64,000 nucleotides of DNA from Nitrospinota bacterium (GTDB taxonomy: Bacteria; Nitrospinota; Nitrospinia; Nitrospinales; VA-1): assembly GCA_027619975.1 (NCBI GenBank), contig JAQCGX010000002.1:62001-126000 (forward strand), read 5' to 3'. Below, piece after piece: positions 1 through 64,000 of the stretch; position 1 is the stretch's first letter; the number at the start of each line of letters is the position of its first letter. The notes beneath the pieces were generated by a model that ran no database searches, was not told the DNA's origin, and saw only the letters and a program-made list of their open reading frames with translations. A program made the position numbers and the translations under genes.

Positions 1-1144
1 TAAAAATATCGCGCTTCTAAAAGAATCCTCTAATAGAGTTTTGGTGATAGCTGTGGCGACCGCCTTAAAACCACTGATAAAAAATAATATTGCAGTCGAT
101 TTTGTGGTTGCTGTGGACCCGGAGGAATCCACTCTTCAGTTCTTTGATTTTGAAAATATTTCGCAAAATACCTGGCTGGTTTTTGATCCCTGTGTCCCTG
201 CTTCTGTTGTAAATAAATTTCCAGACAGGAAAATACGGATTGATTCTGGAGTATACCTTTCCCGTTGGCTTGCCTGCAGGCTGGAAGAAGATAACTTTTT
301 GGGGAAAACTCTTTCCGTTGCCCATGCGGCGTTTCTTTTGGCCCGCTATCTTGGATGCAGTCCAATTATTTTGACGGGTCAGGATTTGTCATTCAGTCAA
401 AGTCGCTTACATTGCGCCGACTCCCATTATGATCAAACTCGAAAAGATAAAATTGGTTCGAGACACCCTTTTAAGGAACTCGATGATAATAAATTTGATG
501 AATTTTCGTCTTCTTTTAAAGCCGTCAAGAATATATTTGGAAAGGAAGTCGATACGACATCGGCTTTAAATGCCTATAAAGATGTATTTGCAGATTAAGT
601 GAATGGCCAGACCTCAATTTATAATGCAACCGAAGGGGGACTTCCCATATCCGGCGCTCCCAATATAACTCTCCGCGAAGCAATAAATACGTTCTGTTCT
701 GATAATAATAGATCTCGAATTAATGCGCTGTCAATTGATGTCCCAAAGCCAAAGCAATTGGAGACTATTCATTCGGAACTGATCAAACAATCGGAACTAT
801 TCGACAAAATTAGTCAGAATACCCAGAAAATGCAATCAACTTATAGAGTGTCTGACGCCATGACTGATGACCTTAAGAAAAAATTTGTCGGGAAAATGGA
901 TAAATTTTATCAATTTATTTTGGATCAGCCGGATACACTGAAGTTAATGCAAGGCTATTCGTATCTGGGGTTTATCGAATGGAATCAGTAAAGCAGTCGG
1001 ATTTCTCTGAAAGAAACAATGGGCGAGGAATCTGAAATTCTTGCAGATAAGTTTATTAGAGATAAAAAATTTTTGGATATCCTGGGGGAAACGGCTGATT
1101 CTTTAAGAAACGCCTTCAAGAAAATGGCCAGCGAGATCAATTAA
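1..1144 (+). pseudogene. Maf/DUF115 (MptE-like) flagellin-modification protein, 3' part, two in-frame stops
   Basis: The reading frame is open from the left edge, so the true start lies outside the window. The protein contains a GQDLSFS segment and, further on, NATEGG, both typical of the Maf / 6-hydroxymethylpterin pyrophosphokinase MptE-like (DUF115) family, linked to flagellin glycosylation with nonulosonic acids. The frame is interrupted by TAA at 596-598 and again at 989-991, yet the same frame continues with family-like sequence on both sides and ends at TAA 1142-1144. No frameshift is needed to join the three pieces. The NATEGG segment, normally internal, lies just after the first stop. 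I read this as one gene disabled by two nonsense changes; sequencing error or readthrough are alternatives. Family call is confident, functional status is not. Confidence 0.75.
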
Positions 1145-1152
1145 AAATTCAA

Positions 1153-2139
1153 TTATAACCTCACGGCCTCCAGCAAGCTGGCGCCATGATCCAAAGTGAA
1201 CCGCTTTATGGAACCAAATCCTGCACCTTTAAGGAGCGTTTCAGTCTCCTTGAAGGTGTACGTTTTTCCGGTGGCAGTGAACATCAACATGGTCAATGAA
1301 AATAAGGCGGCATCATAAGGTTCCGTCCTATTTTCATTGAGGAAAAGGTCCACAAGAAGAAACCTCCCCCCTTTTTCCAGGGAGCGATGAATCTTCTTAA
1401 AGAGAAGCCTGTTTTCTTTTGGATTATAAATATGCAGGATATTGGAAAAGAGAACGGTGTCAAACCCCTTTCCATAATCCGTCTGGAAGAGGTCACCTTC
1501 CATAAAAGTGAAGCGGGAAAATACGGGCGAAGTCTCTAGAATCTTTTTAGCCACTTGAATAGTGACTGGCCGGTCAAACAAAGTGGCGGTTGCTTTTTTA
1601 TCCTTTCGCAGTATAGCGGCACTGTAAGAACCCGGCCCTCCCCCAAGATCAAGCAATCGTCTAACCGGTTTGCCTGCAACGCAGGTAGCCAGCTTGGCCG
1701 AGTAGAATGCACTTCTTTCATGCATTGCGTGGGTGAAATACCATCTAAAGTCGGCATCATCTTCCCCTTCGTGCGGTGACGGGTTCCGCCCACTGCGGAC
1801 TATTTCCAACAAGTTAGCCCACTCTTGACGGTTTTCCGAGCGCAATTTCACCATGCCCTTTTTATAATGAGGGCTGGATTCGCACAGATGTTTGTAGGTC
1901 TCAGGTGTATTTTTAAACTGAGTTTTGATTTTGGAAAGAGCCCCGATCGCTACTAATGCATTCAGAAGCATTTCCGTTTCCAACGGCTGGCTGTTAGCTT
2001 TATTAGCGATCGCTCGCACTGAAAGGGATTTATTATCAATGATGGAGAAGATTCTCAACTCCAAAGCCGCCAATAATAAATTGGCCTCCTCCAGTTGGTC
2101 TATTTTTTCTATTATCTGTTTGAAGGTGAGCAGAGGCAT
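1153..2139 (-). CDS. SAM-dependent O-methyltransferase (family 2, with dimerisation domain)
   Basis: A 328-residue protein. The N-terminal ~100 residues look like the winged-helix dimerisation domain of plant/bacterial O-methyltransferases (segments such as LLLAALELRIFSII). The C-terminal half has the SAM-binding motif LDLGGGPGSYS near residue 165, followed by an acidic residue after the second strand (ATLFDRP) and a late LLVDLFLNE strand. Length fits the hydroxyneurosporene / BchU / acetylserotonin methyltransferase group. The substrate cannot be told from the sequence. It is convergent with the broken Maf gene on its left and has no obvious operon partner. The ATG start is taken because it precedes the dimerisation helices. 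Confidence 0.8.
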   Translation of the reverse strand: MPLLTFKQIIEKIDQLEEANLLLAALELRIFSIIDNKSLSVRAIANKANSQPLETEMLLNALVAIGALSKIKTQFKNTPETYKHLCESSPHYKKGMVKLRSENRQEWANLLEIVRSGRNPSPHEGEDDADFRWYFTHAMHERSAFYSAKLATCVAGKPVRRLLDLGGGPGSYSAAILRKDKKATATLFDRPVTIQVAKKILETSPVFSRFTFMEGDLFQTDYGKGFDTVLFSNILHIYNPKENRLLFKKIHRSLEKGGRFLLVDLFLNENRTEPYDAALFSLTMLMFTATGKTYTFKETETLLKGAGFGSIKRFTLDHGASLLEAVRL

Positions 2140-2232
2140 TGTGTTAAATTATTTTAATTCAAAAAGGAAATAGAATCTCTGTCTATGACAATTGAATTTA
2201 GACCGAGGAATTAATATCACCTGATTTTTGGC

Positions 2233-2270
2233 AAAAAAATACCGGATCTCTGGAGAGGCCCGGTATTTCT
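2233..2270 (-). terminator. Rho-independent terminator after the lipoprotein/TlpA-like operon
   Basis: Perfect 8-bp inverted repeat AATACCGG (2238-2245) and CCGGTATT (2260-2267) with a 14-nt loop. Read on the minus strand the stem runs straight into a T-rich tract (complement of 2233-2239), as expected for an intrinsic terminator about 100 nt downstream of the minus-strand gene ending at 2368. The plus-strand side has only a weak T-rich run. Confidence 0.75.
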
Positions 2271-2367
2271 TTGGTTGCCACCAAGATCCAGGAACCAAAG
2301 TCAGGCTCCTGAAAAAAATATATTTTATAAATTACAATTTTATGGGTTGCCTTGTCAACACAAAGGA

Positions 2368-3024
2368 TTACTCATTGAGTAAAATTTTTAAACTTTCTTC
2401 AAGGCCTTGCTCCGATCCAAAGAGTTTATGCCTGAGAATGCCTCTTTTGTCGATAAGGATAGTTGACGGTGTGCCCCGCAATCCATAAGCCTCAAAGGTG
2501 TGTGCGTCATATTTTTTTTGTTTTAAATACGCCTTTACCTGACTGACGATCAAGGTTTGGGTTTTGTCTGGAAGCGAATCAAAATTTTCAATATCGCGAT
2601 GGATTATTTTCTGAATTCTGTCAGGGGATATTTCCGGCGGGTTCTTTTCTAATTTGTCCCAGGCCACAGGAAACGGAATCGAGTATTGCAGGCGATTGTA
2701 ATTTAGTAAATTTGCTTGTGCCATCGCGGCGAGGGTTTCTCCGATGACTTCTCCGTTGGTTAATAGTTTTTTCAAGTTTTCCAGGTTATTTTTATCGAAG
2801 TCTTCGAAGGCGGTGGCCAAACCCCATAGCGCCAGAGCTTGATCCTGGTATTTATTGTAAATATCAATGATCTCTGGAAATCCATGAATAAAACAGCCCG
2901 GACAATTTACCTGGAAAAATTTAATCAGAATTACTTTCCCGCTTTCCTTCTCGATGGTGGAAGGTTTTCCCTGAGCCCAGCAATCCACTACCAACTCCGG
3001 AGCTTTCTCGTTAACTTTTGACAT
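2368..3024 (-). CDS. TlpA/AhpC-like thioredoxin-fold protein
   Basis: A 218-residue protein with a thioredoxin fold: an N-terminal VILIKFFQVNCPGC segment (about residues 30-43) has a CxxC-like pair CPGC, and near the C-terminus is a cis-proline-type segment (GLRGTPSTILID). Between them is a large helical insertion of about 90 residues, longer than in ordinary TlpA proteins. No signal peptide or lipobox is seen, so it may act in the cytoplasm, which is unusual for TlpA relatives. Its start overlaps the end of the upstream lipoprotein gene by 14 nt, so the two are probably co-transcribed. A redox or peroxiredoxin-like role is inferred from the fold. Confidence 0.75.
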   Translation of the reverse strand: MSKVNEKAPELVVDCWAQGKPSTIEKESGKVILIKFFQVNCPGCFIHGFPEIIDIYNKYQDQALALWGLATAFEDFDKNNLENLKKLLTNGEVIGETLAAMAQANLLNYNRLQYSIPFPVAWDKLEKNPPEISPDRIQKIIHRDIENFDSLPDKTQTLIVSQVKAYLKQKKYDAHTFEAYGLRGTPSTILIDKRGILRHKLFGSEQGLEESLKILLNE

Positions 3025-3838
3025 TTCTGTTCTCTTCCTGAATTTTTTTCATCATAAGATCAATCGTTCGTTTAATGGAATCGGGTGGATTCTTCTCCAG
3101 GGCTTGATTCAGAATATAGAGCGCCCTGCTCTTCTCACCTTTTTTATTATGGATAATTCCCAACATAACATGGGACATCATCCACTTGTCACCCTTTGGG
3201 AAATGTTTCCTGACAGCTTCGAGGTGTTTGATTGCCTCGGAATATTTTCTTAATTTGTAATAAACGCTTGCCAGACCAAAATGAATATTGTCTTTTAGGG
3301 CAATGGGGGGATTGGCTTGCAATGCCACATTGAATTTATGCATGCTTTGTTTCAACTTGCCATCCTTTAGATAATTGATGGCGGCGGTGTAATCTCCCTT
3401 GGAAAATTTCTTTATGGGTTGTGACCTGACGGCTTCTAATGTCGTGAGTCTGGATTTCAGGAAGTTATGAGAAAGGTTAAGTTTGTCTAATTCCTTTTTC
3501 AATTGCTCCTGTTGCAATTTTTGAAATTGTATCCTGGCCTGTAAATCATTTTCCAGAGATTCCGTTTTTTGAATGGATTGTCTTAAAGTGGAACCAAATG
3601 CCTGGCTTTTATTATTGAGGTCTTGCTGGTTTAAATAGAGGCTTTCCACCTCACTGGAAATACTAACCAGCGTTTCCTGGCGGTCTTTTCGCAATTCCAG
3701 CTCGTATTCATCCGGGGGAATCCAGGCATACATTTCCGTGGGATTCACGGCAGTTTCTTTAATAACCGGTGTTGTGGAACAACCGATAGAGAAAAGTGCT
3801 AAAATGCTTAAAATGGAGATATAAAAATATCTTTTCAT
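3011..3838 (-). CDS. TPR-containing outer-membrane lipoprotein
   Basis: A 275-residue protein starting with a short basic N-terminus, a hydrophobic stretch and the lipobox FSIGC at residues 16-20, so it is a predicted lipoprotein with Cys20 as the acylated residue. Residues 60-140 are rich in Q, E, K and L and look like a coiled coil; residues 145-260 hold TPR-like repeats (GDYTAAINYLKDG, RKYSEAIKHLEAV, GEKSRALYILNQAL). This coiled-coil plus TPR order resembles YbgF/CpoB, but no Tol-Pal genes adjoin it. It is the first gene of a two-gene minus-strand unit with the thioredoxin-fold gene. Confidence 0.75.
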   Translation of the reverse strand: MKRYFYISILSILALFSIGCSTTPVIKETAVNPTEMYAWIPPDEYELELRKDRQETLVSISSEVESLYLNQQDLNNKSQAFGSTLRQSIQKTESLENDLQARIQFQKLQQEQLKKELDKLNLSHNFLKSRLTTLEAVRSQPIKKFSKGDYTAAINYLKDGKLKQSMHKFNVALQANPPIALKDNIHFGLASVYYKLRKYSEAIKHLEAVRKHFPKGDKWMMSHVMLGIIHNKKGEKSRALYILNQALEKNPPDSIKRTIDLMMKKIQEENRNVKS

Positions 3839-3916
3839 TTCAGATAAAGTATTCTTTAGTTACTGTTTCTTCTATTTTACATAAAAACTCCTTAAAAAAC
3901 AAATACTTATAATATT

Positions 3917-4816
3917 ATGCAAGATTACTACACCCTTCTTGGCGTTGAGCGCGATGCTTCAGAGGATCAGATCAAGAAAGCTTATAGAAAAATGGCGATG
4001 AAGTATCATCCCGATCAAAATAAAGATAATCCTCAGGCCGAGGAGAAGTTTAAACAGATTGCCGAAGCTTATGCGGTTTTGAGTAATAAGAAAAAGAAAC
4101 AGCAATACGACCAGTTCGGCGCTGAGGGATTCAAGAAAAAGTTTTCCCAGGAAGATATTTTTCGAGATTTTGACCCCAACGACCTATTCAATGCCTTCGG
4201 TGCCCAATTTGGCGGTGGCGATCCTTTTCAAAGCATTCACGAAATGTTTTCCGGTGGCGGGCGGGGATTCAGTTCCGGCGGAAGGCCGCAAAATATCAAG
4301 GGAGAAGATCTGGAATCTCATTTGGCGATAACCTTTGAAGAAGCCGCCCTTGGAGCCGAAAAGAGAATCACCATCCAGAAAGGAGGCAGACGCGAGGAAA
4401 CTGCAATAAAAATCCCTGCCGGAATGGGGAATGGAAAGAAATTGCGTTTGAAGGGAAAAGGCAACCCCAGCCAATTTGGTGGGCCAGCGGGGGATTTGTA
4501 TATAAAGATCCGGGTAGAGCCGCATCCTACTTTTCACCGGGAGGGTGATGATATAGTGGTGGATTTGGAAATCAACCTGACCGACGCTTTGCTGGGAACA
4601 ACCACAGAAGTTCCTACCCTGACTGGCCCCAAAAACCTGAAAATTCCAGCAGGAACCCAAAGTCACTCCAAACTGCGATTGAAGGGGTTGGGTGTTCCAA
4701 ATGCCTCGGGAACCGGTAAAGGCGATCAGATGGTGCGGATAATAGTTAAGATTCCCAAAGAATTGACGGAAGAGCAACAGGAAATCGTTCACACCCTTAA
4801 AAACACCGGGATATAA
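3917..4816 (+). CDS. cbpA: DnaJ-class co-chaperone without zinc finger (CbpA type)
   Basis: A 299-residue Hsp40. The J domain spans residues 1-66 with the HPD motif at 32-34, which stimulates DnaK ATPase. A Gly/Phe-rich linker follows (about 67-130), then two beta-sandwich substrate-binding domains ([18 protein letters not shown] and [16 protein letters not shown] are the signature segments). There is no CxxCxGxG zinc-finger block, so this is a type II, CbpA/DnaJ2-like protein rather than canonical DnaJ. It is transcribed divergently from the lipoprotein gene, from an AT-rich 78-bp spacer. The symbol is by architecture. Confidence 0.9.
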
Positions 4817-4866
4817 TGAGCAAAATTCTAATTTGGGAAGATCAAGGTATACAGCAACCTCTATTT

Positions 4867-4940
4867 TAAATCCCCCCGGCCCCCTTCTCAGAAGGGGGAG
4901 AAATTTATTCCCCCTTTATAAAGGGGGTTAGGGGGATTTT
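4867..4940. repeat. G/C-run palindromic intergenic repeat
   Basis: About 74 bp built from nested inverted repeats: outer arms AATCCCCC and GGGGGATT, and two inner hairpins, CCCCCTTCTCAGAAGGGGG and CCCCCTTTATAAAGGGGG. Related but shorter copies occur at 47724-47754 and 48014-48050, all between genes. It looks like a dispersed REP/MITE-type palindrome rather than a gene. It lies between the co-chaperone and ferredoxin genes and could also act as a transcription barrier. Confidence 0.7.
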
Positions 4941-5016
4941 ATGAGAATTTTTCGAAAAACTTTTAACAATAATAAAGAAAATCAAAATGGGTTTTCCTTG
5001 AGGAGATAGAACAGCT

Positions 5017-5313
5017 ATGGCTCGTATCATTTTCAAACCGGATAATATTACCCACGAAGTGGAGGACGGAACGCCTCTGATTGAATGCAGTGAAGAAGTG
5101 GATATTTCGCTCACTTTTGGATGCACAGAAGGAACCTGCGGCGTTTGTGAACTGACCGTGTTGGAAGGAATGGAGAATCTTTCCCGCATCAATGAAGAGG
5201 AAAAAGATTATCTTTTAGAGGAGGACCTGGAAGCGGGCATGCGCCTGGGGTGCCAATTGAAAGTCCGCAAGGGCGAAGTGGTCCTCACCTGGAAGGGCAA
5301 CCGGGCGAAGTGA
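5017..5313 (+). CDS. 2Fe-2S ferredoxin (plant/adrenodoxin-like fold)
   Basis: A 98-residue protein. The cluster ligands are visible as C-x4-C-x2-C in GCTEGTCGVC (about residues 36-45) plus a distal cysteine in RLGCQLKV near residue 79, the spacing of chloroplast-type and xylene-monooxygenase-type 2Fe-2S ferredoxins. It is a stand-alone electron carrier; no partner reductase or oxygenase adjoins it. A GAGGAG ribosome-binding site lies about ten bases before the ATG. Electron-transfer role is secure from the motif; the partner is unknown. Confidence 0.9.
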   Translation: MARIIFKPDNITHEVEDGTPLIECSEEVDISLTFGCTEGTCGVCELTVLEGMENLSRINEEEKDYLLEEDLEAGMRLGCQLKVRKGEVVLTWKGNRAK

Positions 5314-5327
5314 AGGAATAAAAAAGA

Positions 5328-5891
5328 ATGGATTCTATGAATGCCATATCTGAAGATTCGGCACTTAAATTCTGTGAGCTTTGTAACTGGGTATATGAGT
5401 CTTGGGTTACGCACAAGATTATCTTCGATAAAAACAAAAACCCTGATGCTAATATTAGGAAAGTGGCATACTTTGCACAAAGGCTACCCGATATCACCCA
5501 AAAATACTCGCTCCTACAAATCTGTAAGCTTCATGATCCAGCCATTCAAGGAAAATCCCCTAATCTTACAATCGACTATATAGTACGTTTCGGAGATTGG
5601 GGAGAAGAAGAACCTCGGGTTACGAAAATCGTACAGGAACTTTCTGAGTTTTATAAGAAGCTTAAACCAGCTCGTGACAAGATTCTGGCCCATAATGATT
5701 ACGAGACGCACACGCTTAACACCATTCAGGGCGTGTTTCCAGAAGGCCTGGATAATAAATATTTTAAAACTTTGCAGGAGTTAGTCAAAGCAGTCAGTGA
5801 GAAGTGGCTCTCGAATCCTATATATCCGTTCAATGATCTTGCAGATGCCGAAGAGTTTCTTGAATTGCTAAATCGAAGTCCTAAATTTTAA
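5328..5891 (+). CDS. AbiU2-like HEPN-domain protein
   Basis: A 187-residue, helical, soluble protein starting 14 nt after the ferredoxin gene. The middle contains LHDPAIQGKSPNLTIDYIV, and the C-terminal half has ARDKILAHND, an R-x5-H arrangement typical of HEPN ribonuclease-type domains and close to the AbiU2 family of abortive-infection proteins. No nucleotidyltransferase partner or toxin-antitoxin mate is next to it; the next gene is convergent. Codon use is AT-rich and unlike the GC-richer gene that follows, so recent acquisition is possible. Assignment to the HEPN/AbiU2 superfamily is by motif and moderately sure; an actual defence role is inference. Confidence 0.6.
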   Translation: MDSMNAISEDSALKFCELCNWVYESWVTHKIIFDKNKNPDANIRKVAYFAQRLPDITQKYSLLQICKLHDPAIQGKSPNLTIDYIVRFGDWGEEEPRVTKIVQELSEFYKKLKPARDKILAHNDYETHTLNTIQGVFPEGLDNKYFKTLQELVKAVSEKWLSNPIYPFNDLADAEEFLELLNRSPKF

Positions 5892-5902
5892 ATCTAAACA
5901 AA

Positions 5903-6595
5903 CTATTTGCCTTTCGTCCTCCACCGCCAATCCTTCGGATCATCTGTTCCCGGTTCCCACAGAAATTCCTTTTCATTCATGGTGGACGCCGTCCAACGGC
6001 TGAACACGAACAAGGCATCGGATAGCCGGTTGATGTAGGCCAGCAGATTGGCCTCGATTTCCTCGGCGCGGCTCAAACCCACAATGTCTCTTTCCGCCCT
6101 TCTGCAAACCGTCCGACATTGGTGCAGAAATGCGTTGACGTGACTGCCCCCCGGCAGGACAAAACTGTTCAGAGGTGTCAGTTCCTCGTTCATGGCGTCG
6201 ATCACCTTTTCCAGCCACGTCACGTTTTGCTCAGACACCGCAGGCATACTGTTCTTGGGAGCGGATTTCGGATCGGTCGCAAGAATACTGCCAATATCAA
6301 ACAACCGTTGTTGAATGTTTTGTAAAATCGTTTCTAATTTGTCGCGGCGCACGGATTCGGGTTTTTCCAGATTGAAGCATCTCACGATGCCAACCAGACT
6401 GTTGAGTTCGTCCACGGTTCCATAAGCCCGGACCCTTGGGTGGTCCTTCCCGATTTGCTTTCCATAGGCCAGGGAAGTCTCTCCTTTATCGCCGGTTTTA
6501 GTGTAAACCTTGTTGATTTTAACCATTGCCTCCCCGGTGGGTTGATCGACTCGGTTGTTTCCCTTCACTATGAGCCGGGCCGTTTTCTGATTCAA
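5903..6595 (-). CDS. ATP:cob(I)alamin adenosyltransferase (PduO type)
   Basis: Converts cob(I)alamin to adenosylcobalamin using ATP. The family signature VYTKTGDKGETSL is near residues 30-42, followed by RVRAYGTVDELNS; later come the conserved FVLPGG and CRRAERD segments of the ATP-binding helical bundle. The frame opens at a TTG (6595) with a good GGGAG eight bases upstream; an internal ATG at 6526 starts right before the family core but has its GGAGG only two bases away. I keep the TTG start but the shorter form is possible. It is convergent with the HEPN gene and divergent from the pyrimidine operon. Confidence 0.9.
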   Translation of the reverse strand: MNQKTARLIVKGNNRVDQPTGEAMVKINKVYTKTGDKGETSLAYGKQIGKDHPRVRAYGTVDELNSLVGIVRCFNLEKPESVRRDKLETILQNIQQRLFDIGSILATDPKSAPKNSMPAVSEQNVTWLEKVIDAMNEELTPLNSFVLPGGSHVNAFLHQCRTVCRRAERDIVGLSRAEEIEANLLAYINRLSDALFVFSRWTASTMNEKEFLWEPGTDDPKDWRWRTKGK

Positions 6596-6657
6596 TTGTA
6601 CTCTCCCTTCATTTTAATTAAAACCATAATAATTGGGGCCTTAGACCGTCATTTTGC

Positions 6658-6686
6658 TTGACAGAATGGGGATGATTTATTATTCT
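6658..6686 (+). promoter_or_regulatory. Sigma-70-type promoter of the pyr operon
   Basis: TTGACA at 6658-6663 and TATTCT at 6681-6686 with 17 nt between them. Transcription would start near 6693, placing the PyrR-binding region and the terminator in a leader of about 165 nt before pyrR. Confidence 0.6.
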
Positions 6687-6709
6687 GTAAGGAGATAGAA
6701 AAACCTTTA

Positions 6710-6809
6710 AAGCGGTCCGGTGAGGCTGCCAAGGGAGAGTCCGGATGAAAAAATGGCGAATTGATTACGCACCTCCTGAACGGGACTAACCTGTGGGAGG
6801 TATTTTTTT
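6710..6809 (+). promoter_or_regulatory. PyrR-responsive attenuator leader (binding loop and terminator)
   Basis: The leader contains GGTCCGGTGAGGCTGCC at 6715-6731, matching the PyrR binding-loop core (UCCxGxGAGGCU), followed by a second AGTCCGG at 6739-6745. Downstream is an intrinsic terminator: ACCTCC (6771-6776) pairs with GGAGGT (6796-6801), then a T run at 6803-6809. GGACT (6783-6787) can pair with the earlier AGTCC, giving a plausible alternative antiterminator fold. In the established mechanism, UMP-bound PyrR stabilises the binding loop and so favours termination. The first gene downstream encodes PyrR itself, which supports the call. Confidence 0.85.
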
Positions 6810-6859
6810 ACCTTCCTTCCGAGATTCATCCCTCCTGATTGATTTTTTTTGAATAATTA

Positions 6860-7396
6860 ATGAATTCCATCGTTCTCAATTCAAGCGACGTGTCACGGGC
6901 GATGACCCGGATCGCGCACGAGATTCTCGAAAAAAACAAAGGCGTTGATAATATCGTGCTGGTGGGCATTCGCACCCGGGGTGCGACTTTATCGAAACGG
7001 TTGCAGGAAAAAATTTCAGACATTGAGAATGTGGCCGTAGACCTGGGAGTTTTAGATATCACTCTATACAGAGATGATATTGGACCGGGGAAGAAAAATC
7101 CCATCTTGAAGAAAACCGAGATCCCCTTTTCCATCGAAGGAAAGGACGTGATCTTGTGCGACGATGTATTGTTTACAGGGAGGACCATTCGGGCGGCTTT
7201 CGATGCTCTGATGGACTTTGGCCGACCGGCCTCCATTCAACTGGCCGTTTTGATAGACAGGGGTCACAGGGAATTGCCCATCCGTCCGGATTATGTCGGT
7301 AAGAACATCCCCACATCCAAAAACATGAGAATCCAGGTCCAACTGAAGGAAGACGATCAGGGAGAGGATCAGGTGGTCATCGTTGACCAGGAATAA
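6860..7396 (+). CDS. pyrR: PyrR bifunctional attenuation regulator / uracil phosphoribosyltransferase
   Basis: A 178-residue protein with the phosphoribosyltransferase fold. The PRPP-binding loop is [18 protein letters not shown] (about residues 94-111), and [15 protein letters not shown] and [19 protein letters not shown]-like segments are characteristic of PyrR rather than of Upp. PyrR binds pyr mRNA when UMP is high and blocks expression. It is the first gene after the attenuator leader and is followed 13 nt later by pyrB. Length matches the family. Confidence 0.95.
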
Positions 7397-7409
7397 TGAG
7401 AGTGAGTCC

Positions 7410-8345
7410 ATGACCCTTAGCGTGAAGCATATCTTGGGGACCCGTGATTTGAAACGAGAGGATATTCAACTCATCCTGGATACGGCGGATTCCTTTAAAG
7501 AGATATCCACCCGGCAGATCAAAAAGGTTCCCACCTTGCGCGGGCGGACGGTGATCAACTTGTTTTTTGAACCCAGCACCCGGACGCGAACGTCCTTTGA
7601 AATTGCCGGCAAACGATTGAGTGCGGATGTGATCAATATTTCAGGCTCGACCAGCAGTGCGGTGAAGGGAGAAAATTTGATAGACAGCGCCCGCAACCTG
7701 GAAGCGATGAACCCTGATATTCTGGTCGTTCGTCATGAAAGTTCCGGCGCGGCTGCGCTTTTAACGCAATTTGTGAAAGGCCCGGTGATCAACGCCGGCG
7801 ATGGGGCGCACGAGCACCCCACCCAGGCCCTGCTGGACCTGTTGACCATCCGCGAAAAAATCGGGTCGCTGGAAGGGTTGAAGGTTGCCATCGTGGGAGA
7901 TATCACGCATAGCCGGGTTGCGCGATCCAATATATTTGCCATGCAAACGATGGGAATGAAGGTGATCGTTGTCGGTCCTTCCACCATGATGCCCGTAGAA
8001 ATGTCCCGTTTGGGCGTGGACGTGGCATATGATCTGGAAAAATCAATTCGCGATGTGGACGTGATCATGGTGCTGAGGATTCAAGCCGAAAGGCAGAACA
8101 AATACAACCTCGCCAGTCTGAGGGAATACTCCAACCTGTTTTGTATAACGACCGAAATACTCAAAAAAGCCAAAGAAGACGTGTTAATCATTCATCCGGG
8201 ACCCGTCAATCGGGGGGTAGAAATCGCATTGGACGTTATGGAAGGTCCGCACTCTCTGATTTTGAACCAGGTCACCAATGGTGTTGCCGTGAGAATGGCG
8301 CTTATGTACCTGCTTTTAGGAGGCAGCGATGAAGACCTTAATTAA
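7410..8345 (+). CDS. pyrB: Aspartate carbamoyltransferase catalytic subunit
   Basis: A 311-residue protein making N-carbamoyl-aspartate from carbamoyl phosphate and aspartate. The carbamoyl-phosphate loop FEPSTRTRTSFE is present, as are HPTQALLDLLTI and the HPGPVNRGVEI segment near the C-terminus. I chose the ATG at 7410, because an upstream in-frame TTG at 7383 lies inside pyrR. No pyrI regulatory-subunit gene is nearby, so control is presumably through PyrR attenuation. The 3' end overlaps pyrC by 17 nt. Confidence 0.95.
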   Translation: MTLSVKHILGTRDLKREDIQLILDTADSFKEISTRQIKKVPTLRGRTVINLFFEPSTRTRTSFEIAGKRLSADVINISGSTSSAVKGENLIDSARNLEAMNPDILVVRHESSGAAALLTQFVKGPVINAGDGAHEHPTQALLDLLTIREKIGSLEGLKVAIVGDITHSRVARSNIFAMQTMGMKVIVVGPSTMMPVEMSRLGVDVAYDLEKSIRDVDVIMVLRIQAERQNKYNLASLREYSNLFCITTEILKKAKEDVLIIHPGPVNRGVEIALDVMEGPHSLILNQVTNGVAVRMALMYLLLGGSDEDLN

Positions 8346-9624
8346 GGGTGGGCGGCTCATCGACCCGGCCAACGGTCGCGACGGGCTTTTTGATCTGGTC
8401 ATCGATAAAAGAAAAGTCCTGGCGGTTGAGGAACAAGGAAAACTGTCCGAAAAGGATAGGAACGGTGCCGAAATCATCGATGCAACAGGCTTGATCGTAG
8501 CACCTGGTTTCATCGACATGCACGTGCATTTTCGTGAGCCGGGCTTCGAGTATAAAGAGACGATTGAAACCGGGTGTCAATCCGCAGCGGCGGGAGGCTT
8601 CACCTCCGTAGCAACGATGCCCAACACAGACCCGGTCAACGACAACCGCTCGGTTACCGAATTCATCCTTCAAAAAGCCAGGGAAAAGGGAATCGTCAAT
8701 GTTTTTCCCATTGGAGCGATCAGTAAGGGTTTAAAGGGTGAGCAGCTTTCGGAAATGGGTGACTTGAAAGATGCCGGTGTGGTGGCTTTTTCCGATGATG
8801 GTCGTCCGGTGATGAACAGTGAGTTGATGCGGCGGGCGTTTGAGTACAGCAAAATGTTCGGTCTGCCCTGTATCCAGCACAGCGAAATGCTGGACCTGGC
8901 AGAAGGCGGCTGCATGAACGAAGGTGTGGTTTCCACAGAATTGGGATTGCGAGGAATGCCGACCGAAGCGGAAGATATCATGGTTTACCGGGACATCGCC
9001 CTTTTGCAGAAAACAGGAGGCCGTCTGCATGTCGCTCATATCAGCAGCGGTAACGCCGTGGACCTGGTGCGAATGGCCAAGTCCAAGGGACTGCCGGTGA
9101 CCTGCGAAGTGGCGCCGCATCATTTTGCCCTGACGGAACAAGCAGTCAAGAATTATGATACCAACGCAAAAATGAGCCCTCCGCTCAGGCACGAATCCGA
9201 TCTTGAAGCGATCAAGGAAGGACTCAGAGACGATACCATCGATATTATCGCTACCGACCACGCGCCGCATGATGTGGTGGATAAACAGGTTGAATTCAAC
9301 CGCGCGTGTTTTGGAATTGTGGGACTGGAAACCGCCCTCCCCTTGACTCTCAGGCTGGTGGAAGAAAAAATTTTTTCCCTCAGCAAAATGGTGGAAAAAC
9401 TCAGCTCCCGACCGTCGGAGATTTTCAATTTGAACCGAGGAGCGCTGGGTGTGGGAGATATTGCGGATATTGTTATTTTCGATCCGGATGCGGAGGTTGT
9501 GATCGATGTCAGTAAATTCAAGTCACGCAGTAAAAATTCCCCATTTAACGGCTGGAAGGTTAAAGGCAAAGTGATGCGAACCCTGGTCGCGGGCAAGACG
9601 GTATTTTTAGAGTCTTCAAATTAA
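8329..9624 (+). CDS. pyrC: Dihydroorotase, class I
   Basis: A 431-residue amidohydrolase that cyclises carbamoyl-aspartate. The metal-binding HVHFREPG motif is near residue 65; further ligands sit in HISSGN and APHHFALT, and the catalytic aspartate is in IATDHAPHD. Length and motifs match the class I (multi-enzyme or PyrB-associated) dihydroorotases rather than the shorter class II. The frame overlaps pyrB by 17 nt and starts with ATG, which indicates translational coupling within the operon. Confidence 0.95.
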   Translation: MKTLIKGGRLIDPANGRDGLFDLVIDKRKVLAVEEQGKLSEKDRNGAEIIDATGLIVAPGFIDMHVHFREPGFEYKETIETGCQSAAAGGFTSVATMPNTDPVNDNRSVTEFILQKAREKGIVNVFPIGAISKGLKGEQLSEMGDLKDAGVVAFSDDGRPVMNSELMRRAFEYSKMFGLPCIQHSEMLDLAEGGCMNEGVVSTELGLRGMPTEAEDIMVYRDIALLQKTGGRLHVAHISSGNAVDLVRMAKSKGLPVTCEVAPHHFALTEQAVKNYDTNAKMSPPLRHESDLEAIKEGLRDDTIDIIATDHAPHDVVDKQVEFNRACFGIVGLETALPLTLRLVEEKIFSLSKMVEKLSSRPSEIFNLNRGALGVGDIADIVIFDPDAEVVIDVSKFKSRSKNSPFNGWKVKGKVMRTLVAGKTVFLESSN

Positions 9625-9648
9625 TGCATATTGGTTAAAGGTAAAATA

Positions 9649-10773
9649 ATGAAAGCGATTCTGGCTTTGGCAGATGGAAAAATATTTGAAGGCAAGGCAT
9701 TCGGCGCGAGTGGTGAAGTCGAAGGCGAAGTCGTTTTCAATACCAGTATGTCCGGCTATCAGGAGGTGCTCACCGATCCATCCTATTGCGGGCAGATGGT
9801 ACTGATGACATATCCTCTTATAGGAAATTATGGTATCAACCCGGAAGATTTCGAATCGTCTCGTCCTTTCTTAAAAGGTTTCATCATCAAGGAACTCAGT
9901 GGTATTCCCAGTAACTGGCGTTCCAGTGGAACCCTGGATCAGTTCCTCAAGGATTACGGAGTGGTGGGCATTCAGGGAATTGATACTCGAGCGTTAACGC
10001 GGCACATCCGGGACGCTGGAGCCCAGCAGGCTGTTCTTTCTACTGTTGAGTCCGATGCCAAAATTCTGGTTGCAAGGGCAAAACAATCGGTCGGAATTAT
10101 TGGTCGTGATCTTGTAAAAGAAGTGACATGCAAGGAGCCTTATTTCTGGGAAAATGAAAGCGTGGGTTTTGGTGAGAGTCCGCCTGCAAATGGTAATGGG
10201 GGAAAAATATTTTCTGTTGTCGCTTACGATTTTGGCATCAAGCGCAATATTTTAAGAAAATTGACTGCTGCCGGTTGCCGGGTGCGCGTGGTTCCCGCAT
10301 CCACACCAGCGGAAGATGTATTAGCGACAAAACCGGACGCCGTGTTTTTATCCAATGGGCCGGGTGACCCGGCGGGTGTGCCCTATGCCATTGAAAATGT
10401 GAAATATCTACTCGACAAGGTACCTATATTTGGGATTTGTCTGGGGCATCAAATTTTGATCCACGCTTTAGGAGGAAAAACCTACAAGCTGAGGTTTGGA
10501 CATCATGGCGGCAATCAGCCGGTGATGGACTTAAGAACCCGTAAGGTAGAAATTACCGCTCAGAATCACGGTTTTGCCGCCGATGAGAAATCAATAATGA
10601 ATGATGTTGAGGTGACATCCATCAATCTCAATGACAATACGATTGAAGGCATGCGACACAAAACTCTGCCGGTGTTTTCGGTTCAGTATCATCCAGAGGC
10701 CGCTCCTGGTCCTCATGATTCCGATTATTTATTTCAGGAATTTCTGGAATTAATGAAAGGAAAAGTAAATTGA
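9649..10773 (+). CDS. carA: Carbamoyl-phosphate synthase small (glutaminase) subunit
   Basis: Hydrolyses glutamine and passes ammonia to CarB. The C-terminal class I glutamine amidotransferase domain has the nucleophile in [11 protein letters not shown], with the His/Glu pair in [13 protein letters not shown]. The N-terminal half has the typical [17 protein letters not shown] segment. The ATG at 9649 is preferred to a TTG at 9631, because [10 protein letters not shown] is the usual family N-terminus. It is 24 nt downstream of pyrC, and its stop overlaps the next gene by 4 nt. Confidence 0.95.
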
Positions 10774-11642
10774 AAGAAATATTGGATCAATTGATTGAAA
10801 ATTTCAACCAGCCTCCCTATTCGACTGATATTTGTGAAGCCCGTCAGGATTATCAGAAGTTAGCTGGTGAAATTTATGAAGACGACAAATCTTATGAGTC
10901 CCGGGTGGGCTCCTTCCTGGAATGGTATCTTTTCGATCGCGTGATACCAGACGAACAATTAACCCCTCTTGAGACCCTTATCAATAATAAGGTCCAGGGT
11001 GATTTACCGGAAGGGATTACAAACCTCGAGGAATTCACTAATAATGTTCACGGTCTTTTCATAATAAAAAAAATCCGCGATCACGAGGTGGTGGCGTTGA
11101 ACCTTTTGGATGATACGAAGTACAACGTTCGGGAACCTGAAGGGAAATTAATTTTCAAAAAAAATGAACTGTTCGAAGCAAGAATAGTTCTAAATAATGA
11201 TGAATATTATTTTACGGGAAATTTTTGTTTCCACCCCAAGGAAGCCGTGAAATTTATAAAGAGCGAAATCAAATATATCAGTAAAACCAGGGGTGGGTAT
11301 TTAAAGGAACTTAAAGTAAAGAACTCGCAACTGGAAAAATTAAACTCCAAGCTGGATAAAAATGCCAGGGAAGTAGAGAAATTAAATACAAAGATTAAAG
11401 ACTCGAAGTCCGTGGAAAAAATCCGCGTTTGGAATGAAGACCTGGAAAGCTTAAAAAAGGTGCGCGCTGAGTTGATGCAACAAGTTTCTTTAGTAGAAGC
11501 AGAAAAATTTAATCTTGAAGTTAATAAACTAAAAAAAGAAATCAATCAACTGTCCAGCAATCTGATTCAAAGACTGAATTATATGAATTTAAAATTTGAA
11601 CGTTCCCGTCAAATCGATCTACAGGATATATACCGTAACTGA
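10770..11642 (+). CDS. Uncharacterised coiled-coil protein inside the carAB pair
   Basis: I do not recognise a named family with certainty. The 290-residue product has an N-terminal globular part (about 1-175, with an acidic helical segment and a beta-rich stretch around [14 protein letters not shown] and [18 protein letters not shown]) and a C-terminal coiled coil (about 180-275) very rich in K, L, E and N. It starts with TTG overlapping the carA stop (TTGA at 10770-10773) and ends in TGATG, sharing one base with the carB start. Coupling on both sides means it should be made with CarA and CarB. No signal peptide or membrane segment. It is more AT-rich than its neighbours. A link to pyrimidine or arginine metabolism is only inferred from position. 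Confidence 0.85.
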
Positions 11643-14600
11643 TGCCAAAAAGAACCGATATAAAAAAGATTTTGTTGATTGGGGCCGGTCCCATTGTTAT
11701 TGGACAGGCTTGTGAGTTTGATTATTCCGGAACCCAGGCATGCAAAGCGTTGAAGGAAGAGGGGTATGAAGTCATACTCGTCAATAGCAATCCCGCCACG
11801 ATCATGACCGATCCCGAGTTTGCCGACCGCACCTATATAGAGCCGGTCACTCCCGAAGTGGTTGAGATGATCATTGCACGCGATCGCCCGGACGCTCTTT
11901 TACCAACGATGGGAGGACAGACGGGGTTGAACACTGCCCTGGTTGTCGCTGAAAATGGAGTGCTGGATAAATACGGTGTGGAATTGATCGGCGCCAAGGT
12001 GGAAGCGATTAAAAAAGCCGAGGACCGTAACCTTTTCAAGGAGGCGATGAGCCGCATTGGCTTGAGCGTCCCTCCCAGTGGTCATGCGAAAGATTTAAAA
12101 ACCGCGTGGGAGCTTGTAGCCCAAACTGGTTTTCCGGCCATCATTCGTCCTTCGTTTACTTTGGGGGGAACCGGAGGAAGCATCGCTTATTCAGAAAAGG
12201 ATTTTGAACGTTTGATTAAATTGGGACTGCACGCCAGCCCCAATAATCAGGTGCTGATTGAAAAATCCTTGTTGGGTTGGAAGGAATATGAACTGGAGGT
12301 AATGCGGGATATTAAAGACAATGTGGTGATCGTCTGCTCCATCGAGAATTTTGACCCGATGGGCATTCATACAGGCGATAGCATCACGGTAGCTCCCGCG
12401 CAAACACTTACGGATCGTGAATACCAGATCATGCGCAACGCGGCGGTTGATATTATCCGCGAGATCGGCGTGGAAACCGGAGGATCAAATATTCAGTTTG
12501 CCCTCGACCCGAAAAACGGCGACATGATCGTTATTGAAATGAACCCCAGGGTTTCAAGAAGTTCCGCCCTGGCTTCCAAGGCGACGGGATTTCCCATCGC
12601 CAAAATTGCCGCCAAACTGGCTGTCGGCTATACGCTCGATGAGATTCAGAACGATATCACCAGAGTGACACCAGCATCCTTTGAACCCACTCTGGATTAC
12701 TGCGTGGTGAAGATCCCCCGATTCACTTTTGAAAAATTTGACAAAGCCGAACCCATTTTAACCACTCAGATGAAATCGGTGGGTGAAGTGATGTCCATCG
12801 GACGAACGTTTAAAGAAGCTCTGCAAAAATCCCTGCGTTCCCTTGAAATAGGTGTGTCCGGTCTGGAGGAAATTTTCCACATTGATTTGAATCCGGAAAA
12901 ATTTTCTTTAGCACAGCAGAAGGAGGAGCTAGAGAAAGCACTTCAATATCCATATTGGGATCGAATCTGGCATATTTTTGCCGCTTTGAGGAGAGGTGTT
13001 ACCTTGGAGCGGATTAATGAATTGACTGGGATAGACCCGTGGTTTCTTTATAATATTTCGGAAATCATAAACCTGGAACATGATCTGAAAGAGACCGGTG
13101 GATCAGACAAAATAAGCGATGAATTATTGAGAGAAGCTAAAAAAATGGGTTTCTCCGACAAATATTTGGCTTTGCTGTGGAATTGTGCAGAAGCGAATGT
13201 TGCTGACCGCAGAAAAAATGCAGGGATATTTCCCGTCTATAAACGAGTGGATACTTGTGGCGCTGAATTTGAGGCCTTTACCCCTTATTTATATTCGACC
13301 TATGAGGATGAATGTGAGTCGAACCCGACGGATAAAAAGAAAATTATTATTCTGGGCGGCGGACCGAACCGGATTGGCCAGGGTATTGAGTTTGATTATT
13401 GCTGTGTACATGCTTCTTTCGCTTTGCAGGAAGATGGTTTTGAAACCATCATGGTTAATTGCAATCCAGAAACTGTCAGTACCGATTATGATACATCCGA
13501 CCGGCTTTATTTCGAGCCTCTGACGTTCGAAGATGTCATGCATATTGTCCGGGTGGAAAAGCCGTACGGAGTTATCGTTCAGTTTGGAGGTCAAACTCCA
13601 TTGAAGCTGGCGTTGTCATTGTCAAAGGCAGGGGTTCCCATCATAGGTACCAGCCCTGAAGATATTGACCGGGCGGAAGATCGTAAACTGTTCAAGGAAG
13701 TGATCGAGAAATTGGGATTGAAACAACCGAACAACGAGACCGCCACTTCTGTTGAGGATGCGCAACGCATTGCCGCGAATATTGGTTATCCTGTGGTAGT
13801 GAGGCCATCGTATGTTCTTGGCGGACGGGCGATGGAAATCGTCTATGACGAAGAACGGCTGAAACATTATATGGTGCATGCCGTCAAAGCTTCACCGGAG
13901 CATCCGATTTTAATCGATTCATTTTTGCAGAATGCAATCGAAATTGATGTCGATGCCATTGCCGATGGGACCGATGTGGTCATCGGCGGTTTGATGGAGC
14001 ATATTGAGGAAGCCGGGATTCACTCAGGAGATAGCGCTTGTTCCTTACCCGCATATTCCCTGGATGCATCCATTATCGAAAGAATTAAGGAACAAACCAA
14101 GTCCCTGGCAATGGAGCTGAATGTTAAGGGATTGGTAAATATCCAATTTGCTGTTAAGGATGGCGAAATATACGTCATAGAGGTCAATCCACGGGCTTCT
14201 CGAAGCATTCCCTTCGTGAGCAAGACGATGGACGTTCCCCTTGCCAAGCTGGCCGCCCGCGTAATGGCAGGAAAGTCGCTGAAGGAATTGGGTTTTTTAA
14301 AGGAAAAAACCGTGTCTCATATCGCGGTCAAGGAGTCAGTTTTTCCCTTCAATAAATTCGCGGATGTGGATGTACTTCTGGGGCCGGAAATGAAATCAAC
14401 CGGTGAAGTGATGGGCATCGATTCGACCTTTGGCCTGGCATTCGCCAAATCCCAACTGGCAACGGGAATTTGCCTACCTCCTCAAGGAACAGTTTTTATC
14501 AGTGTTAAGGAGCAAGACCGACCGGCGGCCTTAAAAGTGGCCAAAGCATTTGAAGAAATGGGCTACGATGTTCTGGGCACTCCGGAAACCATGGATTATA

Positions 14601-14890
14601 TACGGGACAATGGTTTGCACGGGCTTGCGATCAAAACTACGGAAAATGGATTTGCCGGAATGGTGGAAGTCATCGAAAGCAATAAAGTTCAATTTATTAT
14701 CAATACTGTTTTCGGTGAAGAAGCGATCAAGGAATCTTTTTCTCTTCGTCGCGCCTCTCTCAACCACAACCTGCCCTACTGCACCACCATGGCGGGCGCT
14801 TTTGCCCTGGTCGCTGCATTGCAGTCCCTGAAAGTAAATAACCTGCAGATTTGTTCGATTCAGGAATATGGGAAGGGAAACATCCATTAG
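11642..14890 (+). CDS. carB: Carbamoyl-phosphate synthase large subunit
   Basis: A full-length 1082-residue protein. The duplicated ATP-grasp architecture is visible: the first half begins [23 protein letters not shown], the second half near residue 563 begins [21 protein letters not shown]. Each half has its own [16 protein letters not shown] loop and [34 protein letters not shown] segment. The last ~140 residues form the allosteric MGS-like domain, the site for UMP or ornithine control in known enzymes. It is the last gene of the pyrimidine operon. Confidence 0.98.
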
Positions 14891-14918
14891 GAAAGTAATT
14901 GATTCCTCTTGATGAATG

Positions 14919-15890
14919 TTACAGAGGAGGATTAATTTCGGGGCTTTCTCTTTTTAAAGGAATAGGATTGGTTTTTCTTGACTGCGCCAACTCTCCAATT
15001 TCAAATCCCTCGCCAGCTATTATGGCAGCTATTGAAAAACCTTCCTGTACGTCCTTGACACGTATCACACCCCGCCGCATAAACTTGTCTCCCAAATCTT
15101 TTTGAGTGAAAGGATCTTTGTATTTAAGGGTCACAGAGTAGACATTGAAAAAATCGCCAAAATCGATTCCGTGAATCTTACCGACATTAATGATGACTTC
15201 CTGATTTTCAGGAATGACGGATATAATTTCACCTTCCAGGGGTAAAGGATGCAGGGTGGTTATCAAAAATGCATTCACTTTTTGGTTCAATTCAGATAAA
15301 GCCCTGCCTATTGAACTTTTTTGAAATCGATCAGAATCAATATCGACCTGGGCTGCGTCGAGCGCAAAGGGAACGGTTCCGGCGCTGGAAACGTTTTTAA
15401 AAATTCTTTTATCAACCATTTTTCCCATATGATGGTTGATGAGTTGCAGTTCAATGTCCACTTCGGCTTTTTGTTTTATGGCATCACCAATATTTAAAAT
15501 CAATTGCGCCCGTGAAGGTGGGGAGCCAGGCGTGAAATTCAGGACCCGGCCTTTTAAAATAAATTGAGTCGGATGATTAAGCTGGGTTTTTCCTGATTGG
15601 CCGATGTCTGGTTTTTCGATTTTTTGCAGTTGCTTGATTTTTTTTGGTTGAGGCAGGGAGGACGCAGGAGGCGGGGAAAGTTGAAAAAAATCCGTTTCGT
15701 CTATGGACTGTTTAAGAATATCAGTAATTAGATCCCCTGGATTATAAGGGGCCGTCCATCCAACAGGGCTTTCAAATGGTAAAATAGATAGACGGTTTTT
15801 ATATTCGCTGGCGGCAACATTTTGGGAAAGAAAACCGAAAATAGTTGCCAAGCTAATGAAAAAAATAAATTTAACGATATATCTATTCAT
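14919..15890 (-). CDS. Exported CsgG/FlgT-like protein
   Basis: A 323-residue protein counted from the ATG at 15890, which directly precedes a signal peptide (hydrophobic FIFFISLATIFGFL, cleavage probably after NVAA). The region after it resembles the nucleotide-binding-like CsgG domain used by secreted assembly factors: an opening LSILPFESP strand, a FILKGRVLNF strand and long INHHMGKMVDKRIFKNV segments. The C-terminal third (GEIISVIPENQEVIINVGKIHGIDFGDFFNVY) looks like the beta-barrel C-domain of FlgT or similar proteins. Function is likely envelope or flagellar assembly, but this is inferred from fold only. Convergent with carB. Confidence 0.6.
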   Translation of the reverse strand: MNRYIVKFIFFISLATIFGFLSQNVAASEYKNRLSILPFESPVGWTAPYNPGDLITDILKQSIDETDFFQLSPPPASSLPQPKKIKQLQKIEKPDIGQSGKTQLNHPTQFILKGRVLNFTPGSPPSRAQLILNIGDAIKQKAEVDIELQLINHHMGKMVDKRIFKNVSSAGTVPFALDAAQVDIDSDRFQKSSIGRALSELNQKVNAFLITTLHPLPLEGEIISVIPENQEVIINVGKIHGIDFGDFFNVYSVTLKYKDPFTQKDLGDKFMRRGVIRVKDVQEGFSIAAIIAGEGFEIGELAQSRKTNPIPLKRESPEINPPL

Positions 15891-16067
15891 AATATTAGTA
15901 GTATTTAAAAACACTGATAACTACCTATCGACCAGAAACATTAAATCTTCATGTCAAATGAACAATTATCGATAGAATGTTATGATTTGTTTGGAAGAAC
16001 GAACTTTCTAATTTTGCAACTATTGAGGGCTTGACCCTACTAATTTTGATGAAGTAGAATCATTGTT

Positions 16068-16823
16068 ATGAAAAAATATCTATTTGTTTGTTTAATAGTA
16101 TGGGTAGCAATCGCCACTCCTCTTTCATCTTTCGCAAATGAGGGCAGTGGGGAAATGGTGCTGGTTCCAAAAGGTTGCTTCACAATGGGAACCGATAAAG
16201 TGTTTCCTTATAAAATGGGATGGAAAAATGAACGCGAACGACCAGCCCACAAAGTGTGTCTGGACAGTTTTTATATTGAAAAATATGAAGTGACCCAAAA
16301 AAACTGGGAAGCGGTGATGGGGTTCAACAATACCCCCATCAAAGGCCCTGATTTACCCGTATCTGATATTGATTGGCAGGAAGCGGTAGACTATTGTTCC
16401 CGCATTGGCCGTCGGCTTCCTACGGAAGCTGAATGGGAATATGCCGCACGGGCTGGAAATAAGGACGACAACCCCTGGGGAAATGGAATTGATCGAGACT
16501 ACCTTTGGTATGGAGGAAACTCTTTTCGTAAACTTCAACCCGCAGGAAAAAAGAAACCAAATGCATGGGAACTCCACGATATGATGGGAAGTGTCTGGGA
16601 GTGGGTTTCTGACTGGTATGCAGAAGACTACTATAAAGATAGTCCTGAGAATAATCCTCAGGGTCCAGCGAGGCAAAGTTGGCGTGTCATCCGGGGCGGG
16701 TCCTGGATAGACGAGGAAAATCTTATCCGCGTCACCGTTCGCTATCAGGGGATGTCGGACCCTACGGAAGATTTCTGGGTGGGCGTCCGTTGTGCTAAAT
16801 CCCTTCCCAAAAGAAGCAAATAG
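16068..16823 (+). CDS. Exported SUMF1/formylglycine-generating-enzyme-like protein
   Basis: A 251-residue protein with a signal peptide (residues 1-24, ending SSFA) and a full FGE-sulfatase fold: MVLVPKGCFTMGTD opening, YEVTQKNWEAVMG, the RRLPTEAEWEYAARAG motif, MMGSVWEWVSDWY and the RVIRGGSW ending. This fold includes true sulfatase-activating enzymes and many related proteins with other or unknown roles. No sulfatase is nearby, so a direct FGE role cannot be assumed. Translated region begins 26 nt after an AT-rich promoter-like stretch. Confidence 0.8.
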   Translation: MKKYLFVCLIVWVAIATPLSSFANEGSGEMVLVPKGCFTMGTDKVFPYKMGWKNERERPAHKVCLDSFYIEKYEVTQKNWEAVMGFNNTPIKGPDLPVSDIDWQEAVDYCSRIGRRLPTEAEWEYAARAGNKDDNPWGNGIDRDYLWYGGNSFRKLQPAGKKKPNAWELHDMMGSVWEWVSDWYAEDYYKDSPENNPQGPARQSWRVIRGGSWIDEENLIRVTVRYQGMSDPTEDFWVGVRCAKSLPKRSK

Positions 16824-16851
16824 CTTTCAAAATTTTTTTATTTCACTTCCC

Positions 16852-17487
16852 TTGAATGCCAAAACTGTCAATCGTATCTACCTGAAGTTAAGCCAAACCT
16901 TCAAGGATGCCCGTTCCGAACTCAACTTCAATAATAATTTTGAACTGTTAATCTCCGTTATCCTGAGTGCCCAGGCAACCGATAAATCCGTGAACGCCGC
17001 AACGGGCAAACTATTTTCTCTTTACCCTACCCCGGCAAAGATTTTGGAATGTGGAGAGAACCGCCTGAAAACCCTTATCAAGACAATTGGTTTGGCGCCC
17101 ACTAAGGCCAAAAATATAATACGGACTTGTCAAATTTTAATGGATGAATTCGAAGGTGAAGTTCCAGGAAACCGTGAATCTCTTGAGAAAATGCCGGGTG
17201 TGGGTAGAAAAACGGCCAATGTTGTTTTGAACGAAGGGTTCGGTCAACCCACCATTGCGGTAGATACACATGTGTTTCGGGTTTCCCGTCGTACGGGCCT
17301 GGCTCCAGGAAAAACCGTACTCGAAATTGAAGAAAAGCTCCTGGAAGTCACTCCCAAGAAATGGAAACAGGAGGCACATAGATACCTCATTCTGCATGGC
17401 CGTTATGTGTGTAAGTCTAAAAACTTCGCCTGCGGAGAATGCGTCATTGAAAAGGAATGTCAGTATTCAGAAAAATTTTTCAAATAA
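16852..17487 (+). CDS. nth: Endonuclease III (DNA glycosylase/AP lyase)
   Basis: Removes oxidised pyrimidines and cleaves the abasic site. The helix-hairpin-helix MPGVGRKTANVVL carries the catalytic lysine (about residue 120 counting from the chosen start) and VDTHVFRVSRR carries the catalytic aspartate (about 138). The C-terminal 4Fe-4S site is C-x6-C-x2-C-x5-C in the last 25 residues. The frame extends back to 16792 inside the previous gene; I take TTG 16852 as start because it precedes the first conserved helix. Length ~211 fits the family. Confidence 0.93.
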   Translation: MNAKTVNRIYLKLSQTFKDARSELNFNNNFELLISVILSAQATDKSVNAATGKLFSLYPTPAKILECGENRLKTLIKTIGLAPTKAKNIIRTCQILMDEFEGEVPGNRESLEKMPGVGRKTANVVLNEGFGQPTIAVDTHVFRVSRRTGLAPGKTVLEIEEKLLEVTPKKWKQEAHRYLILHGRYVCKSKNFACGECVIEKECQYSEKFFK

Positions 17488-17548
17488 TTTTTCCTGATTG
17501 CTATCCTTTTTAGCACCCTATTTATAGGGTTAGGACTTATGAACAGTC

Positions 17549-18313
17549 ATGGAAAGAAAATCAATTCGCAATTACTCTGATATTCAGGCACGGCTTGCAT
17601 CGTCCCTGGATGGGGGAATAAAGACCGTTCACCTGGGAAGGGTTGAAAGCAACTCAGCATCCTACCCTATCGAAAAAATTGTATTGGGTCGTGGAAACTC
17701 TAAAAGGGTTTTGATTTCTGCGGGAATCCATGGCGATGAACCGGCGGGGGTGGAGACTATTTGTTCCTTTATCGAAGGGAAAGAATATTTAACCTTTATT
17801 AAGAGCTGGGAAATAACCCTGGTTCCATGCATCAACCCCCACGGGTATGAGCGTGGAACGCGGGTAAACCATGAGGGAATAGACCTCAATCGATTGTTTA
17901 AATCCTCATCACCTCCGAGGGAAGTGGCTCTGGTTCAATCGTTATTTGCCTTTCCTTTTGATCTGACGATTGAACTCCATGAGGATGAAGACAGTTCTGG
18001 CTATTATTTATTTCATTCCGCTGATTCTGATTTGAAGACCGATCTGCCCACCAAAATTGTGAATGAAGTCCAAAAAGTCATGCCAGTGAACAGGGACTCT
18101 ATTATTGATGGATTTCCCGCAAAGGAAGGTGTCATTGACAGGGTGTCCGAACCGGAATCGATGGATTGGTGGCCAATGGCCCTATACTCTTTGTCAAGCG
18201 GGACTCATATCTGCCTGACGCTGGAAACAGCTCCCCGGTTTCCCATGGAAAATCGGGTGAATGCTCATTTACAAGCGATAAGAACAGGGTTAGGCAGTTT
18301 CCCCGGTTATTAA
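17549..18313 (+). CDS. M14-family zinc carboxypeptidase / succinylglutamate desuccinylase-like hydrolase
   Basis: A 254-residue metallohydrolase. The zinc ligands are in GIHGDEPAG (His61, Glu64) and a later IELHEDED (His144); the middle has NPHGYERGTRVNHEGIDLNR, the arginine-bearing substrate segment of M14 and aspartoacylase-type enzymes. Its exact substrate is unknown: it could remove an acyl group or a C-terminal residue. It follows nth by 61 nt on the same strand and is convergent with the MltD gene. Confidence 0.75.
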   Translation: MERKSIRNYSDIQARLASSLDGGIKTVHLGRVESNSASYPIEKIVLGRGNSKRVLISAGIHGDEPAGVETICSFIEGKEYLTFIKSWEITLVPCINPHGYERGTRVNHEGIDLNRLFKSSSPPREVALVQSLFAFPFDLTIELHEDEDSSGYYLFHSADSDLKTDLPTKIVNEVQKVMPVNRDSIIDGFPAKEGVIDRVSEPESMDWWPMALYSLSSGTHICLTLETAPRFPMENRVNAHLQAIRTGLGSFPGY

Positions 18314-18331
18314 TAAGGTTGGTATATTGCT

Positions 18332-20608
18332 TTAGGATTCTTTGGGCTTGATCGGGGTAAGAATAGGGATGACGATGGGTTCGCCTAGCGAGAGGGAATG
18401 AATGTCCTTCTCCGGGTTGTAACTGCTTAAAAGCCAAAAGGGAATAAAGTTCATGTCATTGCATATTTCCCACAAAGTTTCTCCCTTTTTCACCTTACGG
18501 ATTACCAACTTGTCGACCTGATAATTGCTGAAAAAGTCATCTTGAATCGCCTTATGAAACTCCTGTCTGCGTTCCATAAATTTTTCAGGATCAGTTTTTG
18601 TGAAGGGAACCTTAATTTTGGCGTGCACCGGAATTTGTGAGTTGCGGCGAAGATTGTTTGCCCTCCGTACCCGACTGACCGACAATTGAGCCCATTCCGC
18701 GTAATGGCTGAGTGTCTCATCAAAATCAACAGTGATTTCTCCCATGCGGGACTCTTTGTTTGATTCGGACTTAAACTTTACAGGTAAGAAAGCAGGCCGG
18801 TTTTTGTTCATCTTGTAATCCTGCGAAGTCAAGTTCGCAAATTTTACCTTCACATCGGGGCGCGTTTGAGATTTTGCTTCAATCACCTGATCCAATTTGT
18901 CATTTTGATTTATTTTGGCAATTACGTCATTTTCCTTATTTTCCTTCAATTCAAGCTTTGCAGTTTCGAAATTGGAATTTTCATTAAGGGCACTCCGTGA
19001 ACTTTCGGGTTCGGTAATCGTATTGCTGGCTTCGGCCACAACCATGCTTTCGCGAATCAACAGTTTTTGTCCCGGATAAAGCGAGTTCGGATTTTTTATT
19101 TCATTTAACCGCGCAATTTCTGCACTGTTGGTTTTAAATCGTTTAGCGATCTTGCTCAATTTATCATTTTTCTGGACTCGATAAGAACCTGTGCTAACTT
19201 GTTCCATTTCCTTAGCCGGCGCCTTTGCTTCCATCACTTGAAAGGACTCGTTTATTTGCTGACCTTTGGCCTCTGGCAATTTGAGAACTTTACCGACATA
19301 AATCCTGTTTCTTAGCCCAATCCCATTTCGTTGTTTTAAATTTTGAACCGAAGTGCCAAAACGCATAGCAAGACCAGACAATGTGTCACCTTGCTGAACG
19401 GTGTACCATTTTGATCGAATTTGTTGGTCGTATTTTTCCGAAGTCGCTATTTTTTGGTAAATGGGTCTGAGATTGTCAAATTCTCTAGCGGGTGCTTTAA
19501 ACACAAACCCTCTTGGAATCCTTTTTTGTCCAGTGATAACGGGTGTGCGCAGCGCGGGGTTGGATTTCGCTATTTCTTCTCGACCCATTCCAAATTGATC
19601 CATTACAGTGGAAATATGGACATAGTCATCAAAGCGCACTGAAACATACTTTAACGGCTCGGCCCTGGTGACATTGGGGAAATACTTTGTGGCGTTGTTG
19701 GAGACATGCAGAGCCGCAAGGAACTCGGCGTAAAAGTTTCTCGAAGCGAAGCCGAAGGTTCGACTTTTATATTTATTGACGATAGTGGCGATATTAGCCC
19801 CAAATTTTTGCTTTGCCAGCATCATTCCCCGGGTCCCATGGTTATAGGCAGTTATGGCAAGGGGCCAGCTTTTCAGCTGCTCAAAATTATGTGTTAATAA
19901 TTTTGCGGCGGCGTGAGTGGAAAGAATAGGGTCTCGTCTTTCGTCAACATCGTATCCAACCCGCATAAAAAGTCTTCCAGTACCACGAGTAAATTGCCAA
20001 ATTCCCGCAGCCCCTGCGCTTGAATAAGCCCCTTCATGGAAGGATGACTCCACATGAGGAAGTGCGCCTAATTCCTTGGGAAGGTTGTAATCTTTTAAAA
20101 TTTTATTTATTTCGTTCATGTATTTGCCAGAACGAAATATCCCCCGTTCAAATCGATCTTTTTGCCCTATCTGGGAACGGATGTTTCCTGAAGCCTGGTA
20201 AAACCCGCCTTTCACCAAATCGTGAATACGCTTTTCTTCCCCTGTGAGGATGGTTATGTTCTTTTTGCTGGCTAGTTTTCGCAGTATTTCTTTATATTTA
20301 TCTTTAACCTTGCGTAACTTATTGTCTTTTGCCCGATTGGACAAAGATTGGCCGCCAAGATAGACGACTTCGTATATCACATCCAGATTCTCGATGTCAT
20401 GCACAACGGCATAATCTGATGGATATTCTGAATAGATTTTTTTCCAGAAATCGACCTGTTTTTCCAATCCTGGAGGAACTGAAAAATCGTAATCTGACAG
20501 GGTATGAACACTTCCGGGAGTATTTCCCAGGGCCTGGGAAAAGGTAACAAAAAATATGAATGTGGCGAGAATGCAGGCAAGTACTTTAAAATAAAGCGAT
20601 TTCACCAA
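18332..20608 (-). CDS. mltD: Membrane-bound lytic transglycosylase D with LysM repeats
   Basis: A 758-residue exported enzyme: hydrophobic N-terminus (residues 8-28), then a lytic transglycosylase domain with the catalytic Glu187 in ALPHVESSFHEGAYSSAGA and GIWQFTRGTGR just after it. The C-terminal half has four LysM-like peptidoglycan-binding repeats, beginning at YTVQQGDTL, YRVQKNDKL, ITVDFDETL and RKVKKGETL. Starts may be TTG 20608 or the adjacent GTG 20605. It cleaves peptidoglycan without hydrolysis. No lipobox is seen, unlike E. coli MltD, so it is probably periplasmic or held by its N-terminal helix. It lies downstream of a flagellar gene group. Confidence 0.9.
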   Translation of the reverse strand: MVKSLYFKVLACILATFIFFVTFSQALGNTPGSVHTLSDYDFSVPPGLEKQVDFWKKIYSEYPSDYAVVHDIENLDVIYEVVYLGGQSLSNRAKDNKLRKVKDKYKEILRKLASKKNITILTGEEKRIHDLVKGGFYQASGNIRSQIGQKDRFERGIFRSGKYMNEINKILKDYNLPKELGALPHVESSFHEGAYSSAGAAGIWQFTRGTGRLFMRVGYDVDERRDPILSTHAAAKLLTHNFEQLKSWPLAITAYNHGTRGMMLAKQKFGANIATIVNKYKSRTFGFASRNFYAEFLAALHVSNNATKYFPNVTRAEPLKYVSVRFDDYVHISTVMDQFGMGREEIAKSNPALRTPVITGQKRIPRGFVFKAPAREFDNLRPIYQKIATSEKYDQQIRSKWYTVQQGDTLSGLAMRFGTSVQNLKQRNGIGLRNRIYVGKVLKLPEAKGQQINESFQVMEAKAPAKEMEQVSTGSYRVQKNDKLSKIAKRFKTNSAEIARLNEIKNPNSLYPGQKLLIRESMVVAEASNTITEPESSRSALNENSNFETAKLELKENKENDVIAKINQNDKLDQVIEAKSQTRPDVKVKFANLTSQDYKMNKNRPAFLPVKFKSESNKESRMGEITVDFDETLSHYAEWAQLSVSRVRRANNLRRNSQIPVHAKIKVPFTKTDPEKFMERRQEFHKAIQDDFFSNYQVDKLVIRKVKKGETLWEICNDMNFIPFWLLSSYNPEKDIHSLSLGEPIVIPILTPIKPKES

Positions 20609-20840
20609 AAGAACCGTCCTTTTATGGAATGGTTTGAAGGATAATTAAGGCCAATTTGTTTTTCTATTTTTGGACGGTTAAGGCAAAAAAATGAGCCAAA
20701 CTGGAACATCATTCGCCCTTCCTCCATTCACCCCAAAAAGACATAAGCCCTTTGATTTTAAAAGGATAACAGACATGGCGCGTCCGAGTCAAGTCAATTT
20801 TATTTTTTTCAGGAAGGTTGTGTTTGTAGCCTCCCATAAA

Positions 20841-21152
20841 TCAGTATTTTTTGAGTTTAAGAGGGTCTGATGTTTTGGGATAATTTTTATTAATCTGGTA
20901 GACAAATGCCAGTAATTCCGCCACAACGTGGTAAACGGTGGGTGGAATGTCCTGGTTAACCTCAATTTGGGAAAGAACCTCAACCAGGTCAGGATCTTCT
21001 TTTATTGGAATATTGTGTTTTTTTGCCAGAGCAATAATATTTGCTGCGATCTGGCCTTTCCCTTTGGCGGTTATTTTTGGGGCAAGATCACTGAAGGAGT
21101 TGTACCGCAAGGATACGGCAGATTTAGGACGCTTGAAGTCGTTTTTTTTCAT
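20841..21152 (-). CDS. FlhB C-terminal-domain-like protein
   Basis: A 103-residue protein matching the cytoplasmic C-terminal domain of the flagellar export switch FlhB (AVSLRYNS, APKITAKGKGQIAANIIALAKKHNIPIKEDPDLVEVLSQIEVNQDIPPTVY are its characteristic segments). It lacks the membrane domain and lacks the NPTH autocleavage loop, as do stand-alone FlhX/YlqH proteins. Its ATG overlaps the end of the FliK-like gene by 4 nt, so the two are coupled, fitting joint roles in hook-length control and substrate switching. Confidence 0.88.
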   Translation of the reverse strand: MKKNDFKRPKSAVSLRYNSFSDLAPKITAKGKGQIAANIIALAKKHNIPIKEDPDLVEVLSQIEVNQDIPPTVYHVVAELLAFVYQINKNYPKTSDPLKLKKY

Positions 21153-22660
21153 GTCGTGACATCGACCAGTTGAGATGTGAGGCCCATCAGTACTTCAGGC
21201 AAATCATTAACAGGGTGCATATCTATTTTGTCTTGCACGCAGCAGGCGAGGTGCGCCTTAAATCCGAGTTCGTCGAGCCGCGATTCGAAATCCTGAGCAT
21301 GGGTGTTTATAAAATCGGCAATGGATTGGTTTTCTACAGTCATCTTTAAGGATAATTGGGATTTCACTATTTGACTGTCAACACGAAGATTGCCTAAATT
21401 CGAAAGGTTGAGAAGAAATACCAGATTATAGTTCTGCTTGGATTTGCCTTTATTACCTTCTTCTTCATCCTGTGAGGGACGGATATAAAGTTTGATCGTC
21501 GGGTCGCCGTTTGCATAGGGGTTGGGAATTTGCAGTAAGAGAGGTTGACCTTCCTGTTTCGCCAGTTGATTGGTCAGTTGGTGCAATTCAATATTGTCCA
21601 CTGCCTGGCGAAAAATCTGAGTCGTGTCTTTTAATGCTTGTGATTGTGGAGAAGAACCGCTTTTTTGTAAACTTTGGTTTTCAAGTTTCTGTATCATTTC
21701 CAGAAGCAGGCCTTTAAGATCCCTGTTAAGTTCCAGTCCTTTTGCCGATTCGAAATTTGCCCCTTTCTCCAGAAAATGTTTTACTTTGGCTTCATAATCC
21801 ACTCCAGATAAATTGACCTGTTCTTTAACCATTTGGGCGCTGGGTATTTTTTCGGTCCCCGAGGTCAATGTTTGAATCGTTTGCTCCAGCCTTGCCAATG
21901 CCTCCTTCCCTGCAATTTTAAATAACTCGTTTCCTGGGGGCAAATCGCTGACTACAGTGGTGAGTTTATTGACCATCTCCCCAAAGGGCTGGCGTATGGA
22001 CAGGTAGGGTTTTACCACTCCAGGGTCCACCCGGCTGATGACCGCACCGTCGGTTTGAGCGAGGCGAAACGATCCATTTTCAGTTTGTTGGGCAATGACG
22101 GGTATTTGATCTCCAGGTTTCAAGGGCTGAGAACCTTGCGTTGTAACAATAAAATTTCTATTGTTCAGCTGGATAATAGCGGTATCAGGGTCCAAAACTT
22201 GTTTTACCGGAATCTGGTAGACCTTTCCCAAATCCAGTTTTAAAAACTCCAGATTGGTTTTTGCAAAGATGGAAATGGGCGAGCTGGGTCTGGAGGAGAG
22301 AGTAACATCCTGTTTTACTTCCCTACCTGAAGTGTCATTGACAGCCTTTGCCGGATTATGGGCAATGACCGCGCCAGAATTACTGACGATTTTAAACTCC
22401 GGAATGGGGGTGAGTTGTTTCACCTGGGCCGTGAGAGTTTGTCCAACTTTAAAGGAAAGGTTTCCTTCGACAATTAATTTTTGTTTTCCAAAGTCGAGCT
22501 GGGATTTTCCATCGGAAAACACTTGCACCACCTGTCCCTTGAGGAACTGGCCGATATTTAGCTGCTGGATGAATTTTTGAGGGAGTGAAGATAAACCTTC
22601 AGATGAACCCTCACTGGTGAGGATTTTGAGAACGTTTGATGGTAATTGATCGACTTGCAA
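21149..22660 (-). CDS. FliK-like flagellar hook-length control protein
   Basis: A 503-residue protein with no signal peptide. The N-terminal 200 residues are Q-, P- and T-rich beta segments (LKGQVVQVFSDGKSQLDFGKQKLIVEG), the middle is low-complexity, and the C-terminal 120 residues have the FliK-C look: LVFLLNLSNLGNLRVDSQIVKSQLSLKMTVENQSIADFINTHAQDFESRLDELGF. FliK measures the hook and triggers the export switch through FlhB, consistent with the FlhB-tail gene coupled directly downstream. Start taken at TTG 22660, six bases after a GGAG. Confidence 0.78.
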   Translation of the reverse strand: MQVDQLPSNVLKILTSEGSSEGLSSLPQKFIQQLNIGQFLKGQVVQVFSDGKSQLDFGKQKLIVEGNLSFKVGQTLTAQVKQLTPIPEFKIVSNSGAVIAHNPAKAVNDTSGREVKQDVTLSSRPSSPISIFAKTNLEFLKLDLGKVYQIPVKQVLDPDTAIIQLNNRNFIVTTQGSQPLKPGDQIPVIAQQTENGSFRLAQTDGAVISRVDPGVVKPYLSIRQPFGEMVNKLTTVVSDLPPGNELFKIAGKEALARLEQTIQTLTSGTEKIPSAQMVKEQVNLSGVDYEAKVKHFLEKGANFESAKGLELNRDLKGLLLEMIQKLENQSLQKSGSSPQSQALKDTTQIFRQAVDNIELHQLTNQLAKQEGQPLLLQIPNPYANGDPTIKLYIRPSQDEEEGNKGKSKQNYNLVFLLNLSNLGNLRVDSQIVKSQLSLKMTVENQSIADFINTHAQDFESRLDELGFKAHLACCVQDKIDMHPVNDLPEVLMGLTSQLVDVTT

Positions 22661-22699
22661 GGAAAACTCCGTTTTTCCCCGAAAAAATTAAAAAAGAAA

Positions 22700-23164
22700 T
22701 CACTTGCGTAAGCTGAGAACGAGTTCAATTTCTCCCAAAGGAAGATTGATTTTGTCTGCTATTTCTCGCGGGCTAAACCCTTCAGCGGATAATTTCAACG
22801 CCTTGCCATATTTATCATTTATCCAGGGTTCCTGAAATTTCTGGTTGATGCTTTGAGAAGAATATCCGGCTGACTTTACTTCCTCCAGGAGTGCCATGAG
22901 GGCTTTTTTTTCATTTTCCATCACCTGAGTTAGCGTGAACAGGTCTTTATGCCTGGATTCAACGTTTTCTAAAATCCGGTCAGACAATTTGTGCCCTTCC
23001 AGCACCATCTTTTGCAGTGCAACTTCAAAAGCGGCCAATTCATTCTTCTGGGATTCCCAGCCCCTGGCGAATTGTTCTTTTTTTCTGAATCGAAGAACGC
23101 AGTAACCGGCACTAACAGCGAAAAGGATATTTAGAAAGATTTGCAGGAGAACCCAGTTATTCAT
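22700..23164 (-). CDS. Small membrane-anchored DUF2802/SwrB-like protein
   Basis: A 154-residue protein: one N-terminal transmembrane helix (residues 4-24), a coiled coil, and a C-terminal GFSPREIADKINLPLGEIELVLSLRK helix-turn-helix-like segment, the arrangement of DUF2802/DUF6115 proteins found in flagellar gene clusters. It sits directly upstream (in transcription) of the FliK-like gene. A role in flagellar biogenesis is inferred from context. Biochemical role unknown. Confidence 0.65.
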   Translation of the reverse strand: MNNWVLLQIFLNILFAVSAGYCVLRFRKKEQFARGWESQKNELAAFEVALQKMVLEGHKLSDRILENVESRHKDLFTLTQVMENEKKALMALLEEVKSAGYSSQSINQKFQEPWINDKYGKALKLSAEGFSPREIADKINLPLGEIELVLSLRK

Positions 23165-23171
23165 AAAAAAA

Positions 23172-23501
23172 CTAAATCATCACGTTGATGGTTCCACCCT
23201 GATTTTCTTCCAATGCTGACATTTTCCTTTTATAAGCTTCATCTTCAGAATCCAAATCAGGCTTTTTATTTTTCTTTCGGAATTGATTCGCTCCAGACCC
23301 ATCAGGATCAACATTATTGGATTGATTGGAGAGCTCTGAGTTTTGAACGGATAACCGTTTCAACTCATCGGAGATTTTTCTTTCTTCATTTTGATGCTGA
23401 CCGTTGGCATGGGGAAGGTTTTGCAGGTTATGCTGGACTTTCTCAGTGGCTGTCCCCATCTGCACGATGTGTTGGATATTGACTGGTGAGATTCCCGACA
23501 T
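23172..23501 (-). CDS. Uncharacterised small hydrophilic protein in the flagellar group
   Basis: A 109-residue, highly charged protein rich in N, Q, E and K, ending IMV-like in GGTINVMI. No membrane segment or known domain. It is 7 nt upstream of the DUF2802-like gene and shares its strand. Its low-complexity, disordered character is common for proteins encoded near FliK. I cannot assign a function. Confidence 0.6.
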   Translation of the reverse strand: MSGISPVNIQHIVQMGTATEKVQHNLQNLPHANGQHQNEERKISDELKRLSVQNSELSNQSNNVDPDGSGANQFRKKNKKPDLDSEDEAYKRKMSALEENQGGTINVMI

Positions 23502-23831
23502 ATTAGCTAACTCACTGTTTTAATATCAATTATATTACTATACGTGTTCACATGGAATTGTCAAGGTCCCGGGGGACGGCTGCAAACCCAATAACTATTA
23601 TCTTTTCGGGGATTAACGATAAAAACTTAACAGAAAATAAAGCAGTAATACTGCTCCCGTTTATTGTAATTAAATTGCTCTATTGTTGAAGTCTTTAATG
23701 CAGCGATCCGAAGAAAAAACTGGATGTACAGGCGGGCTTCACGTTATTAAATAGTTATGGTTTTAAATAGCCAGGTGGTGCTGGTTTGGGTGTTTATTAA
23801 AAACTGCTAGAGGATGGTAAGGAAGGAAATG
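23502..23831. other. Intergenic stretch between fliL and the small flagellar genes
   Basis: 330 bp of AT-rich DNA with no convincing reading frame on either strand. A 6-bp perfect hairpin, AGCAGT-AAT-ACTGCT (about 23641-23655), is followed on the minus strand by T-rich sequence and could be a weak terminator for fliL. The rest is presumably the promoter region of the gene at 23501. No known regulatory motif is recognised. Confidence 0.5.
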
Positions 23832-24459
23832 TCACTTAATCACAAACTGGGTGAATACCACATCATTAACGGTTCCAGTCCCTGCGAGAAGAAGGGGGTT
23901 GACTGAAACCAGGATTTCTTTTTTGATTATTTCTTCAATATTTCCTTTATTGAGAAAATATTCCTTCGGGCTTTTCCGGGTTAATATTGTGTAAATATTT
24001 TTTCGAATATTTGGGAGACTTTTCTCTATTTCATTGTTCAGGGTACTGTTGCTTAATATGAAATGAGGGGTCAGGGAAATAAAATGACCCGTCTCTGTAT
24101 TACCTGATTTGAGGGGAAGGAAAAAAGGTTGTAAAGCATATATATTAACTTTATTAAAAGTAGGCTTGACAGCTTCAACTGGAGGGAGAGCGGAAACGGC
24201 TTCCTCGACCTTTGCTTCCTTCGGAGAGGACGAAGAAAGAAAATAGTAAGTTCCGGCCGCCGATGCAAGCAACAACAGGATTCCTCCACCCACCACAATC
24301 CAGAATTTCTTGCTAAATAGAAAACGGCTGCCTTTGTCTGGTGGTTCTGCTGCCTTTGCGCCCTCTTCCGGGGGGGTCCGTGGCTTCTAGCAGACGTTCA
24401 AGCTCTTCAGCTTCTTGAGCACTGGGATCTAATTCTTCAGCTTCTTCAGCTTGCGCCAT
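23832..24459 (-). pseudogene. fliL: FliL-like flagellar basal-body protein, frameshifted at a C7 tract
   Basis: Two frames join into one FliL-like gene. The first begins with ATG at 24459 (MAQAEEAEELDP, an acidic repeat-like head); the second covers a hydrophobic segment (VVGGGILLLLASAAGTYYFL, transmembrane) and the periplasmic domain with ETGHFISLTPHFIL and the terminal NDVVFTQFVIK, as in FliL. A run of seven G on the plus strand (24370-24376) separates them; with six bases the frame would be continuous. FliL supports stator function at the flagellar motor. The break could be a sequencing error, a real mutation or slipped-strand phase variation. The call as fliL is fairly sure, the status is not. 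Confidence 0.75.
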
Positions 24460-24502
24460 GACAGAGTCCTTGTGACCATTGAAATTCTGTATTGATCTGG
24501 AT

Positions 24503-25108
24503 TCAGAGCGTTGTTTTTAATTCAGTATATAATTTTTGAACCTTGGCTTTGAAGTCTTCATGGTTGCCATCATTTTGTAAAATGTAGTCGGCATGCTTAA
24601 CTTTTTCTTCCTGAGGCATTTGATTTTGAATTCTCAATGTGGCTTCCTCGCGGGTCAAGGTGCTACGCTTCATTGCCCGGCGAATCAAACTTTCTTGATC
24701 GCAGGTGACCACAATCACCTTATCTACCTTTTTTAAATTGCCTGATTCTATTAAAAGTGCGGCGTCGATAATAACGACGGATTGAGGGTCATCTTTAAAA
24801 ATTTGCCCGCAAAGCCTCATCTCTTCCGCAAAAACTTTGGGATGAAGTATGTTCTCAAGCAATATTTTTTTGCTTTTGTCGCTAAATACGATATTGGCCA
24901 GTCTGGTGCGGTCTATCGTTTGATCCTCATTTAAAATCGCTTTCCCAAAAGTGTGGGTTATTTCTTCCCAGGCAGGTTGGTTGGGGAGAACCAGTTCCCG
25001 GCAGATAGCATCCGCATCGATAATACTGGCGCCCAGTTCTTTAAGTATGGAGGCCGCAGTCGTTTTTCCGGAACCCATACTGCCGGTAAGACCCACAATC
25101 AAACCCAT
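24503..25108 (-). CDS. coaE: Dephospho-CoA kinase
   Basis: A 201-residue P-loop kinase for the last step of CoA synthesis. The Walker A loop GLTGSMGSGKTT is at the very N-terminus, followed by the DADAICRELV segment and LVxx-type VVIIDAALLIESG and the RRAMKRSTLTREEATLRIQNQMPQEEK lid. An upstream in-frame TTG (25135) exists, but ATG 25108 gives the normal family N-terminus and has AGGTGA eight bases before it. Confidence 0.95.
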   Translation of the reverse strand: MGLIVGLTGSMGSGKTTAASILKELGASIIDADAICRELVLPNQPAWEEITHTFGKAILNEDQTIDRTRLANIVFSDKSKKILLENILHPKVFAEEMRLCGQIFKDDPQSVVIIDAALLIESGNLKKVDKVIVVTCDQESLIRRAMKRSTLTREEATLRIQNQMPQEEKVKHADYILQNDGNHEDFKAKVQKLYTELKTTL

Positions 25109-25153
25109 CGTTGTTTCACCTATTCTCAACCTCAAATAGCACTGTTCTTTTAC

Positions 25154-26011
25154 TCACTTCAGCGACTGTAAAAGCTCATCATAAAGCCGGATCAATTTTT
25201 GCGTCATGGGGCCGGGTTTGCCGTCTCCAATCGTTCTACCATCCAATTGGGTGACAGGCATGATTTTTTTAATGGTTCCTGTGAGAAATAATTCATCGGC
25301 TTTTTCCAGGGCTTCCGCGGGCCATTGCCCCTCCTCCACGGTAACACCATTTTCTTGCGCAAGTTGAATGACCTTTTCGCGGGTGATTCCGGAGAGAATT
25401 CCACAGTCAAGGGAAGGCGTCAGGATTCTTTCTCCCTGGACAAAAAATATGTTGCTGGTGGTGCATTCGGTCAAATAGCCGGAGGGACTTAACATCAAGG
25501 CATCTTTGGCTCCAAGCCGGTTTGCCTCCATTTTAGCTAGAACGTTGTTAAGATAATTCCCCGTTTTCATGCCTGGATTTAAAGCTTCTTTTGGATTTCT
25601 TTTGATGGAAACCAGGGCGATTTTGATTCCATCCTTATAGTTTTCAGGTGGGTATTCTTTGATTTTGGTCACATAAATGACAACATTGGGTTTTTGACAC
25701 GTGGATGGATCGATATCAAGGTCTCCTATCCCGCGAGTCACAACAATACGAACATACGACTCTTTGTTGCCGGCGGCCTGGAGTGTTTTATCGACTTCCC
25801 GAGCAAACCAATTCTGGTCATAAGGAATTGTCAATGAGAGGCCACTGGCCGAATTTAATAGTCGCTTGAAATGATCTTCAAAAAAGGCAGGTTTGTTATG
25901 ATGAGTAAAAAGCACTTCATACACACTGTCACCAAACAAAAAACCGTGATCAAAAACGGAGATGTGTGCATCATCTTCAATGTTACTGTTAAAATTTATT
26001 TTAGTCGTCAT
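25154..26011 (-). CDS. Class IV PLP-dependent aminotransferase (BCAT / D-amino-acid type)
   Basis: A 285-residue fold-type IV enzyme. Conserved segments include the N-terminal DHGFLFGDSVYEVL, the PLP lysine region MKTGNYLNNVLAKMEANRLGAKDALML, the GYLTECTTSNIFFV motif, and the GILSGITREKVIQLA helix. Family members are branched-chain aminotransferase, D-alanine aminotransferase and aminodeoxychorismate lyase; the sequence alone does not separate them with certainty. It is 45 nt upstream of coaE on the same strand. Confidence 0.85.
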   Translation of the reverse strand: MTTKINFNSNIEDDAHISVFDHGFLFGDSVYEVLFTHHNKPAFFEDHFKRLLNSASGLSLTIPYDQNWFAREVDKTLQAAGNKESYVRIVVTRGIGDLDIDPSTCQKPNVVIYVTKIKEYPPENYKDGIKIALVSIKRNPKEALNPGMKTGNYLNNVLAKMEANRLGAKDALMLSPSGYLTECTTSNIFFVQGERILTPSLDCGILSGITREKVIQLAQENGVTVEEGQWPAEALEKADELFLTGTIKKIMPVTQLDGRTIGDGKPGPMTQKLIRLYDELLQSLK

Positions 26012-26088
26012 GGTTTAAACCCCATCAGGTAATTTTGTATTTGAATATCAGGCAGGCAGGGAATGGCAAATAGAAATGTCAAACCATA

Positions 26089-26787
26089 TCAATTGCTAGA
26101 GGACCCCTTTTTTTTATCCAGGGATAAAAGAATGTCTTTCAGTTTATTTTCATCCTCATCAGTGTATTTATCCTGAGGTTCTCCCTTTAAACCTTCAGAG
26201 TTTGCACTGCCGTTGGTTCTACTTTTCAGGTCTTGAGCCAGTTTATCGAGGCCTTTCCAGGCGCCAATATTCTCCTTAACTTCGCTCAAATTAATTTTTG
26301 GAAAACTTTCAATTAAGCTTTCGCTATTCACTCCGCGAGCCACAACCTGAGATAAATTGTTCAAATGGGGAGCAAAAATAGATCCACGAGTGATGTCAGT
26401 ATTCAATTCCGGGAAAAACCGAAGCGGAAACATTAGGATAATTAAAATGACAACGCCTTTAACGACCCCAAGAATGCCACCAAATACCCTGTCAAGTGCA
26501 GACAAACCTGGGGCGGAATGAATCAGCTTCTTTATGAGTTTGCCCACTAAAGAAATGCCAACAACTCCGGCAATAAAAATAAGACCAAAACTGATTATTT
26601 CAGATGCTGTGGTGTTCGAAATATATTGTTTAAGGGTAATAGATAAGTCTGCACGGTAGTTCATGGCCAAAAAGTATCCACCGATATAGGCCAGTACCGA
26701 GAATATTTCCCGCACCATTCCACGGATGATGGAGAACACAAGGCTGATACTCAAAACGATTATGACAAGGGAATCAAACAGGGACAT
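26089..26787 (-). CDS. CvpA-family membrane protein
   Basis: A 232-residue protein with four transmembrane helices in the first 155 residues (LVIIVLSISLVFSIIRGMVREIF opening, typical of colicin-V-production proteins) followed by a hydrophilic tail rich in S, N, K and D. The family is membrane-embedded and linked to biofilm, stress and peptidoglycan phenotypes, with no agreed biochemical role. Downstream is the aminotransferase gene, upstream the Slt gene. Confidence 0.85.
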   Translation of the reverse strand: MSLFDSLVIIVLSISLVFSIIRGMVREIFSVLAYIGGYFLAMNYRADLSITLKQYISNTTASEIISFGLIFIAGVVGISLVGKLIKKLIHSAPGLSALDRVFGGILGVVKGVVILIILMFPLRFFPELNTDITRGSIFAPHLNNLSQVVARGVNSESLIESFPKINLSEVKENIGAWKGLDKLAQDLKSRTNGSANSEGLKGEPQDKYTDEDENKLKDILLSLDKKKGSSSN

Positions 26788-26823
26788 AAATTTCTACTTA
26801 ATACACAAGAAGTTTGTAGTTAT

Positions 26824-29250
26824 TCAATGGGTGTTGCTCAGCAATAATTCCTTAAAGCGATCGGGTTTCTGTTCTTCGTATAGAGTGAGGTAAATGGCGT
26901 AATTCCGCAGTACTTTTTTAACGTAGTTTCTTGTTTCAGTATAAGGAATCGTTTCAATAAATTCCAGCGGATCCAAACTGGGGCGCAAGGCTATCCATTG
27001 TTTTATTTTTGTTGGACCTGCATTATAGGCCGCTAAAGCATATACCATATTTTGATTAAAGGAAACCATCAGGTAATTTAAATAATCGATCCCCAACCGT
27101 ACATTGTTGGATGGATTTTTTAACTGTTCCTCTGTGGGAATCTCTTGTCCAAGGGAGCGCGCCACCTCCTCTGCGGTCTTGGGCATTAACTGCATCAATC
27201 CGATGGCATTGGCTTTGGAAATGATTCTAGGATTAAAAGCGCTCTCTTGTCGCATCAAAGAAAGAACTAAAAAGGGATCGAGTTCGTAATTTTTTAAAAT
27301 TTCGTGTATTTGTAAATGAAAGGCTCTGGGGTACAGCCCTTCTGCAACGGACCGGGAAAGCCGCTCATGATTGCCGTTGCCGGCTATTTTCCAGGAAAGG
27401 CGCATGGAATCCTGGAAATTGCCTCCAAGCTTAAATAAATGTGCAATGTAAAATGAAAAAGCGGGATTATCCTTTTTAAAAGAAAGGTGTTCCAATTCCT
27501 CAACCCCCTGATCACTAAATCCTACGGCGATCAACTGCTCTGCCCGGCGCAATCGTTTACGGTCGATTTCGCCAAGACCAAATATTCTAAAAGCCACCTC
27601 CTGAGATGCCTTCTGTGTCAAAAAATGTTTGAGGTCAAATCCTGATTCTTCCTGGGTGATAATGGTATAGAAATCAAAAGGGTGATTTTGGGCAAGTTCT
27701 TTGAATATTTTAATTTTTTCATTCTTATTGCCCAACTCTTCCTGAGTTTGAGCCAGCCAATATTGACCTGCCAACTGGTAAGAGGCATTGGGGTAAGTTG
27801 CATTCAAGCGTTTATAAGCCGACGAAGAATGAAACTCGATGAGTCGATTAAAATGGGTCTGGGCCAGGTCATATTTTTTTTCCAGCTTATAGATCCAAGG
27901 GATTTTGAATAGCGCGGCGGTGGTGAAGGAACCAAAATCATATTTCTGGATCAGTTGTTCATAATATCCTAGCGCTTTGGAATATTCACCTTTGTCCTCG
28001 GCAATGCGCCCAAGAAAAAACAGGGCTTTATGACAATCGTTAATTTCCAGGGGATACTGTTGGATTATTTTTTCATAAAAAATTGCCGCCTGCTCGGGTA
28101 GTTCTTCCTTCCAAAGGGAATAAGCCACGTCATTGAGCGATTTTCTAGGATATAACGTGGTGAGTTGTTCAACCGCATCATTGACAGGATGATCTCTCAG
28201 GTAAGAAATTAGAAGGCGATTCAATATTTTAGTAACCCCCCTCGCCTCTTGAATTCCAGGAAAACTCTGGAGAACATTCAGGCCCAATTTCAAACTCACT
28301 TCCTGATCGTCCCGATCGATCGATTCGTAGAAACTTTTCACCATTTCATTTCTATAGATCACCTTATTTTTCTTCTGGGCAATGGGACGTTTCCTTGCTT
28401 CGCCATTCATTTTTAAAGAAATGCTTAAATCAAATTCCAGTCCCTCAAGGTCAATATTTATTTTTTTAAGCCTGTCACTATGGACTCTAAAAAAAATTCG
28501 CGCTGTTTCTTTTGCTTCTTCAGATTGTGTGTTGTTCAAGATAGAAGCATAAACATCCGCCGCGCCTTTCAAGTCACCGGCAGATCGATAATTTTCGGCC
28601 AGAGAAAGGTTGACCATTAATTTATGCTCTTCATTACCCGGAAACTCTCGCATTAATGATTTACGGAATGCCTGCCACGCGGCCCGGTAATTAAGCGCCA
28701 AAAAGTAACTTTTTCCCAGTTGGTATTCCACCTCTGCCAGATCACGGGGTACGTTGGAGTAAAATGGACTGTCGGGATAAGACCGGAAAATAATCATGCG
28801 AAGATTTTCAGACCTATTGAGCAAATCAAGAGCGGTTGAATATTGCTGGTTATCTAACTCCCTGTTTCCTTGTTCCTTAAAAGCAAGGGAGAGGTAGTTA
28901 ATCCGGAAATCCTCCAGAATGAAATTACCTACAATTTTTTTGTTCAGATATTTAATAGCGGCCTTGTAATCCTGACTTCGGTAGTGAAGATACCCTATAG
29001 CAAGGACCAGCAGGTTCTTCTCTTCTTGAGAGTTACTATTCTCCCAGGCTGATGTGTAATGTTTGAGGACCGAAGGTATTTCTTTCTCATCAAGATGATC
29101 GAGTTCGTAACTTTTGTTCCCGAGGACGGTAAGAACAGGGGGGAAAGACTCCAGGGTATTAAAAATATCAAGTGATTTGGCAGAAACATTGCCTATCTGG
29201 AAAAGGATTGAAAGAATTAAAGAGAATATTATTTTCAGGAGAGAAGTCAT
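26824..29250 (-). CDS. slt: Soluble lytic murein transglycosylase (Slt70-like) with TPR superhelix
   Basis: An 808-residue exported enzyme. Signal peptide at residues 1-24 (ending VSA). A long alpha-helical superhelix with TPR-like repeats covers about residues 40-640; the C-terminal catalytic domain has the Glu669 in LSLMRQESAFNPR, then ANAIGLMQLMPKTA, the NVRLGIDYL segment and AYNAGP. It cleaves peptidoglycan between MurNAc and GlcNAc. The superhelix is longer than in E. coli Slt70. It starts the minus-strand run down to coaE. Confidence 0.92.
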   Translation of the reverse strand: MTSLLKIIFSLILSILFQIGNVSAKSLDIFNTLESFPPVLTVLGNKSYELDHLDEKEIPSVLKHYTSAWENSNSQEEKNLLVLAIGYLHYRSQDYKAAIKYLNKKIVGNFILEDFRINYLSLAFKEQGNRELDNQQYSTALDLLNRSENLRMIIFRSYPDSPFYSNVPRDLAEVEYQLGKSYFLALNYRAAWQAFRKSLMREFPGNEEHKLMVNLSLAENYRSAGDLKGAADVYASILNNTQSEEAKETARIFFRVHSDRLKKINIDLEGLEFDLSISLKMNGEARKRPIAQKKNKVIYRNEMVKSFYESIDRDDQEVSLKLGLNVLQSFPGIQEARGVTKILNRLLISYLRDHPVNDAVEQLTTLYPRKSLNDVAYSLWKEELPEQAAIFYEKIIQQYPLEINDCHKALFFLGRIAEDKGEYSKALGYYEQLIQKYDFGSFTTAALFKIPWIYKLEKKYDLAQTHFNRLIEFHSSSAYKRLNATYPNASYQLAGQYWLAQTQEELGNKNEKIKIFKELAQNHPFDFYTIITQEESGFDLKHFLTQKASQEVAFRIFGLGEIDRKRLRRAEQLIAVGFSDQGVEELEHLSFKKDNPAFSFYIAHLFKLGGNFQDSMRLSWKIAGNGNHERLSRSVAEGLYPRAFHLQIHEILKNYELDPFLVLSLMRQESAFNPRIISKANAIGLMQLMPKTAEEVARSLGQEIPTEEQLKNPSNNVRLGIDYLNYLMVSFNQNMVYALAAYNAGPTKIKQWIALRPSLDPLEFIETIPYTETRNYVKKVLRNYAIYLTLYEEQKPDRFKELLLSNTH

Positions 29251-29465
29251 TGGGACCAGGGGATTCGGTGTAACAGTTGAATCAAAACCCGAAAACGTTG
29301 CCCGGCTTGATAAAAATCACCCTCCACGAAGGAGTGGGGCTGGGGGAGCTTTTAAACGAACCAGATTGATTTTCTTATTTGGAAATAAGAAGCTTGATTC
29401 TGCCGTGAAGACAAAACTTGCAATCTCTATATTAATTCAAAAAGATAGAAATTGGCAGGAAAGAG

Positions 29466-29966
29466 TTATATTTTTTTCCCAAGAGATCGACTTAAGGAAA
29501 CGATAAAATCATTTTCCTCATTTACCAAAGGTGTCGACCGCTTAAATTGAGAAGGAACAGATGGCCTTGCTGACAATTTTTCCTGAGTGGATGAGGGACT
29601 GACCACCACTTCTTCCCCAACATTCCATTTTCTTTGAGCATTTGGTTCTTTTTCTACCGCAATGATAATGATTTCATGAGTTTGTGAACTCCATTTGGTA
29701 TGTGGCGCCCGGTTATTCTGATGCCTTCGCTCTTTGCTATTTTGCTGAGCCAGAGATTGAATAGATTCTGGGACTCTATGCCGGCGGTCGTTGTTTCTTT
29801 TGTCACCATTTCTTAGAATAATTCCCTTCCGTTTTTGCGATGGTACATTAAAACCTGAAGGTTCTTCAATTCTCAACGCGGGCAGGGATTTAGACGCAGA
29901 AATAATTCTTTCCACCATCTTTTCAGAATCGGTAGCCTTACTTCTGTCAATAGCAGCGACCAACAT
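29466..29966 (-). CDS. Uncharacterised basic protein
   Basis: A 166-residue, R-, K-, S- and N-rich protein with no membrane segment and no motif I can name. A short THEIIIIAVEKEP strand is the only hydrophobic stretch. Composition suggests it is largely disordered. It is isolated: about 215 bp separate it from slt and 116 bp from the Nudix gene. The start is weakly supported. It could be a real linker-type protein or a spurious frame. Confidence 0.4.
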   Translation of the reverse strand: MLVAAIDRSKATDSEKMVERIISASKSLPALRIEEPSGFNVPSQKRKGIILRNGDKRNNDRRHRVPESIQSLAQQNSKERRHQNNRAPHTKWSSQTHEIIIIAVEKEPNAQRKWNVGEEVVVSPSSTQEKLSARPSVPSQFKRSTPLVNEENDFIVSLSRSLGKKI

Positions 29967-30082
29967 GACAGACCTCCATATTAAAATATAGGGTTTATTG
30001 AATTTACTTATATTACAGGATATAAGCCTATCGGCAAGACTTAACTTAATCTTAAGTAATTTTTTTATTTTTTATTAAATAA

Positions 30083-30589
30083 TTAACCTCTATCTTTTAA
30101 ATAATTGATAAATAGAATCTTAAATGTAGAAGTGAATTGGTATTTTTTTTTGGAAAGGGCGAGATTGATTTCATCCAAGGACCAATAATAACCTTCCAGA
30201 ATTTCGGTAGGGTTAATTTTGATAGGTTGGCGAGTGGTGCAGGTATAGGCGAAAACATGTTCCCAATAACTCTCTTTACAGGCTTTAATTTTCATGAAAA
30301 GGTGCAAAGGCTCGGAAATAGTCAATTCTTCCATAAGCTCCCGATTGGCAGCAGTCAGGTAATTCTCGCCTGCATCGACATGACCGGCGCAGGACGTGTC
30401 CCAGAATCCAGGGTTCTCATCTTTGGAAAAAGCTCTTTTCTGCAGGTAAAGATCTCCCTCTGGGTTAAAAACAAAAATATGCACGGATCGATGGAGCAGG
30501 TTTTTTTTGTGGATTTCTTTTCGAGTTGCCTGGCCAATGACCCGGTCATCTATATCTACCAGGTCATATATTTCTTCGTCGGAATTCAT
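30083..30589 (-). CDS. Nudix hydrolase, isopentenyl-diphosphate-isomerase-like
   Basis: A 168-residue protein. The Nudix box is GHVDAGENYLTAANRELMEELTI (about residues 68-90), matching G-x5-E-x7-RE-x2-EE but lacking the usual glycine after EE. The head (IYDLVDIDDRVIGQATRKEIHKKNLLHRSVHIFVFN) is typical of the YfcD/IDI-like Nudix branch. It could hydrolyse a nucleotide diphosphate derivative; IDI activity is not supported by a clear Cys/Glu pair. Single gene, 98 bp downstream of nothing else in operon. Confidence 0.8.
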   Translation of the reverse strand: MNSDEEIYDLVDIDDRVIGQATRKEIHKKNLLHRSVHIFVFNPEGDLYLQKRAFSKDENPGFWDTSCAGHVDAGENYLTAANRELMEELTISEPLHLFMKIKACKESYWEHVFAYTCTTRQPIKINPTEILEGYYWSLDEINLALSKKKYQFTSTFKILFINYLKDRG

Positions 30590-30687
30590 GAGGTCAAGCG
30601 GAGGTTACATTGGTACAAGTTATTTTGTTTATTTGATAATGGGCGAAAACTGAAGTGCATTCCGCGATTCCCTTCAGGCAGAGTTCC

Positions 30688-31995
30688 TTAACTCACCAGA
30701 TAACTGAGTTGTTTGGGGATGTCCTCCTCTTCGCAATAGTTATGTGCCGCTAAAATCTTGATATCGTCCAGAACTCTCTTACTGCCTTCAAACAATACCG
30801 TTTGATAACCCTTGTCCGCAATGGCTCCACCGGCCTGCAACATGCTCATGACTGATTTCGAGCTATACTTCTCCCCATCCACTATAAGAAATAGATCTTC
30901 ATCATATTGCCGGGCGATGAGAGACACATAGGTGGAAGGTCGGGCATGAAATCCAAGGGGTTTCGGAATCGAAACTTCAATGGTTTCAGTTTTGATAAAA
31001 TTTTTGATTATTTCCTCAGCCAACTCACTGCCATTATTCATGAAGTGATTGCTGTAATAAAATCCAAAATTAATGATCTGGCTAAGAAGCTCAGTTTTAT
31101 TGACCATTTCGGTTATTTTACTTTTGCACTCGCCAGGGCGGATTTCATCTTCATGCCTCTCATAAAAATGACATAACCACAGGACCACTTCCATAAGATG
31201 CAGGGTCATGGAAATATGTCCCCGGAGATTTTTAATCATCGGGTATTCGTACTCTAACTTAGTATTTTTTATGTAGGTGTCATAATCCGATTGCAGACTG
31301 TGCACATCTTCCTTTAAAGCACGAGCCTTTCTTTCGTTAATTTTATACGGGATCATTTTTTTTAGCGTATCCAGGTCGTCTGTATAGGTAATTTTTACTT
31401 TTTGCATTACTTTGGAGACTTCCTGAAGTTTATCGCAGAGCTCAATGATTTGCTCTTCCTCATCTTTTACTTCCTCTTCGGCAATATTACGGGGAAGCCG
31501 CTTATTGGATTCGATATCAGAAAACTCATTTGGTGAAACGGACTCTGAGGGAAAAATAAGCCCGTTTATATTCGCTGATTGGATGACTTCTTTATAGATA
31601 TTCAGGATAGATAAATTCAAAAACTCCAGGGCATTTTGGGCATGAGACTGAAACTGGTCATAATTTTCTTTAGATTTTTCTAAATTGTAAAAAGGGTAAC
31701 GGTCGAGTAAATGTTTTATGAAAAATGCGGAAATCCCCAGATTCCGAATGCAGGCAACATATTCGGTGAAAAAAGACCATTTTTTATTTTCACGCGCTCC
31801 AAATTCATCCAAATAACTTTCCAGAAGTTCTGCTTCCTGAATGAGGTTTGAATAAAATGTTCTGGATATCCCGCTCCCCAATTCCATCCTGGAGGTAAAG
31901 GAGTTATAAAATTTGAAAAAAAACGCGCTGGGTTCCTGAACAAGAGCAAGAAATTCTTCCTCGCTGATAAACTGCACAAGAGACTTTGGTTCCAC
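30688..31995 (-). CDS. Large protein with C-terminal HPr (phosphocarrier) domain
   Basis: A 435-residue soluble protein. The last ~95 residues (339-420) are an HPr fold: PLGFHARPSTYV holds the phosphorylatable histidine (His350), and KYSSKSVMSMLQAGG contains the regulatory-serine equivalent (Ser381). Residues 1-335 are helical, acidic in the middle (EEEVKDEEEQ) and match no domain I recognise. No EI or EII gene is nearby in this window. GTG start with GGAG seven bases upstream. A regulatory PTS-type output is inferred: HPr-domain fusions often sense phosphorylation by EI or HPr kinase. Confidence 0.82.
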   Translation of the reverse strand: MEPKSLVQFISEEEFLALVQEPSAFFFKFYNSFTSRMELGSGISRTFYSNLIQEAELLESYLDEFGARENKKWSFFTEYVACIRNLGISAFFIKHLLDRYPFYNLEKSKENYDQFQSHAQNALEFLNLSILNIYKEVIQSANINGLIFPSESVSPNEFSDIESNKRLPRNIAEEEVKDEEEQIIELCDKLQEVSKVMQKVKITYTDDLDTLKKMIPYKINERKARALKEDVHSLQSDYDTYIKNTKLEYEYPMIKNLRGHISMTLHLMEVVLWLCHFYERHEDEIRPGECKSKITEMVNKTELLSQIINFGFYYSNHFMNNGSELAEEIIKNFIKTETIEVSIPKPLGFHARPSTYVSLIARQYDEDLFLIVDGEKYSSKSVMSMLQAGGAIADKGYQTVLFEGSKRVLDDIKILAAHNYCEEEDIPKQLSYLVS

Positions 31996-32187
31996 GACTT
32001 ATCTCCACAATGTTAAATATTACAGGGGCCGACTTGTCAGGCTCACGTATTAAATTTTAACATTATTCACCGCATAAAACGAACCTAAGAAAGATTCATA
32101 AAACTCTATCGGACTCCTGGAATTGGACAAACGACAGTAAAATATGGGTTCCCGGATGGGATTGGAATTTTCAATGCACCTTAATTA

Positions 32188-32730
32188 TCAAGGATGGTGG
32201 AATTTTTGAAAACTTTTGGCGGGAAGATATTTTTGCCAAATTTGGACATGGGATTCCGGGCCGACTGGAATGGTGAAATGGGAAAACATGAAATCGGGTA
32301 TGGAGGGGGGAGTGATGAGTTGCATTCCGATTTCTTTCAGGGACTGATTACCCTTTTTAAGATTGCAGGGCTTGCAGGCGACCACCACATTCGTCCAATT
32401 GGATTTTCCTCCCCTGGATTTTGGGTGTACATGATCCACGGTGAGCAGGTTGCCCGAATGCCCACAATATTGGCAGGTGTAGTTATCCCGCTTGAGAATA
32501 TTTTTTTTGCTGAATGAAACGCTGGTTGCTCTATTGCGGCGGATCATTTTCAAAGTTCGAATAACCGCAGGAAGGGGGTAAGTCAATGTAGGAGACCGGA
32601 CGACATAACCGTTGCTTTCAAGGTTTTCGGCTCTGCCGCTTAAAACCATGATGATGCCGCGCTTTGCAGTACAAAACTGAAGCGGCTCATACGAATAATT
32701 GAGAACAAGAATTTTGATGGCATCAAACAT
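32188..32730 (-). CDS. HNH endonuclease
   Basis: A 180-residue protein. The N-terminal VLNYSYEPLQFCTAKRGI matches the N-terminus of a widespread stand-alone HNH family. The nuclease core is CQYCG, TVDHVHPKSRGGKSNWTNVV and CKPCNLKKGN: a zinc-binding CxxC pair at each end with the HNH histidine and asparagine between. No partner methylase or terminase is adjacent, so this is a chromosomal housekeeping-type HNH protein of unknown target. Confidence 0.88.
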   Translation of the reverse strand: MFDAIKILVLNYSYEPLQFCTAKRGIIMVLSGRAENLESNGYVVRSPTLTYPLPAVIRTLKMIRRNRATSVSFSKKNILKRDNYTCQYCGHSGNLLTVDHVHPKSRGGKSNWTNVVVACKPCNLKKGNQSLKEIGMQLITPPSIPDFMFSHFTIPVGPESHVQIWQKYLPAKSFQKFHHP

Positions 32731-32887
32731 ACTGTCTCTTCGCCCTTAAACCAAGTTAACAGAATGGTTTACGGAGTTTACAATTTAGACGATCTACCTG
32801 TCAATATGAATCCCGGTTAGTTTTTGATAAGGGGTGAAGCACCCGGCAGTGTGAGACGGGGTGCCTTTTGCCCTTAAATTACCGGGA

Positions 32888-34306
32888 TCAAAGGATATTT
32901 CCCCTACCAAGCAGATTCTCAGTGTCCAGAGCTTGCTTAATTTTTCTAAGCTCATCCAGCGCCTGAGGCCCGACCATTTTAGCGAAATAGGATTTTTTTA
33001 ATTTTCCGACCCCGTGTTCCGCGGAAACCGTGCCACCCCATTCTAAAATTTTATCCACCAGCCGATCGTAAGTGGACCTTGCTTGATCGATTTCTCCCGG
33101 TCCCGGCAGTAGATTGATGTGCAGGTGGTTATTCCCCAGATGCCCGAAAACAACATATTCTAATCCACTTTTAGAAAGTTCCCGGCGATAAAAATGCATC
33201 ATTTTCATAAAATGCTCGTCGGCCACCGCCATATCGGTTCCAATTTTCACCCGCCCCAGCCGACTGTTTTCTTCATTGATGAGTACCGGAATATCATGAC
33301 GGAAATCGTGGAATTTTTGCCGGTCCTTATCATTTTGAGCGAACCATGAATCATCCAGCGGAACATTTTCCGCGCTAAGAAACTCAAACCAGGATTCCAG
33401 GACGAAATCATAGTCTTCCTTTTTCACGATGTCCTGTTCAAAGAAAAGGGCTGAGCGGGCGCTATCGGGAATATTGCCATGAGTTAGTTTGAGTTTTTTC
33501 AGGGAAAAATTGTCGAAGTACTCCAGGGCGCAGGGAGAAACCAAACTGTCTTTCAAGAAACGAATTTTTTCCACCAGTTCCCAGCAGGATTCCTCGCTGT
33601 CGAAAAACAGGATTCCACTGACAAACGCCTCTGGCCGGACAAGTAGTTTCAAACGAATCCGTGTGAACAGAGCTAACGTGCCGTCCGAGCCAATGAAAAG
33701 GTCCAGCCAGTCCATTCCCGGTTGGACGTAATATCCCGCCGCATTTTTAAAGTGCGGAATTGCATAGTTGGTTTTCGGAAATGAAATTTCTGTCCCATCG
33801 TCCAGTACAAGTGACTCTTTAATGGATTGCCCTCTCCGAATGGTTACCGATTTTCCATTAGCCAGAACGAGGTCGGCCTCCACCACATAATCACGGGTCA
33901 CACCAAATTTATAGCTTCTGGAACCGGATGCATTGGTTGCCATCGTTCCGCCTAGCGAGGCCAGGGTCTCCGTGGGATTGGGAGGGTAAAAATAGGGAGT
34001 GGATAATAAATGGTTTTGCAGATTTTTCAGACTGACCGCCGGGCCGACATCGATCGCGGAGTTTTCAATGTCACCAATGGCATTGAACTTTTCCAGCGAA
34101 ATGATGACCCCTGATTCAGGAATCCTGGATGCCGTTAAGCCGGTTCCCGCCCCGGAAATTGTTATCGGACGGTCATTAGACTTGAGAAATTGCACCAATT
34201 CCTGAGTGGTTTCGGGAATGATGACTTCATCAGCGCATCCCCCTGAATAATTGGATGCGTCTTTCAGATAAGGGGCAATTGTTTGCGGGTCTATTTTTCG
34301 AATCAT
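32888..34306 (-). CDS. FAD-linked oxidase (GlcD / D-lactate dehydrogenase type)
   Basis: A 472-residue oxidase of the VAO/PCMH flavin family. The FAD-binding half has RPITISGAGTGLTASRIPESGVIISL and the TLASLGGTMATNASGSRSYKFG segment; the C-terminal half has VVFGHLGNNHLHINLLPG and the terminal GGTVSAEHGVGKLKKSYF. Members oxidise 2-hydroxyacids such as glycolate or D-lactate, passing electrons to the chain. It is the first gene of a minus-strand pair; no GlcE or GlcF partner is next to it. The substrate is not determined by sequence. Confidence 0.88.
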   Translation of the reverse strand: MIRKIDPQTIAPYLKDASNYSGGCADEVIIPETTQELVQFLKSNDRPITISGAGTGLTASRIPESGVIISLEKFNAIGDIENSAIDVGPAVSLKNLQNHLLSTPYFYPPNPTETLASLGGTMATNASGSRSYKFGVTRDYVVEADLVLANGKSVTIRRGQSIKESLVLDDGTEISFPKTNYAIPHFKNAAGYYVQPGMDWLDLFIGSDGTLALFTRIRLKLLVRPEAFVSGILFFDSEESCWELVEKIRFLKDSLVSPCALEYFDNFSLKKLKLTHGNIPDSARSALFFEQDIVKKEDYDFVLESWFEFLSAENVPLDDSWFAQNDKDRQKFHDFRHDIPVLINEENSRLGRVKIGTDMAVADEHFMKMMHFYRRELSKSGLEYVVFGHLGNNHLHINLLPGPGEIDQARSTYDRLVDKILEWGGTVSAEHGVGKLKKSYFAKMVGPQALDELRKIKQALDTENLLGRGNIL

Positions 34307-34321
34307 AATTAATGAGGATCA

Positions 34322-34918
34322 TCACTTGCGGGTCGATTCCATCAATCCATTGGCTTGCGGCGGCAGAAACCCCATATAACCATTGTGCCGCTCAATGAGC
34401 TCCAGAACTGTATACACTTTTCCGTTCCGCTCCTCCGGCTGGGTGAAAATTTGCCTTAGATCGGTCTCGGGTTCGCCGACAATGTTTGCGGCAAACTGGA
34501 TATTCCTTTTCTTCATGGCTGCGATGGCGGCATCAATATTTTCCACAAGAATGGCGATATGATGAAAGCATTGATCTCCGTGGGCTTCCACCCAACCGGG
34601 GATGAGACTGCCTTGACCACGTTCCCCTGAAAAAGCCTGGTCGATGAATAAGGAAGGATAACCCGGCTTCCGGTAAACCTTGGCCCACCAGGTATCGAAT
34701 TCCAGCACCCCGATAGATTCATCATAGCGGAAACCAAGGTCAATGACTTCCTGAGCCCTTTTATCGACATCGAGAGTTCTCAGGGTGCAATGGTCGACCA
34801 GGGGCATGAGTCCAACACCAGAATGTTTTAACGATTCAGCCAGATCACGGGCCGCCTGGTTACCGGCAATGAAGTTCTCTATATAATCGAAAAAAAATTT
34901 ATCGGTCTCAGTGTTCAT
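34322..34918 (-). CDS. VOC-superfamily protein (DUF1338-like / HglS-like)
   Basis: A 198-residue protein with the vicinal-oxygen-chelate look: an early DHCTLRTLDV segment with histidine, a mid HHIAILVENIDAAIAAMKKRNIQF strand-helix unit and the terminal LELIERHNGYMGFLPPQANGLMES. These features resemble the DUF1338 family (2-oxoadipate dioxygenase/decarboxylase relatives) though this protein is shorter. It sits 16 nt upstream of the FAD oxidase on the minus strand, so the two are probably co-expressed; a 2-oxo-acid-related role is inferred only. Confidence 0.65.
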   Translation of the reverse strand: MNTETDKFFFDYIENFIAGNQAARDLAESLKHSGVGLMPLVDHCTLRTLDVDKRAQEVIDLGFRYDESIGVLEFDTWWAKVYRKPGYPSLFIDQAFSGERGQGSLIPGWVEAHGDQCFHHIAILVENIDAAIAAMKKRNIQFAANIVGEPETDLRQIFTQPEERNGKVYTVLELIERHNGYMGFLPPQANGLMESTRK

Positions 34919-34929
34919 ATCAGCCAGCC

Positions 34930-35100
34930 CTATGCATCCTGCCTGGGGTTTTTCTGATCATTTATGGAATCTTCCTCTTCCTGACGCTTTTTATCCAGAT
35001 GCATTTTTGGCTGGTTATGAATAAATTTGGCATATTTGGGCAAAAGAATGAGCATCCCCACAGTGAATATACTTCCCATAACCATTATGAGCGTTTCCAC
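34930..35100 (-). CDS. Small single-helix membrane protein (56 residues)
   Basis: A short frame with GTG start at 35100 and an almost perfect AGGAGG site four bases before it. Residues 4-21 (LIMVMGSIFTVGMLILL) are a single transmembrane helix, followed by a basic/acidic cytoplasmic-type tail (HLDKKRQEEEDS). The frame extends further upstream into repeat DNA, which is probably not translated. Resembles CcoQ-type or other short membrane adaptors in layout only; no homology claimed. It is 11 nt upstream of the VOC gene. Confidence 0.55.
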   Translation of the reverse strand: METLIMVMGSIFTVGMLILLPKYAKFIHNQPKMHLDKKRQEEEDSINDQKNPRQDA

Positions 35101-35182
35101 AAATCCTCCTGAGTATTGAATTCTATCCGATATCTTTAATATTCTAACATGTTGGTTAAACGATGACTTATCTAATATATAG

Positions 35183-35411
35183 CAGGTTGCTGAAAAACTA
35201 TTTTCGCTACCCACAACTGTCACGCTGAGCTTGTGGTATTTTACCTTTGCCTTCATGCCCCGGAGGGGTATGTGGTATTTCACCTTTGCCTTCATGCCCC
35301 GGAGGGGTATATCGAAGTGTGAGAACAGCCTTTATTATCAAGGTCATACTCCGACAGGCTCAGCATGACAACAGTGAAAATCCTCGTGTTTCGGACTTTT
35401 TCAGCAACCTG
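35183..35411. mobile_element. MITE-like element with 15-bp TIRs and 4-bp target duplication
   Basis: Perfect 15-bp terminal inverted repeats: CAGGTTGCTGAAAAA (35183-35197) and TTTTTCAGCAACCTG (35397-35411). ATAG flanks both ends (35179-35182 and 35412-35415), as a target-site duplication would. An inner inverted pair (ACTGTCACGCTGAGC near 35216 and GCTCAGCATGACAACAGT near 35358) extends the palindrome. It encodes no transposase, so it would be moved in trans. A 39-bp tandem repeat lies inside. Confidence 0.82.
35232..35309. repeat. 39-bp tandem repeat, two units, inside the MITE-like element
   Basis: Units 35232-35270 and 35271-35309 differ at one base. Each contains CTTCATGCCCCGGAGGGG, whose CCCC...GGGG arms form a small hairpin. 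The same 39-bp period is found at 62182-62242, and a single inverted copy at 47250-47290. Confidence 0.85.
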
Positions 35412-35463
35412 ATAGACTTGCTTTGAAAGTCCCGATTCATGGGAAGGTCCTGCCTCGATCCAG

Positions 35464-36120
35464 CTATCCTTGCTTCTTCAACTCGTCCAACGCCAGTGTT
35501 TCCGCGTCTTCCAGCTTTTCTTCCGCTAAAAGCTGGTTTATTTCCGTATTTAATAAAATCGATTCCAGAAACTGTTTCCTGGCATCCGGTGTGGAAAGGA
35601 CTGCTTTTATTTTTTCTCTCAACAGAAATTGCAATTGAATTTTTAAAACATCCTCTTTCTTAATTAAATCATTGAGAACGGGTTCCACTTTTTTTCGTAT
35701 CTGTTTAGCCATCAGCGGACTTTTACCACCCGTGGAAATGGCAATCTGAACCGACTTATGTATATTCATCACCGAGGGATGATTGAAATCGCTGACTTCG
35801 GGATCATCCACCGCATAGGCGAAGCATCGGAGCTTTTTGGACTCTTCAACAATTTTCCTATTTAATTGTTTGTCGTCAGTGGCGGCCATTACCAGAATCA
35901 GGCGATGGTAATCATTTAGAAAACTTCCTTCGGAAATTCTTCCTTGTTTTAACAGAACCCTTCCGTTTTTTTCCAAAGCCTTGATTTTCTTTGAAAATTT
36001 TTCGGAATGGACAATAATTTCACAATCCTGAAAAAGTAGCGCTTCCACTTTGCGGGTAGCTTCTTTTCCTCCTCCAGCAATAACCACCTGTCTGCCTTTA
36101 AGGTTTAAATCTACAATCAT
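35464..36120 (-). CDS. Precorrin-2 dehydrogenase / sirohydrochlorin ferrochelatase (Met8-like)
   Basis: A 218-residue enzyme of siroheme synthesis equal to the N-terminal half of CysG, without the uroporphyrinogen methylase part. The NAD-binding loop is VVIAGGGKEATRKVEALL (about residues 12-29); the family DPEVSDFNHPSVMN segment and the AISTGGKSPLMAKQIRKKVE helix follow. It oxidises precorrin-2 and probably inserts iron. Siroheme is needed by nitrite and sulfite reductases. Monocistronic here. Confidence 0.88.
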   Translation of the reverse strand: MIVDLNLKGRQVVIAGGGKEATRKVEALLFQDCEIIVHSEKFSKKIKALEKNGRVLLKQGRISEGSFLNDYHRLILVMAATDDKQLNRKIVEESKKLRCFAYAVDDPEVSDFNHPSVMNIHKSVQIAISTGGKSPLMAKQIRKKVEPVLNDLIKKEDVLKIQLQFLLREKIKAVLSTPDARKQFLESILLNTEINQLLAEEKLEDAETLALDELKKQG

Positions 36121-36333
36121 GGGAATAGAGCAATTATTGACAAAACTAAGGTTCTAAATGCCCAATGATGCTCACCGGCCCATCATTGGACTTGTTGGAT
36201 TCATGGAAAATATTTATTCCATAAAAGGAATCGTATCATAATGAACTATCATAGCACTGGGATTATTCATTGAAAAACCAGAGTTATTGTAATAATAATG
36301 GTTTATTTAAACTATAATAATGGGGAGTCTCGC

Positions 36334-36684
36334 ATGCGCTACCAACCCTTTTCAATTCTTCTTATTGCTTTGATTTTTATCCCCGGATTTTTTTTCTCCG
36401 CATCCCCGGCCTGGGCGGAAAAACCAGTAGAGGATATTTATTTCGGAGATACGAAAAACATGCCCCCGGCATGGTTCAGCCATAAAGAACATACGGACAC
36501 AGGCCTTCAATGTGACAATTGCCATGATGGACTATTTTTAAAGAAAAGAGGCAGTACAGACATCAATAATGCGTTGACCATGAAAACCATGCAGGAAGGC
36601 AAATATTGCGGAAAATGTCATGATGGCGTGCATGAATTTAAGGTCGGGCGATCCTGTTATAAATGCCATGTTAAAAGGAAGTAA
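36334..36684 (+). CDS. Periplasmic triheme c-type cytochrome
   Basis: A 116-residue exported protein (counted from ATG 36334, six bases after GGGGAG) with a signal peptide ending near SPAWA. Three CxxCH haem-binding motifs are visible: CDNCH, CGKCH and CYKCH; additional histidines (WFSHKEH, GVHEF) could be distal ligands, as in class III / cytochrome c7 proteins. It probably shuttles electrons in the periplasm; no reductase gene is adjacent. Confidence 0.9.
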   Translation: MRYQPFSILLIALIFIPGFFFSASPAWAEKPVEDIYFGDTKNMPPAWFSHKEHTDTGLQCDNCHDGLFLKKRGSTDINNALTMKTMQEGKYCGKCHDGVHEFKVGRSCYKCHVKRK

Positions 36685-36698
36685 ATAACATTAAGCCT

Positions 36699-36815
36699 GT
36701 GAGGAAACTTTTCAAAATTTCTTATCTTCCCATTCCAATAATATCCTGCCTTTGTTTCCTGTTTTTTTCCAGAAGCTCCTTTGCAGCCGATGAGCCGGAA
36801 ACAATAGATGGGTAG
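36699..36815 (+). pseudogene. Possible remnant: signal peptide followed by stop
   Basis: GTG 36699 starts a 38-residue frame with a convincing signal peptide (PIPIISCLCFLFFSRSSFA) then AADEPETIDG and a TAG at 36813-36815. Nothing of the mature protein follows in the same frame; in another frame the next ~60 nt read SLNYAGNRLTAPGRKRILKHL. It may be the decayed start of an exported protein gene, possibly a cytochrome-like partner of the preceding gene. Low confidence. Confidence 0.3.
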
Positions 36816-36910
36816 AGTCTCTCAATTATGCAGGCAACCGCTTGACAGCCCCAGGGCGCAAACGTATCCTGAAGCATCTGTAAATTTCCTCAAACCAACC
36901 CCAGACATCT

Positions 36911-37873
36911 ATGGAAAACTTATTAAATAAAAAAACTAACAGAAATCAGACAGCGGTTATCGGCGACGTCACTCTGAAGATGAGTGTCCCTGACGCGACA
37001 CAACCCGAGTGGATCGGCCAGAATGAGGTTTTGAAGCAGATTCTGGCCTGCTGGCTGGTGGTGGGCGAAAAGGACTTCCCCCTTTCTCCGCGCATCGTGG
37101 GCATGCCGGGAATCGGAAAAACCACGCTGGCGATGGTTGCGGCTTTAAAGCGTGAACAGCCCTTATACATATTTCAATGCACCAGCGATACCCGCCCGGA
37201 AGACCTGCTGGTCACACCCGTTCTGGCGGAATCGGGAAAAATTTCCTACCACGCCTCGCCGCTGGTGAGCGCCATGATCACCGGGGGCATCTGCATTCTC
37301 GATGAAGGCAACCGCATGAATGAGAAAAGCTGGGCCTCTCTGGCGCCGCTGTTGGACCACCGCCGCTATGTGGAATCCATTATCGCCGGCATTCAGATCC
37401 ACGCCCATGAGGAATTTCGCGCCTGCGTCACCATGAACCGCGATGAATCGACGTTTGAGATTCCCGACTACATCTTATCGCGTCTGCAACCGACGCTTCC
37501 ACTGTCCATGCCCAATCATCAGGATGAAATGGCTATTTTGCGCTATCATCTGCCGTTTGCCGAGGACGACCTGCTGAACATGACGGTCGATTTCTTACAG
37601 CAAGCGCATCAATTGGACCTGGATTTTTCTCCCCGCGATGGCATCCACATTCTGCAATATGCTCTCAAACGGTTGAGTCAGGATAAGGATCACCCGCTTG
37701 GCAAAGATGCATTCTGGAGAGAAGCCGTGATCCGGGTATTGGGTGAAGATGCTCTGGACCTCGACGGGCTGGCTTCCAAAAAGCGACGGGCGCTCGGTTC
37801 CGACCGATTGCCGATGGGCCTTGGAGATTTCTTTTTCGATGAAGACAGCCCCCTCCATCCAGATAGCGATTAA
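36911..37873 (+). CDS. MoxR-like AAA+ ATPase
   Basis: A 320-residue AAA+ protein: Walker A GMPGIGKT (residues 64-71), Walker B ILDEGNR (129-135), a sensor 1 asparagine in VTMNRDES and an arginine-finger-type [15 protein letters not shown]. The length and the helical C-terminus match the MoxR family, whose members act as chaperone-type remodellers for partner proteins, usually with a vWA protein next door. Here the neighbour, 21 nt downstream, is a 612-residue protein instead. Codon use is GC-richer than that of nearby genes. Confidence 0.88.
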
Positions 37874-37894
37874 TCCCGTAATACGGGATAGACA

Positions 37895-39733
37895 ATGAAA
37901 AACAAAAAAGATATTTTTACTATCAGCGATAAAATCCGCGTCCTTCCCGTCGTGCACGGCAGCGGCAATTACACGGCGCAGGTGCGGGAAGCCATATTGT
38001 CCGCAGGCGGAGATTGTCTGGCGGTGGCCCTGCCGCCGGAATTTCAATCGACCGTTGAGCAGGGTCTCAAACTCCTTCCCGCAGTCACCGTGAGCTGTCT
38101 GGAGGAAGCGGATGGAACCCGGAATTACGTTCCCATTGACCCCAGCCAACCGCTCATCATGGGTCTCAGAATAGCCCGGCAAGAGGGCATGGACACCGCG
38201 TTCATCGACTGGAGCACGGCATCCTTTGAGCCGCGGCAGATGCATTTCCCCGATACCTTCGCCCTCAGTGGAATGTCTCTCGAAAAGTTCAGCGCCGCTA
38301 TTCTTTCGACCCTGAAACGCCCCAAGTCCGGCAGTCAGCATGAAAAACGAGCCCGCTGGATGGGCTATCAACTCCATCGTCTGGAGATGGACTATTCCAA
38401 AATCATCTTTATCTGTTCCATTCTCGATTGGCCGTGGGTCAAGGAAGCCTATGACGAACGGCTGGAATATTCTCCGCCGGAGATTATCGATGGAACCCCG
38501 CATCTTTACGGGGTGGATAACAACACCCTGCTGTTTGCGTTGACGGAATTTCCCTACATCACCTATCTCTATGAAAAACGACGGCAGGAAATGCGTTCCG
38601 ACCGGGATGTGCAGATCGACGGGGTCAAGGAGATCATCCTCCGCGCACGGGAGATTTTCCTGAAGAAGAAAAAGGTGCGCTATCATAATTTGTCCACCCA
38701 GTCATTTCAGGCGTATTTACAATACGTACGCAACCTGACCCTGATGGAATCGCGGTTGATGCCGGACCTGTACACTCTGGTCACGGCGGCCAAGCAGATC
38801 GGCGGCGATCTGTTTGCCATTTCGGTTCTGGACGCGGCGCGGGAATATCCTTATCCGGGCAATGAGTCTCTTGATAGTCTCTCACTGGGGATCAATCAGG
38901 CGGTATTCGACGAAGATGAAAAAACACCCGTTTCCATGAAAAACCGGCTTTCGGAATTGATGCTGGAATGGCGGACACTTAATCTCAAGCCGGAACCGGA
39001 CATCAAAAAGCAGGAAAACTGGAAATACCGTTGGGACCCGCATGGCCAGTGTTCCTGGCCGCCAGAGGATGAAAAAATTGAAAGCCTCAACACCCATGTC
39101 CGCGAACAATCAAAACTTCTGCTGAGCAACGATCTGGCCCGAACGGAGAAATTCACCTCCTCCGTGAAGGACGGCATCGACATCCGCGATACTTTAAGAA
39201 ACTGGCACACGGGCGATATCTATGTGAAGGAAATTCCCCCGTCCCGTGGGCAGGTGGAAATCGTCGTGTTCCTGTTCGATCCCGAACCCGACCCCAAGCA
39301 ATACACCTGGCGGCAGACCTGGTACGCCGAACATGACAATGAGTCCACCCTGTGTTTCTTCGCCACCGAGTATATGAATAACCTGATAGGCCCCGGAGTC
39401 GGCGAGGCCAATTATGGCGGTTGCATGATGATATACCCACCGCGGCCCATCTTCAATATTTGGGAAGACCCGAATATCTATCTGGCCGATACGCTGGAAG
39501 AAAAACTGCTGGAAGCGGCGTTTTACCATTCCAGGGAAAAGCACGTCACCGTCGTGTCCCCCTGCCCTGCCCGACCCAGCTGGCGGCAGCTGGCACGTCA
39601 GTTCAAGAAAAACCTCATCCACATCCCCATGAAACGGTTTTCCAACCAGACCCTGGAACGCGTCCGCCGTTTTCATGTATTGAACGGCAAGGAGATCCGC
39701 TCCTTCGCGCAACGCTTTATTCAGGATATTTAG
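37895..39733 (+). CDS. Uncharacterised 612-residue partner of the MoxR ATPase
   Basis: No named family is certain. The N-terminal part (about residues 14-110: VLPVVHGSGNYTAQVREAI, LAVALPPEF, ...LIMGLRIARQEGMDTAFIDW) has the look of a TraB/ChaN-like or DUF5682-like domain, where a histidine-containing loop and an acidic strand end build an active site. The middle is helical and rich in R and E. The C-terminal third has beta-rich segments (VEIVVFLFDPEPD, CMMIYPPRPIFNIW, HVTVVSPCPARPSW). No signal peptide and no transmembrane helix. With the ATPase 21 nt upstream it forms a two-gene unit; the protein is probably its client or effector. Identification of the N-domain is tentative. Confidence 0.8.
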   Translation: MKNKKDIFTISDKIRVLPVVHGSGNYTAQVREAILSAGGDCLAVALPPEFQSTVEQGLKLLPAVTVSCLEEADGTRNYVPIDPSQPLIMGLRIARQEGMDTAFIDWSTASFEPRQMHFPDTFALSGMSLEKFSAAILSTLKRPKSGSQHEKRARWMGYQLHRLEMDYSKIIFICSILDWPWVKEAYDERLEYSPPEIIDGTPHLYGVDNNTLLFALTEFPYITYLYEKRRQEMRSDRDVQIDGVKEIILRAREIFLKKKKVRYHNLSTQSFQAYLQYVRNLTLMESRLMPDLYTLVTAAKQIGGDLFAISVLDAAREYPYPGNESLDSLSLGINQAVFDEDEKTPVSMKNRLSELMLEWRTLNLKPEPDIKKQENWKYRWDPHGQCSWPPEDEKIESLNTHVREQSKLLLSNDLARTEKFTSSVKDGIDIRDTLRNWHTGDIYVKEIPPSRGQVEIVVFLFDPEPDPKQYTWRQTWYAEHDNESTLCFFATEYMNNLIGPGVGEANYGGCMMIYPPRPIFNIWEDPNIYLADTLEEKLLEAAFYHSREKHVTVVSPCPARPSWRQLARQFKKNLIHIPMKRFSNQTLERVRRFHVLNGKEIRSFAQRFIQDI

Positions 39734-39880
39734 TCCCCGTATCTCATGCAAAATGTTACAATTTGGCTAATATTTAATGAAGAAATTTAGTCCAAAATGG
39801 GCTTTTTATCCGTAAATAGACACAGGGTTTGAACGTTATGCGTATCAATAAAAACAATATTAAATATCTTGAGGGGAACT

Positions 39881-40821
39881 ATGCTGAAACTGAAATTTGT
39901 TGCATCAATCGCAGAACGAGATATTGATCTTTTGCTCATGGAAGAGATTTCAGTAAGTAATGAATTCCGTGAGTGGTTCTCTTCTCGTGTTTTTGGTGAA
40001 CCAATTTTTCAATAAACAATCGGTGCATGGCATTCTGTGTCGGATGCAGATCGAGAATCCGATATAGTTTATATTTTTGAAGGAATAAGCGGGGAACGTA
40101 TAGCAATCCTTATCGAAAATAAAATTGATGCCCCACCACAGCAAGATCAAGGAGAGCGTTATCACAAGCGTGGTGAAAATGGACTTAAGGAAGGAGATTG
40201 GGACGAATATAAAACATGCGTGATTGCTCCTGATAAATATTTATCATCATCAAAACATTCTGAAATTTATGACATTGAAATTAGCTATGAAGAGATATTA
40301 GCTTACTTTCAATCGCGTCGCCATCGCGATGAACGATTCTCATATAAAGCACGAATTCTTCTTGAAGGGATCGAGAAAAACAGAAAGGGTTACCAACCAA
40401 AATACAGTGAAGAAATGACAAATTTTGTGATGGACTATCACACATTTGCAGCCGATAAATGCCCCAAACTCGGTATGCAGGAAGCCAAACCAAGACCGGC
40501 GGGAAGTACGTGGGTTATGTTTTATCCAGACGCTCTTTAAAAAAAAAAATCAATCTAGCTCATCAGCTCACTAAAGGGCTGGTAAAGGTATTTTTTAAGG
40601 GTCAGGCAGAAGCTATCGATACACTTAAAAAAAAATATGATTCAATTCTTCCCAGTAATGCATTTATTACTTTAGCTGGTAAATCTGTTGCTATCTCTGT
40701 AAAAGTTTCAAAGATTGACCCTTTGTCAAAATCCTTTTTTGAACAAAAAGAAAAAGTAGAGCAGGCATTGCAATATTTGATGACACTAGAGGAGTTGGTG
40801 TCTGAACATGGCAACATTTAA
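39881..40821 (+). pseudogene. PD-(D/E)XK nuclease-superfamily gene, broken by a stop and a frameshift
   Basis: Starting at ATG 39881 (AGGGG just before it) the frame reads into TAA 40013-40015, then continues in frame: TIGAWHSVSDADRESDIVYIFEG and AILIENKIDAPPQQDQG, the D...E-x-K core of the PD-(D/E)XK fold. At 40538-40540 it hits TAA beside an 11-A run; the neighbouring frame continues to 40821 with INLAHQLTKGLVKVFFKGQAEA, matching a single longer protein. Together this is one ~310-residue gene with two lesions. The family includes restriction- and defence-type nucleases, but the exact member is unknown. Compared with the GC-rich MoxR operon upstream it is AT-rich. Confidence 0.75.
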
Positions 40822-40841
40822 CAATCTCATCCAGAAGATAT

Positions 40842-41159
40842 CTAAAAGGGGCGCAACACTTCCTCATCTAACTTTAAATGACCTTTACCGGAACAAACCG
40901 CCTCAATCTTGAATATTTCCGAAAAACTCCTCTCTTTTTTTCTCAATAGACGCTTACAAAATACATCATCCACACTTTTGTACGTGTCCACTAACTCCAA
41001 GGATCTCAATATATCCATCAACTGTCTAAAATAATAGCCATAATCGCCCGAAAAGTATAACCCCGTCCGCATTGACAACCCGCCAAATAATAACACCCCA
41101 CGAAATAAACTGAAAAATTGGGCTTTATTTTGACCCTCATCAACTCCAGTCTTTGGCAT
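40842..41159 (-). CDS. Uncharacterised small protein
   Basis: A 105-residue frame opposite in direction to both neighbours, filling the space between the broken nuclease and the mlaC-like gene. It has no signal peptide, membrane segment or known motif; the C-terminal half is charged (KRLLRKKERSFSEIFKIEAV). No good ribosome-binding site is seen. The frame may be coincidental; if not real, 40822-41244 holds no gene. Confidence 0.3.
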   Translation of the reverse strand: MPKTGVDEGQNKAQFFSLFRGVLLFGGLSMRTGLYFSGDYGYYFRQLMDILRSLELVDTYKSVDDVFCKRLLRKKERSFSEIFKIEAVCSGKGHLKLDEEVLRPF

Positions 41160-41244
41160 GGTGAGTGCATCCTTACTTTATTACTCCACATAAAAATAAG
41201 TCTACTTTTAAAGGACTCTCCAAAACAATCAATGAGGTGATGGA

Positions 41245-41859
41245 ATGACAAGCGAGCGAAGAGTTTTCAGTTTGATCCTGGGGATTGCGGTCCTCTTTAT
41301 TTTTGTAATGCCGCAAGGGATAATGGCCGGTGAAACCCAGGTAACAAAAGATCTCAAATCAACGATCGATCAGGTCATCGTGATTGTCAATGATGAGAAA
41401 TTGAAGGAAGATCCGGAAAACCGCCGGGAACAACTTCGCCAGACCATCAACAAACGGTTCAATTATAACCAAATGGCCGTTCGGGCGCTTGCTTAAAACT
41501 GGAGCCCCAGAACTCCGCAGGAAAGAGACGATTTCACCCGCTTGTTCCGGAAACTTTTAGAGAAGTCCTACGCCAAAAAAATTGAAACGTTTGGGACCGG
41601 TAAAGTCAGTTATAAGGATGAAGTGGTTAAGGGAAAATATGCGATGGTTCAGACAACGGTCCAGCAACAGGGACAATCCGTCAGCCTGGATTACAAATTG
41701 ACCCTGGAAGACGGTGAGTGGAAAGTCTATGACTTTGTGATCAAAGGCGTCAGCATCATTAGTAACTACCGGAACCAGTTCTCCAAGGCGCTCAAAAAAG
41801 ATTCTTTCGAAGATTTAATGAAAAAACTGGAAGAGTCCGGGGAAGAAAACGTTATTTAG
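41245..41859 (+). pseudogene. mlaC: MlaC/Ttg2D-like phospholipid-binding protein gene with in-frame TAA
   Basis: One frame from ATG 41245 to TAG 41857-41859, interrupted only by TAA at 41494-41496. The head has a signal peptide (LGIAVLFIFVMPQGIMA, cleaved near AGE); the flanks of the stop, YNQMAVRALA and NWSPRTPQERDDFTRLFRKLL, are the two halves of a typical MlaC segment, so the stop replaces one residue of a conserved helix. The tail SLDYKLTLEDGEWKVYDFVIKGVSIISNYRNQF is strongly MlaC. MlaC carries phospholipid between outer and inner membrane. No mlaD, E or F gene is adjacent. Probably a recent nonsense lesion, possibly an error. Confidence 0.8.
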
Positions 41860-41903
41860 TTCGTGTTAAGCCGAGTACGGCGAAGTTATCGAAATGATTG
41901 ATG

Positions 41904-42494
41904 TCAGTTCAGATAATCCGTCGGCCCACGGTCGCTAAAGGAAAACAGGTTGTTTGCATTCCTCTGTGTCAATCCTAATGACTCCTGCAACCGGTCGGGG
42001 AAGGCCTGATCGCAATCATGGAGGTATTTCATCACGGCAATCATCCAATCCGCTTCGCGGGGGGCATGGATGACGGCTATATTCTGATCCTCATACTCTT
42101 TGCAAATTGAATCCGCTGCCTTGCTGATACCGGGCAGCGTTTTTTTATTCTTAATTGTTAAGGGACGAACCGGGTCCACCTGGATGATTTCCAGCCCCCG
42201 ATATTCTTCCGGGATATCCTCGGTGATGAACTCCTTAATAGGAACTCCGATTAAATTGGTCAGTCCCGGTCGCGCAAGGGAGGCTATATAAAGAGGCGCT
42301 CGCTTAATCGCCGCGTGCTCGGCATATCCTTCGCGGAGAATGGTCGTGTTCTTATCCTCTTCTCCAAAGACCACAAAATCCCAGCGCCCGTAGGTCATGC
42401 TTTTCTGCCGCTGAATGACGACTGTTTCTTCAACGGCTTTTTGAATGGCATCGAAAACCTTTTTATCTTTTGTTCTCAATTTGAACTGCGGCAT
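41904..42494 (-). CDS. Uncharacterised 196-residue soluble protein
   Basis: Start at ATG 42494 (AGGAG nine bases before). No motif I can name. Notable are a YGRWDFVVFGEEDKNTTILREGYAEHAA segment, PLTIKNKKTLPGIS, and a C-terminal helix with HDCDQAFPDRLQESLG. No signal peptide or membrane helix. Convergent with mlaC and divergent from murJ. Codon use is normal for the window, so it is likely expressed. Confidence 0.65.
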   Translation of the reverse strand: MPQFKLRTKDKKVFDAIQKAVEETVVIQRQKSMTYGRWDFVVFGEEDKNTTILREGYAEHAAIKRAPLYIASLARPGLTNLIGVPIKEFITEDIPEEYRGLEIIQVDPVRPLTIKNKKTLPGISKAADSICKEYEDQNIAVIHAPREADWMIAVMKYLHDCDQAFPDRLQESLGLTQRNANNLFSFSDRGPTDYLN

Positions 42495-42725
42495 CCTGAC
42501 TCTCTCCTGAAAATTGTTCAAATGATTATAGTACACATTGCTGAAAATATTGTGGTGTGGATCACTGAAAACAAAATGATTTTGCAATGGCAACCGCCGC
42601 CGCCCCTTTGCATCCTGATAATTAAATTCAACCGGAACGGTAATTTTGTTATACTTCCACGTCCTTTAAGTGGCGTGAAGCCGAAGGAGTCCATTCATTT
42701 TCCTACCAAACTTCCTTCCCAGCGC

Positions 42726-44291
42726 ATGGAAAATAATAAAAAAGTGAGCAAGGCGGCAGGAGCCGTCAGCGGCATGACCCTCATTTCCAGGATTTTTGGA
42801 ATGGCGCGGGATTTAGCGATCGCCATGCAATTTGGTTCCTCCGTCGCCGCAGACGCTTTTTTCGTGGCTTTCCGCATCCCCAATATGCAGAGGAAAATTC
42901 TCGGCGAAGGAGCGGTCAGCGCGGCTTTTATCCCCGTGTTTACCGACCTGTTGAATACCAAGGGGGAAAAAGCCGCCTGGGAAATGACTGCCAATCTGCT
43001 GAATATTGTTTTCGTCATTCTGGTAATCACCACCTGCGCTATATTCTTTTTCAGTCCTGCAGTCATTACCGTGTTTGCTCCTGGTTTTCTCGATGATCCC
43101 GAAAAATTCGCCCTGACGGTGAAACTGACCCAATGGATGGCGCCTTATTTGATCTTCATCGGACTCGCATCATTTTGCATGGGCATCTTGAACACGTTCA
43201 ATGTATTTGCCTTGCCTGCCGCCGCACCCGTTCTGCTCAATATCAGCATGATTCTTGGAATTTTTTTCGTGTCTCCGCTGATGGAGGAACCCATTTTTGG
43301 ATTGGCCGTGGGCGTCCTTTTAGGTGGGGTTTTGCAATTGCTGGTGCAACTGCCGGAAACCTTTCGCAAGGGATTTACGTTTGTCAAAACATTCGACGTC
43401 AAACATCCCGAGATCATTAAAATCGGCAAATTAATGGTCCCGGTCATGTTCGGACTGGCGGTTTACGAAATTAATATGCTGATCGACACCCTTCTCGCTT
43501 CCTTGCTTCCCGGTGGTTCCATCTCCTATTTGTATTACGGAAACCGGCTGGTGCAATTGCCGCTCGGAGTTTTTGCCGTCGCTCTGGGAGTGGCCATCCT
43601 GCCCATGCTGTCCCGGCAAGCCGCCAACAAGGATTTTGCCGAGCTGAAAAAGACGCTTGCCTTCGGAATACGATTCATTCTTTTTATCACCATCCCGGCA
43701 ACGGTGGGGTTGATCATTCTGCGATTCCCTATTGTTAACGCACTCTGGGAGCGGGGAGAGTTTTTGCGCGCCTCGACCGACGGAACAGCCATCGCGTTAT
43801 TGTATTATTCGCTGGGGCTGTGCGCGTTTGCGGGCATCAAGGTGATCGTTCCGGCTTATTACTCGTTGCAGGACACAAAAACGCCGGTAAAGATTGGCAT
43901 CTATTCGATGCTCCTGAACATCGTATTGAACCTGATTTTAATGGGGCCCTTGCAACATGGGGGGCTGGCGCTGGCGACATCTATTTCGGCCCTACTCAAT
44001 GTTTTATTGCTGGTTTATTTTCTGAAAAAACGTTTGGGGCTGATCGGCGGACGCCTGATTCTGATTTCCACCCTCAAGCTGGCTTTGTCGTCCACCCTGA
44101 TGGGAATTCAGATTTATTATTGCGACCTCACCTTTTATGACCCTCTAGCTTCGCTGGGAGAAAGGGTTTTTGTTTTGCTGGGCTGTATTTTTACGGGAAT
44201 CTTCACCTTTGGATTTCTTTCCTACCTGATGAAAAACGACGAGCTTATTTTCCTTTTGAGTCTGTTCAAAAACCGCCGGCGAAAATCCTGA
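42726..44291 (+). CDS. murJ: Lipid II flippase MurJ
   Basis: A 521-residue, 14-helix membrane protein of the MOP superfamily that flips lipid II across the inner membrane. Typical features: an N-terminal AAGAVSGMTLISRIFGMARDLAIA with conserved arginines, AFFVAFRIPNM, GEGAVSAAFIPVF and a later central RLVQLPLGVFAVALG. The frame can be read from further upstream (42315), but the ATG 42726 is followed directly by the first conserved helix. It is separated by 80 bp from thrH downstream. Essential gene in most bacteria. Confidence 0.94.
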   Translation: MENNKKVSKAAGAVSGMTLISRIFGMARDLAIAMQFGSSVAADAFFVAFRIPNMQRKILGEGAVSAAFIPVFTDLLNTKGEKAAWEMTANLLNIVFVILVITTCAIFFFSPAVITVFAPGFLDDPEKFALTVKLTQWMAPYLIFIGLASFCMGILNTFNVFALPAAAPVLLNISMILGIFFVSPLMEEPIFGLAVGVLLGGVLQLLVQLPETFRKGFTFVKTFDVKHPEIIKIGKLMVPVMFGLAVYEINMLIDTLLASLLPGGSISYLYYGNRLVQLPLGVFAVALGVAILPMLSRQAANKDFAELKKTLAFGIRFILFITIPATVGLIILRFPIVNALWERGEFLRASTDGTAIALLYYSLGLCAFAGIKVIVPAYYSLQDTKTPVKIGIYSMLLNIVLNLILMGPLQHGGLALATSISALLNVLLLVYFLKKRLGLIGGRLILISTLKLALSSTLMGIQIYYCDLTFYDPLASLGERVFVLLGCIFTGIFTFGFLSYLMKNDELIFLLSLFKNRRRKS

Positions 44292-44371
44292 ATTAAACTG
44301 ATGCCCCTTGTTTTCATCCATTCTTCCTCTATAATGTCGGGCCAACACATTTACGAAAGGAACGTTTGCGA

Positions 44372-44995
44372 ATGATTGCTTGCCTGGATCTTGAAGGAGT
44401 ATTGATTCCCGAGGTGTGGATCGCTTTTGCCGAGAAAACCGGAATTGAAAAGCTCCGCCTGACGACCCGTGATATCCCCGATTATGACGTACTGATGCGG
44501 GGACGATTGAAAATCCTGGAGGAAAATAATCTAAAACTATCGGACATCGAAGACGTGATCCGAGGGATTTCTCCGTTGCCGGGGGCCTATGAGTTTTTGC
44601 AATGGCTGCAATCCGAGTTTCAGGTAGTCATACTGTCAGATACGTTTTATGAGTTTGCCGGTCCGTTGATGGCGCAACTTGGCAATCCCACACTTTTTTG
44701 CCACAGTCTCGTGCTGAATAAAGAAGGAAGCATCGTGGACTACCGTTTACGCATTACTGATGGCAAAACCAAGGCCGTCCGGGCGTTTAAAAATCTCAAT
44801 TTCCAGGTGATCGCCGCAGGGGATTCTTATAACGATACCGGGATGCTGCAAGAAGCCGATGCCGGGATTTTGTATTGCCCACCGGACAATGTGATCGAAG
44901 AGTTTCCGCAGTTTCAAGTCACCCGCAATTACGTGGAATTTAAAGATGCGCTGATCATAACCCGGGACGGATTGCTGAAAACTGCAAACTCATAG
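44372..44995 (+). CDS. thrH: ThrH phosphoserine phosphatase / homoserine phosphotransferase
   Basis: A 207-residue HAD-family enzyme. The nucleophile motif is CLDLEGVLIPEVW at the N-terminus, followed by TTRDIPDYDVLMRGRL, VVILSDTFYEF (motif II) and AAGDSYNDTGML (motif IV). The EGV in place of the usual DGT, and the ending with EEFPQF, match ThrH of Pseudomonas, which transfers phosphate from phosphoserine to homoserine. The ATG 44372 is used; an in-frame TTG is two codons upstream. Confidence 0.92.
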   Translation: MIACLDLEGVLIPEVWIAFAEKTGIEKLRLTTRDIPDYDVLMRGRLKILEENNLKLSDIEDVIRGISPLPGAYEFLQWLQSEFQVVILSDTFYEFAGPLMAQLGNPTLFCHSLVLNKEGSIVDYRLRITDGKTKAVRAFKNLNFQVIAAGDSYNDTGMLQEADAGILYCPPDNVIEEFPQFQVTRNYVEFKDALIITRDGLLKTANS

Positions 44996-44998
44996 CCG

Positions 44999-45514
44999 TT
45001 ATTGGATTTGCGTGTCCAATTCATCCTTGACGATCCACCCGGTTTTACCGTCTCCGGTTATTTGCCACCAATCGTCATTGCTATCCACAATGGTGACCTT
45101 GGCCCCTTTCTTCAAAACCGTCAGGATTTTGCCGTCATCCGCCGGTTTTTCTCGTATTTTTGCCTGTTCAGCTTTGATTTGATGAATGGTTTTGAAATCC
45201 ACAACATGCGGTTTTGCTGTTTTGGTTCCATCCGATGATTCCATGGTGGGCCCGTCCGGCAGGGATTCTTCCTCGTTACCCCCTAAATTAAGACCCAGCT
45301 TGATGATAACGATCGCACCGAACAACGCAACAATGAGAAATATTCGGAAAAAGGTCTGCCCACCGCCGATGCCTTTTTCCGGTTCGTCTTCATGAAGTGC
45401 GGGAGGGCCGCAATGCGGGCAAAACGTGGCTCCAGCGGGAAGCTGTTCGCTGCATTGAGAACAATAATCCGGACCGTTTTTTTTGTTGGCGTTTCCAATC
45501 AAAGAATCACTCAT
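44999..45514 (-). CDS. Zinc-ribbon, membrane-anchored SH3-like protein
   Basis: A 171-residue protein: an N-terminal zinc ribbon (CSQCS...CPHCG, about residues 18-35), one transmembrane helix (residues 55-75), an acidic linker and a C-terminal bacterial SH3-type domain (KIREKPADDGKILTVLKKGAKVTIVDSNDDWWQI). The layout suggests a regulatory membrane protein with a periplasmic SH3 domain, perhaps binding cell-wall peptide. Convergent with thrH, 14 nt downstream of the peptidase gene. Confidence 0.7.
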   Translation of the reverse strand: MSDSLIGNANKKNGPDYCSQCSEQLPAGATFCPHCGPPALHEDEPEKGIGGGQTFFRIFLIVALFGAIVIIKLGLNLGGNEEESLPDGPTMESSDGTKTAKPHVVDFKTIHQIKAEQAKIREKPADDGKILTVLKKGAKVTIVDSNDDWWQITGDGKTGWIVKDELDTQIQ

Positions 45515-45528
45515 CGCAATTTATTCCT

Positions 45529-47043
45529 CTAATCCAGTTGATAGACGGCGTTATATTTCGTTTTGAGATAATCTATAAAATGGTCGGGGTTAAGAGGCTC
45601 CCCCGTCACTCGTTGAACCAGTTCCTGTGGCGAATATAATCGGCCCTGACGGTGGATTTTCTCGTTCAACCAGTTTTTGATTGGGGAAAAGTCTCCGCTT
45701 TCAATGTGTTTCTCCGTATCGGGAACTTCGCGAACCAGGGTCCGATAAAACTGACAGGCATACATCGCGCCCAGCGTGTAAGAAGGAAAATAGCCAAACG
45801 CACCGCCGCTCCAGTGCACATCCTGAAGAACCCCCAGCGTATCCGTGGGAGGTTTGACTCCCAGATAGTTTACCATTTTCTCATTCCAGATTTGCGGCAA
45901 ATCATCGACTGCCATCGAACCGTCAAACAAGCCTTTTTCGATCTCGAAGCGCAGGATCACATGCAGGGGATAGGTCAATTCATCGGCTTCCACCCGGATG
46001 AACGAAGGCTTGCAGGTGTTGATGGCTTCATACATCGCATCGGCGGACACTCCGTTGAGATTCTCCGGAAAAGTGGCGCGAAACGTATCCAGATAGCGGG
46101 AACAGAACGGTTTGCTTTGCGCTATCATGCGCTCCCAGAACAGTGACTGCGATTCGTGGATGCCCATGGTCAACGCTTTCGAAACCGGAAGGTCGCGGCC
46201 CTCAGCCATGCGGCCCTGTTCATAAAGCCCGTGCCCCGTTTCGTGAATGACGGCGTACAGGGACTCGACAAAATCGCTGTCTTTATAACGGGTAGTGATG
46301 CGCACGTCCGTCGGGTGCCCTCCCCCGCAAAACGGATGAATGGAAACATCCATGCGGCCCTGATCGAAGGAAAAACCCATTTCGGTGCTGATCTGTTTGC
46401 CCAACGCTTCCTGCTTGTCCACGGGAAAAGTGCCCTGCAAAAACGAAATGTCCGGCTGGGGTTTGTCCTGAACGGACTTGATGAGCGGAATCAACTCCGA
46501 TTTCAAGCGCTCAAAAATGGGGGTGATCTCCGCCATCGTCGTGCCGCGTTCGAAATTGTCGATGTTCGCGTCGTAGGGGGCGAGGTCGGGAAAGACACAC
46601 TTTGCCCATTGCTTTTTCAATTCCATAAAACGTTTGAGAACCGGAGCAAAATCGGAAAACTTATTATCCTTGCGGGCATCGGCCCAGACCGCATGACCTC
46701 GGGACCCCAGCTCGGCCATCTCCTGGACCAGCCTCTTGGGGACCTTGGTTTCCATGTCATAATCGCGTTTGGCCTCGCGTATATTGCACCATTCCTTAGA
46801 ATCAAATACTGATGGGCCCTCACTGTGCAATTTCCCCAGGCATTCGCCAAGACGCGCATCTGTGGCCCGTTCGTGAATCACTCCGGCCAGAGCGGAAATC
46901 TGCTTGGCGCGCGATTCCGCCGCACCGGAAGGCATGATCACCTCCTGATCCCAATGGATCGTGCTCATTATCCCACCGAGACGGGAAATTTCCTCCAACT
47001 TTTCGACTAAATCTTCGTATGCGTTATTTTCTACCGTTTTCAT
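45529..47043 (-). CDS. M32-family metallocarboxypeptidase (carboxypeptidase Taq)
   Basis: A 504-residue zinc carboxypeptidase. The active-site HETGH is at residues 267-271 in VIHETGHGLYEQGR; the family segment GGGHPTDVRITTRY precedes it and ADELTYPLHVILRFEIEKGL follows. M32 enzymes remove C-terminal residues in the cytoplasm. Length fits exactly. It is upstream of the zinc-ribbon gene on the same strand, 14 nt apart. Confidence 0.95.
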   Translation of the reverse strand: MKTVENNAYEDLVEKLEEISRLGGIMSTIHWDQEVIMPSGAAESRAKQISALAGVIHERATDARLGECLGKLHSEGPSVFDSKEWCNIREAKRDYDMETKVPKRLVQEMAELGSRGHAVWADARKDNKFSDFAPVLKRFMELKKQWAKCVFPDLAPYDANIDNFERGTTMAEITPIFERLKSELIPLIKSVQDKPQPDISFLQGTFPVDKQEALGKQISTEMGFSFDQGRMDVSIHPFCGGGHPTDVRITTRYKDSDFVESLYAVIHETGHGLYEQGRMAEGRDLPVSKALTMGIHESQSLFWERMIAQSKPFCSRYLDTFRATFPENLNGVSADAMYEAINTCKPSFIRVEADELTYPLHVILRFEIEKGLFDGSMAVDDLPQIWNEKMVNYLGVKPPTDTLGVLQDVHWSGGAFGYFPSYTLGAMYACQFYRTLVREVPDTEKHIESGDFSPIKNWLNEKIHRQGRLYSPQELVQRVTGEPLNPDHFIDYLKTKYNAVYQLD

Positions 47044-47414
47044 AAATTTCTCGAATGTATTGGGTTAACCCCTATAGGGAGAATGGTTTGTTTGCTTAAT
47101 AATCTTCAAATTTACCACAACATCCGCAGGGTGACGACACAAAGATCGTAAAGAAAATAAAAGATTCTTGGGCAGGATCGACAGCGTGAGCCTGCCGCAC
47201 ACTTCATTGCGAGGAGCCAACGGCGACGAAGTAATCCAGAATACAGGATCTACCCCTTCGGGGCATGAAAGCTTGGGAGTATTATAACGGCCACACCGCT
47301 TGTCGCGGCTCGCGAGGGCGTATTTGATAGGCTCAGGGTGACATATGAAAGAAAACTGATATAATCCGATCCATTCTGTTAATCCTGTCTAATAAAAGTT
47401 TTTGAATGTGAATT
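47044..47414. repeat. Intergenic repeat patch including an inverted single copy of the 39-bp family
   Basis: 371 bp without a gene. 47250-47290 is the reverse complement of the repeat seen at 62170-62210 (both hold ...TTCATGCCCCGAAGGGGTA with matching flanks GTTATAAT). A stretch near 47208-47240 (ATTGCGAGGAGCCAACGG...) resembles widespread REP-like sequence. Hairpin CCCC-TTCG-GGGG, a stable tetraloop when transcribed, sits inside. Confidence 0.6.
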
Positions 47415-47666
47415 ATGGAAAATGAAAAGGAAACCATTGGTACCATTCAAGCCCGGTTGGAGATTCTTTACAAGGGTGTGATCAGCGAAGAGAACTCGGT
47501 GCAGTATTACGAGACCCTCATTGAAAAAACTTCCGGGGACTCTGAGGAAGAACTGGGCAAGCGGCGCATGTATGCAGACCTCAGGCAGGAAGAAATGAAG
47601 CATGTGGAAACGTTCCGCGTTCTCATCAAACACTGGGAGGAAATGTTATCAAAACTCAAAGGGTGA
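47415..47666 (+). CDS. Small ferritin-like (rubrerythrin-like) protein
   Basis: An 83-residue helical protein. Iron-ligand-type residues appear as EENSVQYYETL in the first helix and EEMKHVETF, an E-x2-H motif, in the second. Only one half of the four-helix bundle of ferritin-like proteins is encoded, so it presumably dimerises. It precedes the Fur-box and FTR1 genes, which fits an iron-linked role, though function is inferred from fold. Confidence 0.75.
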   Translation: MENEKETIGTIQARLEILYKGVISEENSVQYYETLIEKTSGDSEEELGKRRMYADLRQEEMKHVETFRVLIKHWEEMLSKLKG

Positions 47667-47723
47667 TTGCTCCTCAGTTAATCAATTTAGACTCCTCTCT
47701 CCATTTAAGAAAGATATAAAAAA

Positions 47724-47754
47724 AATCCCCCCAGCCCCCTTTCAAAAGGGGGAG
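47724..47754. repeat. G/C-run palindromic repeat (short copy)
   Basis: AATCCCCCCAGCCCCCTTTC-type sequence with CCCCCTTT/AAAGGGGG arms, related to 4867-4940. Intergenic. Confidence 0.6.
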
Positions 47755-47893
47755 TAACTGCCTCCCTCTTTTTCGTCCTTAGCGCCCACTGCGGGTAAAT
47801 TTACCGCCTTTCACGCCAACTCCATAAAACCTGTATTTTCATAAGCTTTTAACCCTTCTTATTTATTGACAGGGCTATTATCATTCCATATAA

Positions 47894-47922
47894 TTGATAA
47901 CTATTCTCATTTTTATTTATAT
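47894..47922 (+). promoter_or_regulatory. Fur-box-like operator over a promoter
   Basis: GATAACTATTCTCATTTTT at 47896-47914 agrees with the 19-bp Fur consensus at about 13 positions; a TTATCATT half-site lies just upstream (about 47878). TTGATA (47894-47899) and TATATG (about 47918-47923) at 18-nt spacing form a plausible promoter, so iron-loaded Fur would block it. The downstream operon is for iron uptake, which supports the reading. Confidence 0.6.
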
Positions 47923-47972
47923 GTGAATGGTGTGTGAAAACGCCTTATTTTTAAAGATTCCAAATAAATGAT

Positions 47973-47992
47973 CCCCGCCCCAAGGGGCGGGG
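47973..47992 (+). terminator. Strong GC hairpin in the FTR1 leader
   Basis: CCCCGCCCC (47973-47981) and GGGGCGGGG (47984-47992) are exact complements around AA, followed by TATTTAAA. It is about 45 nt after the predicted start of the Fur-box promoter and 148 nt before the FTR1 start codon. It could be an attenuator, the end of a short RNA, or a repeat-borne hairpin. The following T tract is poor for an intrinsic terminator. Confidence 0.45.
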
Positions 47993-48013
47993 TATTTAAA
48001 GGTAGTTTTTTTA

Positions 48014-48050
48014 TAACCTCCCCTAACCCCTCCTTGCAAAGGAGGGGAAT
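48014..48050. repeat. G/C-run palindromic repeat (variant copy)
   Basis: ACCTCCCCTAACCCCTCCTT followed by GCAAAGGAGGGGAA: CCCCTCCTT/AAGGAGGGG arms. Same kind of element as at 4867-4940, in the leader of the FTR1 gene. Confidence 0.6.
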
Positions 48051-48140
48051 GTGAAAGGAAACCCCGTAGCAGAGCTACGAGGAATTCTTTTGATTAACTT
48101 ATTGATTTAATTAACAATAACTTTACATAGAAAACTATCC

Positions 48141-50276
48141 ATGATAAAGAAATCCCTCCCCACCCTGGTTTTGAGTGTTTTTTTTACCGCCCTCGTTATA
48201 TCTTCCATTCACGCGCAAGCGGCTACGGAATCTCTGGAAAGCAAAGTCAAAAAGATCGTCATGATGATGAATATCGTCGGTGCTGAGTATGAAGCGGGAA
48301 TCGTCGATGGAAAAATCGCCATCGCTGCTGAATATGAAGAAAGCAAAGTCTTTTTAGAACAAGCGGAAGGTCGTTTTAAACGGCTTCCAGCTCCCACGGC
48401 AGGTTCTACGGATTCCATTGATGGTATTTTTGCCGATCTCGCTATAAAAATAAATTCAAAGGTAGATTCCTCTGAAGTGCTCTTACTTGTCAATAGTATC
48501 AATGCGGGCATTAAGAAAGCCTATGACATCAAAATCAGTCAGACGCCTTCCACCCCGGTATCGCTTGCCAATGGTAAAGCCATTTATGAAAGCAAGTGCG
48601 CAGTGTGCCACGGCCTAACAGGACAAGGCGATGGCCCGATTGCCGCGCAATTCAATCCGACTCCTGCGATTCTTGCCAACCCCAAGCTCACAGGCGATGA
48701 CAATACCGTTGCTTACGACAATTTCCAGGTGATCAACGTGGGTATCGCCAACACGGCCATGATTGGCTGGGCGGATTTTCTCTCGGAAAAAGACCTTTGG
48801 GACGTCACGTATTATGTCCGTAGTTTTTCCAATGCCAACGTCAAACTGCCTTTGATCATCGCAGGGCTGGCGACTGAGGAGACTGCGGCAGGGGACGATG
48901 GCTCCACACATGCGGCGACCGTCATTGCCGCGTCTCGTAAATTGCTCGATACCAGTCTGGAAATTTTTAAAAAGGGTGAAATACAAGAAGCGGCGGACAC
49001 AGCAATCGATGCCTATCTCACCTACGAGGGTGTTGAAGCGGCACTGCTCAGCAAACGCAAGGAATTGGGACTTCGGCTGGAGTCGGGCTTTAGCCGCTTG
49101 CAGGCGGAGATCAAGCGCAAGGCTGATTTACCGCATGTGGAAAAAATTCATGCCAGTATCCATGCGGATCTTTCCAAGGCTCTGGATACTCTCCAGGAAA
49201 AAATCAGTTTTTCAGGGATGTTCATTCAATCGTTCTCAATTATCGTCCGCGAAGGATTTGAAGCGATCCTGATCATCGCCGCCTTGATTGCGTTTTTAAT
49301 CAAGTCACGCAATCAGGACAAGTTGAAATCCATCTATTCCGGTGTTTTCCTGGGAATCGCAGGAAGCTTCCTGACCGCCTACATTGTCCGCGAAGTCATG
49401 CATATAAATGCATCCAGCCAGGAGTTGTTAGAGGGCTGGATCATGATTGTGGCGGTGGTCTTTCTATTTTGGGTCAGTTACTGGTTGGTTTCTAAAATTG
49501 AAGCCGAGAAATGGCAGTCTTATATCACCAAAAAAATGAAGACGGCGGTTTCAACGGGCAGTATTTTTGCTTTAGGCAGTGTGGCCTTTTTGTCCGTTTA
49601 CCGGGAAGGGTTTGAAACCGTTCTTTTTTACCAGGCTCTTTATTTGTATGCCGGTGAAGGTACGGCAGGCATCGTCCCCGGATTTATTGTGGGATGCGCT
49701 GTTTTGGGTCTTGTTTATTACCTGATAAACAAAGCCGGGGTGAAAATTCCCATCAAATGGTTTTTTGCCTTCACCAGCATTTTTCTTTACTACATGGCAT
49801 TTACATTTATGGGAAAAGGCTTGCACCGCTTACAGATCGGGCAGGCAATTCCCATCACGCAGGCCGATTTCGCACCTCATATTTCCTGGCTGGGCATGTA
49901 CCCCACCTGGGAAACTTTCATTGGGCAGGCAATTCTCGTTTTGGCTTATGTTGTTGCGCTGGTGTATACGTTCGGGATCAAACCGGAAGTGGAAAACGAA
50001 CAGCTCAAAAAAGAGACCTCTCATATTCAAAATAACATTTCCGCAGTGCACGATCTGGTGGAACATATTTCTCATCATGCCAAACGCTGTGAAATCTTTC
50101 TGAAGGACACCAAGGATCAGGATTTGAAGGAACTGTCCGGACACCTGAAGGAAATCGACGAAAAAATCCATGAGCTTTTTGATCATGTTTCATTTGTAGA
50201 GAACAGGCTTCAGGATGAATTTGAAAAGCTGGGTCAGAGCGCCATGCCCGTTGAAGAAAAGAAAGGCTTGTCTTGA
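48141..50276 (+). CDS. Cytochrome c-FTR1 iron permease fusion with a helical His/Cys tail
   Basis: A 711-residue protein. Signal peptide (residues 1-26); periplasmic cytochrome c domain with CAVCH at 153-157 and a likely Met ligand in [10 protein letters not shown] (Met207); then an FTR1-family permease with two REGFE motifs at 370-374 and 488-492, the iron-binding sites of Ftr1. About seven transmembrane helices lie between 370 and 615. The last ~85 residues (625-697) form a charged helical tail with [14 protein letters not shown], homologous to the next protein's tail. The cytochrome may oxidise or re-reduce iron during uptake, as with other cytochrome-FTR1 fusions. Its stop overlaps the next gene by 4 nt. 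Confidence 0.9.
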
Positions 50277-51838
50277 AAATTCGGTCATTTAAAAATACCC
50301 GGAATTTTCATAAATGGATCGGGCTGGTTTGCGCGGTGTTCTTCATCATTCTGTCCCTGTCAGGTTTCATCCTCATGCATTACGAAAGCTTTGGCTTGAA
50401 CAAGGTTGTCGTTAGCGGCACATTCCTTCCAGATAAATACTTTCAAGTTGCCAGTTCCAGAAGAAACATCCATACCATCACTGCAACACCAAACGGTTCT
50501 ATTTACGTGGGAACTGATCATGGTCTCTACCGTTCCCAGGATAAGGGGAATTCGTGGAATGAACTTGAACAGGGATTATTTCATAAAATTATCCGCGTAT
50601 TGACCGTGGACCCGGTACAAAGTGGCGTTCTATATGCCGGAACTCCAGGAGGAATTTTTAAAACAGAGGATGGCGGCGATCATTGGACGGAATGGTTCGA
50701 CGCCTCCAGCGGACTGACCAACGGAGACGTGCACGATATTGTCATCCACCCTGAAGACTCGTACAAATTATTTGCGGCGACTCAAGGAGGGCTTTATTTT
50801 TCGGAAGATGGAGGCGAGTCCTGGGAAATTTTATTTGGTGGCGGAAATGAGGGAAAAGAAATTTCTGTGCAGATGATCCGCATCTCTGCTGTCGATTCCG
50901 AAACGATCTACATAAGTACCGCTAACGGAATGTACCGGAGCTTGAACGGTGGGAAGACGTGGGAACCTGTCTGGGAAAATAAGTTTGCTGATGTCCGCAG
51001 TATGATCTCTCTTAAAACAGATCCTGAGTTTATTTATATTGGAACCGATGCCGGACTGTTCAAATCTTTCAATCAGGGCCGTAACTGGGTGAAGGACAAA
51101 AATAAAAACATCAACCATGTGTCTTCCATTCTTGTGAACCCGACAAACATTGCCAAACTGACCATTTCAACAGGAGAAAATATTCTTCTTTCTGCTGATG
51201 GCGGTGATTCTTGGCAGCCGTTAGATTTTAGTTCAAACGAAAAGTCTGGAAGCTTATTTTCGTCTAGCCCACCTTTACTGACCCGGATCTATCGAACCCA
51301 TTCCCCTTCCCCTGTCTGGATTGCCGGAACCACTTCCGGCCTGTTTTTATCCCAGGATGGCGGCAAACATTGGCGCGAACAGGAGTTGTCTAATTCTGCA
51401 AAACAACCTGACGAAAGAAAAATGGATTTGGTCAAACTCTTCACTGAAATCCATACCGGAAGGTTTTTCGGCTCCTATTTCGTCCTTCTGGTGGATTTGG
51501 CCACATTGGGCCTTATCCTGCTTGTCATTTCAGGGATTTGGGTGGGCATCGCCCGCAACAAAATCAAGAGAGGGAAAAAAGATCGGTCTGCCGGAGAATT
51601 GGAAACAGAGTTATTGATAAACGTTCAGGAAACCGCTGACGATCTTTCTGCTGAGACTAACGAGATCCACGATATGATCGAGCATATCAGCAATCATTTA
51701 GAAAAGTGTAAAACGGTTTATATGTCGAAAGAGAAAAAAGAGATCGAAGAGATCGATCGCCACATCACGACGTTAGATAAAAAGATGCACAATCTGATAC
51801 AGCGCATCGGCGAGTTTGAAAAATTTTCACAAAATTGA
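50273..51838 (+). CDS. Membrane-anchored seven-bladed BNR/Asp-box beta-propeller protein
   Basis: A 521-residue protein beginning with TTG inside the FTR1 stop (50273-50276). Transmembrane helix 1 at residues 14-34 with a [13 protein letters not shown]...LSGF segment as in PepSY-associated proteins; then about seven Asp-box repeats of S-x-D-x-G-x-x-W type (residues 88, 131, 177, 223, 265, 307, 360) making a sortilin/YCF48-like propeller in the periplasm; transmembrane helix 2 at 402-424; cytoplasmic tail 445-521. The tail carries [14 protein letters not shown] (His466-Cys479), matching the FTR1 tail residue for residue. Likely an accessory of the iron permease. Confidence 0.82.
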
Positions 51839-51857
51839 GAGCGGTTTTTCTGGATTA

Positions 51858-52121
51858 TTAGTGAATCAATCGTTCTCCCTTGCTGGAACCGGAATCCTTT
51901 GAACCCAATTCACGGGGAAATTCCATTTTCTTAAACTCCTCCCAATCATCGCGACACAAATTGAAACCCACATAATCCAGAGCTTGCATGATCTCGGAGT
52001 CGCCAAATTTTTCCCCACCCTCGTTTGCTTCCCGAATAGCATCTTCAATGGATTCGCACAGCTTGACAAACCGCTCCTCATCATCACACATCATAAAATT
52101 TTTCATAAAATCGAAAGCCAT
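51858..52121 (-). CDS. Uncharacterised small acidic protein
   Basis: An 87-residue, helical, acidic protein (DDEERFVKLCESIEDAIREAN). No signal peptide, membrane segment or named domain. A cysteine pair at residues 12 and 22 and one near 55 could bind a metal but the spacing matches nothing I know. It lies 20 nt from the end of the propeller gene, convergent with it, and 32 nt from the aldolase. Confidence 0.6.
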   Translation of the reverse strand: MAFDFMKNFMMCDDEERFVKLCESIEDAIREANEGGEKFGDSEIMQALDYVGFNLCRDDWEEFKKMEFPRELGSKDSGSSKGERLIH

Positions 52122-52153
52122 TGAGTCCCCCTTTAAAAGCCTTTAAATACGGC

Positions 52154-52822
52154 CTATTGCTGATTACTGGACATAGTAGAGTAAAAATTTCTAAGTGCCA
52201 ACAAAAAAACCTCAATATCGTTTTGAATCAGCGAGTATTTTTTTTCATTCATTCTGGATGCGGATATGATTGATCCCCCCAGAGCAACAGCATCGGCGCC
52301 AGCTGATAGATATTCGGAAATATTACCCGGCCCCATTCCTCCGACAGCCATCAGTGGAATATTTTGAAACGGTCCTTTAATGATGCGGAAATAGCCAGAA
52401 CCCATTTGACTGGCAGGAAATACTTTGACCATAGTCGCCCCGGCGTTCCAGGCATTTTCAATTTCAGTGGGTGTGAGGGCGCCAGGAAAATAAGCAAGGT
52501 TGTATTCTTTGCAAAATACAGCCACCTCTTCATTCAGCGTGGGAGACACAATAAACTGAGCTCCTGATTCAAAAGCCGTCTTCGCATCCGCCAGGGAAAG
52601 GACCGTACCGGCCCCGAGGCAGATTGAGTTGGAGTAGAGTTTTGCAGCTTTTTTAATAAGGCTGGCGGCGTTGGGTGTGTTCAACGTCACTTCGGCAAAC
52701 CGAAGACCGCCTGATATCATGGCTTCCATGACACCCTGTAATGATTCTTCTGTCACGCCACGAATGATTCCCAAGGCTGGTTCTTCCTTGAACCTTGTTA
52801 CATCAAAACGGGACACAGGCAT
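52154..52822 (-). CDS. eda: 2-keto-3-deoxy-6-phosphogluconate aldolase (KHG/KDPG)
   Basis: A 222-residue TIM-barrel lyase. Family segments: GIIRGVTEESLQGVMEAMISGGLRFAEVTLNT, CLGAGTVLSLADAKTAFESGAQFIVSP, FPGALTPTEIENAWNAGATMVKVFPAS (Schiff-base lysine Lys in VKVFPAS), and MAVGGMGPGNISEYLSAGADAVALGG. It splits KDPG or KHG into pyruvate plus an aldehyde. It is 11 nt downstream of the HMGL-type aldolase, so the two probably form a unit; no Edd gene is nearby, so the exact substrate is open. Confidence 0.92.
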   Translation of the reverse strand: MPVSRFDVTRFKEEPALGIIRGVTEESLQGVMEAMISGGLRFAEVTLNTPNAASLIKKAAKLYSNSICLGAGTVLSLADAKTAFESGAQFIVSPTLNEEVAVFCKEYNLAYFPGALTPTEIENAWNAGATMVKVFPASQMGSGYFRIIKGPFQNIPLMAVGGMGPGNISEYLSAGADAVALGGSIISASRMNEKKYSLIQNDIEVFLLALRNFYSTMSSNQQ

Positions 52823-52833
52823 GGATAGATCGA

Positions 52834-53784
52834 TTAGATAGCAGCTTCATTGGTTAATTTTTCATAAAAACTGAGATAATCGTCCTTACTTTCAGATTTT
52901 CTCAGTTTCATTGCCGCTCTGGGGTGTACATCCAACACACCGGTTATCATATAAGGAATGTTATAGCCCCACTCTATTTCCTGTTGCAGTTTGACAAAAT
53001 CCGTCTCCAGAACTTTAAGAATCGGGCGAATATTAAATTTCGGATTTTTCAAAAATCCTAAAATCAACTCGAGAGGACAGTTTCCAGCGGCACGCCCTAT
53101 ACCTAAAATGGTTCCATCCAGGTAATTGATATTTTGAATGATAGCCTCAATGGTGTTAGCGAATGCCAATTGCTGATTATTATGAGCGTGTATGCCTAAT
53201 TCGCGGGTCTTTAAAATATCTCTATATTTCTTTGCAAGGTAGGCTATTTGTTCTGAATAAAGGGCGCCGAAACTATCCACGAGGTAAACAACATCGACTT
53301 CACTTTCTTTTTCCACTTGTTCAAGCGCTTCATCCAATTCACGTTCACGGGCATGGGATACGGCCATGATGTTGATGGTTGTTTCATACCCCTTGGATTT
53401 TAGAGTATTAACCAGATCAATGGCTTTGTCGATGTCTTTGACATAGGAGGCAACGCGCATCATATCGACATAACTTTCGCTGGCAGGTAAAATTTCTGCG
53501 GGATCAAAGCGGCCGATATCTGCCATGACGGAAATTTTACATTTTTTTTCAGTATCTCCGACAACTCGCTCGAGATCCTTTTCCGAGCAAAACTTCATGG
53601 GCCCGAATTCTTCTCTATTGAATTGTTTTTCGTCGGCTTTATAACCCAGTTCAATATAATCCACTCCAGAATTATTCACGGCCTGAAATACACGGCGGAC
53701 CAAATCATCTTCAAACAGGTGATTATTCATCAAACCACCATCACGGATGGTACAATCTAATACTTTGATTTCTTTACGGTACAT
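52834..53784 (-). CDS. HMGL-type aldolase (4-hydroxy-2-oxovalerate aldolase-like)
   Basis: A 316-residue TIM-barrel aldolase. The metal-site signature LDCTIRDGG is near the N-terminus (counting from ATG 53784, which has GGGGAG eight bases before it), and the conserved ELGIHAHNNQQLAFANTIEAI segment carries a histidine pair for divalent metal. The group includes 4-hydroxy-2-oxovalerate aldolases and homologous acyltransferases such as homocitrate synthase; this protein is shorter than homocitrate synthase and lacks a clear acyl-CoA region. It forms a unit with the downstream KDPG aldolase. A sugar-acid or oxo-acid role is inferred. Confidence 0.78.
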   Translation of the reverse strand: MYRKEIKVLDCTIRDGGLMNNHLFEDDLVRRVFQAVNNSGVDYIELGYKADEKQFNREEFGPMKFCSEKDLERVVGDTEKKCKISVMADIGRFDPAEILPASESYVDMMRVASYVKDIDKAIDLVNTLKSKGYETTINIMAVSHARERELDEALEQVEKESEVDVVYLVDSFGALYSEQIAYLAKKYRDILKTRELGIHAHNNQQLAFANTIEAIIQNINYLDGTILGIGRAAGNCPLELILGFLKNPKFNIRPILKVLETDFVKLQQEIEWGYNIPYMITGVLDVHPRAAMKLRKSESKDDYLSFYEKLTNEAAI

Positions 53785-54035
53785 ATTAAAAACTCCCCTG
53801 GAAGAAAACTCCCCGGACAAGGGTTGGTTTGCATGGGTTATAATATTTATTGAATTCATTGATTATATTTTGATTAAATCTTTGGGTCAATCCAATTATC
53901 AACAAAATTTCCTTTTAACCTCTTTTTTTTCTGAGATTTAGTTTTAAAATGATATCCCTGGACGGAACTTAAGGGCCGGAGTTAAAGTATTTAACATTTT
54001 TCAACAACTCTCTTTTAATACAGACAGGTGAAGTT

Positions 54036-54467
54036 ATGAACTATTGGCTGGTAAAACAAGAACCCTCAAAATATAGCTGGGAGCAATTTGTTCAGGATGG
54101 AGAAACCTACTGGGATGGTGTGAGAAACTATCAGGCTCGCAATAACCTGCAAGCGATGAAAAAAGGGGATCTCGTTCTTTTTTATCACAGTGTGGTTGGA
54201 AAAGAGATCAAGGGAATCGCGGAGGTCACAAAAACGGCATATCAGGACCCCACGACCGATGACACCCGTTGGGTGGTGGTAAATTTGAAACCGGAAGTGA
54301 CGATGAGCAGGCCGGTCACTCTGGGTGAAATCAAAGCTCACCCTGATCTTCAATCCATCGCCCTTGTTAAACAATCGCGCCTGTCAGTAACCCCCTTAAC
54401 GGAAGCGGATTTCCAAATCATCCTAAACTTAGGAAATACTAAATTCAAAAGAAGTTCTAAGAACTAA
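54036..54467 (+). CDS. EVE-domain protein
   Basis: A 143-residue protein starting YWLVKQEPSKYSWEQF with WDGVRNYQARNNLQAMKKGDLVLFYHS, the signature of EVE-domain (Thyn1-type) proteins, which bind modified bases in DNA or RNA. It is full length, with a single EVE domain. No neighbouring nuclease or methylase. In bacteria such proteins are linked to modified-base handling and to stress; the local role is unknown. Confidence 0.92.
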   Translation: MNYWLVKQEPSKYSWEQFVQDGETYWDGVRNYQARNNLQAMKKGDLVLFYHSVVGKEIKGIAEVTKTAYQDPTTDDTRWVVVNLKPEVTMSRPVTLGEIKAHPDLQSIALVKQSRLSVTPLTEADFQIILNLGNTKFKRSSKN

Positions 54468-54653
54468 CACCTTTTTAAGATTTCCACTCCGCATGCTATG
54501 AAGTTCGAAAACATTGTTTCGTTTGAAATTTAACGAATATTTTTGGAAGCTCCAATAAGTTCATATGCGTATTCGGTCTTGGGAAAATCCCATTGACTAA
54601 AGCCATGTTGCGGTATAAATTGGTGCTCAATCCTCCTTCCAGTGGTTATATAT

Positions 54654-54854
54654 ATGACTAAATTCCTAATTATTTTACTTTATCTTGGTTTCCTGTTTTC
54701 GAGTGGGTGCTCCGAGGACGCAAAAAAGAGTTCACCGGTTTCAACCGCTCCCGCAGCGGAACAGAGTCAGGACGAACACATTAGCGGCGATGAAACATCT
54801 ACGGATCACTTGTCTGGAGCGGACTCCTCTGATGCGCATATGAGCGGAAACTAA
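54654..54854 (+). CDS. Small lipoprotein with repeated H-x-SG motifs
   Basis: A 66-residue predicted lipoprotein: ATG 54654, hydrophobic LIILLYLGFLF and lipobox SSGC (Cys19). The mature part is low-complexity and carries three imperfect copies of [DE]H[ILM]SG (EHISG, DHLSG, AHMSG), possibly a metal-binding or adhesive tail. The next gene starts two bases after its stop, so they are co-translated. No family assigned. Confidence 0.6.
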   Translation: MTKFLIILLYLGFLFSSGCSEDAKKSSPVSTAPAAEQSQDEHISGDETSTDHLSGADSSDAHMSGN

Positions 54855-54855
54855 A

Positions 54856-55527
54856 TTGATTAGGATAATTCTTATCCTGATACTTTTAGTTTTCACCCTT
54901 GGGTTTCCTGTTGCTGATAGTAATGCGCAAGACGATTCCGCCAGTTGCCTGAATCTCATAAAGCCCTTGAAAAAAGATAGAGATGATGTGCAAATCGAGG
55001 GAGGTATTTGGGGAATATTTTCAAAAATACCCTCCATGGGCCGTCATTCATCAAGAGCCATTGAAGTCGATTCCAAAATAAATAAACTGATTGCCACTCT
55101 CACCTATCTGTGTGAAACCAGGTCAGGGGTTCCTTTAAACGAACTGGCAAGCTATGTCTCCAGAAAACTTTCTGAGCTGGGGGAAGATAAATTTAAATCC
55201 CTGCATACCGTCTTGGGAAATCCCAAAAAGCAAATCGAAGATTGGTTGGAATATACAAAAGTTGCCCTTAAAAACAGTAATAGAGTTTTAGAGTTAAGCA
55301 AAATAAAAACATCAATCTTGGGTTCTAGCGTCTTAATCGTGAAATATCGGTCTCTGTTCACAGAATTTAAAAATCAGAACCAATTTGAACCTATGTTTTC
55401 TAGGACCATCTCTCTGGGGCAGGAAATAGATGATTTTTTTATCAACGACTCTTACTTGACCCAGGCAAATTTTGAAGAATCCCAAATACCTTATTGGGAT
55501 GTCGATGAAAACCACGGTGGTTCTTAA
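54856..55527 (+). CDS. Uncharacterised exported protein
   Basis: A 223-residue protein with TTG start and a signal peptide (RIILILILLVFTLGF, cleaved near SNA). The mature protein is helical, with cysteines at two positions (SASCLNL, TYLCETR) that could form a disulfide. No known domain. It is coupled to the lipoprotein gene and is followed 35 nt later by the dehydrogenase gene. Envelope role inferred. Confidence 0.65.
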   Translation: MIRIILILILLVFTLGFPVADSNAQDDSASCLNLIKPLKKDRDDVQIEGGIWGIFSKIPSMGRHSSRAIEVDSKINKLIATLTYLCETRSGVPLNELASYVSRKLSELGEDKFKSLHTVLGNPKKQIEDWLEYTKVALKNSNRVLELSKIKTSILGSSVLIVKYRSLFTEFKNQNQFEPMFSRTISLGQEIDDFFINDSYLTQANFEESQIPYWDVDENHGGS

Positions 55528-55562
55528 ATTTTTAGATACAAATAAAATATTGGAGGAGCAAA

Positions 55563-56366
55563 ATGGGGAATTATTTGGTTATTGGGGCAACCGGAGTCAT
55601 GGGAACCGCAGCTATCCAGGCAGTCCGCAAGATACATGGAAAAGACGCTGTGATTGTTGGCAATTGGTACGGCAAGGAAATTCCCGGCTTTCAAATTGAT
55701 GATGTCGATCACACCATCTTCGGCGACATCAACGACCCCAACTGCATTGACTCCATAAAGACCATAAGTTCAGGGAAATTCGACACGATGTTTTATGCCA
55801 CGGCCCTTGGCGATGTGGGAACCCCGATCAAAGAAGCCACGCAGGAACAAATTGATAAATCCAATAATTTATCGTTTCTTCCAATTCTAAACCTCGAAAA
55901 GCAACTCGATATCGATACCATCGTGGCCTATTCCACTTTCTATGTGATTCGCCATCAGCTGGCAACCTATGGAGCTATGGGATATTCCAAGGAGGCCATC
56001 GAAAAATGGACCGTGGAACCAGGGAAATCGAAGCATGTCTGCATTCGTGCCGGCCTATTCGAATCGACTTCTTCCCGTGGGATCAAACTTCTTCTTAGAA
56101 AGGCGGCTAAAAATCCTGAAAATTTGAAGGACCCCCTGCTCAAATCTTATTTTGCCAACAAAAGCTCGAAGGATGGCATCAAAGAATTTGAGGAAGGCAT
56201 CTTCAAAGAGGAAAAAGAAGCCTATGGAGATGCAAGAACCAAACAGGAAGACCTCTACCAATCGCACCTCGAGCTGTTTCAATCAAAAGACCCCGTATTT
56301 GTAAACGTTTGCGGAAAGAAAATCTGGCACACGGATTCCCCCCTCCTCCTCAAAGATTATTTGTAA
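55563..56366 (+). CDS. NAD(P)-binding Rossmann-fold protein (SDR-like)
   Basis: A 267-residue protein. The N-terminal VIGATGVMGTAAIQAV carries a G-x-x-G-x-x-G nucleotide loop, and the later YSTFYVIRHQLATYGAMGYSKEAIEKW has a Y-x-x-x-K-like pair (Tyr...Lys) as in short-chain dehydrogenases, followed by a family-atypical C-terminal part. The substrate is unknown. Ribosome-binding GGAGG lies six bases before ATG. No operon partner beyond the upstream small genes. Confidence 0.72.
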   Translation: MGNYLVIGATGVMGTAAIQAVRKIHGKDAVIVGNWYGKEIPGFQIDDVDHTIFGDINDPNCIDSIKTISSGKFDTMFYATALGDVGTPIKEATQEQIDKSNNLSFLPILNLEKQLDIDTIVAYSTFYVIRHQLATYGAMGYSKEAIEKWTVEPGKSKHVCIRAGLFESTSSRGIKLLLRKAAKNPENLKDPLLKSYFANKSSKDGIKEFEEGIFKEEKEAYGDARTKQEDLYQSHLELFQSKDPVFVNVCGKKIWHTDSPLLLKDYL

Positions 56367-56525
56367 TTTTTTTTTAACTTGAAAAGATAACTTGCGATAA
56401 CTCAGGGTTTCTCGATGCATCCGAAAAACATTTACCTCTTGTAATTAAAGGGGTTATGAATTTTAATTGGTTTTGTTTTATACTTCAACACACACCAAAT
56501 TAAAAGTCTAACTCGGATCATTGTA

Positions 56526-58304
56526 TTGAAGAAAGAAACGAAACCTACTTTCAGTCCTTCGTCGCCGTCGTCCTATGATGAAGCTCTGAATAATTTACTA
56601 GGCAGTGTTGTTCAGGATGTGAAGAATTACGCGGACCGCCTGCATTCCCAGATTCGGAAACTTTCTGATATTGGCCGGGCATTGTCGAGTGTTACCGATA
56701 TCAACGTTCTATTGGAAATGATCGTCGATCAGGCAAGAAACTTTACCAATGCCGATGCCGGAACCCTGTATATCCTGGAAGGGAATCAGCTCCGTTTTAA
56801 AATCGTCCAAAACGACAGCCTGAATATTCGCATGGGAGGAAAAAATGGCGATGCCATCCCCTTTCCTCCGGTTGAATTAAAGGAATCAAATGTTTCCGCT
56901 TTTGTGGCCTTGAACGGAATCTCAGTAAACATCCCCGACGTTTACGATACAACCCTGTTTGATTTTACCGATCCTAAGAATTTTGACCGAGCCACCGGCT
57001 ACAGGACCCAATCCATGCTGGTGGTCTTATTGAAAAATCACGACGACGACATCATCGGCGTCTTGCAACTTCTCAACGCCAGGCATGCAGATACCAGTCA
57101 GGTTGTGCCCTTTTCAGCAGACTGCGAAAACCTGACTGAAGGTCTGGCCTCACAGGCCGCCATTTCCATATCAAAAATAAATTTGATCAATAATATGGAG
57201 AACCTGTTTGAAGCTTTCGTGAAGGTGATGGCCACGGCCATTGATGAAAAATCACCCAACACCGGCGGTCATATCCGCAGGGTGGCCCATTTAACTCTGA
57301 CCATGGCAGAGGTCATTCATCGAAAAAATGAGGGTTGTTTCAAGGATGTGTTCTTCGATAGCGAGTCCATGCGTGAATTGCGGATTGCCGCCTGGATGCA
57401 TGATATTGGCAAGGTGACCACCCCGGTTGAGATCATGGAAAAGTCCACAAAATTACAAACCATCTTTGACCGCATACACCTCATTGACCTCAGAATGCTA
57501 TTTTTGCTGGAAAGGGCTCAAAGGGAGGGCCTGGAGAAAAAGATCAAATGGATTCAAAAAAACGCCGATGGGATTGAGTTGGGAAGAGTGGAGGAAGAAA
57601 CCAAGATCCGAATGGAAGAAATCACTGAAATCCGTCAATTTCTTCGCGACTGCAATGAGCCCAGTCAATATCTTGAGCAAGAAAAAGTAGAACGGCTGAA
57701 TGCCATCGGGAAGATGACCTATCAGGGCGAAGATGGAACGCCTCAACCCTACCTCACGGCGGATGAGCTGGAAAATTTATCCATTCGTAAAGGAAGTATT
57801 AACCAGCGGGAGCGGAATAAAATCAAGGAGCACGCATTCATAACTCTAAAGATGCTTCAACAGATTCCGTTCACCAAGAAAATTAAAAATATTCCTCATT
57901 TTGCGGCGGCGCATCATGAATGCATCGATGGTAGCGGATACCCCTTGGGGTTGAAAGGCGATGAAATTCCTTTCGAGGGTAAATTAATGGCGGTGACTGA
58001 CATTGCCGAAGCGTTGACGGCTTCAGACCGCCCTTACAAACCTGTACTCAGTTTGTGCAATGTTCACGACATTTTGAGAGCAATGGCAAAAGAAGGGAAG
58101 TTGGACCCGGACCTGGTTGAGTTGTTCATTGAAGAGCGGGTTTATGAAGAGTATAAAAGGAAACACGAACCTGATTTTCAGCAGAAGTCCGAGAAATTAT
58201 CTCTTTTAAATGCCAACCCAAAAAATAACACATCAAGCTCCGTTTCACAGGAACCGTTAAAAGTTCTGCTACCAATTTTAAAACTATCCAAGGAAGCGGT
58301 TTGA
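56526..58304 (+). CDS. GAF and HD-GYP domain protein (c-di-GMP phosphodiesterase type)
   Basis: A 592-residue soluble protein starting with TTG. A GAF sensor domain covers about residues 55-215 (LEMIVDQARNFTNADAGTLYIL). The HD-GYP domain has the metal HD pair in AWMHDIGK (His292, Asp293), HH at 463-464 and the DGSGYPLGLKGDEIP signature with the GYP at 471-473. Between HD and the rest sits a ~115-residue charged helical insertion (about 305-420) not usual in this family. It would hydrolyse cyclic di-GMP if active, lowering it and favouring motility, in line with the flagellar genes nearby. The sensed ligand of the GAF domain is unknown. Confidence 0.9.
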   Translation: MKKETKPTFSPSSPSSYDEALNNLLGSVVQDVKNYADRLHSQIRKLSDIGRALSSVTDINVLLEMIVDQARNFTNADAGTLYILEGNQLRFKIVQNDSLNIRMGGKNGDAIPFPPVELKESNVSAFVALNGISVNIPDVYDTTLFDFTDPKNFDRATGYRTQSMLVVLLKNHDDDIIGVLQLLNARHADTSQVVPFSADCENLTEGLASQAAISISKINLINNMENLFEAFVKVMATAIDEKSPNTGGHIRRVAHLTLTMAEVIHRKNEGCFKDVFFDSESMRELRIAAWMHDIGKVTTPVEIMEKSTKLQTIFDRIHLIDLRMLFLLERAQREGLEKKIKWIQKNADGIELGRVEEETKIRMEEITEIRQFLRDCNEPSQYLEQEKVERLNAIGKMTYQGEDGTPQPYLTADELENLSIRKGSINQRERNKIKEHAFITLKMLQQIPFTKKIKNIPHFAAAHHECIDGSGYPLGLKGDEIPFEGKLMAVTDIAEALTASDRPYKPVLSLCNVHDILRAMAKEGKLDPDLVELFIEERVYEEYKRKHEPDFQQKSEKLSLLNANPKNNTSSSVSQEPLKVLLPILKLSKEAV

Positions 58305-58344
58305 AGTTCTAAACAGATTTCCTCCACGTTCTGCCCAGCCGGGT

Positions 58345-58584
58345 TTATTTTTTTTTCGGACTATAGGGGCCGGTACGCATGAAGTTATCGTTCATTTTTA
58401 CATGAACATCGACTTGAATATCATTCTTCATGTCCGATCCAGACATTTTATCGAACTGTTTGAAGGCCGCGGTTTTTGATTTTTCGGAAATGAGGGAAGA
58501 GCGTTTTACTCGCACACGGGTTTTACGATTTTTTAATCCCTCGTCATATTTTTTCTTGTCTTCATGTGAAATATTTAAGACCAT
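58345..58584 (-). CDS. Uncharacterised small basic protein
   Basis: A 79-residue lysine-rich, probably disordered protein (KKKYDEGLKNRKTRVRVKRSS). No domain is recognised. Convergent with the HD-GYP gene and divergent from mgtE. It could be a small nucleic-acid-binding protein by composition, but nothing more can be said. Confidence 0.5.
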   Translation of the reverse strand: MVLNISHEDKKKYDEGLKNRKTRVRVKRSSLISEKSKTAAFKQFDKMSGSDMKNDIQVDVHVKMNDNFMRTGPYSPKKK

Positions 58585-58677
58585 GGTTCCTCACCGTAAT
58601 AATGTAAAAAACTGACACTAAACCAATACAACTTTTATAAAGTAAGCCTTTTGGCTTCAATATGGTATTAAAAAATC

Positions 58678-60030
58678 ATGTCTGTTGAAACTATAAATAT
58701 TTTTTTGAATGACCCTACTCTTTCACGCCAGGAAATTCAATCGCGACTTGACGAGATTGATCATTTTGAAATAGCCCGCCGTTTCCACGAATTCTCCCAA
58801 GAAGACAAAATCCGTATTTTCCACCTGCTGGAAAGTGATATAAAACGCCAGGAGTTGCTTTATGAAACCGATCGGGACAGTCGTCTGGAAATTCTACAAT
58901 CCCTGGACCCTGACTATCTGGCCAAATTGCTCGGAGACATGCCGGAGGATGAAGCCACGGACCTTCTCATGGAGCATCCTGAGGAAACCCGGGATGAAAT
59001 TCTGGAGAAAATTCCGCTCCGAGAAGCCAATGTCATAAAAGATTTGATCTCCTACGGGGAGGAAACTGCGGGGGGATTGATGGAAACCTCCTTCCACGGA
59101 GTTTATGAGGAGCAAACCGCCGCAGATATCCTGATGCAACTCAAGCGGAACCGAGGTCAGGAAGCGGCGCCTTACTTTTATGTCCTGAGCAGGAAAAAAG
59201 AGTTATTGGGGTATTTTAAATTACTGGACCTGTTGAATGTTCCTGCAATCGCCCATCCCACAGAGTTTATGAGAAAAGAGACTCCCAAGGTCCTGTTAAC
59301 GGACCCCTGCGACAAGGTGGCAAATATGATGGACCATGAGCACTTAAGCTCCATACCTGTGGTCAATGAAAAAAATGTGATTCAGGGTGTGGTGACCTTC
59401 GATGACGTCATTCGCTCTATTCAGGATATTGCCAGCGAAGACATATTCACCATGGTGGGTACGGCTAAAATGGACCCGTTTGCCAGGAAAATCGGCAAAA
59501 AAATCTGGACCCGGGCTCCCTGGTTATTCACCACATTCTTAGGAGGGCTGTTCAGCGCTTTTATTATGAGCAGCTATCAGCACTCGCTTGTAGAATTTTC
59601 AACGATCATCCTGTTCATTCCTTTTGTGATCGGCCTATCAGGAAACGTAGCGATCCAGGGGGCGACGGTTATTGTCCGTGGAATGGCCACCGGAGATATC
59701 CAGGAAGACAATCTCAAACGCGTGGTGCGTAGCGAACTGGCCGTTGGATGTATTAACGGGCTTATCTTCGGGGTGCTGTGCGGAGTGGTATTAACCGCCT
59801 CTTCCCGGACATTGATCCAGATCAGTCCCCTCCTGGGTCTCACGGTAGGGTTGGGAATCATTATGGCAGTGAGTCTATCCAGCCTGCTGGGGTCTTTAAC
59901 GCCCATCTTCTTTTTAAAGGCGGGAATTGATCCCGCCATCAGCACCGGGCCGATGGTCATTGTTTTAAATGATATTCTGGGCCTGACCATTTACCTGGCA
60001 ACCGCAAGCGTGTTTTTCTCTCTGGTCTGA
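58678..60030 (+). CDS. mgtE: MgtE-family magnesium transporter
   Basis: A 450-residue protein with the MgtE layout: an N-terminal helical domain (about 1-130, with PEDEATDLLMEHPEETRDEIL), two CBS domains (about 130-260, including HLSSIPVVNEKNVIQGVVTFDDVI), a connecting helix, and five transmembrane helices with NVAIQGATVIVRGMATGD and the STGPMVIVLNDILGL segment. Mg binding between cytosolic domains gates the pore. No M-box or other riboswitch was recognised in the 93-bp upstream spacer. Confidence 0.94.
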   Translation: MSVETINIFLNDPTLSRQEIQSRLDEIDHFEIARRFHEFSQEDKIRIFHLLESDIKRQELLYETDRDSRLEILQSLDPDYLAKLLGDMPEDEATDLLMEHPEETRDEILEKIPLREANVIKDLISYGEETAGGLMETSFHGVYEEQTAADILMQLKRNRGQEAAPYFYVLSRKKELLGYFKLLDLLNVPAIAHPTEFMRKETPKVLLTDPCDKVANMMDHEHLSSIPVVNEKNVIQGVVTFDDVIRSIQDIASEDIFTMVGTAKMDPFARKIGKKIWTRAPWLFTTFLGGLFSAFIMSSYQHSLVEFSTIILFIPFVIGLSGNVAIQGATVIVRGMATGDIQEDNLKRVVRSELAVGCINGLIFGVLCGVVLTASSRTLIQISPLLGLTVGLGIIMAVSLSSLLGSLTPIFFLKAGIDPAISTGPMVIVLNDILGLTIYLATASVFFSLV

Positions 60031-60034
60031 GCAA

Positions 60035-60283
60035 TTATCCCTGGGGGTCAGGAACTTCTATCTCAATCAGAGGGGTATCTATCTCCACATAATCTCCTTC
60101 GGAGACATAAAACTCTTTGATGATCCCTTCCATTTCCGACAAAAGGGTAAAATAACCTTCAGCGGTGATTTCAGCCACAGCCGTTCCCTTGACCACTTTA
60201 TCTCCCTGACGAACCAGGTACTTGTCAATTTTCCCGGAAGTCATGGTCGGGTACATGGGTGACATGAGAATATAATCCAACAT
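60035..60283 (-). CDS. Lipoyl/biotinyl-domain-like protein lacking the lysine
   Basis: An 82-residue protein with the beta-hammerhead fold of a lipoyl or biotinyl carrier domain: GKIDKYLVRQGDKVVKGTAVAEI in the first half and GIIKEFYVSEGDYVEIDTPLIEIEV in the second. At the hairpin tip, where the usual E-T-D-K holds the attachment lysine, this protein reads TAEGYFT, so there is no lysine to modify. It may be a degenerate or regulatory copy. Convergent with mgtE. Confidence 0.72.
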   Translation of the reverse strand: MLDYILMSPMYPTMTSGKIDKYLVRQGDKVVKGTAVAEITAEGYFTLLSEMEGIIKEFYVSEGDYVEIDTPLIEIEVPDPQG

Positions 60284-60418
60284 AAACTACTCCAACATAA
60301 GAATTTATTGAAAATGGAAAAAGCGGTGGCCACTATTAAAAGAAATCTCTGCTTTTTTAAAATTCAACGGTATTATAATCAATCCAGATGAAATCCTTCC
60401 CCTAAATTGAGGCAACCT

Positions 60419-60640
60419 GTGAAACTGCAAATCGGAGACGTCCTGTTTGAACCCATGTCAAGAAATACCGGGGAAATCACCCAGATCACTCCCCATCCCG
60501 ATGGGAAAATAGTAAAGATTCGCTGGCGTCCAGAAGATCATCTACCCCACGACTCGGAACACTTCCATAAAAAAGTGGTCCGATGTATCAAAAACGGGGA
60601 GTATGAACATACGCCTATATCAACGGTTGACGAATCGTAA
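60419..60640 (+). CDS. Uncharacterised small His-rich protein
   Basis: A 73-residue protein from GTG 60419. It has the repeated-feel segments GEITQITPHPDGKIVKIRWRPEDHLPHDSEHFHKK, with seven histidines, and one CxK. Beta-sheet-like; no domain known to me. Divergent from the lipoyl-like gene and convergent with the ABM protein. Could be metal-binding by composition only. Confidence 0.5.
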   Translation: MKLQIGDVLFEPMSRNTGEITQITPHPDGKIVKIRWRPEDHLPHDSEHFHKKVVRCIKNGEYEHTPISTVDES

Positions 60641-60652
60641 ACCTACCGCAGC

Positions 60653-60937
60653 TTATTTTTTATACACTGTATGAGAAGGCCTTCCCGCAAGAATGTTCTC
60701 TTTTCCCCAGTTGACGACGTTCTTAAATTTTTCCGACTGAATAAACCCGTTAAACGCTTCTTCCGAACTCCAGTCGGAAACGATGAGATACGATTGCGGA
60801 TCATTAATGTCCTTATACAAAAATGATTCGGAATGCCCTTCCATCTCGTTCATAACTTTTAAGACATTGGTAAAAGCATCCTCGAATACTTTTTCCTTGC
60901 CGGGAATCATTTTATAATTCATTCCAATGGTGACCAT
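60653..60937 (-). CDS. Antibiotic-biosynthesis-monooxygenase (ABM)-fold protein
   Basis: A 94-residue alpha/beta ferredoxin-like fold protein: VTIGMNYKMIPGKEKVFEDAFTNVLKVMNEMEGHSESFLYKDINDPQSYLIVSDWSSEEAFNGFI is typical of the small ABM/dimeric-barrel family (including haem-degrading and quinone-oxidising members). Without the asparagine or haem-binding residues clear enough, function cannot be told. Monocistronic, 58 bp from the radical SAM gene. Confidence 0.75.
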   Translation of the reverse strand: MVTIGMNYKMIPGKEKVFEDAFTNVLKVMNEMEGHSESFLYKDINDPQSYLIVSDWSSEEAFNGFIQSEKFKNVVNWGKENILAGRPSHTVYKK

Positions 60938-60995
60938 AGTATAAATATCCTTTCGTAAGATCGAGCAAACTGTTTATTAGCTTTTGGGAGCCGGA

Positions 60996-62012
60996 TCAGG
61001 CAATGAGTTGTAATTGATCACAATCATTATCCGGTTGCATGATTATATTTTCCAAATGAAACATTTCTTTCAGTTTTTGTAAATTTTCACGTTTGTGGCC
61101 GATATAAATGGATGTTGACCGGGATGGGAATTTGAATTTAACCGTATCGGTCAATCCATCAAACCCTTTTATTTGTTCGATCATTTCATCCAGGCCAATG
61201 CGACAATCCACCAGATAACGCAAAGAAGGATGATAAGGCCCATCCACATAATTTTCAAGCATGGAAGGGTCGGGGTGCAGTCCCATGCGAATTACGGAAA
61301 TTTCATTTTGCCGGTACTTTATGACCGCCGTCTTGAGATTTTCAAGCGTACGTTCCAAACTCCAGGGAACGAACTTGCCCTCTTCATACATCTGAAATAA
61401 TTCTGTGTGGCGAATCACCAGTGTGGGATACAAACGCACAAAATCCGGGTTCAAGTTGAGAGTGTCATCCACGGATTTTTGAAAGGTTTGATCCGTGTCC
61501 CCCGGTAGTCCCGGCATCAATTGCAGTCCCAGCCGAAAGCCATTCTTTTTGATCAATTCAGCGGCGGACACAATAGTTTCCAGGGTACAGGGTCGCCCGG
61601 AATGCTGAAGAACGTTTTGATCGGTGGATTGTATCCCAAGTTCTATCGTTTTGACATCGTACTTCTTCAACAGCGCCAATCGATCGTCATCAATAAATAG
61701 CGGGTGCGTGGACAAACGAATGGAACTCACTAACCCCTGCTGAATCCAGGGGGCGACCAGATCCAGTAAACTCTCCTGCCTTTGAGGTGGCAACCCGGTA
61801 AAACTGCCTCCGTAAAACGCAACCTCCCGATTGAGCGGAAGCTCGCTCAACGCTTTATTGCCCAAATACGTATTAAGCGTATCGAGCACCTTCTTTTCAT
61901 CGGCCTTTTCATGACTTCCCGTAATGTCCGTCTGGTTGCAAAAGACACAACGGTACGGGCACCCCAAATGAGGGATGAACACCGGCAGGATCATGTGGGT
62001 TTTGGTTTTCAT
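60996..62012 (-). CDS. Radical SAM protein (Elp3/YhcC-like)
   Basis: A 338-residue enzyme with the cluster motif C-x3-C-x2-C in CPYRCVFC (Cys18, Cys22, Cys25) near the N-terminus, then ELGIQSTDQNVLQHSGRPC and GLQLMPGLPGDTDQTFQKSVDD, typical of the Elp3/coproporphyrinogen-oxidase-like radical SAM group. No acetyltransferase domain, so not full Elp3. The exact reaction, perhaps tRNA-related, is unknown. Upstream is the repeat patch. Confidence 0.85.
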   Translation of the reverse strand: MKTKTHMILPVFIPHLGCPYRCVFCNQTDITGSHEKADEKKVLDTLNTYLGNKALSELPLNREVAFYGGSFTGLPPQRQESLLDLVAPWIQQGLVSSIRLSTHPLFIDDDRLALLKKYDVKTIELGIQSTDQNVLQHSGRPCTLETIVSAAELIKKNGFRLGLQLMPGLPGDTDQTFQKSVDDTLNLNPDFVRLYPTLVIRHTELFQMYEEGKFVPWSLERTLENLKTAVIKYRQNEISVIRMGLHPDPSMLENYVDGPYHPSLRYLVDCRIGLDEMIEQIKGFDGLTDTVKFKFPSRSTSIYIGHKRENLQKLKEMFHLENIIMQPDNDCDQLQLIA

Positions 62013-62320
62013 GTCGCAGTTAAATCAATTAAATTAGCGATTACTTCCAACCCTGGCACTCTTCATTCCTCTCTAACGAATTTTTATATTTATTCTTCCA
62101 TCATTTGCTAACGCTAAAAGAAAAAAGACGAACTCGTCACCGCGAGCCGCTAAATTGGCACGGACGTTATAATATTCCCAAGCCTTCATGCCCCGAAGGG
62201 GTATGTGATATTTCACCTTTGCCTTCATGCCCCGAAGGGGTAAATCCAGAGTCCTTTGTGGTTTTCTGAATTTCTTCGCTACGCTCGTAATGACGACCTA
62301 AAATCTCTGCTAATTTTTTT
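62013..62320. repeat. Repeat patch with two 39-bp units and a REP-like stretch
   Basis: 308 bp with no gene. Units start at 62182 and 62221, each GCCTTCATGCCCCGAAGGGGTA, spaced exactly 39 bp, the same family as at 35232-35309. Left flank GTTATAATATTCCCAAG matches the 47250-47290 copy. 62268-62300 reads TTTCTTCGCTACGCTCGTAATGACG, typical of REP-like DNA. Confidence 0.8.
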
Positions 62321-62758
62321 CTAATAATACTCCTCAGTCACAAACAATTCCATCTCCTGTGCCTGTGTATAAAACTCAGGATCGCGGATGATTTTGTTTT
62401 TTACTGCCTGAGCGGCGGAATTTTTCATCAGGAAGGGAATGCCTGAGGCCAGGAGAAACAGCACCAAGCCCCACCAGGAAAACCCAATCTCCACCGGGCT
62501 CAGGGCAAATTGAACCTTCGTCATGATAAATATTCCGAGGCTTGCCAGCATGAGGGCAAAAGATCCCCTAATAATCAGAGACAGTTTTTTACCCTTACCC
62601 AAATGGCCTTTCCAGACCGTCACGAATGCTTTCTTATCATCGACGACGATTTTGACATTGCCCGTGAACCATAATTTATCAAATTCTGCTCTGTCCATAG
62701 GTTCCCCAAAAAGCAAAAGCTCCTGAACGTACCGGAGCTTTAAACCATCCTGCAACAA
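62321..62758 (-). CDS. Uncharacterised membrane protein
   Basis: A 145-residue protein with two hydrophobic segments: SLIIRGSFALMLASLGIFIMT and FSWWGLVLFLLASGIPFLM, probably a hairpin. No named domain. It starts 50 nt before the HspQ gene on the same strand, which need not mean operon. The N-terminal part (LRYVQELLLFGEPMDRAEFDKLWF) is soluble. Confidence 0.6.
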   Translation of the reverse strand: MLQDGLKLRYVQELLLFGEPMDRAEFDKLWFTGNVKIVVDDKKAFVTVWKGHLGKGKKLSLIIRGSFALMLASLGIFIMTKVQFALSPVEIGFSWWGLVLFLLASGIPFLMKNSAAQAVKNKIIRDPEFYTQAQEMELFVTEEYY

Positions 62759-62807
62759 TTATTTTTAATATCCTGTCAACCCGCTGATATTCCAGTGCCA
62801 ATCTCAG

Positions 62808-63050
62808 TCAGTTCAAAATGATTTGATCGACTTCGAGATTACGTTCGGCAACGTAGGTATGGTTGGCGCCATTGTGAACGCGAACATGATACCAGGGCTG
62901 ATCCTTGGGGGGTCGGCTTTTGGCCATTTTATCGTACCATTCATCTGTATTTTTAAACTCCAGGTCCACGCCTACAATGATTCCCCTGTAGTCAAAATGT
63001 TTGTGATGAATGAGGTGCCCAATACAAAATTTAGCTTTTGTTGCGCTCAT
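62808..63050 (-). CDS. hspQ: HspQ/YccV-like heat-shock protein
   Basis: An 80-residue protein matching HspQ (hemimethylated-DNA-binding-protein family): FCIGHLIHHKHFDYRGIIVGVDLEFKNTDEWYDKMAKSRPPKDQPWYHVRVHNG and YVAERNLEVD are the family segments. HspQ influences proteolysis by Lon and is heat-shock induced in enterobacteria. It lies 44 nt downstream of rnc on the minus strand. Confidence 0.9.
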   Translation of the reverse strand: MSATKAKFCIGHLIHHKHFDYRGIIVGVDLEFKNTDEWYDKMAKSRPPKDQPWYHVRVHNGANHTYVAERNLEVDQIILN

Positions 63051-63093
63051 GGAAATTAATCTCCTATCCTCTCAGTTCAGATGCGAAATCAAT

Positions 63094-63783
63094 TCATTGT
63101 TTATGGTATTTATCTAAAGCCATTTTGGCGGCGGCCTGCTCGGCTTCTTTTTTACTTCGCCCCATTCCTTTTCCCATATTTTCATCTTTTGCGGAAACAA
63201 TAATTTCAAACTGTTTTTCATGGTCCGGACCGGTTTCACGAAGTACTTTGTAAATGGGAATACAAAAAAACTTATTCTGGGTGTATTCCTGCAAGTCACT
63301 TTTGTAATCCCGGGACTCCCGGTTGTCGATAAACTTAGTTATTTCATTTTTTATTTGCGGAAGCAGTACACTCGCCGCTGTCTCCAAATTGCTGTCACAA
63401 TAAATGGCCCCAGCAACGGCTTCATAGGCATTTGCCAGAAGGGATGCTTTATTTCTCCCGCCCGACATTTCCTCTCCTCTTCCCAAAAGCAGGAAGGCGC
63501 CCAAATCCAATTTTCGGGCTAAACCGGCCAGACAGGTTTCATTAACAACGGCGGCTCTGATTTTTGAAAGGGTTCCTTCTCTGTAATCGCTGTATTTGCG
63601 AACCAGATAATCGCTGACAACCAGGTCGAGAACGGAGTCGCCAAGAAATTCAAATCGTTCGTTATGCTTGAGACTTTCACCCGTTTCGTTGACGTAGGAT
63701 TTATGGGTGATCGCTTTGTTTAAAAGTTTGATTTCCTTGAAAGTGTAACCAAGGGCTTTCTGAAGTTTTGCCAATGCTTCCAT
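63094..63783 (-). CDS. rnc: Ribonuclease III
   Basis: A 229-residue double-strand-specific RNase. The RNase III signature NERFEFLGDSVLDLVVSDYLV is near residues 40-60, with the catalytic acidic residues; the C-terminal dsRNA-binding domain spans about 155-225 (SDLQEYTQNKF ... KGMGRSKKEAEQAAAKMAL). Complete. In the fabF-rnc order common in bacteria, it follows the fabF end directly. Confidence 0.97.
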   Translation of the reverse strand: MEALAKLQKALGYTFKEIKLLNKAITHKSYVNETGESLKHNERFEFLGDSVLDLVVSDYLVRKYSDYREGTLSKIRAAVVNETCLAGLARKLDLGAFLLLGRGEEMSGGRNKASLLANAYEAVAGAIYCDSNLETAASVLLPQIKNEITKFIDNRESRDYKSDLQEYTQNKFFCIPIYKVLRETGPDHEKQFEIIVSAKDENMGKGMGRSKKEAEQAAAKMALDKYHKQ

Positions 63784-63807
63784 TGCAAACGTAAATCCCG
63801 GTAAAAA

Positions 63808-64000
63808 TTAATTCAACCACTTCTTGAAAATTAAAACTCCGTTGGTACCGCCAAAACCGAAGGAATTGGACAGAGCATATTTAATATCTTTCTCTCGCGC
63901 CTGGTTGGGCACATAATCCAAGTCACACAGAGGATCCGGGGTTGTGTGGTTTATGGTAGGCGGAAGAATGCCGTGTTTTAATGCCATGAGAGAAAAAATC
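63808..64000 (-). CDS. fabF: Beta-ketoacyl-ACP synthase II, C-terminal end
   Basis: The minus strand from the right edge reads [30 protein letters not shown] and ends [24 protein letters not shown] before the TAA complement at 63808. The GFGGTN end segment and PPTIN are typical of FabF (KAS II). Only the last ~63 codons are inside the window. Order fabF then rnc matches many genomes. Confidence 0.93.

Follow-up and report, generated by a model that had tools for sequence, protein, structure and literature searches.

The window analysed here is a 64 kb stretch of a Nitrospinota genome, and it contains an operon of two membrane proteins with similar C-terminal tails (Table 1). The first gene encodes a fusion in which a cytochrome c domain precedes an FTR1 iron permease part. 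Its membership of the FTR1 family follows from a PF03239 match above the curated cut-off and from the presence of both REG(F/L)E motifs, with R370-E371-G372-F373-E374 and R488-E489-G490 invariant among 29 proteins. The fusion scores 114.8 bits with the EfeU equivalog model NF041756, below the NCBIfam equivalog threshold of 255 bits, and a Foldseek search with its predicted model gave no match below E 0.001.

The second gene starts with a TTG codon that overlaps the FTR1 stop, which lies inside the four shared bases (TTGA). Its product belongs to the PepSY_TM family (PF03929), the match being split around a BNR/Ycf48-type propeller, and its AlphaFold2 model consists of a helix, the propeller, a second helix and a helical tail. 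Foldseek searches with this model return mainly propellers, including GH74 and Ycf48, and His13 and His394 are conserved at the ends of the two transmembrane (TM) helices. The replacement of the usual PepSY domain by a beta-propeller within a PepSY_TM pair is an unusual architecture, which is kept in about 40 Nitrospinota genomes.

Table 1. Positions of the operon, its tails and the upstream site, numbered from the first nucleotide of the window.
Feature	Position	Strand	Evidence
Fur-box-like site ahead of the FTR1 gene, GATAACTATTCTCATTTTT	47896..47914	+	13/19 Fur consensus matches
711-aa fusion of a cytochrome c domain and an FTR1 iron permease	48141..50276	+	PF03239 95.6 bits (cut-off 25.3); Cytochrom_C 40.1 bits (cut-off 21.3)
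Tail of the FTR1 fusion (aa 615-701), two helices joined by a turn at 655-659	49983..50243	+	39 distinct tails aligned; AlphaFold2
FTR1 tail, first motif, aa 637-650 (His637, Asp638, Glu641, His642, His646, Cys650)	50049..50090	+	Motif match, conservation
FTR1 tail, second motif, aa 668-677 (His668, Asp673, Lys675, His677)	50142..50171	+	Conservation; absent from the preliminary description
PepSY_TM protein with BNR-type propeller between two TM helices, 521 aa	50273..51838	+	PF03929 38.3 bits (cut-off 28.8); Sortilin-Vps10/BNR; AlphaFold2; Foldseek
Tail of the propeller protein (aa 444-521)	51602..51835	+	Alignment with FTR1 tails; AlphaFold2 helix 444-520, low confidence
Propeller tail, first motif, aa 466-479	51668..51709	+	Motif match, alignment
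Propeller tail, second motif, aa 497-506 (His497, Asp502, Lys504, His506)	51761..51790	+	Conservation, alignment

Upstream of the FTR1 gene, the score of the Fur-box-like site, counted against a Fur consensus, is reached in 7.5% of shuffles, and the sites found upstream of FTR1 in nine relatives score 14-16/19, with shuffle fractions of 0-0.035. Together, such sites suggest that the operon may be regulated by iron. An 83-aa reading frame in the same upstream region (47415-47666, + strand) gives a weak match to EncB-type ferritin-like encapsulin cargo (E 0.02, far below the cut-off), and is possibly another iron protein or a product of chance.

In a preliminary description of this DNA, a motif HD..EHIS.H...C was reported at His637-Cys650 of the FTR1 fusion and at His466-Cys479 of the propeller protein; it is found at both places, exactly once per protein, and the looser pattern H[DE]..EHI has no further match in any of the six frames of the window. 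The pattern common to both tails is H-D-x2-E-H-I-x2-H-x3-C, followed in the second helix by H-x4-D-x-K-x-H. The same description held that these otherwise unrelated membrane proteins share a C-terminal domain of about 70 residues, and the alignments bear this out. Local alignment of the whole tails scores 121, compared with no more than 72 in any of 5000 shuffles, and comparison of a profile of 39 FTR1 tails with a profile of 32 propeller tails gives a probability of 97% (E 3e-11). When the 14-residue motif is left out, the local score is 63 (shuffle mean 31) and none of 2000 shuffles scores as high, so the resemblance goes beyond a shared 14-mer or coiled-coil composition. The two tails are homologous copies of one domain of about 70 aa. 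A recent duplication is ruled out by the DNA of the motif, with only 26 of 42 nucleotides identical between the genes.

The view that the tail is not part of either parent family also holds, as it gives no match over the cut-off to any curated family of Pfam or NCBIfam and tail-less FTR1 homologues occur at the same locus. The PDB returns only generic coiled-coil matches to the tail, and no description of the domain was found among the open-licence papers that the literature searches returned; the host systems are known and the shared module appears to be undescribed within the databases and literature searched. A third gene with the tail, which had been proposed as a check, is absent from the window's own genome, where the next-best matches (E 0.09 and 0.25) fall on HPt-type- and leucine-rich-repeat-type-looking reading frames, rejected as chance matches; further carriers exist in other genomes.

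Among the 77 Nitrospinota genomes searched, 52 have the tail, and all tail-only matches in this phylum fall on FTR1 or PepSY proteins. Both tails are present in 37 genomes, and the propeller protein is encoded by 40, the additional three being G067, G013 and G020. Absence of the tail from homologous operons, named in that description as a refuting result, is not seen in these 40 genomes, all of which have a tailed FTR1. A contig end cuts the propeller gene of G067 and G013, while that of G005 lies in two pieces far apart, perhaps an effect of assembly. The G020 propeller protein (L142, 605-1939, - strand) ends just after the second TM helix and has no tail, next to a tailed FTR1; either the partner has lost its tail or the sequence is in error. 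Seven further genomes (G009, G068, G044, G038, G040, G037 and G050) have a syntenic FTR1 without the tail, and the propeller protein is absent from all seven. The FTR1 frame of G009, G068 and G044 ends about where the tail would begin; other members of their genera keep the tail, and the sister species of these three keep both the tail and the propeller protein. In another seven genomes (G010, G017, G024, G060, G062, G064 and G056), FTR1 has the tail and no propeller protein is encoded. The numbers of FTR1 proteins with and without the tail are 40 and 0 when the propeller protein is present and 7 and 7 when it is absent (Fisher 2e-5, phylogeny being ignored). Since FTR1 can have the tail where its partner is missing, pairing of the two tails cannot be the sole role of the domain. 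In the genus of G040 and G037 (L127 and L132), the tail-less FTR1 fusion seems to be split into two consecutive genes, one for an N-terminal helical part and one for the permease part.

The sampling covered Nitrospinota and parts of one other phylum, further phyla being reached through a degenerate-pattern scan only. Profile searches with the tail alone recover the domain and also find it on carriers beyond this pair: it occurs on FTR1 proteins without a propeller protein, on small PepSY proteins without FTR1, and as a stand-alone protein beside feoB. In family f9, which belongs to the same class, the tail is carried by a PepSY protein of about 210 aa with two TM helices and no propeller, adjoined by an FMN-binding protein and a porin; FTR1 was not found in this family. 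FTR1 permeases of about 490 aa have the tail in a 'Deltaproteobacteria' MAG (L184) and the lineage to which it belongs, and their neighbours are Fur, or P19 and a Fer4_5 protein. Another tailed PepSY protein lies in a fur-feoB-dtxR/feoA-PepSY-porin-FMN_bind cluster (L240), and stand-alone tail proteins of about 70-90 aa adjoin feoB in seven genomes (L203, L205, L206, L207, L208, L236 and L237), with feoB at these loci and FeoB, Fur and DtxR at L240 named by eye from sequence.

Outside Nitrospinota, 19 of the 21 matches lie in iron-import clusters (11 FTR1, 7 stand-alone and 1 PepSY), and because the searches used only the tail, this iron context is an independent result. The other two (G553 and G631; E 5e-4 and 8e-4) are the weakest of the class search and were set aside as coiled-coil-like noise. 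When the profiles of the five carrier groups are compared pairwise, all ten pairs reach probabilities of 95-99.5%. The domain is shared, and it is linked to iron-import loci, namely FTR1/P19, PepSY/FMN and feoAB clusters, in two lineages. In a tree of the tails, rows cluster by carrier, stand-alone copies form two groups and long branches meet; the columns are too few to order the carriers or to settle the deep forks. One FTR1 gene (L241 in G508, 781-2043) has its tail shifted to a different frame or broken by a stop codon right after the permease, and is either a broken gene or an assembly error. A porin-like protein recurs next to the tail-bearing proteins, at feoB as well as PepSY/FMN loci (L207, L236, L237, L088-L091 and L240), and is perhaps an outer-membrane iron route.

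Residue conservation was assessed in an alignment of 39 distinct FTR1 tails and 32 propeller tails (71 sequences), outside of which stand the divergent propeller tails of G032, G029 and G023. The His residues of columns 23, 32 and 57 are invariant, and Glu27, His28, Cys36, Asp62 and His66 are nearly so. In an alignment of 35 proteins, His497 and Asp502 of the propeller tail are invariant and Lys504 nearly so. Equivalents of His642, His646, Cys650, His668 and Asp673 are kept in the propeller tails of G032 and G029, and those of His637, Glu641 and His677 are lost; the G023 tail lacks the same three and also the Cys. Across the five carrier groups, His646, His668 and Asp673 are the most conserved positions, being nearly invariant. 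The Cys is changed in only two aligned FTR1 tails (Ser in G024, Ala in G056), both of partnerless proteins, and is absent from every small-PepSY and stand-alone copy, which weakens the case for a metal site centred on Cys. The label of a His/Cys tail given earlier is apt for the conserved His and less so for the Cys, the least general ligand, and His/Asp(/Cys) hairpin is a better name. Four FTR1 tails (L033, L036, L052 and L013) have His in place of Asp673, and three of their four propeller partners have an extra His two residues after the His668 equivalent; most cases belong to one family, and the extra His possibly compensates for the change.

In the AlphaFold2 model of the FTR1 fusion, whose confidence here is moderate to low, the last TM helix runs on into the tail (helix 590-654) and is followed by a turn at 655-659 and a return helix at 660-701. 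For the propeller tail, the model has a single long helix of low confidence, with a dip at 482-484, so that a hairpin in this protein is proposed by homology. Positive charge flanks the two hydrophobic segments of the propeller protein on their outer sides, a pattern that would place both of its termini in the cytosol. The N-terminus of the FTR1 fusion should be periplasmic because a c-type heme motif is found there, and yeast Ftr1 has seven TM segments and an inside C-terminus (PMC11817551). From the charge pattern, the heme motif and the Ftr1 topology, both tails should lie in the cytosol.

The tail has an amphipathic heptad pattern, and on helical wheels its conserved residues occupy two edges of the hydrophobic face, one with His642, His646 and His668 (Cys650 being in the core) and the other with His637, Glu641, Asp673 and His677. 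Among the stand-alone copies, L203, L205 and L206 keep the first edge without the Cys, L208 and L236 keep the second, L237 keeps both, and L207 keeps neither completely; this retention of edges suggests that the residues may be metal ligands. In a crude hairpin model, the cross-helix distances are marginal for a site formed by a single hairpin, so a site with ligands from two hairpins appears as likely.

The explanation that we prefer, with a probability of about one half, is that both tails represent a single undescribed domain, which folds as a helical hairpin in the cytosol and acts together with iron importers of the inner membrane. The hairpin would be a cytosolic extension of the last TM helix, and its conserved residues would bind iron as it leaves the permease, the tail being a candidate iron binder by its conservation and genomic context. 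Hairpins may pair with themselves where FTR1 is alone, or the FTR1 tail with the PepSY tail as in this operon, which would keep the permease and its redox partner together during iron reduction or handover; the free copies of the domain encoded next to FeoB might have a similar receiving or coupling role. Such coupling and reduction have precedents in the tail-dependent Ftr1-Fet3 interaction of yeast (PMC11817551) and in the iron reduction by PepSY-like VciB (PMC8238504, PMC12004947). Pairing of the two tails is not obligatory, because FTR1 proteins have the tail in the other lineage too, and in seven Nitrospinota genomes that lack the propeller protein, and the variation of single ligand positions among tails speaks against the explanation. 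A more general proposal, with the odds somewhat against it, is that one small cytosolic hairpin, fused to the transporter, fused to a redox partner or free, serves both FTR1 and FeoB importers by binding iron leaving the membrane, as an undescribed bacterial iron-receiving module.

The tails might instead be metal-free interaction helices that tie importer subunits together, or the stand-alone copy to FeoB, with His and Asp engaged in hydrogen-bond and salt-bridge networks. The heptad pattern, the restriction of PDB relatives to generic coiled coils, the truncation of FTR1 tails where the propeller protein is missing and the pairing of yeast Ftr1 and Fet3, which requires their cytoplasmic tails (PMC11817551), are consistent with this. 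However, near-invariance of His646, His668 and Asp673, and of the Cys in two carrier groups, would be uncommon in a plain coiled coil, a metal role agrees with the strict iron context, and FTR1 tails persist without a partner, so that a purely structural function seems rather unlikely. Chance resemblance of two unrelated amphipathic helices, to which weak matches from generic coiled-coil families and the two noise matches outside iron loci might point, is barely credible: it is contradicted by the profile comparisons and by the iron context of the tail-only searches, as well as by the shuffles and by co-registered conserved residues in 71 sequences.

Two other readings keep a chemical or regulatory role for the hairpin. 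A four-helix bundle of hairpins could bind heme b or another redox cofactor through its His residues, with electrons reducing iron at the cytosolic mouth; the presence of several invariant His on amphipathic helices and the nearby redox partners (the cytochrome c domain, PepSY, FMN_bind and Fer4_5) agree with this, but Asp673 matches the His residues in conservation and the other His have acidic residues alongside, for which non-heme iron is the better fit, and a heme site is improbable. It is more doubtful still that the hairpin acts as a sensor of cytosolic iron that restrains the importer, much as proposed for FeoC (PMC8749426): its cytosolic position and the copies beside feoB would suit a sensor or gate, but there is no regulatory domain, and the idea overlaps with iron binding.

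The fate of iron on the cytosolic side of bacterial importers is poorly known. One unnamed domain occurring with FTR1, PepSY redox proteins and FeoB would be a testable candidate for a receiver or coupler, whose small soluble form could be studied by itself. The tail would also be of use as a marker of iron-uptake loci in Nitrospinota, a phylum with important marine nitrite oxidisers.

Several known systems resemble parts of this arrangement. The HxxxE, HxxxH and HxxxxD spacings of the tail resemble the ligand spacing of hemerythrin HHE domains, but the tail has no hemerythrin profile match, its motifs overlap, and it is predicted to have two helices, unlike the four-helix hemerythrin monomer. 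FeoC, a proposed iron sensor whose role has been termed elusive (PMC8749426), is likewise small, presumably cytoplasmic and encoded next to feoAB; the stand-alone proteins, in contrast, are helical hairpins with conserved His/Asp, have no FeoC family among their Pfam/NCBIfam matches, and share their domain with FTR1 and PepSY proteins. In yeast Fet3-Ftr1, a permease and its redox partner also interact through cytoplasmic C-terminal tails (PMC11817551), as is proposed for the pair described here; the yeast tails are short and unrelated (RRGH and YGMM), whereas the same domain is found on both proteins here, so that the likeness is one of analogy and not of homology.

The propeller protein shares with PepSY-like electron-transfer proteins (PF03929), among which VciB reduces ferric iron and promotes Fe(II) transport (PMC8238504, PMC12004947), two PepSY_TM-matching TM helices, conserved terminal His and iron-linked loci; the described proteins have three TM helices (PMC8238504), while here two flank a BNR propeller and are followed by the hairpin tail. 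The FTR1 fusion has the FTR1 core and REGFE-type motifs of FTR1/EfeU permeases (including the FetMP, P19-cFtr1 and FtrABCD systems), and P19 and a Fer4_5 membrane protein adjoin the tailed permeases of the other lineage. It differs from them in its hairpin, which lies outside the FTR1 model, comes after a permease already fused to cytochrome c, and has a second copy on the PepSY-propeller protein.
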